From the NCBI GenBank assembly GCA_002689465.1, contig NZGJ01000012.1:2270-39307 (forward strand): a stretch of 37,038 bases of DNA. The letters are read 5' to 3'. Made by a program: the position numbers and the translations under genes. Below the pieces are notes generated by a model. The model was not told the DNA's origin, made no database searches, and was given only the letters and a program-made list of their open reading frames with translations. Shown piece by piece: positions 1-37,038 of this stretch. The first letter of the stretch is position 1; every line of letters begins with the position of its first letter. This stretch comes from Rhodospirillaceae bacterium (GTDB taxonomy: Bacteria; Pseudomonadota; Alphaproteobacteria; MPNO01; UBA830).

Positions 1-360
1 GTAGATCATTTCCGCGAACGCGCCGAGCGCATTATTTCTACCTTCGCGGGCGAAGCGGCGCAAAATTTCTTTCCGCTCACGGGCCTTTTCTGCGCTAACG
101 AGCTTTTGCAAACCTGCGCCCAAGTGGTCGTCGTCGGCAGCGCCGACGATCCGGATACGATGGCCTTACTGGATGTCGCTTGGAAAGCACCCAACATGAA
201 CAAACTCATCCAAGCGATCCCGCCCGGCGCAGAACTCCCCAAAAACCACCCGGCAACCGGCAAGGGACAGAAAGGTGACCGCGCCACCGCCTATGTGTGT
301 ATCGGCCAAACCTGCTCACTTCCGCTGGTCAATCCGGCTGCATTGGCTCAGGCACTGTAA
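1..360 (+). CDS. C-terminal end of a thioredoxin-domain (DUF255, YyaL/SSP411-like) protein, 5'-truncated
   Basis: The reading frame is open from the first base of the window and ends at the TAA at 358-360, so about 119 C-terminal residues of a longer protein are present. The tail carries the pattern typical of the end of the YyaL/SPATA20 family: a hydrophobic strand (QVVVVGSADDPDT), a downstream AYVCIGQTCSLP motif with two cysteines, and a final hydrophobic helix. Full-length members are about 600-700 residues, with an N-terminal thioredoxin-like fold and a glycosidase-like alpha barrel; those parts lie outside the window. Their cellular role is poorly defined. The family assignment rests on the C-terminal motif only. 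Confidence 0.75.
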   Translation, partial: VDHFRERAERIISTFAGEAAQNFFPLTGLFCANELLQTCAQVVVVGSADDPDTMALLDVAWKAPNMNKLIQAIPPGAELPKNHPATGKGQKGDRATAYVCIGQTCSLPLVNPAALAQAL

Positions 361-486
361 GACAGCTTGACGGGAAGAAACACTCCCCGGGGTTTAAACA
401 AATCAAGCCTGAACCAGCCAAAGCGCTCTGTCCTTGCTCTGTCGTTCATGATCAAAACAAGGAGAGAAAGGCGATAAACAGAGACC

Positions 487-699
487 TTGCGAGCGGTGTC
501 AAAAAAGCCCGCCGCGAAAAATCGGTGCATCAAAAGTGACAGCGATCACACCCACAACGTGCCGGCAGGGAAAAAGAAACTGAAAGCCAAGCAGCCCGCC
601 GCGAAGCCCTTAAAGAAAAATAGTACTATCCACACCGCTGGTTTATCGCAAAAAATCACGGCGCAAACACTGCTTGCCCTTCGCCGCCGAGCACGATAA
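487..699 (+). CDS. Possible small Lys/Ala-rich basic protein (doubtful)
   Basis: The 361-749 stretch between the truncated gene and dapB holds one coding-like signal. It is a 70-codon frame rich in Lys, Ala and Pro (KKPAAK, GKKKLKAKQPAAK) that resembles the basic tails of histone-like proteins. The only starts are TTG at 487 or GTG at 496. A purine-rich AAGGAGAG lies near 460 but is better placed for a different frame, which itself encodes a basic peptide up to 539. The gene could be a small DNA-binding protein, a frameshifted remnant, or chance. I do not recognise a family. Confidence 0.22.
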   Translation: MRAVSKKPAAKNRCIKSDSDHTHNVPAGKKKLKAKQPAAKPLKKNSTIHTAGLSQKITAQTLLALRRRAR

Positions 700-749
700 C
701 CGTGTCCACAGTGCGCCTACCGCGCAACAGCAGACATAGGAGCATCACT

Positions 750-1562
750 ATGGCCGACATGAAGATCGGGATTATCGGCGCCGGGGGGCGCATGGGACAA
801 GCTTGCATCCGTCAAGTCACCGATACCGAGGGCTGCGGAGTTGTCGCCGCCTGCGACATAGCGGGTTCAGCCCTGATCGGACAGGACGCAGGCAACATAG
901 CCGGAGTTGACCGTCTGGGCATTGCAGTTAGCGACAATGCCGGCGCAGTCATCGCAGCCTCCGACGCCATTATCGAATTCACTCTGCCCGAACCGACGGT
1001 AAGTCATGTCGCGCTGACCGCGGAGGCCAGCGTCGCGCACATCATCGGCACCACTGGCATGGAAGCCGCGCAAGAAGATACGCTTAGAGCGGCGGGCGAC
1101 AAAACCGTTATCATGCACGCACCAAATATGAGCCTTGCAGTTAATCTTCTGTTTGCCTTGACTAAGCAGGTCGCCGCCACACTAAACGAAGATTTCGATA
1201 TCGAAATCTTCGAGATGCATCACAAACACAAGGTCGATGCGCCATCCGGCACCGCCGTCGGCATGGGCCGAGCCGCAGCCGAAGGGCGCGGAGTGGAGCT
1301 CGAAGACGTCGCCCAATGGGCGCGGAACGGCATCACCGGCGAACGTAAACGTGGCGATATTGGGTTCGCGTCTCTGCGCGGCGGAAATGTGATCGGCGAT
1401 CACACGGCGACCTTCGCGGTAGAGGACGAACGCCTCGAAATCAGCCACAAGGCGCAGTCGCGCCAGATTTTCGCACGCGGGGCGGTGCATGCGGCGCTGT
1501 GGTCAGCGGGTAAAAAGCCAGGTTTTTATACGATGTTCGACGTGCTCGGAATCGAGTACTGA
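750..1562 (+). CDS. dapB: 4-hydroxy-tetrahydrodipicolinate reductase (DapB)
   Basis: This cytoplasmic enzyme reduces hydroxy-tetrahydrodipicolinate with NAD(P)H in the diaminopimelate/lysine pathway. The 270-residue length is normal for the family. An N-terminal Rossmann motif, GIIGAGGRMG (residues 7-16), binds the nucleotide. The family signature EMHHKHKVDAPSGTA (155-169) includes the expected catalytic His157 and Lys161 and the substrate-binding SGT. ATG at 750 is preferred because TAGGAG lies 7-8 bases upstream; an in-frame frame extends to 702 but lacks a ribosome site. In many alphaproteobacteria dapB sits next to dnaJ; here dnaKJ are about 18 kb away. Confidence 0.97.
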   Translation: MADMKIGIIGAGGRMGQACIRQVTDTEGCGVVAACDIAGSALIGQDAGNIAGVDRLGIAVSDNAGAVIAASDAIIEFTLPEPTVSHVALTAEASVAHIIGTTGMEAAQEDTLRAAGDKTVIMHAPNMSLAVNLLFALTKQVAATLNEDFDIEIFEMHHKHKVDAPSGTAVGMGRAAAEGRGVELEDVAQWARNGITGERKRGDIGFASLRGGNVIGDHTATFAVEDERLEISHKAQSRQIFARGAVHAALWSAGKKPGFYTMFDVLGIEY

Positions 1563-1589
1563 CCCAGCAGGCACCATCACCCCAGAAAC

Positions 1590-1633
1590 AACAAGGGCGG
1601 CACCAAAGAACCTAGGCCACCCTTGTTATATTT
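1590..1633. terminator. Strong hairpin between convergent genes, likely bidirectional terminator
   Basis: The 12-base arms at 1590-1601 and 1616-1627 pair with one mismatch (C1598/A1619) around a 14-base loop. An ATATTTT run follows on the plus strand. The hairpin lies between the converging dapB and the Ada-like gene, so it may end both transcripts. Confidence 0.6.
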
Positions 1634-1657
1634 TCGCGAATCATCGCTCGGCCGCGT

Positions 1658-2548
1658 CTACGCCACGGTAGCGCACTCCGCCTGTGCTTGCTCCCAACCG
1701 ATAAGGGCAAGCTTGCGGTCGGTACCCCAGCGATACCGCGAGTCGAAGAGTTTGGTCGAGCGGATCACCCGATGGCAGGGAATTAAAAACCCGATGGGGT
1801 TGGCACCGACAGCACTTCCTACGGCGCGCACCGCCGTCGGCTGGCCGATAGCTCGCGCAATATCGCCATATGTCACCAGCTGACCCGGCGGGATCGCCAA
1901 CAATGCCTGCCAGACTTTAATCTGAAAATTAGTGCCCTTGTACCAAAGCCGCAGCGGGCGCTCGGGGTCACCCCGGGCAGGGCCAAACACAGTTTCGCAG
2001 TGGGCCCAGGTCTCATCCTGCGCGCGACGGAAGTGTGCGCCTAGAAGGCGGCGCTGAATATCGGCCAGCGCTGCGTGAGGCCCGTCTTCCCCAATGAATT
2101 GCAGCCCACAAACCCCGCGGTCGGTCACTGCGACCACAAATTCCCCCAGAAAGCCCGGGTGAATGCCGTAGCGAATCTCTAACCCCTCGCCCATATCCTT
2201 GAACTGCCTCGGGGTGATACCTTCGAAATGGACAGGCGGATCATGTAGCCGCAACGGGCCTAACACGCTGGCTTCATGCGCGGCGTCGAGCACGGAGTCA
2301 GCCCGATCGAGGGCCCGCCTGGCATGATCCAACGTCAGATATCCCAAAAACTGCTTAGGGCTGACCCCGGCCCAGCGGATGAACAAGCGGCGGAAATGGA
2401 ACGGACTGAGCGCCGCAGCATTAGCAATCTCGTCAAGCCCAGGCTCCCGGCAAAAGTTCCCTCGGATATAGGCGAGCGCGCGTTCGATCCGGGCGAAATC
2501 CTGCGCTTTCTGCTGTGCCGTCTGGAAGACTATTTGTTGCTGCGTGAT
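1658..2548 (-). CDS. AraC-type HTH fused to O6-methylguanine-DNA methyltransferase (Ada-like), start codon anomalous
   Basis: The C-terminal half is an O6-alkylguanine-DNA alkyltransferase. It has the active site IPCHRV, with the acceptor Cys at about residue 258 counted from 2548. Upstream motifs include FQIKVWQALLAIPPGQLVTYGDIA and the conserved GANPIGFL. It repairs alkylated guanine by suicide transfer. The N-terminal half is an AraC-family helix-turn-helix (ARIERALAYIRGNF, LDEIANAAALSPFHFRRLF), so the protein is like Ada without the N-terminal zinc domain. The frame is open upstream to a TGA at 2561-2563, yet it holds no ATG, GTG or TTG before TTG 2386, which would cut the HTH in half. 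A GGAGG (2555-2559, complement) sits six bases before an ATC at 2548. An ATG at 2553 is out of frame and stops after seven codons. The start is therefore either non-canonical or broken by a frameshift. Confidence 0.8.
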   Translation of the reverse strand: MTQQQIVFQTAQQKAQDFARIERALAYIRGNFCREPGLDEIANAAALSPFHFRRLFIRWAGVSPKQFLGYLTLDHARRALDRADSVLDAAHEASVLGPLRLHDPPVHFEGITPRQFKDMGEGLEIRYGIHPGFLGEFVVAVTDRGVCGLQFIGEDGPHAALADIQRRLLGAHFRRAQDETWAHCETVFGPARGDPERPLRLWYKGTNFQIKVWQALLAIPPGQLVTYGDIARAIGQPTAVRAVGSAVGANPIGFLIPCHRVIRSTKLFDSRYRWGTDRKLALIGWEQAQAECATVA

Positions 2549-2801
2549 CTCATTCCTCCATCAGCTAGGCCAGGCTTCCGACCGGCCCACACCGATATCG
2601 TACGATGCCCTGTCAGAAAGCACAGTTTCCGGTATCGGTCCTGCGACAGACAAACCCGAGTACCGATGCAACCGGACAGATGACACAAAATACGAAACAT
2701 GCCCGAACGCTGCGCGGCAAGGCTGCATCGACCCACCCGATATTTGCGGTATCCGTGTTTCCTACGCCCCGCGAGAAGGCGAAGCAGACGGAACGGGTCG
2801 G

Positions 2802-3383
2802 TCAGGATGATTCACCAGCATATTCCGGATCAACCGCGTAATAAGCCCGCTTTCGATATTCGGGCGAGCGCAGATTCGCAAGCGCATCGGTCAGCGCATG
2901 GGCGAGCTGGACACGTTCGTCCGGGCTGAGAAAAGAGCCGATCCGCATGTATTTGCCGTGGCTCGCCAGTACCAGCCGGCTGTCATTTTGCGCCGACTCA
3001 TCGATGCTTACCCGCAGCCAGTAAGGTTGAAATTGATAGCGCTGCACCTTACCCAAAGAGTTGACCTTCTCGACCAGCAGGTTGTCCTGGGTAAGCCGAA
3101 CAGTTTCGTAGATCCGGGCCCATCGGTAGTTGGCGCGAAATGCCAGATATATCAGTGCGACATCGAGGCTAAAAAAACCCATTACCGGCCACGCCCCCAA
3201 CATGATGAACACCATGCCGGCGAAAAAACTGACCGATGCGATAGCCACCATCAGCAAAATGAAGCCTTTCGGCCTAAGGCTGGTATTAGGCCGCAGGGTT
3301 GCATCAAACAGATAAGCTTTTTTGCCCTTGAGAGGGTTCTGACTGGGCAGAGGAGGAAACGATTTATCCATGATATCAATCAT
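2802..3383 (-). CDS. DUF2244 family membrane protein
   Basis: The 193-residue protein has two closely spaced hydrophobic segments at about residues 40-60 and 64-84 (FILLMVAIASVSFFAGMVF and a following helix). A cytoplasmic-type domain containing YETVRLTQDNLLVEKV and YWLRVSIDE follows. This layout matches DUF2244, a family of unknown function common in alphaproteobacteria and often beside nth, as here, where it is divergent. The start may be the ATG at 3383 or the second Met four codons on (MDKSFPPLPSQ). The 240 bases between this gene and the Ada-like gene contain only weak, overlapping frames, and I see nothing in them. Confidence 0.85.
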   Translation of the reverse strand: MIDIMDKSFPPLPSQNPLKGKKAYLFDATLRPNTSLRPKGFILLMVAIASVSFFAGMVFIMLGAWPVMGFFSLDVALIYLAFRANYRWARIYETVRLTQDNLLVEKVNSLGKVQRYQFQPYWLRVSIDESAQNDSRLVLASHGKYMRIGSFLSPDERVQLAHALTDALANLRSPEYRKRAYYAVDPEYAGESS

Positions 3384-3504
3384 AGGGACGATTTAGCGCC
3401 GGAGTCGAGAAATAATGAACGAATGATTAACACCCCCGGGGTTCTGGGTCTGTTCCACCCCGAAGGGCCTTCCCTCAGCCGCGCCGTCCAGCTACAAATC
3501 AGTC

Positions 3505-4152
3505 ATGCGTGCCACCATGCCCCTCAAGGACGTCGACGAATTCTTCGCACGGCTGTCCGCCGCCGACCCAGAGCCCAAAGGCGAGCTAGATTACGTCAAT
3601 GAATTTACCCTACTGGTCGCCGTCGTGCTGTCGGCTCAGGCAACCGATGTCGGGGTGAACCGAGCTACAAAAAACCTGTTCAACGTCGCAGATACCCCAG
3701 AAAAAATGCTCGCACTCGGCGAAACCAATGTGCGCGATCACATCAGGACTATCGGGCTATACCGAAACAAGGCAAAGAACGTCATCGCGCTGTGCGAAAT
3801 GCTCATCGCCGATTTCGCCAGCGCGGTGCCGGAAACCCGAGACGACTTGGTCAGGCTGCCGGGGGTCGGCCGTAAAACCGCCAATGTGGTCCTGAACATT
3901 GCGTTCGGCCAACCGACCATGGCCGTCGACACCCATATTTTCCGGATCGGCAACCGCACCGGTATGGCACCGGGTAAAACCGCCCAACATGTAGAAGACA
4001 AGTTGGTCAAACGCATTCCCGCCAAGTGGATGGATCATGGCCACCACTGGCTGATCCTGCACGGCCGATATGTGTGCAAGGCTCGAAAGCCGGACTGCCC
4101 TGACTGCACTGTCGCCGATCTCTGTCGCTTCAAAGCGAAGACGGCGGGATAG
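3505..4152 (+). CDS. nth: Endonuclease III, [4Fe-4S] base-excision DNA glycosylase
   Basis: The enzyme removes oxidised pyrimidines and cleaves the abasic strand. The 215 residues are normal for the family. The helix-hairpin-helix LPGVGRKTA carries the expected catalytic Lys124, and VDTH carries the catalytic Asp142. The C-terminal cluster ligands follow the exact C-x6-C-x2-C-x5-C spacing (Cys191, 198, 201, 207). Met1 (3505) and Met5 (3517) are both possible starts. The gene diverges from DUF2244 across about 120 bases, which should hold both promoters. Confidence 0.97.
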   Translation: MRATMPLKDVDEFFARLSAADPEPKGELDYVNEFTLLVAVVLSAQATDVGVNRATKNLFNVADTPEKMLALGETNVRDHIRTIGLYRNKAKNVIALCEMLIADFASAVPETRDDLVRLPGVGRKTANVVLNIAFGQPTMAVDTHIFRIGNRTGMAPGKTAQHVEDKLVKRIPAKWMDHGHHWLILHGRYVCKARKPDCPDCTVADLCRFKAKTAG

Positions 4153-4170
4153 AGCAGTCAGAATTAGCTC

Positions 4171-4725
4171 ATGTACCTCGCGCGCCACGGCCAGACGATG
4201 TTCAACGTTGTCTTCGGCGAAACCAAGCGGGATCCCGGTATCGAAGACCCGCCGCTAACCGAACTCGGGTTCAAGCAGGCCGCCGAACTGGCCGAACGCC
4301 TCGTTGAGCTCGATATCCGACGCATCATTGCCAGTCCCTATACCCGCGCACTGCAGACGGCACGCATAGTCGCCAACCGGCTCGACGTGCCGGTAACGAT
4401 CGAGGCAGACGTACGCGAACGCACCGCCTATATCTGCGATGTCGGCGCCGTGACCAGTGAGCTGGCTGCCAACTGGCCACATCTCGATTTCGATAATCTA
4501 GAGGAGGTCTGGTGGAACCGCGAGGAAGAAACCATTTCCAAGTTCCACGACCGTTGTTCCACATTCCGGACGCGCATGGCGGCGCTCCCTGACTGGCGGC
4601 ACGTCGCCATCATCACCCATTGGGGGTTCGTGCGATCGATGACCGGCAAGCGCATAGGAAATGCGGGGTTGGTGGCCTGCGATCCAACCGAACCGCACCC
4701 GCCGCTGGATACGACTTGGCCCTGA
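4171..4725 (+). CDS. Histidine phosphatase (phosphoglycerate-mutase-like) family protein
   Basis: The 184 residues begin directly with the phosphohistidine motif ARHGQT (Arg5, His6). Other conserved positions follow: Arg59 in SPYTRALQTA, an RE pair near 82-83, and the second catalytic His150 in IITHWGFVR. These mark an active member of the RHG/histidine phosphatase superfamily. The substrate cannot be told from sequence; candidates include sugar phosphates, nucleotide phosphates or protein phosphohistidine. The gene starts 18 bases after the nth stop and could be co-transcribed with it. The ribosome site is weak. Confidence 0.88.
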   Translation: MYLARHGQTMFNVVFGETKRDPGIEDPPLTELGFKQAAELAERLVELDIRRIIASPYTRALQTARIVANRLDVPVTIEADVRERTAYICDVGAVTSELAANWPHLDFDNLEEVWWNREEETISKFHDRCSTFRTRMAALPDWRHVAIITHWGFVRSMTGKRIGNAGLVACDPTEPHPPLDTTWP

Positions 4726-4922
4726 TTTCCCCAATTTTCCACCTCGTTGTCACTCGGGTCTATCCTCCAATCCGCTCAGCCTTTTCCGCACGACCCCGAC
4801 AAGCTTAGCCCCGGGATAAATTAGGATGGTAGGTGTATGTGAGACGAATCAACCGCCACTAATATTGTTTCACATCAGTATCCGTGATAGCCACAACCGT
4901 AGCAGTCACAGCGGAGCAAAAA

Positions 4923-5423
4923 ATGGCCGATAACGACATTCCCCTTGAAAGCGACGCCAATACCGCGGGCGATAACAGCGAGATGGACAGCGCGCCCTTC
5001 ATGATCGGGGCGCAGTACATTAAGGATTTTTCGTTCGAAAACCCGCGCGGTATCGAGACCCTTTCAGCAATTCAAGACAACCCGGATGTTAGCGTCGATG
5101 TTAGCACCAATGCCCGCGCCATCGGCGAAGAAGGCATGTATGAAGTGCTGCTGTTTATCCGGGCCGAGGCCCAGGTCGAAGATAACCCCGTTTTTATTGT
5201 TGAACTGACCTATGGGGGCGTCGTTCAGGTCGGCGGCATACCAGAGGAAGAAATCAAACCCGTGGTGCTGATAGAGGGCCCGCGGCACCTTTTCCCATTT
5301 GCCCGCTCAATAGTTTCCAATGCAGTCCGCGACGGCGGCTTCCCACCACTTTTGATCAACCCGATCGATTTCGGCACGTTGTATGTTGAGCAACACGTAG
5401 ACTCAAACGGCTCTGATATCTAA
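4923..5423 (+). CDS. secB: Protein-export chaperone SecB
   Basis: SecB is a cytoplasmic tetrameric chaperone that keeps precursor proteins unfolded and delivers them to SecA. The 166 residues show the family core: IGAQYIKDFSFENP near the N terminus, a central AEAQVEDNPVFIVELTYGG, and a C-terminal HLFPFARSIVSNAVRDGGFPPLLINPIDF. ATG 4923 is chosen because GGAG lies 8 bases upstream and the family begins near here; a frame to GTG 4884 is open but has no ribosome site. It converges on dnaQ, the usual alphaproteobacterial pairing. Confidence 0.96.
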   Translation: MADNDIPLESDANTAGDNSEMDSAPFMIGAQYIKDFSFENPRGIETLSAIQDNPDVSVDVSTNARAIGEEGMYEVLLFIRAEAQVEDNPVFIVELTYGGVVQVGGIPEEEIKPVVLIEGPRHLFPFARSIVSNAVRDGGFPPLLINPIDFGTLYVEQHVDSNGSDI

Positions 5424-5496
5424 AACCTTGCGGCCCGTAACTATCACTGCGGCGCTAGCTTGGGCTCCTTTGCGCGCACAGATGAGTCTAGAGACG

Positions 5497-5514
5497 CTCC
5501 GGCCCACGCCGGAG
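5497..5514. terminator. Hairpin between convergent secB and dnaQ
   Basis: A perfect 7-bp GC-rich stem (CTCCGGC / GCCGGAG) with a 4-base loop lies just after the dnaQ stop and 70 bases after secB. There is no clear T-run on either strand, so termination by the hairpin alone is uncertain. Confidence 0.4.
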
Positions 5515-5519
5515 TGAAG

Positions 5520-6227
5520 CTATTTCTTCGGGTCGCCCAGCCACATTGGCTGTTCCAGGCTTGAGACGAAAGCCTCATGCGCCAACAGTTCTTCGGCAGA
5601 TGGCGCGTGCGGGCGGAGCGGGCGGATTTCCTTGATGGAAACGGACCTGTTGTTTTCTGCATCGGATGCTTTGATTCGGACACCTACTTCCACCGCTGCC
5701 AGCTTCAATCCGGGCTGACGACCGCCCCGCAATTCCAGATACACTTCGGCCAGCAACTCGGCATCGAGCAGCGCGCCATGGTAGGTACGCGATGAGTTGT
5801 CGATATCGAAGCGCCGACACAGCGCATCGAGCGAGGCAGGAGCACCAGGAAATTTGCGACGCGCCATTCTGACGGTGTCAACCGATTGGCTCATAGGCAG
5901 CTCCCGACGCTTCAGGCGACGCAGCTCAGCATTGATAAAACCCATATCGAAAATGGCATTATGGATAACCAACGGATCGTTACCGATAAAGTCGAGAAAA
6001 TCGTCCACGATATCACTAAACAACGGATACCCTGACAAAAACTCTTTGCTCAAACCATGGACATCAAAAGCGCCAGCAGGCATTTCCCGCTGCGGATTGA
6101 CGTATTGATGATAAGTCTCGCCGGTCGCGATATGGTTGACCACCTCGACACATCCAATTTCAACTAGCCGGTCTCCGTTGATCGGGTCAAGCCCGGTGGT
6201 TTCTGTATCGAGGACGATTTCGCGCAT
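5520..6227 (-). CDS. dnaQ: DNA polymerase III epsilon subunit, proofreading 3'-5' exonuclease
   Basis: This is the proofreading subunit of the replicative polymerase. The DEDDh active site is complete: Asp7 and Glu9 in LDTETTG, Asp94 in HNAIFDMGF, and His150 and Asp155 in HGALLDAE. The 235 residues include a short C-terminal tail (HEAFVSSL region) after the exonuclease domain, probably the part that contacts the alpha subunit. The ATG at 6227 lies inside the 3' end of coaE, so the two genes overlap by 41 bases and are presumably translated from one message. Confidence 0.97.
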   Translation of the reverse strand: MREIVLDTETTGLDPINGDRLVEIGCVEVVNHIATGETYHQYVNPQREMPAGAFDVHGLSKEFLSGYPLFSDIVDDFLDFIGNDPLVIHNAIFDMGFINAELRRLKRRELPMSQSVDTVRMARRKFPGAPASLDALCRRFDIDNSSRTYHGALLDAELLAEVYLELRGGRQPGLKLAAVEVGVRIKASDAENNRSVSIKEIRPLRPHAPSAEELLAHEAFVSSLEQPMWLGDPKK

Positions 6228-6876
6228 CAGTACTCCGTCGGTGAACGGTTCTCTCGGAAAACATGTCGGGCGGCCAATGGTTAGGCGTTATGTCACGGCA
6301 GAGTCTCGCAATTTGCGTCAACCGACGCAAGGTTTGTGCTTTGCCGCGCGCGCTAGCAACAACAAAATCCGCCAGCCGGCGCTTTTCCGCATCTGGCATC
6401 TGACGGTCGAGAATGCCGTCAAACTTTTCCCTGGTCATACCTGGTCGCGCCATCACCCGCGCCACCTGCGTGCGGGTCGGGGCAGACACGACGATCACAA
6501 CATCACAGCGGACGTCAAGGCGGGTCTCGAACAAAAGCGGGATATCAAGCACCGCCAAGGGTACCCGGCGCGCCGCACAGCGTTTGAGAAAATCGTCCTG
6601 GCGTCGGCGCACCAGCGGATGCACAATCGCTTCCAGGGTTTTTAGTGCCGCAGTGTCTCCAAATACACGCTTGCCCAGTTCATCCCGGTCGACTGCGCCA
6701 CCGGCCACGACACCCGGAAACGCTGCGGTAATCGGTGCCACCGCCGCGCCACCCCTGCAAAGCACGGCATGCACCGACGCATCGGAATCATATACCGGCA
6801 CCCCCATACGCCGGAACATCGCAGACGCCGTCGACTTGCCCATGCCGATGGAGCCCGACAAACCAAGAACGATCAT
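6187..6876 (-). CDS. coaE: Dephospho-CoA kinase
   Basis: CoaE phosphorylates dephospho-CoA in the last step of coenzyme A synthesis. The N terminus has the P-loop GSIGMGKST (residues 8-16). YDSDASVH follows, and IPLLFETRLD is a typical CoaE motif. The protein is 229 residues. ATG 6876 is chosen because it places the P-loop strand at the N terminus as in the family; the frame is open further upstream, but into aroE. It begins 13 bases after aroE and runs 41 bases into dnaQ. The Arg/His-rich tail encoded over the dnaQ start is not conserved in the family and probably only reflects the overlap. Confidence 0.95.
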   Translation of the reverse strand: MIVLGLSGSIGMGKSTASAMFRRMGVPVYDSDASVHAVLCRGGAAVAPITAAFPGVVAGGAVDRDELGKRVFGDTAALKTLEAIVHPLVRRRQDDFLKRCAARRVPLAVLDIPLLFETRLDVRCDVVIVVSAPTRTQVARVMARPGMTREKFDGILDRQMPDAEKRRLADFVVASARGKAQTLRRLTQIARLCRDITPNHWPPDMFSERTVHRRSTDARNRPRYRNHRA

Positions 6877-6889
6877 ACCGAAACGCCCA

Positions 6890-7741
6890 CTAAAGGACTG
6901 CCAGCACATGATCTCGCAAGGCCTGATCGACGACGGGGTCAGTACCAAACCACTCCCGGAAGCCCGGCCGCGCCTGGTGCAATAACATGCCGAGTCCGTC
7001 GATAGCGGGGTTACCGCGCGCACGCGCAGCAGCCAGCAGCGGTGTCTCTAGTGGAACATATACAATGTCATAGACCGCTGCCGTATCAGGCAATTTAGTA
7101 AGGTCGATATCCAGTTCCGGCTGACCTTGCATCCCCAGCGAGGTAGCGTTGACCAAAAGGGCGACATCGATCAGAGCGTGGCCGCGCTGTTCCCACGGAA
7201 TAGCACGAACGGAACCGCCAAATTCGTCTCGGATCGCTTCGGCACGTCCCGGCGTCCGATTGGCGATTCGGATTTCCGGGGCACCTTTATCCTGCAATCC
7301 AGCAACGATCGCCCGCGCAGCACCCCCAGCCCCGAGCACAACGACCGGTCCAGCATCGGCGCGCCAGTCCGGTTTCGCGTTGCGCAACGATTCTAGAAAG
7401 CCGAACGCATCCGTGTTCGCACCATGAAGAACACCACCGCGCACCACGATCGTATTGACCGCTTTCAACCGTCGGGCCCAGCGATCTACGTTATCCATCG
7501 CCTTATAGGCTTGTTCCTTGTTAGGAGCGGTAACGTTTATGCCGCGGATACCAAGTTCAGGCAACTTTCGGATCGCATCTTTTGCACCTTCCGGCGGCAT
7601 CGCGAACGGCACATAGACCCCATCGATCCCGTATTGGCGCAGCCAGTAATTGTGTATCCGCGGGGAGCGAGAATGTTTTATCGGCCAGCCACACACACCG
7701 GCAACAAGAGCCGCCCCAGAAAATCCATCAAAGATCGTCAT
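6890..7741 (-). CDS. aroE: Shikimate dehydrogenase (NADP+)
   Basis: AroE reduces 3-dehydroshikimate to shikimate in aromatic amino-acid synthesis. The 283 residues contain the substrate loop HSRSPRIHN (23-31), the catalytic Lys75 in NVTAPNKE (usually NVTxPxK) and Asp111 in NTDAFGF. The NADP-binding GAGGAARA (137-144) and the C-terminal IDGLGMLLHQ region are also present. The start at 7741 is fixed by a 4-bp ATGA overlap with the maf stop, implying translational coupling. An upstream in-frame extension to 7816 lies inside maf. Confidence 0.96.
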   Translation of the reverse strand: MTIFDGFSGAALVAGVCGWPIKHSRSPRIHNYWLRQYGIDGVYVPFAMPPEGAKDAIRKLPELGIRGINVTAPNKEQAYKAMDNVDRWARRLKAVNTIVVRGGVLHGANTDAFGFLESLRNAKPDWRADAGPVVVLGAGGAARAIVAGLQDKGAPEIRIANRTPGRAEAIRDEFGGSVRAIPWEQRGHALIDVALLVNATSLGMQGQPELDIDLTKLPDTAAVYDIVYVPLETPLLAAARARGNPAIDGLGMLLHQARPGFREWFGTDPVVDQALRDHVLAVL

Positions 7742-8382
7742 GTTTTCAATACTCCATTCGCCCGCAAATAATGGAGCAGCAAAATCATAGGCAGACCCAG
7801 AATCGTGAAATGGCATCCGTCGATGCGCGAAAATAATTGCGCGCCAAGGGATTCAATCCTGTATCCACCCGGCCCACTGAAGGCGTCTTGGCCCACCGCA
7901 TCGAGATAAGCGGTAATAAATTCGTCGCTTGCATCAGCACGAACCTCAAGCGCCGCCCGATCAACAGCCTGCCAAATGCGCTGACCGCCGCGCGCGATCA
8001 CCGCATAGGATATTAAATTGTGGTGTTTGCCTCGGAGCATCTGCAACTGAGTTAGTGCCTCCGCGCGATCGACTGGCTTATCCAAGGTCTTCTCATCGCA
8101 CTCAAGCACCTGATCGCCGCCCAGAACCATTCTTGCCGGATGTTTGCGCGATACAGACATCGCCTTTGCTTCGGCCAGCACTTCGGCCATTTCTGTCCCG
8201 TTTGCCCCATCGGCACGCAAGCCAGTTTTAATCTCGTCCTCATCAATGTGAGGCGGCTCAACAATGTGCGGCACGCCGGCGCTTTCGAGCAACCTTCGGC
8301 GCGTTATACTAGCCGACGCAAGCACAATAGGTTCGCCGGAAAATCCAACGAAACGCTGCGGTTGCGAAGTCTCTAATGTCAT
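7738..8382 (-). CDS. maf: Maf-family nucleoside triphosphate pyrophosphatase
   Basis: Maf proteins hydrolyse non-canonical or modified nucleotides to monophosphates. The N-terminal LASASITRRRLLESAG (21-36) matches the phosphate-binding SxSxxR...L signature. The conserved Asp90 lies in GGDQVLE, and DKP and the SGPGGYRIES region follow. At 214 residues it is slightly longer than average because of an N-terminal extension. It overlaps ppsR upstream and aroE downstream by 4 bp each (ATGA), so three genes are translationally coupled. The sequence does not decide between the dTTP/UTP and m7GTP specificities. Confidence 0.93.
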   Translation of the reverse strand: MTLETSQPQRFVGFSGEPIVLASASITRRRLLESAGVPHIVEPPHIDEDEIKTGLRADGANGTEMAEVLAEAKAMSVSRKHPARMVLGGDQVLECDEKTLDKPVDRAEALTQLQMLRGKHHNLISYAVIARGGQRIWQAVDRAALEVRADASDEFITAYLDAVGQDAFSGPGGYRIESLGAQLFSRIDGCHFTILGLPMILLLHYLRANGVLKT

Positions 8383-9212
8383 GTTTCGCCCGTATTGGTC
8401 TCGTCATGAAACCGGCTATAGAGTTGATAGATTGCGGCAGCCGTCTCCTCGATCGACCGACGTGTTACGTCAATGACTGGCCATGCATTTTTTGAAAACA
8501 ATTTTCGTGCATCGCTGATTTCAGCCTTTACTGTTTCGATGTCGACGTAATCTGTCTCGGGCTCTTGATGCAACATTAAAAGACGGTTCCGACGTATTTG
8601 GATCAAGCGATCAGCGGACGCCGTCAAACCAATAACACTGCTGTTGAGATTAAACAGGTTTTCGGGGAGCGGGATGCCTGGCACAAAAGGAATGTTCGCC
8701 GTTTTCAGCCCGTAGTGATTTGCAAGATAAATCGACGTTGGGGTTTTCGATGTGCGCGACACGCCAATAAGAATCAAATCAGCTTCGGCTGCGCCCTCTG
8801 TCGCCTGCCCGTCATCATGGGCCATAACAAAATGCAATGCGTCGATCCGGTCAAAATACTCTGCATTTAGCGTGTGCTGCCCACCCGGGCGGTTCACTGT
8901 CTTTTGATTGAAATAGCGGGCGAACATGCCGATTACCGGTTCAAGTACTGAAACACAAGGCACACGAAGCCGGGCGCATTCCTCTACTAGAGGCTGGCGC
9001 GTGCGACTGCTGACCAGCGTAAACACCACCGGGCCAGGGTTTTCCCTGATGCCCTCAATTACCAGTTCCATCTGGGCTGTCGACCGGACCATTGGCCAGA
9101 TATGCTCGCGAGGTTCAACGCCCTCAAATTGAGCAATGCTCGCCCGCATAACGCCCTGGGTAGTCTCACCAGTTGAATCCGACACCAAATGGATATGAAA
9201 ACTCTCACTCAC
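8379..9212 (-). CDS. Pyruvate, phosphate dikinase (or PEP synthase) regulatory protein, DUF299 family
   Basis: Proteins of this family act as bifunctional kinase/phosphorylase regulators of pyruvate phosphate dikinase or PEP synthase. The 277 residues begin with the conserved HIHLVSDSTGET and carry the nucleotide-binding loop GVSRTSKTPTS (150-160), followed by PFVPGIPLP. GTG 9212 is chosen because family proteins start a few residues before this motif. An AAGGA lies only two bases upstream, and an in-frame frame extends to 9305 through the origin region. In Caulobacter this gene borders the chromosomal origin opposite hemE, as it does here. Confidence 0.92.
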   Translation of the reverse strand: MSESFHIHLVSDSTGETTQGVMRASIAQFEGVEPREHIWPMVRSTAQMELVIEGIRENPGPVVFTLVSSRTRQPLVEECARLRVPCVSVLEPVIGMFARYFNQKTVNRPGGQHTLNAEYFDRIDALHFVMAHDDGQATEGAAEADLILIGVSRTSKTPTSIYLANHYGLKTANIPFVPGIPLPENLFNLNSSVIGLTASADRLIQIRRNRLLMLHQEPETDYVDIETVKAEISDARKLFSKNAWPVIDVTRRSIEETAAAIYQLYSRFHDETNTGET

Positions 9213-9278
9213 GTTCCTTAACCCGCCTTTTATCGCCAAACCGATTCGTTCACAGCCGGACCAATTAGTGCACCAAAA

Positions 9279-9287
9279 TGGGGATAA
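9279..9287 (-). promoter_or_regulatory. Single DnaA-box-like site
   Basis: TGGGGATAA reads TTATCCCCA on the complement, one mismatch from TTATCCACA. It lies on the ppsR side of the presumed origin. Confidence 0.45.
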
Positions 9288-9378
9288 CTGGTGATCTTCA
9301 AACACTCAAAAAAAACTATACCCATTCTCACCAATTTCCCTAGCGTAGTTACCCCAAGGGTACTTGTTCTAACATAGG

Positions 9379-9402
9379 CGTGGATAAAAACAGTTATCCA
9401 CG
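9379..9402. repeat. Inverted pair of DnaA-box-like 9-mers
   Basis: CGTGGATAA at 9379-9387 and TTATCCACG at 9394-9402 are exact reverse complements separated by six bases. Each differs from the consensus DnaA box TTATCCACA only at the last position. The arrangement would place two DnaA molecules head to head within the presumed origin. Confidence 0.7.
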
Positions 9403-9656
9403 TAATACCGGCGGTTGAAAATCCTCCTGCCCTCGCCTGTGTGCATTTCATATGTAGACTTAATAAATTTCTACCCCTGAACGATTCACATTCTGAACCT
9501 GTCAGACACAGCCTGTGGACATCATATAATCCCCAATGTTCACAGGGCCTACTAACTACTCCTACCTTATTGATATTAGAAAATAATAGATTGGTATTTC
9601 GTGCAAGATACTGTTCGTGAGATATTCGTGCCATTGTGAATGGGATGCTCAAATAT

Positions 9657-10676
9657 ATGAAACCATTAATTCAGGCGCTAAAAGGCAACCGAGTGGATCC
9701 ACCGCCAATTTGGCTTATGCGGCAAGCTGGGCGATACCTTCCTGAATATCGTGCGGTAAGGGAGGTTGCCGGTGGGTTTTTAAGCCTCTGTTACGACCCG
9801 CAGAAAGCGGCGGACGTCACGCTGCAGCCGATAAGGAGATTCGGGTTCGATGCCGCTATCCTCTTTTCGGACATTCTTGTTATCCCAAATGCGCTTGGCC
9901 AGGACGTAAAGTTCGAAACAGGCGAGGGACCGCGGTTGCTTCCGGTGCGCGATGCCGAGGGACTCGCCGAGCTAAGCATGGATAATCTCCATCAAAGTCT
10001 TGCACCGATCTATGAAACTGTAAAACGCGTGTCGGCTGACCTGCCAGATGGTGCTGCTTTAATCGGCTTTTCTGGCGCGCCTTGGACCGTAGCAACCTAC
10101 ATGGTTGAAGGTAGCAGCAGTCGGGATTATCCAAATGCTAAAGCATGGGCGCTTGGCAACCCAGATGGGTTTCAGAGGCTGGTCGATTTGCTGATCGATG
10201 CGACGACAGAATATCTTTTAAGACAGGTCGTGGCCGGTGCAGAAGCGCTTCAGTTGTTCGATACGTGGGCAGGGGTGCTGCCGAAATACGCGTTCGAGCG
10301 GTTTTCCGCAGAACCTATTTGCGAGATCGCTCGTCGGGTCAAAGCAGAACATCCGGATATACCGATCATTGCATTTCCACGTGGGGCAAACTTGTATCTG
10401 TCGGAAATAGCAAAGGCGCCGGAAATCGACGCCATTGGGATTGATTACGCGGTGGATCCAGTCTGGGCGGCACGGGAAATTCAGCCCCATGCTACAGTCC
10501 AGGGCAACTTCGATCCAATTTTACTGCTGGCTGGCGGCGATCAGCTCGAGCGCCGTGCAGTGGAGATTGTCGAGGCGCTTGCGGAAGGGGCACATGTTTT
10601 TAATCTTGGGCACGGCATTCTTCCACAAACTCCGCTCGAGCATGTTGAAAGATTGATCAAAGCGGTGCGAGGATAA
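9657..10676 (+). CDS. hemE: Uroporphyrinogen decarboxylase
   Basis: HemE converts uroporphyrinogen III to coproporphyrinogen III in haem synthesis. The family signature PPIWLMRQAGRYLPEYR is near the N terminus. IGFSGAPWTVATYMVEG, DTWAGVLP and the C-terminal FNLGHGILPQTP are all intact. It is 339 residues from ATG 9657, which puts KPLIQALKG at the family N terminus; ATG 9645 and GTG 9636 are alternative in-frame starts. It is the first gene of a plus-strand hemE-hemH-hemJ cluster and its promoter must lie inside the presumed origin, so haem synthesis and replication start may influence each other, as noted for Caulobacter. Confidence 0.96.
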   Translation: MKPLIQALKGNRVDPPPIWLMRQAGRYLPEYRAVREVAGGFLSLCYDPQKAADVTLQPIRRFGFDAAILFSDILVIPNALGQDVKFETGEGPRLLPVRDAEGLAELSMDNLHQSLAPIYETVKRVSADLPDGAALIGFSGAPWTVATYMVEGSSSRDYPNAKAWALGNPDGFQRLVDLLIDATTEYLLRQVVAGAEALQLFDTWAGVLPKYAFERFSAEPICEIARRVKAEHPDIPIIAFPRGANLYLSEIAKAPEIDAIGIDYAVDPVWAAREIQPHATVQGNFDPILLLAGGDQLERRAVEIVEALAEGAHVFNLGHGILPQTPLEHVERLIKAVRG

Positions 10677-10683
10677 TTATTGG

Positions 10684-11709
10684 ATGAGTAAAACTGCGGT
10701 CGTCATATATAATCTCGGCGGGCCTGACAGGCCCGAAGCGGTTCGTCCATTTTTAAAAAACCTGTTCTCAGATCCTATGATTCTGCGGGTGCCCGCACCC
10801 GTACGCTGGTTACTTGCGCGCTTTATATCGTGGCGGCGAGCACCTGTCGCGCAGGAAATTTATGCGCAAATCGGAGGGTGTTCCCCAATCCTGCCAGAAA
10901 CTAAAAAGCAGCGCGATGCTTTAAAAGCAGAACTAGGCGACGGTTATCGTGTGTTCATATCGATGCGTTATTGGCACCCATTTGCTGATGAAACCGCAGG
11001 GGATGTTGCAGAATGGGCGCCAGATCGGGTAATTCTGCTGCCGCTCTACCCGCAATTTTCAACCACCACAACAGCATCCTTCACGTTGGCGTGGTATCGG
11101 GCAGCTCAGAAGGCAGGGCTTTCGGTGCCAACAGCTGAAATATGCTGCTGGCCCGATGTAGATGGTTTCATCAATGTAATAGCCAGCCGAACTGATGAGG
11201 CGATTGCCAAGTTGCCTGATGGGCAACCCTACAGAATTCTCTTTTCTGCACACGGCCTGCCGAAAAAGATCGTCGAGAGCGGCGACCCCTACGCCAGCCA
11301 GGTTGAGCGCACATCTGCTGCGGTACTAGCCCGAATAAAGTCGCCGCATGCAGATCATGTCGTATGTTATCAGAGCAGGGTTGGACCGTTGGAGTGGCTA
11401 CAGCCTTATACCGAGGATGAGATTACTAAAGCAGGCGCTGAGGGAGTTGCGCTCGTGGTTGTACCCGTTGCTTTTGTTAGCGAACATTCTGAAACCCTGG
11501 TAGAGCTTGATATAGAGTATGCCAAGCTAGCGCTTGAGGCAGGTGTTGCCCATTATGTGCGAGTGCCGACAGTTAGCGCAGATGTGGCATTTATCGAGGC
11601 ACTTGCCGACGTCGTAAAAAATACGGCTGAGAATGGAACCGGGCCTGCGAACGGTACATTCTGCGACTCGGTCCACGGGGACTGCCCTTGCCTAAATAAG
11701 GTAGCCTAA
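10684..11709 (+). CDS. hemH: Ferrochelatase, probably [2Fe-2S]-containing
   Basis: HemH inserts iron into protoporphyrin IX, the last step of haem synthesis. The 341 residues include LFSAHGLPKK with the metal-site His190, and FVSEHSETLVELD with Glu270. The C terminus has FCDSVHGDCPC (Cys327, 334, 336), a C-x6-C-x-C pattern. A further pair lies at Cys154/155, near the position of the fourth ligand in the Caulobacter enzyme. This fits the alphaproteobacterial ferrochelatases that bind a [2Fe-2S] cluster; cluster binding here is inferred. It begins seven bases after hemE and is surely in the same transcript. Confidence 0.96.
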   Translation: MSKTAVVIYNLGGPDRPEAVRPFLKNLFSDPMILRVPAPVRWLLARFISWRRAPVAQEIYAQIGGCSPILPETKKQRDALKAELGDGYRVFISMRYWHPFADETAGDVAEWAPDRVILLPLYPQFSTTTTASFTLAWYRAAQKAGLSVPTAEICCWPDVDGFINVIASRTDEAIAKLPDGQPYRILFSAHGLPKKIVESGDPYASQVERTSAAVLARIKSPHADHVVCYQSRVGPLEWLQPYTEDEITKAGAEGVALVVVPVAFVSEHSETLVELDIEYAKLALEAGVAHYVRVPTVSADVAFIEALADVVKNTAENGTGPANGTFCDSVHGDCPCLNKVA

Positions 11710-11711
11710 CG

Positions 11712-12149
11712 TTGGGCGACTATTATGACTGGTTTAAAGCATTCCACGTGATCAGCGTTATTGCCTGGATGGCAGGCATCCTCTATCTGCCGCGTTTATA
11801 TGTTTATCACGCTGATGCCGTACCAGGCTCGGAAAAGTCAGAAACCTTCAAAACAATGGAACGTCGCCTTCTGCGAGCGATCACCAACCCGGCGATGGCA
11901 GCGAGCGTCATTTTCGGCGGTCTGATGTTAGCGACGCCCGGCGTAATAGACTGGTCAATGGGCTGGATCTGGGTAAAGCTGGCGATGTTTTTGGTGATGT
12001 TAAAAATCCACTGGCTGTTTGCGCGTTGGGGCCGCGATTTCAAATCCGATCGGAATTCTCGACCGGCTAGGTTCTACCGTTTGTGGAATGAAGCGCCAAC
12101 AATTCCGCTGATTGTGATTGTAGTCATGGTGATCGTAAAGCCGTTCTGA
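11712..12149 (+). CDS. hemJ: Protoporphyrinogen IX oxidase HemJ
   Basis: HemJ is an inner-membrane protein that oxidises protoporphyrinogen to protoporphyrin, just before ferrochelatase. The 145 residues have four hydrophobic segments. The family N terminus WFKAFHVISVIAWMAGILYLPRL contains the conserved His12. MGWIWVKLAM and NEAPTIPL mark the later helices. The start is TTG 11712, two bases after the hemH stop; AAGG lies about 10 bases upstream, and there is no ATG that keeps the first helix. In most alphaproteobacteria rho follows directly. Here a dioxygenase and a pseudogene come between. Confidence 0.93.
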   Translation: MGDYYDWFKAFHVISVIAWMAGILYLPRLYVYHADAVPGSEKSETFKTMERRLLRAITNPAMAASVIFGGLMLATPGVIDWSMGWIWVKLAMFLVMLKIHWLFARWGRDFKSDRNSRPARFYRLWNEAPTIPLIVIVVMVIVKPF

Positions 12150-12256
12150 TGCGTCGTGCACCTGACTTCTGCTTTGCGTTTGCGGCCGGTTTTGATAATA
12201 AGATATTTGAGTAATTCGATGAGCGCCGCCACAAAACTGATGCGGAGGAAAATGTT

Positions 12257-13090
12257 ATGGATGGAACGATGGTTGGTACCGACTACCAGATTCTCGAACT
12301 GAAGCCTTACAACCCTTCTATCGGAGCGACGGTCGGTAATATCGACCTGACCCGGCCGCTGAGAGATCAGGAAATCGCCGAGCTTAAGGCCGCCTTTACC
12401 GAATACCAGGTATTGTTTTTTCGCGATCAGAAAATCAGCCACAACGATCATGCTCGGCTTGCTGGATATTTCGGCACTATTGGTCAGCATGTTGGCAAAA
12501 AGACCAACAGCCAAGAAAGTGATGATCCCCGGGTGCGTAAATTCTATGCCTCGGGCGATGTGCCGCGCGTATCCGGCAATCTGTGGCACACCGATCAGTC
12601 CTGCGCCCCCGTCCCGCCGATGGCAAGCATTCTGTATTTGCACACCATCCCGGACAATGGCGGTGGCGATACCGGCTATGCCAGCATGTATGCTGCTTAT
12701 GACGCCCTGTCCGACCGTATGAAGGCCCACCTAGAAGGGCTGACGGCAGTGCATGAGGGCAAACACCAGTTCGGTGAGGGAACGCCAGATGCGGTTCATC
12801 CGGTAGTCGTCCGCCATCCCGTGAGTGGCCGCAAGCTGCTTTATGTGAACCCAGCTTTCACAATCAAAATCAACGACGTGTCCTATGAGGAAAGCGAAGC
12901 TCTGCTGAAGTTTCTGTACGCGCATTGTCTGCAAGAAGAATGGACAACGCGTTTTAAATGGGCGCCTCATTCAATTGCATTCTGGGATAACCGTTGTGTC
13001 TGGCATCGAGCTATCGGTGATTATCTGCCGCAGGTGCGATCCGGTTTCCGAGTTCAGATCGAGGGAGAATCGCCGCCCGTCATGGCGTAG
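12257..13090 (+). CDS. TauD/TfdA-family Fe(II)/2-oxoglutarate-dependent dioxygenase
   Basis: The 277-residue enzyme is intact. The iron ligands fit WHTDQS (His111, Asp113) and WDNRCVWHRA (His250), with Arg261 or Arg265 in the position that binds 2-oxoglutarate. AHPVVVRHPVSGRKLLYVN is typical of the family. Members hydroxylate taurine, alkyl sulfates, aryloxyacids, carnitine precursors and others; the sequence does not identify the substrate. ATG 12257 has GGAGG ten bases upstream. It lies between hemJ and rho, where most relatives have nothing, and its 3' end nearly abuts the remains of a formaldehyde-detoxification gene on the other strand. Confidence 0.92.
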   Translation: MDGTMVGTDYQILELKPYNPSIGATVGNIDLTRPLRDQEIAELKAAFTEYQVLFFRDQKISHNDHARLAGYFGTIGQHVGKKTNSQESDDPRVRKFYASGDVPRVSGNLWHTDQSCAPVPPMASILYLHTIPDNGGGDTGYASMYAAYDALSDRMKAHLEGLTAVHEGKHQFGEGTPDAVHPVVVRHPVSGRKLLYVNPAFTIKINDVSYEESEALLKFLYAHCLQEEWTTRFKWAPHSIAFWDNRCVWHRAIGDYLPQVRSGFRVQIEGESPPVMA

Positions 13091-13099
13091 ATATACTCG

Positions 13100-13601
13100 A
13101 GCGTATTTAACCGGCGCAAGATTGATTTTTGCAGTCCAGTAGCGGGGTTTACGACTCGCGGCGTGGCCGCCATCGAATGGCCCAGAACCCCTTGTCGCTT
13201 CCAATCACTTGGGAAATCAGTCTTTAGAGCCGACGGCAGGTCGTGGGTGATATAGGAATACATGTTAAAATGCGTCGCCCACGGTGCCTGGGTCGCGTCG
13301 AGATAGAAGCCGGCCCCTTGGCCAAGATCGTAAGTGTCGTCATCCGGCACGTCGTCATTGCGTGGGCTTGTATCGGGGGCTACCACCATCAGACCGAGTT
13401 CGGCGGCGATGCCATAGGCCCCGGCTTTGGTGGTGAAATTATCCTCGGTGCAGGCCAGGCCGGCGAGCCAGGTAACGACGGGCACCGGTCCATCCGGCGG
13501 TACAAAGACCGAAATCTGCATATTGCAGCCACAAGCATTCGATTCCTCGCTGTAATACCTAAGGGTGCCTCAGTGGTGGTGGTGTTGCGGGATGTTTTCA
13601 T
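13100..13601 (-). pseudogene. Broken S-formylglutathione hydrolase
   Basis: The middle of the frame is clearly an S-formylglutathione hydrolase: WLAGLACTEDNFTTKAGA, VAPDTSPRNDDVPDDD, GQGAGFYLDATQAPWATHF, and the nucleophile region LGHSM. The enzyme would release formate and glutathione in formaldehyde oxidation. Two lesions are visible. At the front, an ATG frame (13601) must shift to join GTLRYYSEESNACGCNMQISVF. At GHSM, the expected GGHGAL is read only after a one-base shift, as GGHAASRKPRYW, and homology fades within about 20 codons. The C-terminal 100 or more residues, with the catalytic Asp and His, are missing. No adhC-like partner is present. Confidence 0.85.
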
Positions 13602-14175
13602 GCTTATCTCGTCTTTCGGTCGGTCAGGCGGGCATGTGGGAATAAAGCTCTTGCCTCGACCAATGGTTAGGAACGACAGGCCTTTTAGGCTAAATCGCGG
13701 GCATGATATAGGGATAAAAAATGCGCTTGGATTGAATGGGGATATCCCGAACTTGTTGGCAGCCTAATTACCAGGCACGCCTAATTGGTATTGCAAATCA
13801 GGACACATCATGCCCCAAATCGCGCGGGGCTCAAAGTGTCTGGTTCGAAACACCCGAAAATATATGCAAGGTCTCACATCTTTAGCTCAATGACCTCCGT
13901 GTGCGGAAATCTGAGGACCCGCCATCGGCATTCAGCACCCTTACCGTGAATAGCGGCGGCAGATAGCCTGTTCCGGTGATGAGAATATATTCATCATTTG
14001 ACTTGATGCTTGGAATTTACTAATTAGTCGTCCTATTGTGAAGGCATTCTGCCCGACTGTATTCTCAAAATAAAAAACCAAAACGTCCGGCGTCTTAGCG
14101 GTGATCAGCCGCTCTTCCCTCCGAAAACGCTTGTCTAGCGCTATATCTCCCATTCTACATTCCCGGTCCAACACC
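13602..14175. other. Gene-free stretch upstream of rho
   Basis: Apart from the broken hydrolase, about 570 bases precede rho without a recognisable gene. A plus-strand frame from about 13600 to 13767 ends in IKNALGLNGDIPNLLAA and looks mildly protein-like, but I cannot assign it. The 3' part, 13990-14175, is AT-rich and holds the presumed rho promoter. Confidence 0.4.
13998..14026 (+). promoter_or_regulatory. Candidate sigma-70-type promoter for rho
   Basis: TTGACT (13998-14003) and TAATTA (14021-14026) are separated by 17 bases. A start near 14033 would leave a leader of about 140 bases before the rho ATG. Rho leaders are often long and used for autoregulation, but no attenuator is evident. 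Confidence 0.4.
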
Positions 14176-15432
14176 ATGAACCTCAAAGAACTCAAACAAA
14201 AACCCCCCGCTGATCTGCTCACCTATGCTGAAGAGCTCGAGATCGAAAACGCCTCGACGATGCGAAAACAAGACATCATGTTTGCTATCCTCAAACAGCT
14301 AGCCGAGAACGACGTCCCTATTTTTGGCGATGGAGTGATCGAAATCCTGCAGGACGGCTTCGGATTTTTGCGGTCGCCCGAAGCAAATTATCTGCCCGGT
14401 CCCGACGACATTTATGTATCGCCGAGCCAGATTCGGCGCTTTGCGCTGCGCACTGGCGACACGGTTGAGGGTGAGATCCGCGCCCCCAAGGATGGCGAGC
14501 GGTATTTTGCGCTGCTTAAGGTTGGGCTGATTAATTTTGACGAACCCGATAAGGTCCGTCACCGCATCAATTTCGATAATCTGACGCCGCTTTATCCTGA
14601 AGAAAAATTGATGCTTGGTAGCGATGATCCGACTCACACGGATATGACGCCACGTATTGTCGACCTCATCACCCCTCTCGGCAAGGGCCAGCGCGGCCTA
14701 ATCGTGGCCCCGCCGCGCACCGGCAAGACGATGATGCTGCAGTCTATTGCCGCGGCAATCACTGCGAACCATCCGGAGGTTTATCTGATTGTCTTGCTGA
14801 TCGACGAGCGGCCTGAAGAAGTCACCGACATGCAGCGTTCGGTGAATGGCGAGGTTATTTCGTCGACTTTCGATGAGCCCGCATCGCGTCACGTCCAAGT
14901 GTCCGACATGGTGATTGAAAAAGCCAAAAGGTTGGTCGAACATAAGCACGACGTCGTCATCCTGTTAGACTCGATCACCCGTCTCGCGCGCGCCTACAAC
15001 ACAGTGGTGCCGTCCTCTGGTAAGGTATTGACCGGCGGTGTGGACGCCAACGCCTTGCAGCGCCCTAAACGCTTTTTCGGGGCGGCCCGAAACATTGAAG
15101 AGGGTGGCTCGATGACAATTATCGGTACCGCGCTAATAGATACCGGCTCGCGCATGGACGAGGTCATCTTTGAGGAATTCAAGGGTACAGGCAACTCTGA
15201 GATTATCCTCGACCGCAAGCTTGCTGACAAGCGTACCTTTCCCGCAATGGACATCACTAAGTCCGGCACTCGGAAAGAAGAATTATTAGTAGACAAGGGC
15301 ACGCTATCGAAGATGTGGGTGCTGCGCCGGATCTTGACACCGATGGGTGTGATTGATTCTATGGAATTCCTAGTCGGTAAGCTCAAGGGCACCAAGTCAA
15401 ACGAGGACTTCTTTGATTCGATGAACCAATAA
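14176..15432 (+). CDS. rho: Transcription termination factor Rho
   Basis: Rho is the hexameric RNA-dependent ATPase that ends transcription. The protein is 418 residues. It begins [15 protein letters not shown] (Rho N domain), followed by the RNA-binding [23 protein letters not shown]. The P-loop is [10 protein letters not shown], and [25 protein letters not shown] and the Q/R-loop region [20 protein letters not shown] all match. ATG 14176 is chosen as the family start; an in-frame ATG at 14101 would add a non-conserved basic leader. No good ribosome site precedes 14176. The usual alphaproteobacterial neighbours after rho (mnmE, mnmG, parAB) are absent. Confidence 0.97.
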
Positions 15433-15486
15433 CCCCACTGGGGCAGCGATTAAAAAAGGGTGTCTCAACCAACCCCTCTTTTTATA
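15433..15486 (+). terminator. Hairpins and T-run after rho
   Basis: CCCC-ACT-GGGG lies directly after the stop. A second weak stem (AGGGT near 15457 with ACCCCT near 15472) is followed by TCTTTTTATAT. It separates rho from the convergent oxidoreductase gene. Confidence 0.45.
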
Positions 15487-15505
15487 TATGCAACTGACGT
15501 CAGAC

Positions 15506-16480
15506 TTATGGCTCTAGAATGATTGATCCAGTAGTCTTCCGAGCAGCCAGATCGCGATGTGCGCGCGCGGCTTCGCGGAGGGAATATTTGTGGTTTACCT
15601 CGATTTTCACGTCGCCCGACTTTATCATTTTCATCACGTCGCCGGCCATTCTCCGCATGTTTTCCGGCGTATCGGCAAAGTGGAACAAGGTTGGGCGGGT
15701 CATCATTAGTGACCCCTTCTGCGCCAGGATACTGGGGTCGAACGGCGGGATTGGGCCCGACGCGTTACCGAACGTGACGAACAGTCCACGGTGCTGTAAA
15801 CAGTCGAGCGATGCGGGGAAAGTGCCCTTGCCGATTGAATCATACACCACTGGAACCATCGCCCCTTTGGTAATTTTACGTACCCTGTCGACGAAGTTTT
15901 CGCGACTGTAAATGATTGGATAGTCGCAGCCATGCGCTTTGGCGAGTCGAGCCTTACCAGGTGAGCCGACAGTGCCGATAACGGTTGCGCCCAGCGCTTT
16001 CGCCCACTGGCACAGGATCAGCCCCACGCCGCCGGCTGCAGCGTGGACTAGGATAACGTCATTCTTGCTAACTTTATATACTTGGCGGATCAGGAACTGT
16101 ACGGTCATGCCCTGCAGCATCATTGCTGCTGCTGTATCGTCAGCAATTTCGCGCGGCACCTTCACCAGTTTGCCGGAGTCTATGTTGAGGATCTCCGAGT
16201 AACAACCAGCACCGGCTGTCCCTGTGGCGACCCGGTCGCCTATCTTGAAGTTGGTGACGCCAGCGCCCACCGCCTCGATTTCTCCGCAAATTTCCCCACC
16301 TGGGGTGAACGGCATCGGCATAGGGTATAAGCCGGAGCGCTGATAGATATCGATAAAATTCACGCCGATAGCGCGTGCGCGCAAGGTAACTTCGCCTTTA
16401 GCCGGACGGCCGATTTCAATGTCGCGCCATTTCATAACCGAGGGGGCGCCCGCTTTTTCCACGACAATGGCTTTAGGCAT
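15506..16480 (-). CDS. NADPH:quinone oxidoreductase (zinc-free MDR family)
   Basis: The 324-residue protein is a medium-chain dehydrogenase/reductase of the quinone oxidoreductase branch. It has VNFIDIYQRSGLYP and PFTPGGEICGEIEAVG in the catalytic half. The NADPH-binding HAAAGGVGLILCQWAKALGA lies in the Rossmann half, and the zinc-binding Cys of alcohol dehydrogenases are lacking. Members reduce quinones or other electrophiles by NADPH. ATG 16480 is chosen for the AAGGA about seven bases upstream and the family N terminus MPKAIVVEK. It seems to be a single-gene unit. Confidence 0.92.
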   Translation of the reverse strand: MPKAIVVEKAGAPSVMKWRDIEIGRPAKGEVTLRARAIGVNFIDIYQRSGLYPMPMPFTPGGEICGEIEAVGAGVTNFKIGDRVATGTAGAGCYSEILNIDSGKLVKVPREIADDTAAAMMLQGMTVQFLIRQVYKVSKNDVILVHAAAGGVGLILCQWAKALGATVIGTVGSPGKARLAKAHGCDYPIIYSRENFVDRVRKITKGAMVPVVYDSIGKGTFPASLDCLQHRGLFVTFGNASGPIPPFDPSILAQKGSLMMTRPTLFHFADTPENMRRMAGDVMKMIKSGDVKIEVNHKYSLREAARAHRDLAARKTTGSIILEP

Positions 16481-16601
16481 GAGTTTTTCCTTTTTGATCG
16501 GTGCGTGGACTTTTTCAAGCCCTGTCGTTCTATGAGTAACGGGTGGACCACATGTCCGCACCGTTGTTGTCAACTGGTGTCTGTCAAATGTAGCCGGATG
16601 G

Positions 16602-17309
16602 TCAGGGCCCGAGGTTCTTCAGAAACAGCTCGGCCGTGCGGGAGTTTGCTATCTGTGCCGCTGCAGCATTGAAATTGTCGCCCCCGACTCGCGCAAATGC
16701 ATGATCGACATCCGGATAGGAGTGAACGGTTATCTGGGCATTGCCGCCAAGCGCGGTTTTGATCGTTGCCTGAGATTCCGGGGAGCAGAACCCATCAAGC
16801 TCTGCAAGGTGCAGAATCAGCGGATTTCTGATTTTCGTCGCCATTTCGAGCGAATCTTCGATCTGTACCGGGTAATATCCGGCGCAGGCATCTGCGTCCG
16901 TGAAACACGCTGTTGCGTATGCCAGACTGCCACCGAGGCAGTATCCGACGGCGCCGACGTTACCTGTGCAGCCACCAAGACCGCGTAGATGGGCAATCGT
17001 TGCTCCAATATCTCCGACGCTTTTTTCGAAATCGGGCAGGAACGCATTCATCAATTCGAATGCCCTGTCCCAGTCGGACTGGCTCTTATCGGTGAGCTGG
17101 ACGCCGGGTTCGATGCGCCAGAACAGATCGGGAGCAACGGCGATATAGCCGTTTTCGGCAAAGCCGTCACACAGATCACGTATGACCTGATTGACACCAA
17201 ATATCTCCTGAAGCACGACGATGCCTGGGCCAGCGCCCGATTCTGGCATGGCGCAATAGGCAGAAAATGAACTGCTGCCATCGGCAGCCTGGATTGAAAT
17301 ATCTGGCAT
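16602..17309 (-). CDS. Dienelactone hydrolase family protein
   Basis: The 235 residues have an alpha/beta-hydrolase fold of the dienelactone hydrolase type. The Cys124-Asp172-His203 triad is present (GYCLGG, ELDGFCSPE, DVDHAFAR), with Glu35 in LQEIFGVN. Classical members open dienelactones in chlorocatechol breakdown, but most genomic homologues have unknown esterase roles. No catechol genes are nearby. It is cytoplasmic, as no signal peptide is visible. It lies upstream of and in the same direction as the oxidoreductase, with 121 bases between. Confidence 0.92.
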   Translation of the reverse strand: MPDISIQAADGSSSFSAYCAMPESGAGPGIVVLQEIFGVNQVIRDLCDGFAENGYIAVAPDLFWRIEPGVQLTDKSQSDWDRAFELMNAFLPDFEKSVGDIGATIAHLRGLGGCTGNVGAVGYCLGGSLAYATACFTDADACAGYYPVQIEDSLEMATKIRNPLILHLAELDGFCSPESQATIKTALGGNAQITVHSYPDVDHAFARVGGDNFNAAAAQIANSRTAELFLKNLGP

Positions 17310-17418
17310 GGTGACCCCCGGGAACTAGACCGAAATTTAGGTTAACCGCTTCTTATTACTAACATAATAGTGCTAAAGAGAGAAAAAGTCACTGCTCAAA
17401 AAGGCGTTTCGACATGCG

Positions 17419-17849
17419 CTATAGCAAACGTGCTGTGCGATTTCCGATGTCTAGAGAGCCCGTTTTGTTATTCAGGCCGTCTTTTCCGGAAAGCCCGCTG
17501 TTCGGCCATTGGCTGTAACTACCCCGTAGGAGGACAGAATTACGGGAATCGGATTGGCGCGGCAAGCGGCACCGACGGCGCAGGGTACCGCGTCACCTCC
17601 TTTTGCGAGGTCGCCATAGGTCCAGGTCTCACCGTAGGTTATTTCTTTCATAACCCTCCAGACGCAATTTTGGTATTGCGAGCGGGGCGGCGCAAGTGGC
17701 AGGTTAAATTCCGTCAATGTGCACTCGAAATAGGCGATAATTTGGCCGGCCGCCTCGGCTAATATTGTTGCCGGTCGGCCGTCTGGGAGACCGTTCGGTT
17801 TATCGCCCCCCAAAAGGCGGGCAAGTTCATTACCCTGCTCGACGAGGGC
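17419..17849 (-). pseudogene. Decayed O6-alkylguanine-DNA alkyltransferase
   Basis: The frame reads as an alkyltransferase: EAAGQIIAYFECTLTEFNLPLAP, VWRVMKEITYGETWTYGDLA, and AVGAACRANPIPVIL. The active site that should be PCHRV reads SSYGV, so the acceptor Cys and its Pro, His and Arg neighbours are all replaced. After TANGRTAGF the expected tail is found only in another frame (GKDGLNNK...), ending at a TAG at 17419. Upstream the frame runs into a TGA at 17850 without a proper start. Alkyltransferase-like proteins also lack the Cys but keep PWHRV, so this is decay and not an ATL protein. It is a second copy beside the Ada-like gene at 1.7-2.5 kb. Confidence 0.8.
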
Positions 17850-17903
17850 TCAATTTCTTCAAAATCAATTTAAACCCCACAGGTTGATCGTTAATGTAGG
17901 ACC

Positions 17904-18551
17904 ATGGAAAGTAGCTATATAGATATCTATTGCGAGCGCGTTGGGCCGGAATTCTGGTCTGAGCCTGTTAATGCAGGGACGAACATTGCGTTTATTGTCG
18001 CCGCATTCTGCTTGGTAAGGATGATCCTACGGGCGGATCGCCCGATCCGCCGCGACCTGGTGGTCTGGGTGTTGACCTTGCTAGTCTTTTTAATCGGGAT
18101 CGGCAGTACGTTATTCCATACTTTTGCGTCGCGCTGGGCACTTTTGACGGATGTCATACCTATCGCATTCTTCATACTGATTTATACATGGTATGCTCTC
18201 CGCCGGCTTGTTGTCGCGCACGCTGGGGTTTGCGCGCTAGGCGTCGCCGCTGTGCTAGGACTTGCTATGGTGGTTCCGCCGCTGACTGGTTTTCGCGGTG
18301 GCTCGTATATCGCAGCGTTGACAGCACTGATCGCGATTGGTGGTTTTCTGTCCCTCGTTCGCCAGCAACCCGCTGGCCCAGCGTTGTTGTTCGCCGCTGC
18401 CGTGTTCGCGGTGTCGCTGACATTACGCACCATCGACGACCCATTTTGCGATGCATTGCCATTGGGTACACATTTTATATGGCATGTGCTGAATGGCTGT
18501 GTGCTGTTTATTGTTGTCCGCGCACTGGTGTTGTTTGGCCGCCGGGCTTGA
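17904..18551 (+). CDS. Ceramidase-family (CREST superfamily) membrane hydrolase
   Basis: The 215 residues contain about seven hydrophobic segments. Alkaline-ceramidase signatures are present: FWSEPVNAGTNIAF near the N terminus, GSTLFHTFASRWALLTDVIPI in the second to third helices, and THFIWHVLNG near the C terminus. The Ser, Asp and His residues in these motifs bind zinc in the eukaryotic enzymes. Bacterial members are common in alphaproteobacteria but their substrates are mostly unknown. Candidates are ceramide-like or other amide-linked lipids. The gene stands alone between two pseudogenes and is itself intact. Confidence 0.88.
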   Translation: MESSYIDIYCERVGPEFWSEPVNAGTNIAFIVAAFCLVRMILRADRPIRRDLVVWVLTLLVFLIGIGSTLFHTFASRWALLTDVIPIAFFILIYTWYALRRLVVAHAGVCALGVAAVLGLAMVVPPLTGFRGGSYIAALTALIAIGGFLSLVRQQPAGPALLFAAAVFAVSLTLRTIDDPFCDALPLGTHFIWHVLNGCVLFIVVRALVLFGRRA

Positions 18552-18617
18552 GCGGTTGGTGCTTGTACAATCATCAGATTCCAACCTTTATCCATCGTTT
18601 TCAAAAAAAGAGTCCAT

Positions 18618-19228
18618 ATGAGCGTTCTTCCCACTTTACAAATCCCCAAACGTTGGCCTGCCGAATACCCTGACATCCTGCGGCTTTAATCTTTGCTGAC
18701 CCCGAATGGCGCGAAGGCTTCAATCATGCGGGAAGAAATGGGTTTGCCCTATGAGCCCCATCTCATATCATTTCGTACCGACGATCAGATGACACCTGAA
18801 TTCTTATCGCTTAACCCGAACAACAAAGTCCCGGCAATTGTCGATCCCGGCGGCCCTCGGGCCAAGCCGGTGGTGCTTTGGGAAAGCGGTGAGATCCTTA
18901 TCTGTCTCGCAGAAAAACCGGAAAGCTGCTGCCCGTCGATCCGGTGGCACGGTATGAGTGTCTGCCGTGACTGATATTCCAGATGGGCGGCGTCGGCTCG
19001 ATGTTCGGCCAACTTGGCCATTGCTATCAATTTGCCGCCAATAAAATCACTGACGATTACTCGATTGCCGATATCGCTACCTTCCCGTGGGTCAGGGTGG
19101 TCGACGGTTTCTATGGTGCGGGCGAACTGGCTAGCATTGACGATTTCAAGTGCGTCAATGCCTGGGTCAGCCGTTGTGAAGCCCGGCCGGCATCGAAGGT
19201 AGGGCTATATACACGTTTGCGGGGATAA
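18618..19228 (+). pseudogene. Broken glutathione S-transferase (YghU/YfcG-like)
   Basis: Starting from ATG 18618 the sequence reads PKRWPAEYPDILRL, a TAA in place of the usual Tyr, then SLLTPNGAKASIMREEMGLPYEPH and LNPNNKVPAIVDPGGP. After LAEK a one-base loss shifts the frame. The expected TGKLLPVDPVARYECLP continues in the new frame and meets a TGA where relatives have Trp. It then goes on as FQMGGVGSMFGQLGHCYQFAANKI. About 35-40 residues of the helical domain are then missing before DYSIADIATFPWV. Two nonsense changes, one frameshift and an internal deletion make this a pseudogene. The intact enzyme would use glutathione for disulfide or peroxide chemistry. Confidence 0.9.
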
Positions 19229-19316
19229 CACCCTATCGTGACCTTGCCCACGGTAACGGGTATTAGTAAGGGCTCAATGAGTGCATACTGCGTCTAAATT
19301 AGCATTGGTGAATATT

Positions 19317-19727
19317 ATGGAAACGGTTAGTACGTCGGTCTTGGGTCTACCCCTTTTTTTGGCATATCTGGCTGTCGCTGCGGTGCTAACGGGCATTTAT
19401 ATCGTGGTTTATATGTGGGTAACCCCGCATGCCGAGATCAAGTTGATCCGCGACAATAATCTCGCGGCGGCCGTTGCGTTTGCCGGCAGCCTCATCGGGT
19501 TTTCCCTGCCGCTCGCCAACACTATCGCTGGATCGGTTAGCCTGGTCGACTGCGGGATCTGGGGGTTGATAGCGCTGGCGGTACAGATCGTGATTTATTT
19601 TGTGGCACGTATCCCGATGCCTAGGATGTCCGAGCGGATCGAGAGCGGTGAAATGGCTAGCGGTGTCTGGCTTGGCTCGGCATCGCTTGCCGGTGGGCTG
19701 TTGAATGCGGCATGTATGACGTATTAG
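19317..19727 (+). CDS. DUF350 (YjfL-like) membrane protein
   Basis: The 136 residues have four hydrophobic helices. The family pattern is present, with a polar DNNLAAAVAFAGSLIGFSLPLA stretch in the middle and VDCGIWGLIALAVQIVIYFVARI after it. The function of DUF350 is unknown; in E. coli the relative YjfL is an inner-membrane protein. ATG 19317 is preferred to GTG 19281, since the family starts just before the first helix; neither has a strong ribosome site. It ends 16 bases before the convergent dnaJ stop. Confidence 0.85.
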   Translation: METVSTSVLGLPLFLAYLAVAAVLTGIYIVVYMWVTPHAEIKLIRDNNLAAAVAFAGSLIGFSLPLANTIAGSVSLVDCGIWGLIALAVQIVIYFVARIPMPRMSERIESGEMASGVWLGSASLAGGLLNAACMTY

Positions 19728-19743
19728 CGAAGCGCCTGTTGGG

Positions 19744-20889
19744 TCAATCCGTCAAATCGTCCCACAACTCCTTTACCCGGGAGAAGAAACCTTCGGATTC
19801 GGGACTTGTCGTGGTCTGGCCCTTGGCTGGTTTTTCACCGGCGAATTCACGGAGTAGCTCTTCTTGCCGCTTTGATAGGTTGACCGGCGTTTCCACATTC
19901 ACGTCGATATACATGTCGCCGCGCGCTTGACTGCGTAATACCGACATGCCCTTGTTGCGCAGTCGGAACTGATGTCCGGATTGGGTGCCCTTCGGCACCG
20001 TCACCTTGGCGCGTTTACCTTCTATGGTGGGCACCTCTACCGATCCGCCCATTGCTGCCGTGGCCATCGGGATTGGTACACGGAGGTGCAGGTCGGCACT
20101 GTCGCGCTGAAACATGCGGTGCGGCGCCACAGCAACGAATATATACAGATCACCCGCCTGGCCGCCCATGGAGCCGGCCTCGCCCTCGCCTGAGAGACGA
20201 ATACGGGTGCCGTCCTGGACGCCTGCCGGAATGGAAACCTTTAGCTTCTTTTCCTTTCGTACGCGCCCAGTTCCACTGCAACTGCTGCACGGATTCTCAA
20301 TAACCTGCCCGGCACCGTTACAGGTCGGGCAAGTCCGTTCAATGGTGAAAAAACCTTGTTGGGCCCTGACTTTACCGCGACCATGGCACGTGCCACAGGT
20401 CGACGGCCGAGACCCTTTTGCAGCGCCAGTACCGTTGCAGTCTTCGCAACTTACTGCCGTTGGCACGCGTATATGGGTTTCGCGTCCATTGTATGCGTCT
20501 TCAAGGCTGATCTGCATGTTGTAACGCAAATCGGCGCCATGTGTCGTGCCACCTTGGCTACGCCCGCCGCCGCCAAAATCGCCGAACATCTCGTCAAAGA
20601 TATCTGCAAAGCCACCCCCACCGCCAAAACCGAACCCGCCACCTCCTTGGCTCGGGCCACCGTTCTCAAATGCCGCGTGGCCATACTGATCGTAGGCGGC
20701 ACGTTTTTCGACATCTTTCAGAACGTCGTAGGCTTCGTTGGCTTCCTTGAATTTTGCTTCCGCCGCCGCGTCATCCGGATTTCGGTCGGGATGATACTTC
20801 ATCGCGAGTTTTCGATAGGCGCTTTTCAGCGCGGACCCGTCCGCGTCCCGTTTAACACCTAGGGTCTCATAATAATCCGTTTTGGCCAT
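19744..20889 (-). CDS. dnaJ: Chaperone DnaJ (Hsp40)
   Basis: DnaJ brings unfolded clients to DnaK and stimulates its ATPase. The order of domains in the 381 residues is complete: a J domain with the HPD motif (YHPDRNPDD), a Gly/Phe-rich linker, four CxxCxGxG zinc repeats ([32 protein letters not shown]), and two C-terminal substrate-binding domains. ATG 20889 has AAGG nine bases upstream. It follows dnaK by 89 bases on the same strand and is probably co-transcribed with it. Confidence 0.98.
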
Positions 20890-20978
20890 ACTCAAAGCCT
20901 TCTATGCGACGTCGCGATCTATGAACGCACCGGTGCGGTGTCGTCGAACCATCTGCGTCACCACTCACTGGTGGCCCA

Positions 20979-22928
20979 TTAGGCCGATTTGTCTTTGGGC
21001 TGGTCCTCATCCACTTCTTCGAAATCGGCATCGACCACGGTGGCATCATCGCCTCCAGCCTGATCGCCGCCCGCATTACCTCCGATGTCGCCCATGTCGG
21101 GCCCACTGGCCGCAGCGTCTTCTTGCTGTGCTTTGTACATGGCCTCACCCAGCTTTTGGGCGGCCTGAGCTAGTACATCAGTCTTGGCGGTGATGGCTTC
21201 GATATCGTCCTCTTCGAGAGCGGATTTCAGGTCGGCCATGCTGGCTTCGATAGCCGTTTTATCCTCGTCTGATAATGCCTCGGCATGTTCGGACAGTGTC
21301 TTTTCGGTCGAGTAAATTAGACCGTCTGCATTGTTACGAGCCTCCACTGATTGACGTCGCTTCTTGTCATCCGCGGAATTCTGCTCGGCATCCTGAACCA
21401 TCTGTTCGATATCTTCGTCGGATAAGCCACCCGATGCCTGTATACGAATCGTCTGTTCTTTGTTCGTCGCCTTGTCCTTGGCGCCTACATTAACAATGCC
21501 ATTAGCGTCGATATCAAACGTGACCTCGACCTGCGGCACGCCGCGTGGTGCCGGTGGAATGCCGATAAGATCAAATTGACCAAGCAACTTGTTATCAGCG
21601 GCCATCTCACGTTCGCCTTGGAACACGCGGATGGTGACTGCGTTCTGGCTGTCTTCGGCGGTTGAGAACACTTGACTTTTCTTGGTCGGGATCGTTGTGT
21701 TTCGGTCGATAAGGCGGGTGAATACGCCTCCTAGTGTCTCAATGCCGAGCGACAGTGGTGTGACGTCTAGCAGCAGCACGTCTTTCACGTCACCCTTCAA
21801 CACACCAGCTTGGATCGCAGCACCGATGGCGACGACCTCATCCGGGTTGACGCCGCGATGTGGTTCGCGCCCAAAGAAATTATTAACTGTCTCTAAAACC
21901 TTGGGCATACGGGTCATGCCGCCGACCATAATCACTTCGTCGATCTCGCCCGCCGACACGCCAGCATCTTTAAGGGCTGCCTTGCATGGCCCGATAGTTC
22001 GATCAATTAGGTCGTCGACCAGTGCTTCAAGCTTAGCGCGTGTCAGCTTCAGGTTGAGATGTTTTGGTCCAGCCTGATCCGCCGTGATGAACGGCAGGTT
22101 GACCTCGGTCTGCGACGAGCCGGAAAGCTCGATCTTAGCTTTTTCAGCGGCTTCCTTTAATCGCTGCAGAGCAAGCTTGTCTGCGCGCAGGTCGATCGCA
22201 TTCTCTTTTTTGAACTCGTCGGCTAGGTAATCCATAACACGGGCATCGAAGTCCTCACCGCCGAGGAATGTATCACCATTGGTGGATTTTACCTCGAAAA
22301 CGCCGTCACCAATCTCTAGCACGGACACGTCAAACGTACCGCCACCCAAATCGTAGACCGCGATTGTGCCGGCTTCCTTCTTCTCAAGGCCATAGGCAAG
22401 TGCTGCCGCAGTCGGCTCATTAATAATGCGCAGGACGTCTAGCCCCGCGATTTTGCCGGCATCCTTCGTCGCCTGGCGCTGTGAATCGTTGAAATATGCA
22501 GGGACTGTTACAACGGCTTCGGTCACTTCCTCGCCAAGGTGCGCTTCGGCGGTTTCCTTCATTTTCTGCAGAATGAACGCTGAGACTTGGCTTGGCGAAT
22601 ATTTCTCGCCGTCAGCCTCCACCCAGGCATCACCGTTATCGGCTTTAACGATCTTGTATGGAACAAGATCCATATCTTTCTGCGTCGTTGGATCGTCGAA
22701 CGGCCGGCCGATCAGCCGTTTGATTGCGAATAACGTGTTTTCCGGATTGGTTACAGCCTGGCGTTTTGCGGCTTGGCCGACAAGGCGCTCGTCGCCTTCG
22801 GTGAATGCTACCATAGACGGCGTAGTGCGCGCGCCTTCCGAGTTTTCGATGACGTTGGCGTCAGAACCTTCCATCACGGCAACGCATGAATTTGTAGTTC
22901 CGAGATCGATACCGATTGCTTTACCCAT
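20979..22928 (-). CDS. dnaK: Chaperone DnaK (Hsp70)
   Basis: DnaK is the cytoplasmic Hsp70 ATPase. The 649 residues begin [21 protein letters not shown]. The other nucleotide-binding signatures are present: [13 protein letters not shown] and [13 protein letters not shown], plus [10 protein letters not shown]. The hydrophobic linker is [16 protein letters not shown], and the lid ends in the acidic tail [13 protein letters not shown]. It is upstream of dnaJ. Its partner grpE is about 2.1 kb further upstream, behind decayed genes, so dnaK must have its own promoter; a candidate is listed at 23025-23054. Confidence 0.98.
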
Positions 22929-23325
22929 AATAGTACCCCGCTTTTCGGCAGACTCCGACGGCCCTCTCGGCGCCGATGGTTATCCCCCGAGGTTTCACTA
23001 AACCCCAATTAAATGGATTATTCGTTATATAAGAAGCTTAAAGAGCTCTTACAATAGCTTAGAGCACTCAATAGCTACGTATTTTACTTTTACGGCTGCT
23101 TCTTCCGCCTGCTGCTGATGTATCCCGTCGAGATTTTGGTCTTGTCATCGTGTGTTCGGTTCCGCTAGTTACAGTAATCCTGGAAGTTTGCACTTTATCA
23201 GATTATTTTTCAGTACCCCTGCCTCTTCGCTCGTTGTCCGGCTTGGCCAGACACATTGGCCGCATAGCGGGTTGGTTTAAAAGTCACGCCGGGTCGATAA
23301 AAATCCTAATGTGATGCCCTCAAAG
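22929..23325. other. dnaK upstream region without genes
   Basis: These roughly 400 bases hold the dnaK leader and its candidate promoter, then AT-rich sequence. No frame in the 23060-23325 part looks like a gene. A single CIRCE-like half site (GAGCACTC near 23063) has no partner arm. Confidence 0.4.
23025..23054 (-). promoter_or_regulatory. Candidate heat-shock (RpoH-type) or sigma-70 promoter of dnaK
   Basis: On the minus strand TTGTAA (23054-23049) precedes CTTATATAA (23033-23025). This reads as TTG-N18-CTTATAT, close to the alphaproteobacterial RpoH pattern CTTG-N17-18-CYTATNT. It would give a leader of about 90 bases before the dnaK ATG. Confidence 0.45.
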
Positions 23326-23795
23326 TCAGAGCGCGCAGACCGACCATACGAAAACATATGTGAGGGCCATCAACTCGGCCTCGCCGCCTGCTTCAGCAAG
23401 CCTTTTATATATGATTCATCGGTCGTCAGGCGGCGGCAGCCGGAACCAGCGCTGATCGATTAGGGCAGCGATAAACGAACGACCATTGTTCCCGTCGAAC
23501 TCGTCTTGCTGGCCGGTGCAGGTGACGAATTCATGATGTCTGGGCGGTTCTATAATCATTCAGATTATTATTAGTCCAAGGTCCAGCATTGGGTCATCGT
23601 CCGTTACAGTATATCCGATGACTTCGTTGTAAATTTGTGTATCCGGTCTAGATTGAATGGATTGCGCGGGTTGCCGCTAAGAGCTTCCCGAACGGGCACA
23701 GCCGCCCTTGCCCATTCCAATTGTGTATATTTAAAAGGGTGGTAGCGTAACGCATGGTTAGGATCGACACGATTAAGGCGGGCGCATCTCGCCGC
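23326..23795 (-). pseudogene. Unrecognised decayed protein-coding gene
   Basis: Downstream of the egtB remains, the minus strand reads like a protein broken over two frames. The first frame, about 23795-23604, gives RVDPNHALRYHPFKYTQLEW followed by ARAAVPVREALSGNPRNPFN. After a shift near 23640, the next frame gives TQIYNEVIGYTVTDDDPMLDLG, a TGA (23560-23562), PPRHHEFVTCTGQQDEFDG and FIAALIDQRWFRLPPPDDR. A TGA at 23416 follows, then RLAEAGGEAELMALTYVF and a final TGA at 23326. The amino-acid composition and lack of low-complexity argue for former coding, but I cannot name the family. It is not egtD by eye. Confidence 0.5.
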
Positions 23796-23810
23796 TCACG
23801 GGCTTGAGGC

Positions 23811-24800
23811 TCACGCGCAGAGCCGGAATCTGCAAAATGCCCATCGCTGGTGAGGTTAGAAGAAATTGCGGTAGCTGATCCGGGCGTGCCCCGGTGGGGC
23901 CGCAAAACGCGCTCTGCACCGCACCACCCGGCTCACCAAGGTTTTACATTATATTCGCCGACTGCACCGGTGGCGAGCTTGAAGCCGGAGTCGGCAGAAT
24001 AAGTACTTTATGTCCATTCCTAGACATCGCTCATCAACTGAGGAGACCCTGATGCCTTCGTATCTTCCTCGGTAATCGGGCGCAAAACTCGGAGGCCAAC
24101 CGGTTAACCCCGCCCTCATTGACGGCATCGCATCCGAATTGACGCGCTGCGATCTTGCATTCAGGCTTTGTCGGCAGGGGCTTACCGGCCCAGAGGGTAC
24201 TTGCGGCCGCTTCATAAAAGCTGATACGGACGTCGACGGCATCGGAATAGACCGGGCACATGCTGGCAAAGGCAACTCATCCCAACAGTCGCACCCGTTT
24301 TCGTGCCAATAAAGTGGTGAGGTACCGCCATCGCGATGCCAAAATTCTGGCCGCTGGTAGCCGCCGTCTTCGACAAACTCGAGATACTCGCTATTGGTGA
24401 CCGCGCGAGACGCGATGGATAAATCGCCGACCAATGCTTCATGGACGGCCCCTTCATTGATGTGGGCGCGATACGCCACGACCTCATCATTAGAAGGGCG
24501 CGTCAGCAGACTTCGATCCGGTGGCGCAAGATGTGGACCTCAAAACTTTTAGTAGCAATTGAGCAAAAGATTGAATGCTGGATCGAACCCCTAATACCCC
24601 GCGGGATGCGGCTTCCGAATAAAGGGCCTCAAAAAACCAGCTGACCTGGACTAGATACCATTTTGTTGGACTGACATCTGGCATCGACTGGATTTGGCGG
24701 TCGTCAACCTACAGGTGCTCGACGATTTGTTCGGTCTGATTGCGAGCGGCGACGAAATGGCTGATGTAACTATCGCGGTGGTCGGTTACTTCGGGCTTGA
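23811..24800 (-). pseudogene. Shattered ergothioneine-biosynthesis gene egtB
   Basis: Pieces of EgtB, the iron enzyme that joins hercynine to a thiol, appear in order on the minus strand. The N-terminal piece VAARNQTEQIVEHL is followed by a TAG (24709-24711), then DRQIQSMPDVSPTKW and VSWFFEAL. AYRAHINEG is joined directly to LSIASRAVTNSEYLEFVEDG, so about 100 residues are missing, including part of the DinB-like domain. YQRPEFWHRDGGTSPLYWHENG follows, then SFYEAAASTLWAGKPLPTKPE in another frame. FKLATGAVGEYNVKPW ends at a stop, and the C-terminal PPGHARISYRNFF is also followed by a stop. Several frameshifts, nonsense codons and the deletion exclude function. Confidence 0.88.
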
Positions 24801-25036
24801 GCGTGTGAGGGGTTCGATCGGCATAATCTGCTTGCGCATCAATTTAACGCCCACCCTTCTAGAATCCGCCGAGAGGAGGCAAACAAAAGAGAAGGATGGT
24901 GCCCAAGAACTGCCATAAGATCTTTTTGTCTCTCCAATCTAAATCAGCAAAAATATGGGGACAACTACCATCCTGCTCTGCGCAGAAACAATTGGCAATC
25001 AACGCCCGATGCAATGCAGCCTTAACAGCGTCTTAG

Positions 25037-25681
25037 CTACACTGTTGTGTCGATCTCGTCTCTTGTTCCCGTGTCTTCGGGCAATGCCTTGGCGATGCCC
25101 ACTTTGGCTGGCCGCAGCAGGCGATCGTGAATGATGTAGCCGGTTTCTATTACTTGCATCACTGTACCGTGCGGGGCGTCGTTGGTGGGGATTTCAAACA
25201 AAGCTTCATGGAACTGGGGGTTGAATTTCTCACCCATCGGTTCGATCCTCTGAATTTTGTGGCGCTCGAGCGCCGACAGCAGTTCTTTTTCGGTCAGCGC
25301 TATTCCCTCAATAAAACCGAGCAGCGCGGCACCATCCGGATCGCCTTCTTCTGGGATCGACTCGATCGCGCGCCGCAGATTATCGGCGACAGTTAGCATG
25401 TCACGAGCGAAATTGGCGGAAGCGTATTTCAGGGCCTCTTCCCGATCCTTTTGCGAGCGCCGCCGCAGGTTTTCCATCTCAGCTAGGTTGCGCAGAAGTT
25501 TGTCTTTTAGCTCTGCGATTTCGGATTCCGGGTCGGCCATCGTGTCGACTTTCACCTCGACATCGGCCTTTAATTCTTCGCCGACCTCGTCCTCGCTGGC
25601 TTGTTCTTCGACGTCCGCGGCTACGTCTGTCGCGGCGGTTTTTTCCTCGGGGGTTTCGCTATTCTTTTCCTGATCGCTCAC
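25037..25681 (-). CDS. grpE: Nucleotide exchange factor GrpE
   Basis: GrpE releases ADP from DnaK. The 214 residues begin with a low-complexity acidic stretch (to about 50), followed by a long coiled coil (ELKDKLLRNLAEMENLRRRS and onward). The C-terminal beta domain has NPQFHEALFEIP and the signature VMQVIETGYIIHDRLLRPAKVGIAK. The start is GTG 25681; no ATG is near it in frame and the ribosome site is weak. It follows hrcA by 63 bases on the same strand, so the pair is likely one operon. Confidence 0.97.
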   Translation of the reverse strand: MSDQEKNSETPEEKTAATDVAADVEEQASEDEVGEELKADVEVKVDTMADPESEIAELKDKLLRNLAEMENLRRRSQKDREEALKYASANFARDMLTVADNLRRAIESIPEEGDPDGAALLGFIEGIALTEKELLSALERHKIQRIEPMGEKFNPQFHEALFEIPTNDAPHGTVMQVIETGYIIHDRLLRPAKVGIAKALPEDTGTRDEIDTTV

Positions 25682-25744
25682 GTTTTCTGCTTTCTATTGA
25701 GTTGTCTTTGGCGTCAACGACCGCCTAAGGCCCGGCAGCCACTC

Positions 25745-26821
25745 CTATCCGATAAGACGGTCGATTACCTTTGCGGTATAATCAACCATCGGAATGATGC
25801 GCGCGTAATTCAACCTCGTTGGGCCTATGACCCCGATCGCTCCGATGATCGTCTGGCTATCGCCTTTGAAGGGCGCTACCACCATGGAACATCCAGCTTG
25901 GTCGAACAGCGTGTTTTCTGCACCGATAAAAATTTGAACGCCATCCGCAATATCGGTGACATCTAGCAACTTTACCAGAAGTTCCTCGGTCTCCAGCGCC
26001 TGGAATAGCCCACGCACGCGTTCGAGATCTTGAGTGGCCGATACTTCATCTAGCAGCCGCGACTGGCCTTTAACAATCAGGGTACCGCCGAAACTTCCTG
26101 TGTTACCGGCCGGGCCTGCGCCAGACCACGCCGCCAGTCCCGCATCAATGAGGTTGGCGGTAATTTGGTCGATTTCCGCGCGTCGTTGTTCAATTTCAAG
26201 CCCGACGGCACGCCGCGCTCCATCGATCGTTTTGCCTGCAAGCCGCGAGTTGAGGTAGTTTCCGGCCTGAACCAGCGCCGCGGGTGGTGTGCCTGGCGGC
26301 ATGTTGATGACCCTGTTCTCCACAAAACCATCATCGGTGACCAAAACTGCGAGAACCTGACCGTCGCCTAAATTGACGAATTCAATATGTTTGAGCGGCC
26401 GCGCGGTCTTAGGTGCGACCACAAGTCCAGCGCACTGTGCGAGCCCTGAAAGTAGCGATGTGGCTTCGCTCAGCGCTTCGTTCAAATTTGTACCGCGGGT
26501 GATGCAGCGCGCTTCGATGTTTTCGCGGTCTTCTGCACTCAGGTCGCCGATTTCGAGCAATCCGTCGACAAATAGCCGAAGCCCGGCATCGGTCGGCAGG
26601 CGCCCCGCAGATCTATGGGGTGCGTAAAGCAGGCCCATATCTTCGAGGTCGGCCATTACATTTCGGATTGTTGCCGGCGACACCGGCACCTTAAGGCGGC
26701 GCGAAAGTGTGCGCGAGCCGACGGGATCGCCATCAGCAACATAAGCCTCGACGATTTCTCGAAAAACCTCGCGTGAACGGTCGTTTAGTTCGCTAATTAT
26801 GGTGGAATTCGGAATGTTCAT
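25745..26821 (-). CDS. hrcA: Heat-inducible transcription repressor HrcA
   Basis: HrcA represses groESL or dnaK genes by binding the CIRCE element and is kept active by GroEL. The 358 residues have an N-terminal winged helix (LKVPVSPATIRNVMADLEDMG), a GAF-like middle and the C-terminal GAIGVIGPTRLNYARIIPMVDYTA. ATG 26821 is chosen over an upstream in-frame extension to 26872 because a promoter-like TTGACA lies inside that extension and GGTGA is six bases upstream of ATG. No full CIRCE site is visible in this window, so its target is probably elsewhere (groESL). Confidence 0.96.
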   Translation of the reverse strand: MNIPNSTIISELNDRSREVFREIVEAYVADGDPVGSRTLSRRLKVPVSPATIRNVMADLEDMGLLYAPHRSAGRLPTDAGLRLFVDGLLEIGDLSAEDRENIEARCITRGTNLNEALSEATSLLSGLAQCAGLVVAPKTARPLKHIEFVNLGDGQVLAVLVTDDGFVENRVINMPPGTPPAALVQAGNYLNSRLAGKTIDGARRAVGLEIEQRRAEIDQITANLIDAGLAAWSGAGPAGNTGSFGGTLIVKGQSRLLDEVSATQDLERVRGLFQALETEELLVKLLDVTDIADGVQIFIGAENTLFDQAGCSMVVAPFKGDSQTIIGAIGVIGPTRLNYARIIPMVDYTAKVIDRLIG

Positions 26822-26844
26822 TCTATTCACCGAAATGTTCCCGA

Positions 26845-26872
26845 AATCTAGTGTTGGTCCGGGTTTTGTCAA
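26845..26872 (-). promoter_or_regulatory. Candidate promoter of hrcA-grpE
   Basis: On the minus strand, a perfect TTGACA (26872-26867) and TAGATT (26850-26845) are 16 bases apart. Transcription would start about 15-20 bases before the hrcA ATG. The 168-base gap is shared with the divergent rph. Confidence 0.5.
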
Positions 26873-26989
26873 TCGGATGATTTTCCGACCTAAATCCGGC
26901 GGCGGTCCTCGTCCAAGATTTAATAGATCGCTTTACGCCACGCCCGAGCTTAGATAGCTTGCAAGGACTTTTCGAAATAGGAGAAAAAT

Positions 26990-27706
26990 ATGCGCCCGTC
27001 CGGCCGCTCCCCCGAACAAATGCGATCCGTGAAGCTGGAAACCGGGTTTAGCTCTTATGCCGAGGGCTCATGCCTGACGAAATTCGGTGACACGCATGTG
27101 CTGTGTAACGCAACCGTTGAAGAGCGCGTGCCGCCATGGATGCGAAATTCGGGCCGGGGCTGGGTGACAGCTGAGTACGGTATGCTGCCGCGCTCGACCC
27201 ATCAGCGCACCGACCGTGAGGCTGCCCGAGGTAAACAATCCGGTAGAACACAGGAAATCCAGCGCCTGATCGGCCGTTCGCTGCGCGCTGTGGTCGACCT
27301 TCAAGCCCTTGGCGAACGCCAGGTTCGACTCGATTGTGACGTTATCCAGGCGGATGGAGGCACTCGGACGGCCTCTATCACCGGCGCATATGTTGCTCTC
27401 AAACTGGCGATGGCTGGCCTGATCCGCTCCGGCGCATTGTCTGCCGATCCAGTTGAAGGTTCGGTTGCTGCCATATCCTGTGGTATTTACATGGGAACGC
27501 CGGTGCTTGATCTGGACTATCCTGAGGATTCACATGCCGAGGCGGATGCCAATTTCGTTTTGACCGGCACCGGAGGTATCGTTGAAATCCAGGGAACCGC
27601 GGAGGCCGCCCCGTTTTCTGAAGAGGCCTTCCAGCAGCTGATGGAGCTCGCCAAGAAAGGCATTGGCGAGCTTACGACTGCGCAGAATATGGCTCTTGCC
27701 AACTGA
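26990..27706 (+). CDS. rph: Ribonuclease PH
   Basis: RNase PH trims tRNA 3' ends by phosphorolysis. The 238 residues contain the RNase PH signature [36 protein letters not shown], including the phosphate-site Arg pair. [18 protein letters not shown] and the C-terminal [12 protein letters not shown] also match. AGGAG lies eight bases before the ATG. It is divergent from hrcA, a common arrangement in this group, and leads the rph-rdgB-hemW operon. Confidence 0.97.
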
Positions 27707-27707
27707 T

Positions 27708-28313
27708 ATGGCGCGCCGGCTCACTGAAAAACGGCTTGTAATTGCGAGCCATAACCCTGGAAAAGTTCGGGAGATTAGCGAGCTGCTGAGACCCCGGCAG
27801 ATCGAAGTGGTTTCGGCATCAGAACTAAATCTGCTCGAACCCGAAGAAACTGGCAACAGCTTCGTTGCAAATGCCAAACTAAAGGCCGATGCGGCAGCCC
27901 TCGCTACGAAACTTCCGGCTTTGGCCGACGATTCTGGAATGGCGGTGCATGGGCTCGAGGGCGCGCCGGGGATCTACTCTGCGCGGTGGGGTGGTCCCGA
28001 CAAAAATTTCGACGTTGCGATGGCCCGGGTAAACGATGAGCTTGGCGATAACCCTGACCGTACCGCGCGGTTTGTATGTGCCCTTGCCCTGACATGGCCT
28101 GACGGGCATTGCGAGGTTTTCGAGGGCGAAGTGGCAGGCACACTGGTTTGGCCGCCTCGCGGTGAAAAGGGATTTGGCTACGACCCAATGTTTCTTGCTA
28201 ATGGCGATGCTGGAACCTACGGAGAGATAGACCCCGTGGACAAGCATGCTGGCAGCCACAGAGCCGCAGCCTTTGAAATGTTGGTCGAGGCCTGCTTTCC
28301 GCCGGCTCTGTGA
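27708..28313 (+). CDS. rdgB: XTP/dITP (Ham1-type) pyrophosphatase RdgB
   Basis: RdgB removes deaminated purine nucleotides from the pool. The 201 residues carry [10 protein letters not shown] (substrate loop), [22 protein letters not shown] with the catalytic acidic residues, GFGYDPMF and SHRAAAFE. The ATG at 27708 is one base after the rph stop codon, so the genes are coupled; the in-frame start at 27663 lies inside rph. With Maf it makes two nucleotide-sanitising enzymes in the window. Confidence 0.96.
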
Positions 28314-28316
28314 GTA

Positions 28317-29501
28317 ATGAGTGAAGGGGTAATTCCAAGACCTGTGACTGTGCCAGGCGGTTTTGGCCTATATATTCACTGGCCGTTTTGCGCGACCAAA
28401 TGCCCCTATTGCGATTTTAATTCCCACGTTGTCGATAACGTCGACGACCAGGGATGGCAGAGAAGTCTTTTGTTAGAGCTCAGGCATTACGGTTTTCAAA
28501 CAAAAGGCCGTCGGCTTGACAGCGTATTCTTTGGCGGCGGGACGCCATCGCTTATGCCGCCGGCAATCGTTGGAGCGTTGTTGGGCCGCCTGTCCCATTA
28601 TTGGTCGGTACCCGACGACCTCGAGGTGACCTTGGAAGCCAATCCGTCTTCTATAGAGGCAGGTAAATTCGCCGAGTTCCGGGCAGCAGGTGTGAACCGT
28701 GTATCCGTCGGTGTCCAGTCATTCGATGATCGAGCACTTAAATTTCTCGGCCGGACGCATAGCTCGAAGGAGGCAATGCAGGCTATTACCATAGCGGAAC
28801 AGTGCTTCGATCGGGTCTCTTTCGACCTTATTTACGGGTTGCCTGATCAGAGCCTTGATGCGTGGGCATCGGAGCTCGCAAATGCCTTGGTGCGCGGGAC
28901 CGGTCATCTTTCCCTATACCAGCTGACTATTGAGAAAGGCACCCCTTTCTATGCCGACCATAGAAAGGGGAGTTTTTTGCTTCCAGATGACGATTTATCA
29001 GCCGATTTGTATGAATTAACGAGGATTTTGACCAAAAACGCGGGCTTAGAGGCGTATGAAGTTTCAAATTACGCGGTTGCGATGCATGAGAGCCGCCACA
29101 ACCTGATTTATTGGCAGGGGGGAGACTATATCGGAATCGGGCCTGGGGCACATGGGCGGCTCACAGTGGGCGGTGAACGTCTCCGCACAGAGCAAGTACC
29201 AAGCCCTGCTGGTTGGTTAACGGCAGTTGCCCGCGACGGTCATGCGACCAGGCTCAGTGAGCCGATCAAAATGTTCGAGCAGGCGGAAGAATACATCATG
29301 ATGGGATTGCGGCTTTCTGAAGGGATCGACCGTGCGCAGTTTGAGGAGATTGTTGGCCAGTCACTGGATGACTGCATCGACGGGGCGCAAGCCGCCGCCT
29401 TCTGTGAAGCAGGCTTGCTAGAGGCGGATACACGTGGCATACGCGCTACAGATGCCGGCATTCAGCGTTTAAACCCGATCATCAGTGCATTGATGCTTTG
29501 A
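28317..29501 (+). CDS. hemW: Radical SAM family haem chaperone HemW
   Basis: The 394-residue protein has the radical SAM cluster motif C25-x3-C29-x2-C32 in HWPFCATKCPYCDF. FFGGGTPSLMP, VSVGVQSFDD, the YGLPDQS region and the HNLIYWQGGDYIGIGPGAHG motif follow. These place it in the HemW branch, which lacks the extra features of coproporphyrinogen dehydrogenase HemN and delivers haem to target proteins. ATG 28317 lies three bases after the rdgB stop. It converges on the LpoA-like gene with 26 bases between. Confidence 0.94.
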   Translation: MSEGVIPRPVTVPGGFGLYIHWPFCATKCPYCDFNSHVVDNVDDQGWQRSLLLELRHYGFQTKGRRLDSVFFGGGTPSLMPPAIVGALLGRLSHYWSVPDDLEVTLEANPSSIEAGKFAEFRAAGVNRVSVGVQSFDDRALKFLGRTHSSKEAMQAITIAEQCFDRVSFDLIYGLPDQSLDAWASELANALVRGTGHLSLYQLTIEKGTPFYADHRKGSFLLPDDDLSADLYELTRILTKNAGLEAYEVSNYAVAMHESRHNLIYWQGGDYIGIGPGAHGRLTVGGERLRTEQVPSPAGWLTAVARDGHATRLSEPIKMFEQAEEYIMMGLRLSEGIDRAQFEEIVGQSLDDCIDGAQAAAFCEAGLLEADTRGIRATDAGIQRLNPIISALML

Positions 29502-29527
29502 TCCTTACTGATCCTGTCTAAATTTGG

Positions 29528-30910
29528 CTAGTTTTCCCGTAATTTGAAGTTTTTTAGCGCCTGATCTATCATTTTGCTCCCGCCCGGGGTCACTTCCCGC
29601 ACTTCAAGGCCGCGTTCGGATAACCCGTTCGGTAAAAACCTGAAAAGCCCGCTGATCCCGGCAAAACCGGTTGGTGACGTTAGGGTAGCTTTGTCATATT
29701 TGGCGCCGCCTTCTTGGGAGCTGAGAATGGCCGCCAAGGCGACCAAATCGTAGGCATTTGCCCCAAGGGGATGGGGCTCTTTTTCATATATGGCCCGAAA
29801 ATTACGGGCGAAATCATTATCTCTTGCCGCTGGGGGTGTGGCAAACCATCCACCCACTAGTGCGGGTTCCCTTCCCGTGCCTTCTGCGGCCCAGCTTGCC
29901 AGCCCCAATAGCCGCACCCGTTTCGTGTCGATATCAAAATTACCCAGTTGAGCCGCCATCTTCAAGAGATCCTCCCCGCTGGTCGCCACAACAAGGGCAT
30001 CAAAAGATACGGGGCCAAGCGTATCGAGAATTTTAAGTCGTGCTAGCGCTCGTTTCGAAACTTCATCCTGGCGCTTGGCCAGCGCCCTTTTCTGTTTCAA
30101 AAGCGCCGCACGCCGAACATCGTAATTACCAATGGTGTGTACGGCGCGCGCGATGTCATCGGTCGCCGGGCCGAATTTTTCGCTACGAACGATCGCGATT
30201 CTTGCTTTCCCGGCTGCCCGACGAGCCGTTTCCAGAACCCGGTCCCCAAACGCTCCACGGGGCGTCAAAACTCCAAGTTGTCGAACACCACGCTGGGCCG
30301 CATAGGATATGACGCGCTCAATCTGGGACTCTGGAGATAGACCGGACAAATAAACTCCGGGTTCGGCCACCAAACGGTTATTCGAAAAGGCCAACATATT
30401 CAGCCCTGCGTTGCGGACAATCGGCGCAGCACCTAATACAGCGGCTGAATATATTGGCCCGATTACCAGTTTCACACCGTCCGCAACAGCCCTCTCCGCG
30501 GCATTCGCCGCCCCTTGGCCAGTCGCCGCAGTATCATAGGGACGCAGTTCGAAATCACTATCCGCCAACTCAAAAAAGGCAAGTTTAGCGGCATCGAGGA
30601 CGGCCCGTCCAAGCTCTGCTCTCCCTCCGCTAAGAGGCAGCAGGATGGCAACGCGTGTGCGGTTCTCAATGCCGGCGGGGGGGGTCAGCTTTACTCTTGG
30701 CGGTGCCTGTTCGGTCGTTGCCCCCCGGTTAAGCTCCGCCGCAAGTGGTGCCGCGCTCGGTAACGGAAGTTGGAGGCGGCTTGGGACGTTGGCCTCCATC
30801 AAAGGCGCAGCTTCTGGCTTGTTACGTCCTTCACCGATTACTGTATTCTTGCAGGCAGTGAGGAAAAGAGCTGTTGCAAGAGCTAGGGCAATCTCTGAAT
30901 ATAGTCTCAT
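29528..30910 (-). CDS. LpoA/YraM-like lipoprotein, penicillin-binding protein activator
   Basis: The 460 residues start with a lipoprotein signal peptide ending in LTAC (Cys20 is the lipidation site). A low-complexity Pro/Ala linker comes next, then a periplasmic-binding-protein-like domain (VAILLPLSGGRAELGRAVLDAAKLA; LVIGPIYSAAVL). This is the LpoA family, an outer-membrane activator of PBP1A in E. coli. Family members in alphaproteobacteria usually sit beside rsmI, as here. The start codon is two bases from an alternative rsmI start on the other strand. Confidence 0.9.
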   Translation of the reverse strand: MRLYSEIALALATALFLTACKNTVIGEGRNKPEAAPLMEANVPSRLQLPLPSAAPLAAELNRGATTEQAPPRVKLTPPAGIENRTRVAILLPLSGGRAELGRAVLDAAKLAFFELADSDFELRPYDTAATGQGAANAAERAVADGVKLVIGPIYSAAVLGAAPIVRNAGLNMLAFSNNRLVAEPGVYLSGLSPESQIERVISYAAQRGVRQLGVLTPRGAFGDRVLETARRAAGKARIAIVRSEKFGPATDDIARAVHTIGNYDVRRAALLKQKRALAKRQDEVSKRALARLKILDTLGPVSFDALVVATSGEDLLKMAAQLGNFDIDTKRVRLLGLASWAAEGTGREPALVGGWFATPPAARDNDFARNFRAIYEKEPHPLGANAYDLVALAAILSSQEGGAKYDKATLTSPTGFAGISGLFRFLPNGLSERGLEVREVTPGGSKMIDQALKNFKLREN

Positions 30911-30945
30911 AAATGGATCCGTTTTCTGACGAAATGAAGGACGAT

Positions 30946-31854
30946 ATGAATGCCGGGGCGCAGCCTACCGATGGCCCTCGGCCAAGTAAACGCCGCGGAG
31001 CACTTGCCACGTTACCTACGGGCCTATACTTGGTCGCAACGCCTATCGGAAATCTCGGAGATCTGTCTCCGCGCGCCATCGATATCCTCGATGCCGCCGA
31101 TATTATCGCCTGCGAGGACACGCGTGTAACTGGCAAGCTGCTCAAACACCACGGTGTCGAGACCCCGATGGTTCCATATCACGATCACAGCTCTTCCAGA
31201 GCGCGCATCGGTATTATCGAGCGCCTCAAAAGTGGCAAAGCCGTGGCACTTGTGTCGGATGCCGGCACGCCCCTCATATCTGATCCGGGCTACCGCCTAG
31301 TTCGCGATACCATCGATGCCGATATTCATGTTACAGCCGCCCCCGGCCCTTCCTCGCCGATGACGGCGCTTGTTCTGTCCGGCCTGCCGACGGATAGATT
31401 TTTGTTTGCGGGTTATTTGCCGACAAAAGACAAGGCGCGTCGCGACACGCTATCGGAATTTGCTTCGCTGCAGGCCACCCTTATATTTCTCGAATCCCCG
31501 AAACGCCTTGCTGCTTCAATTTCCGCTATGGCTGACGTTCTGGGCGATCGTCCTGCCGCAGTTGCCCGCGAGATGACCAAGCTCCATGAGCAGGTGCGTC
31601 GCGGAGGTCTTCGCGACCTAAAAGAGGTTTACGCCAACATACCGGCGCCGAGGGGTGAGGCGGTCGTCGTTATCGGCCCGCTTGATGATGCGAATACCAC
31701 AATCGTTGATCTCGATTCGATACTTGCTGATGCCCTCGAAATTATGAGTGTCCGCGATGCCGCCGAAACAGTCGCTACGGCCACTGGGCTTGCGCGGAAA
31801 AAAGTCTATGCTAGGGCACTCGTACTTGGCCGCTCACAACCCTCTTTATCATAG
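30946..31854 (+). CDS. rsmI: 16S rRNA (cytidine(1402)-2'-O)-methyltransferase RsmI
   Basis: RsmI methylates the ribose of C1402 in the ribosomal P-site. It is a tetrapyrrole-methylase-fold enzyme of 302 residues. GLYLVATPIGNLGDLSPRA, ACEDTRVTGKLL, VALVSDAGTPLISDPGYRLV and AAPGPSSPMTALVLSGLP match the family. Two starts fit: ATG 30946 with AAGGA four bases upstream, or ATG 30913, which would leave only two bases to the divergent lpoA-like start. I prefer 30946. It probably leads a run through the BON protein to gshB. Confidence 0.93.
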   Translation: MNAGAQPTDGPRPSKRRGALATLPTGLYLVATPIGNLGDLSPRAIDILDAADIIACEDTRVTGKLLKHHGVETPMVPYHDHSSSRARIGIIERLKSGKAVALVSDAGTPLISDPGYRLVRDTIDADIHVTAAPGPSSPMTALVLSGLPTDRFLFAGYLPTKDKARRDTLSEFASLQATLIFLESPKRLAASISAMADVLGDRPAAVAREMTKLHEQVRRGGLRDLKEVYANIPAPRGEAVVVIGPLDDANTTIVDLDSILADALEIMSVRDAAETVATATGLARKKVYARALVLGRSQPSLS

Positions 31855-31874
31855 GATCAATGAAACGCTGAGCG

Positions 31875-32071
31875 AATGACCCAATAGCTGCCAAGTATGT
31901 AAACGTATCGAGCAACAAGCGGCAGTCGCCGCGCGGTTGGCGCTTCCGCTCACAATCTAATATCTCCAATACTGTCGCTGGGGGAAACCGTTAGGAGTAA
32001 TTTTTCCTGCCGCTTGCAAAGACACCGCTATTGTCTTTGCCGAGTTCAGGGTTCCCCCGGGGGGCGCGTAA
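31875..32071 (+). pseudogene. Possible remnant of yraN (UPF0102 endonuclease-like)
   Basis: In many proteobacteria yraN follows rsmI. Here the 470 bases after rsmI hold no intact gene, but one frame after a TAA (31958-31960) reads YLQYCRWGKPLGVI and KDTAIVFAEFRVP. These line up with the YraN core pattern of an arginine-rich strand, GEID and TIVFVEVKAR. The key Asp of GEID and the Lys of VEVK are lost. The remaining 200 bases up to the BON gene show nothing. The match is by eye and partial. Confidence 0.4.
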
Positions 32072-32328
32072 TTGAATCTATCTCTCGGTATTAGCGCTCC
32101 AGCCCTTCTGGAGCTGCCCCAAACCGCTTGGCTAGTCATTGCCCGGCTCGCCTTTTGGCCTGATTAATGACAGCACCATAAAATCAGTGGTTGGAGTGAA
32201 TCGACCAATTAGACAGATTTCGTTATGGTTGAGATTTCCTAGCGCCAATTCTCCGGAGCAAGAGATACATGACCCCTAATTTTTGCGATTCCCCGATATC
32301 GTCTTCGAAAGTTCGCCGAGTATCTGCT

Positions 32329-32922
32329 ATGCGTAAGACGGCTGCTGCGGTCTCGGTTGCAATTTTGCTAGGCGCATCGTTACAGGGATGCGTCGGCGCC
32401 GTGGTGGGTGCGGGGGCTACGGCAGGTACCGCAGCCATGGAGGAGCGAGGCCTTTCGGGCGCGGCGAATGACACTGCGCTGCGTCTGCGCATAAATGCTC
32501 TGTTCTCCGATAGGGACGAGCGGCTTTGGCGCAATGTTGGGATGCAGGTTTATATGGGGCGGGTCCTGATGACCGGCACAGCAGAGACTGAGGCGATGCG
32601 GACAGAAGCCGTTAAGCTTGCCTGGTCGGCAAAGGGCGTCAAAGAGGTTATTAACGAAATACAGATTGAGGGATCGGCAGGCGCAAGTGGATTCGCACGT
32701 GACACCTGGATTTCGACGCAGCTAAAATCAGCGCTGCTGTTTGACAAGCGGATCTCGTCGATAAATTATTCGATCGAGACCACGGGAGGCACCGTATATC
32801 TTATCGGTCTTGCTCAGAACCAGGCAGAGCTTAATCGCGTGATGAATCACGCCCGCGGGCTGTCCTACGTCAAAAAAGTGATAAACTACGTTAAGATCAA
32901 GAGACCGCCTACTAACCGATAA
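32329..32922 (+). CDS. BON-domain outer-membrane/periplasmic lipoprotein (YraP/DolP-like)
   Basis: From ATG 32329 the 197 residues start with MRKTAAAVSVAILLGASLQGC, a lipoprotein signal with Cys21. A Gly/Ala-rich patch (VVGAGATAGTAA) comes next, then two BON domains at about 50-120 and 125-195 (GRVLMTGTAETEAMR and GGTVYLIGLAQNQAEL). BON proteins such as DolP bind anionic lipids and support envelope integrity. An upstream in-frame ATG at 32269 has GGAG ten bases before it and would lengthen the n-region; both starts are possible. It follows the rsmI/yraN position as in E. coli's yra cluster. Confidence 0.9.
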   Translation: MRKTAAAVSVAILLGASLQGCVGAVVGAGATAGTAAMEERGLSGAANDTALRLRINALFSDRDERLWRNVGMQVYMGRVLMTGTAETEAMRTEAVKLAWSAKGVKEVINEIQIEGSAGASGFARDTWISTQLKSALLFDKRISSINYSIETTGGTVYLIGLAQNQAELNRVMNHARGLSYVKKVINYVKIKRPPTNR

Positions 32923-32936
32923 CATTTCGAGGCATC

Positions 32937-33761
32937 GTGATACCGCGCGCTCAAGCAGAGGGAGTTCTCCGAGAGATCGGAACCCGTCCTGATGATAAAA
33001 TCGATCTTGCGGAGGGAGCGCTGGCGCTTGCTGCCCTCGATCGTCCTGGTGTCGCGCTCGATCGTTATCGGGATCATATTAAGCAGCTCGCACGAGAAGT
33101 GGGGCGCTCTCTGAGCAAAAGCCCTCCCACGCTTGTTGAGGCGCTGAACCGGATCATTTTTCAGTCTCATGGATATCGTGGCGATATGCTGACATATGAC
33201 GACATTCAAAACGCCAATCTGATGCGGGTCATCGATCGCAAAAAGGGTCTGCCCGTGGCGTTGGGAGTTTTGTATCTGCATGCCGCGCGCGCAAATGGGT
33301 TCGCGGCTAACGGGATCAATTTTCCGGGGCATTTCATGATCTGTATCGGTCAAGACGGCGCAAGGCGGATTATTGACCCCTTCAATGAAGGCGCTGAACG
33401 CTCCGCCGCAGATCTAAGACAACTTCTCAAGGCAATGGATGGAATGGAAGCCGAGCTCTCGCCAGACCACTATGCCGCGGTCAGTAATCGCGATATCCTT
33501 ATGCGGCTACAGAATAATATTAAGGCTCGCCACGAACGCGCTGGTCGGCGCGAAGATGCGCTGCGCGTCGTTGAGAGCATGTTGATGTTTGCGCCGGGTA
33601 GGATGTCGCTATGGCGAGAAGCCGGCGCGATCCATGCGCGGGTCGGCAATCTTGGCGCCGCGATTGATGCATTTCAGACCATTGTTGAGCGTGCCGATAC
33701 CGATGTTGAGCGTCATGACGCGGCCACTATTATTCAGAAACTCAGAGCGCGGCTGAACTAG
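32937..33761 (+). CDS. SirB1-family transglutaminase-like/TPR protein
   Basis: The 274 residues combine an N-terminal helical segment, a transglutaminase-like core ([27 protein letters not shown] and [15 protein letters not shown]) and a C-terminal tetratricopeptide-like helical part ([22 protein letters not shown]). The usual catalytic Cys is not conserved in this family and I see none at its place, so a non-enzymatic role is likely. The biological function is not settled. The start is GTG 32937 with GAGG five bases upstream, 14 bases after the BON gene. It is commonly found beside gshB-type genes. Confidence 0.88.
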
Positions 33762-33946
33762 GCTCTTTTCGCGTGAAGTTGCGCGTTAATTTGCTCCGAA
33801 TGTCATCTCCTCAGGCATCCTTGCTGCGGGGATCATCACACCTACTGGGCCGAGCGCCAACCCATCCGCCATTGATCCCGTGTCCTGCAGCGTGCAAAAA
33901 GGGATGTGGCAAGAATGGGCCGCGTCAATTACCGGAGAACCCGATC

Positions 33947-34903
33947 ATGAGCCTCGCCGTTGCCATACAGATGGACCACGTTTCGAGCATCAATATAGAT
34001 GCCGATTCCACCTTCATGCTGGCTATGGAGGCGCAGGACCGGGGCCACGGGTTATTTCACTACGAACCTAACGACCTAGTGTTCCGTGATGGACGGCTTT
34101 ATGCCATGGCTCAGCCGATGCAGGTGCGGCGTGAGAAGGGCGACCACTTTTCGTTGGGGGCGAGGGAATTGCTGGATCTTGCTGCGGTTGACGTGGTACT
34201 GATGCGTCAAGATCCGCCTTTCGACATGGCCTATATCACGGCAACGCACCTGCTTGAGCACGTCCATCCCGATACTCTGGTGGTCAACGACCCCAAAGAA
34301 GTGCGCAATGCACCCGAAAAGCTGTTCGTCACCCATTTTGACGGTCTACTGCCGGACACATTGATCACTTGCAACCGAGAGGCGATCGATGCGTTTCGCG
34401 CGGAGCACGGCGATATTATTGTTAAGCCGCTATTTGGTAATGGCGGGGCCGACGTCTTCCACATTACGCCGCAGGACGAAAATTTTGGTGCGCTGATTGA
34501 GATGTTCATCTCGAAATACCGCGAGCCGATAATTATCCAACGTTACCTGCCGGAGGTCCGCCAGGGCGACAAACGGATCATCTTGGTCGATGGCGAACCC
34601 GCAGGCGCGGTAGCGCGGATTCCGATGAAAGGTGATGCGCGCGCGAACTTTCATGCCGGCGGTGGGGCACAGAAAACTCGACTGACGAGTCGCGAACGCG
34701 ATATCTGCAGCCAAATCGCGCCGGCTTTGGTCGAACGTGGACTGACCTTTGTTGGCATAGACGTCATTGGAGACTACCTGACCGAAATCAACGTGACTTC
34801 GCCGACCGGCATCCTGGAGATCAATCGACTGGACAGCGTGCATGTCGAAAAAATGCTTTGGGATGCGATCGAGCGGCGCTATAGCGACGACCACTATCGC
34901 TGA
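33947..34903 (+). CDS. gshB: Glutathione synthase (ATP-grasp)
   Basis: GshB joins gamma-glutamylcysteine and glycine with ATP. The 318 residues have the family N-terminal [21 protein letters not shown] and a DPPFDMAYI motif. The ATP-grasp elements are [31 protein letters not shown] and the metal-binding [22 protein letters not shown] 33947 is chosen since GGAG is nine bases upstream and the family begins here; the frame is open from 33773 but those residues are non-conserved. gshA is not in the window. Glutathione therefore seems to be made, although two glutathione-using genes in the window are broken. Confidence 0.96.
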
Positions 34904-34938
34904 AAGATTCAGTCTGACCTCTGATCAGGAAAACCCTA

Positions 34939-35967
34939 ATGACTACTCACCCTATCCATTTTGTGGGCTCCATTCCATTAGCTGATAGCGACGCTGTTTT
35001 CGGAACATTGGCTGTTTCAGTCGGCGAGCGGGCAAAACGCTGGCCAGATGGAGAGACTGGTGAGCGGGCCTATTGGATCCGCTGGCAGAAGCAGACGTTC
35101 CAAAAACATCAGGATTTTGAGCTAAAATCAGCTAGCACATCGCTGCAAGGATACAAGGACGCGCTTGAGCGCCGGTTGTATAATATTCGGGATGGCGTCG
35201 ACCCGGCGGAGATCCGAATAGAGACTATGGGTTATGCGTCTGAGGCGATCTCTTCTTACTCTGCGTTCGCTGAGCTTAAGGCAGTCGGGGTCATCCCGGC
35301 GTCGGTGCGTTTTCTGGTCTCTATTCCATCCGCTGTTGCCCTAACCGTAGGTTTTTTCGACATGCCGGAACGCGCAGGCGTCGAGCCACTTATCGAAGCG
35401 GCGTTAGCGCGTGAGGTTGAGACTATTGCCGCCGTGATTCCATATGACCAGCTCGCCATTCAGTGGGATGTCTGTCACGAGGTCGTTGCTGCTGATAGTG
35501 GCATGTCGTTGCACTATGAAGATGTAATGAATGCTTCGATCAAGCGGATTTCTAGGTTGCTCAGTTACGTACCCGCGGAAATTGAGGCGGGTATCCATCT
35601 GTGTTACGGCGACCCGGGTCACATGCATATCATTGAACCCGCTGATCTTTCGACCTGCGTCAGCTATGCTAACGGTATCTTCGCCGCATCACGGCGACGT
35701 GTGAATTTTATCCATATGCCGGTGCCGCGCGGTCGCGACGATGCGGCGTATTTTGCCCCGCTCTCTGCCCTGTCTCTCCCAACCGGAAGCGAACTGTATC
35801 TCGGGCTTGCCCATTTCACCGACGGCACTGAGGGCACAGCCACTCGGCTCGCGGCAGCGTCCGGTCATGTTGCAGCGTTCGGCATCGCAACAGAATGTGG
35901 GTTCGGCCGTCGCGACCCCAAAATGATAATACCACTGCTCGATATCCATGCGGCGGTTGCTGACTGA
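34939..35967 (+). CDS. MetE-like (UROD/cobalamin-independent methionine synthase superfamily) protein
   Basis: The 342-residue protein resembles the C-terminal barrel of cobalamin-independent methionine synthase. HFVGSIPLADSD is at the N terminus. GIHLCYGDPGH gives a His220-x-Cys222 pair like the zinc ligands of MetE (HxC), and IATECGFGRRDP gives Cys320 like MetE's later Cys ligand. It lacks the N-terminal MetE domain, so it is a single-barrel type. GERAKRWPDGETGERAYWIRW is a strongly charged segment characteristic of this subgroup. The substrate is unknown; a methyl- or thiol-transfer role is plausible. AGGA lies eight bases before the ATG, and it follows gshB by 35 bases on the same strand. 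Confidence 0.7.
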   Translation: MTTHPIHFVGSIPLADSDAVFGTLAVSVGERAKRWPDGETGERAYWIRWQKQTFQKHQDFELKSASTSLQGYKDALERRLYNIRDGVDPAEIRIETMGYASEAISSYSAFAELKAVGVIPASVRFLVSIPSAVALTVGFFDMPERAGVEPLIEAALAREVETIAAVIPYDQLAIQWDVCHEVVAADSGMSLHYEDVMNASIKRISRLLSYVPAEIEAGIHLCYGDPGHMHIIEPADLSTCVSYANGIFAASRRRVNFIHMPVPRGRDDAAYFAPLSALSLPTGSELYLGLAHFTDGTEGTATRLAAASGHVAAFGIATECGFGRRDPKMIIPLLDIHAAVAD

Positions 35968-36051
35968 GTCCCGCACTCTATCGGAGATTGCATCAGGTTT
36001 CGTCCAGGTGTACGAGACGCCCTTTATAAAATTTACCGAGTAATCACAATT

Positions 36052-36546
36052 ATGAGCGATACAAAAAATCCAACCCAATCTGGAACCAAGTCTGAAACCA
36101 CGACCGCATTAAAATCCGCCGAGACCAAGTCGGCCGAACCGAAACCGGCTGAGGCCAAAACATCCGATTCTGTTTCGGCACCGTCGAACAAGGGCGATGG
36201 CGGCAAATCGGCGCGTGAGTCTGTCGGTGGGGCCGAGGTCGGTCACTACGGCTATTTTAGCAATATCAAGACACCCGAATACAAATCTGGCTGGGATGAT
36301 ATCTGGGGCGAAAAAAAATCCGACGACATCAAAAAGAAAGTCGCCACAAAGCGTAAAGCGGCGCCAAAATCAACTGCTCCTCGAGAGGTTTCTTTAGATT
36401 TTGAAACGCTGCCAGTAGATCTGCAGGTTGCGCTGGCCAGTGAGGCCCGCAAGCAGCTTAAAAAATCGCGAATCAATTATGACCATCGCGATAAGGCTGG
36501 TGCAGTTAGTTGGCGGATCGACTGCAGGGTCGAACGCCCGGGCTGA
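36052..36546 (+). CDS. Hypothetical charged protein with conserved-looking C-terminal region
   Basis: The 164-residue frame is Thr/Lys/Ala/Glu-rich and presumably disordered to about residue 60. A short aromatic motif follows (GHYGYFSNIKTPEYKSGWDDIWG), then a Lys-rich patch and a helical C-terminal piece with VSLDFETLPVDLQVALASEA. I do not recognise the family. No signal peptide or membrane segment is visible. The stop is five bases before the start of the next gene, so the two probably form a unit. The ATG at 36052 has no strong ribosome site but follows an AT-rich gap of 84 bases after the MetE-like gene. Confidence 0.6.
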   Translation: MSDTKNPTQSGTKSETTTALKSAETKSAEPKPAEAKTSDSVSAPSNKGDGGKSARESVGGAEVGHYGYFSNIKTPEYKSGWDDIWGEKKSDDIKKKVATKRKAAPKSTAPREVSLDFETLPVDLQVALASEARKQLKKSRINYDHRDKAGAVSWRIDCRVERPG

Positions 36547-36551
36547 GATCT

Positions 36552-36974
36552 GTGCGCAGTTTTCTCGATCGGCTGCGACATACGCTGATATTCGAGGCGA
36601 TAGCCCTGTTTATGTTGGCGGTCCCCGGCGGCTGGTTGCTTGACCGGCCGATGGAGATAATGGGAGCGCTCAGTCTTATGTTCGGTGTTCTCGCGATGAG
36701 CTGGAACTTTTTGTATAACTGGTTGTTCGATCTCTGGGACCGCCGCTACCGAGGCATGTCAAAGCGCCGGTTTGCGATCCGTGCGGTCCACGCCATCCTG
36801 TTCGAAGCGGGGCTGGTAATCGCTGGTCTATTCCTTATTGCCTGGTGGCTCGATATGACCTTTTGGGATGCGTTTCTGCTCGATGTTAGCCTGTCGGCTT
36901 TCTTTTTGGTCTACGCGTTTTGCTACAACTGGGCCTATGACATGGTCTTCCCGATGCGGCCTTTGGCTGGATAA
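36552..36974 (+). CDS. PACE-type (AceI-like) small efflux/membrane protein
   Basis: From GTG 36552 the 140 residues begin MRSFLDRLRHTLIFEAIAL, the family N terminus, with the conserved acidic residue of helix one in RHTLIFE. Four hydrophobic helices follow, in two related halves: helix three also carries a FEAGL after RAVHAIL, which mirrors the first repeat. This matches the bacterial transmembrane pair domain of PACE transporters, which export biocides such as chlorhexidine or natural diamines. Whether this member exports anything is unknown. A longer in-frame start (TTG 36510) overlaps the upstream gene and lacks conserved residues. The last 64 bases of the window contain nothing recognised. 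Confidence 0.85.
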   Translation: MRSFLDRLRHTLIFEAIALFMLAVPGGWLLDRPMEIMGALSLMFGVLAMSWNFLYNWLFDLWDRRYRGMSKRRFAIRAVHAILFEAGLVIAGLFLIAWWLDMTFWDAFLLDVSLSAFFLVYAFCYNWAYDMVFPMRPLAG

Positions 36975-37038
36975 TCTCGACCATTTTCAGCATTTAGTAT
37001 TTCAATCATGCGGCCCGGCGTTTCTGGGTCCATCGTGT

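Follow-up and report, generated by a model that had tools for sequence, protein, structure and literature searches.

A very probable Cori-type chromosomal origin between a ppsR-family gene and hemE in an uncultured alphaproteobacterium

The ppsR/hemE intergenic region and its sites

The window, the whole 37,038-nt stretch of DNA analysed here, corresponds to positions 2270-39307 of contig C3, a 99-kb contig of the source MAG (G000:C3:2270-39307). This MAG comprises 1.34 Mb in 55 contigs and is 67% complete. As predicted, the gap under study is flanked by a ppsR-family gene and hemE. On the left, a PpsR-family (DUF299/COG1806) kinase/pyrophosphorylase gene with a GTG start occupies 8379-9212 of the minus strand (PF03618, E 6e-89). 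On the right, hemE occupies 9636-10676 of the plus strand (URO-D, PF01208, E 4e-118). The original prediction set the gap at 9213-9656, and only the left end of that interval stands. The start of hemE is most likely GTG 9636 and not ATG 9657, because alignment of the start codons shows that the GTG start is kept in the family, with GTG or ATG at the 9636 place in relatives L003-L007, and that L005-L007 are without an ATG at the 9657 place. As a result, the gap spans 9213-9635 (423 bp). The nearest genes are transcribed away from it: ppsR, maf, aroE, coaE and a dnaQ-like exonuclease gene on the left, and on the right hemE, hemH, UPF0093 (hemJ) and the genes that follow as far as rho. The prediction had extended this orientation to all flanking genes, which does not hold farther out. 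The plus-strand gene secB (4884-5423), plus-strand ORFs lying within 702-4725 (dapB- and nth-like ones among them) and minus-strand ORFs at 15506-17309 all point towards the gap. An Rfam search of 8900-9900 gave no match.

The gap contains the three near-consensus DnaA sites that had been proposed, each one mismatch from TTATCCACA. The box TTATCCCCA at 9279-9287, on the minus strand, is conserved in six of six family members and includes TCCCCA, which we take to be the core of the Caulobacter W-boxes. The sequence TTATCCACG occurs at 9379-9387 on the minus strand, where conservation is partial, and again at 9394-9402 on the plus strand, where it is kept in part of the six family members. The latter box lies 115 bp from that at 9279-9287, and a box-to-box distance of 114-115 bp recurs at corresponding places in L007, L018, L024 and L027. 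A weaker box with two mismatches, ATGTCCACA, is found on the minus strand at 9514-9522, inside a block conserved in the family. DnaA boxes are clustered in the gap above chance: when the 423-bp sequence was dinucleotide-shuffled 5000 times, three boxes with at most one mismatch arose in 5 of the shuffles, and although the 99-kb contig has 18 such boxes, the gap is its sole 423-bp stretch holding three. The AT content of the gap is 58% versus 45% for the window. The expected AT-rich end is also present, since positions 9550-9599 are 76% AT, a 50-bp value matched but nowhere exceeded in the window.

A GANTC (CcrM-type methylation) site at 9243-9247 is conserved in all six family members, and the total GANTC count is not above chance. 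The gap has no perfect IHF match; the best matches have one mismatch, for example at 9563-9575. Caulobacter-like repression, with CtrA binding within the origin, is a rival idea about regulation only and is compatible with an origin at this place. GcrA-family proteins are present in the source genome and its relatives, and one loose CtrA-like site, TTAACCCGCCTTTTA, lies at 9218-9232. However, alignment shows this site to be missing from the other family members, SciP (PF06627) was not found in seven family genomes (the source genome being 67% complete), and the single loose site contrasts with the five CtrA sites of Caulobacter Cori (PMC1914354). CtrA control of the gap origin is thus unlikely and not supported. 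CtrA sites do not define membership of the Cori type, since the origins of E. ruminantium and of one Wolbachia are without them (PMC1914354).

The unwinding module and its conservation

The hemE end of the gap has the layout of a basal unwinding system, in which boxes, spacer and trios follow one another in this order (PMC8287927; PMC10721633). The module occupies 9527-9599 and reads along the plus strand. It begins with two abutting boxes, TAATCCCCA at 9527-9535, with ATCCCC at this place across the class, and ATGTTCACA at 9536-9544 (ATATTCACA in L003 and L004). These are followed by a 4-nt GC spacer, GGGC (9545-9548), and by the DnaA-trio track CTA CTA a CTA CTC CTA (9549-9564), which is mostly 3'-GAT-5' on the other strand. 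The AT-rich tract at 9565-9599 comes last and is where opening is expected; the GC-skew minimum is at its edge (9566). The downstream box has two mismatches to TTATTCACA and three to the published reference TTATCCACA, and is separated from the trios by the 4-nt spacer. The upstream box, 13 nt away from the trios, has two mismatches to TTATCCACA, so a DnaA box with at most two mismatches is present within 16 bp of them. A basal unwinding system is further recognised by at least three consecutive 3'-NAN-5' trios; CTACTCCTA gives three, and five units are counted if a one-base slip is allowed. The slip and one CTC unit of the track, like the two mismatches in each box of the pair, speak against the origin reading. 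Strand opening at the module is inferred from this sequence layout.

A hairpin or mirrored trio array past the AT tract was also considered. Mean folding z was -0.42 relative to shuffles in 35 sequences, and for this reason no such element is claimed. In family f2 (L019, L024, L027), a TAGTAGTAGGTAG-like sequence lies near hemE beyond the AT tract as an apparent mirror of the trios (CTACTAC...GTAGTAG).

The gene pair and the sites between its members are widely conserved. In the first sample, ppsR adjoins hemE in 28 of the 29 relatives with the locus, and the remaining locus (L008) ends at a contig edge. Among the 118 loci of an enlarged set, 109 had a recognisable hemE adjoining ppsR. An alignment of the six family members retains, besides the 9279 box and in some members the 9394 box, the blocks TGTGGA at 9514, TCCCC at 9530 and CACAG at 9541, together with the CTACTA block and an AT-rich block. 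An order of ATCCCC-box, CACA, triplets and AT-rich sequence is found class-wide, in many alphaproteobacterial sequences.

The triplets were counted in a class sample of 101 non-redundant hemE upstream regions, with a track defined as at least four of five consecutive C-W-W triplets. Tracks occur on the hemE-sense strand in 34 of the 101 regions and on the other strand in none, with 1.85 expected, and unbiased counts of sequences with exact period-3 8-mers (reverse complement in brackets) gave 16 (3) for the CTA class, 13 (1) for CAA, 7 (0) for CCA and 4 (1) for CAT; both sets of counts overstate independence because the sequences share ancestry. Tracks have a median position of 94 nt before hemE, and the 8-mer classes have median positions of 79-106. 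By the strict C-W-W rule the window itself scores three of five, owing to its slip and its CTC unit. The triplets in the tracks include 62 CTA, 8 CTT, 53 CAA and 26 CAT, and about half are without a middle adenine, having T instead. In many alphaproteobacterial origins, for example those of L132, L151, L166 and L172, CAA, CAT or CCA takes the place of CTA at the trio position. Such triplets (3'-GTT-5' and the like on the DnaA-bound strand) fall outside the published NAN rule.

GC skew and alternative readings of the locus

Cumulative GC skew along the 99-kb contig is lowest at C3:11835, which is position 9566 of the window. This minimum is inside the gap, where the trio track gives way to the AT-rich tract. 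Mean GC skew on C3 is -0.067 to the left of the gap and +0.034 to the right, where it is weak and patchy within the first 30 kb. The TA-skew minimum (C3:10286) is 1.5 kb away from the GC-skew minimum. Since the MAG is 67% complete and in 55 contigs, skew can be traced along one contig only, and the cumulative-skew check proposed with the original prediction was run at that scale. Two relatives with better assemblies show a switch at the same gene pair. In G018, which has the same gene order, skew is about -0.10 over the 40 kb before the ppsR/hemE pair and +0.13 just after it. The genome of G035 is one contig of 3.74 Mb with ppsR at 3.606 Mb. Sampled skew in this genome has negative values between 1.8 and 3.57 Mb. 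It is close to zero at 3.635 Mb, and beyond that point, round to 1.4 Mb, most values are positive; the sign thus changes at about 3.6 Mb, and the opposite change occurs about half a chromosome away. A skew change near the locus in G038 is consistent but noisy.

The gap could instead be a divergent promoter region for ppsR and hemE and nothing else, with its conserved blocks serving as promoter or regulator sites and its boxes serving DnaA as a transcription regulator. The two genes are indeed divergent, Caulobacter hemE transcription is tied to Cori, and a promoter-like match, CAGACA-16-TATAAT, is found at 9503-9530. However, a promoter and terminator scan of the gap remained at chance level, with one promoter-like match against 1.3 expected. 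A promoter-only region also leaves unexplained the skew minimum inside the gap, the class-wide order of box, spacer, triplets and AT-rich sequence, and the switches in skew that relatives show at this gene pair. We regard this reading as improbable, and promoter function may exist alongside origin function. Still less credible is an origin beside dnaA with the ppsR/hemE locus as a relic, the outcome that would have overturned the original prediction: contig C10 preserves the dnaA-dnaN-recF-gyrB order (read from translations) that marks the origin site in many other bacteria, but it has no DnaA-box cluster around dnaA, and its skew stays negative over C10:20-55 kb, with no flip or minimum at dnaA (C10:51 kb).

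The position between hemE and a COG1806/DUF299 gene, the clustering of DnaA boxes, the AT enrichment with its AT-rich element and the GC-skew switch are features by which a Cori-type oriC is recognised, and these are all found at this gap. The original proposal of a chromosomal origin is upheld by the skew minimum at 9566, the switches in G018 and G035, the gene order and the conserved sites. The assignment of 9213-9635 as oriC draws on skew, box cluster, synteny and footprint. We estimate a probability of roughly 93% that the gap is oriC, at the same place as Caulobacter Cori, with opening by DnaA and trios as proposed below.

The two best parS-like sites of the source genome are not on C3; they lie 2 kb apart at G000:C14:25352 and 27422 (L044, L045). 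In family f3 (G008, G011, G013, G015, G019), 25-61 parS-like TGTTTCACGTGAAACA sites were counted per genome, versus two in most relatives. These sites are spread over many contigs and are often 37 bp apart.

Origin opening, DnaA residues and relation to known systems

DnaA would bind the boxes at 9279, 9379/9394 and 9514, and also the two abutting, weak, co-oriented boxes at the hemE end (9527-9544). From these a DnaA oligomer would be guided across the 4-nt GC spacer onto the bottom-strand trios (9549-9564) and would open the AT-rich tract (9565-9599). Helicase would then be loaded, and two forks would leave in opposite directions. Location, conservation, skew switch and motif layout are observed features of the origin, and DnaA binding, strand opening and bidirectional firing are what they suggest.

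How DnaA would read the trios can be considered from its residues. The DnaA of the source organism aligns to the solved DnaA chains 8btg and 8bv3, which we take to be the B. subtilis DnaA of PMC10721633, with residue numbers from our own count along the alignment. By this numbering it has Tyr at the Asn187 position and Lys at the Arg202 position, and Glu228 is unchanged. Tyr or Phe at the Asn187 position and Lys at the Arg202 position are shared by all 26 DnaAs examined (L001, L193-L217). In B. subtilis DnaA, Asn187 reads the middle adenine, and Arg202 and Glu228 read the guanine; a thymine in place of the middle base makes opening and initiation slower (PMC10721633). Tyr/Phe in DnaA and the missing middle adenine fit the hypothesis that DnaA reads the middle base less strictly throughout the class. 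We tentatively suggest that alphaproteobacterial origins use relaxed trios, 3'-G(A/T)T-5' or similar (CTA, CAA or CAT on the hemE strand), owing to Tyr/Phe at Asn187 and Lys at Arg202, though we would not give this even odds. The link between residues and trios is hypothetical because residue and trio type do not correlate within the class: genomes rich in CTA and genomes rich in CAA both have Tyr/Phe. The trios of the window are of the canonical CTA type. If the suggestion is true, the relaxed trio would be the deviant trio that was only suspected by Pelliciari et al. 2021 (PMC8287927). In the literature searched, which left out most subscription journals, we found no description of this pattern. 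It is possibly the new point here, comes from the relatives, and hints at unrecorded variation in how DnaA reads origin DNA. The class-wide replacement of Asn187 by Tyr/Phe together with a relaxed middle base makes the reading of single-stranded origin DNA by DnaA open to a concrete test.

As an origin, the gap is very probably ordinary and belongs to the known Caulobacter (Cori) type. It fixes where replication starts in a little-known family of uncultured Alphaproteobacteria and supplies a reference point for coverage-based growth-rate estimates. Caulobacter Cori lies between hemE and a COG1806/DUF299 gene, as does the Rickettsia origin (PMC1914354). With Caulobacter crescentus Cori the gap shares boundary genes, several reduced-match DnaA boxes, an AT-rich end and a GANTC site. 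In contrast to Cori, it has no conserved CtrA sites and no IHF match better than one mismatch, and its boxes are of the TTATCC type, not the G-box type. Boundary genes are likewise shared with the hemE/COG1806 origin of Rickettsia prowazekii (PMC1914354), for which the comparison is one of site types. Like the basal unwinding system of Bacillus subtilis, the module has two co-oriented DnaA boxes, a short GC spacer, mostly 3'-GAT-5' trios and an AT-rich tract. It differs in that both boxes are weak and abutting and the trios slip by one base, and the DnaA of its host differs from that of B. subtilis in having Tyr for Asn187 and Lys for Arg202.
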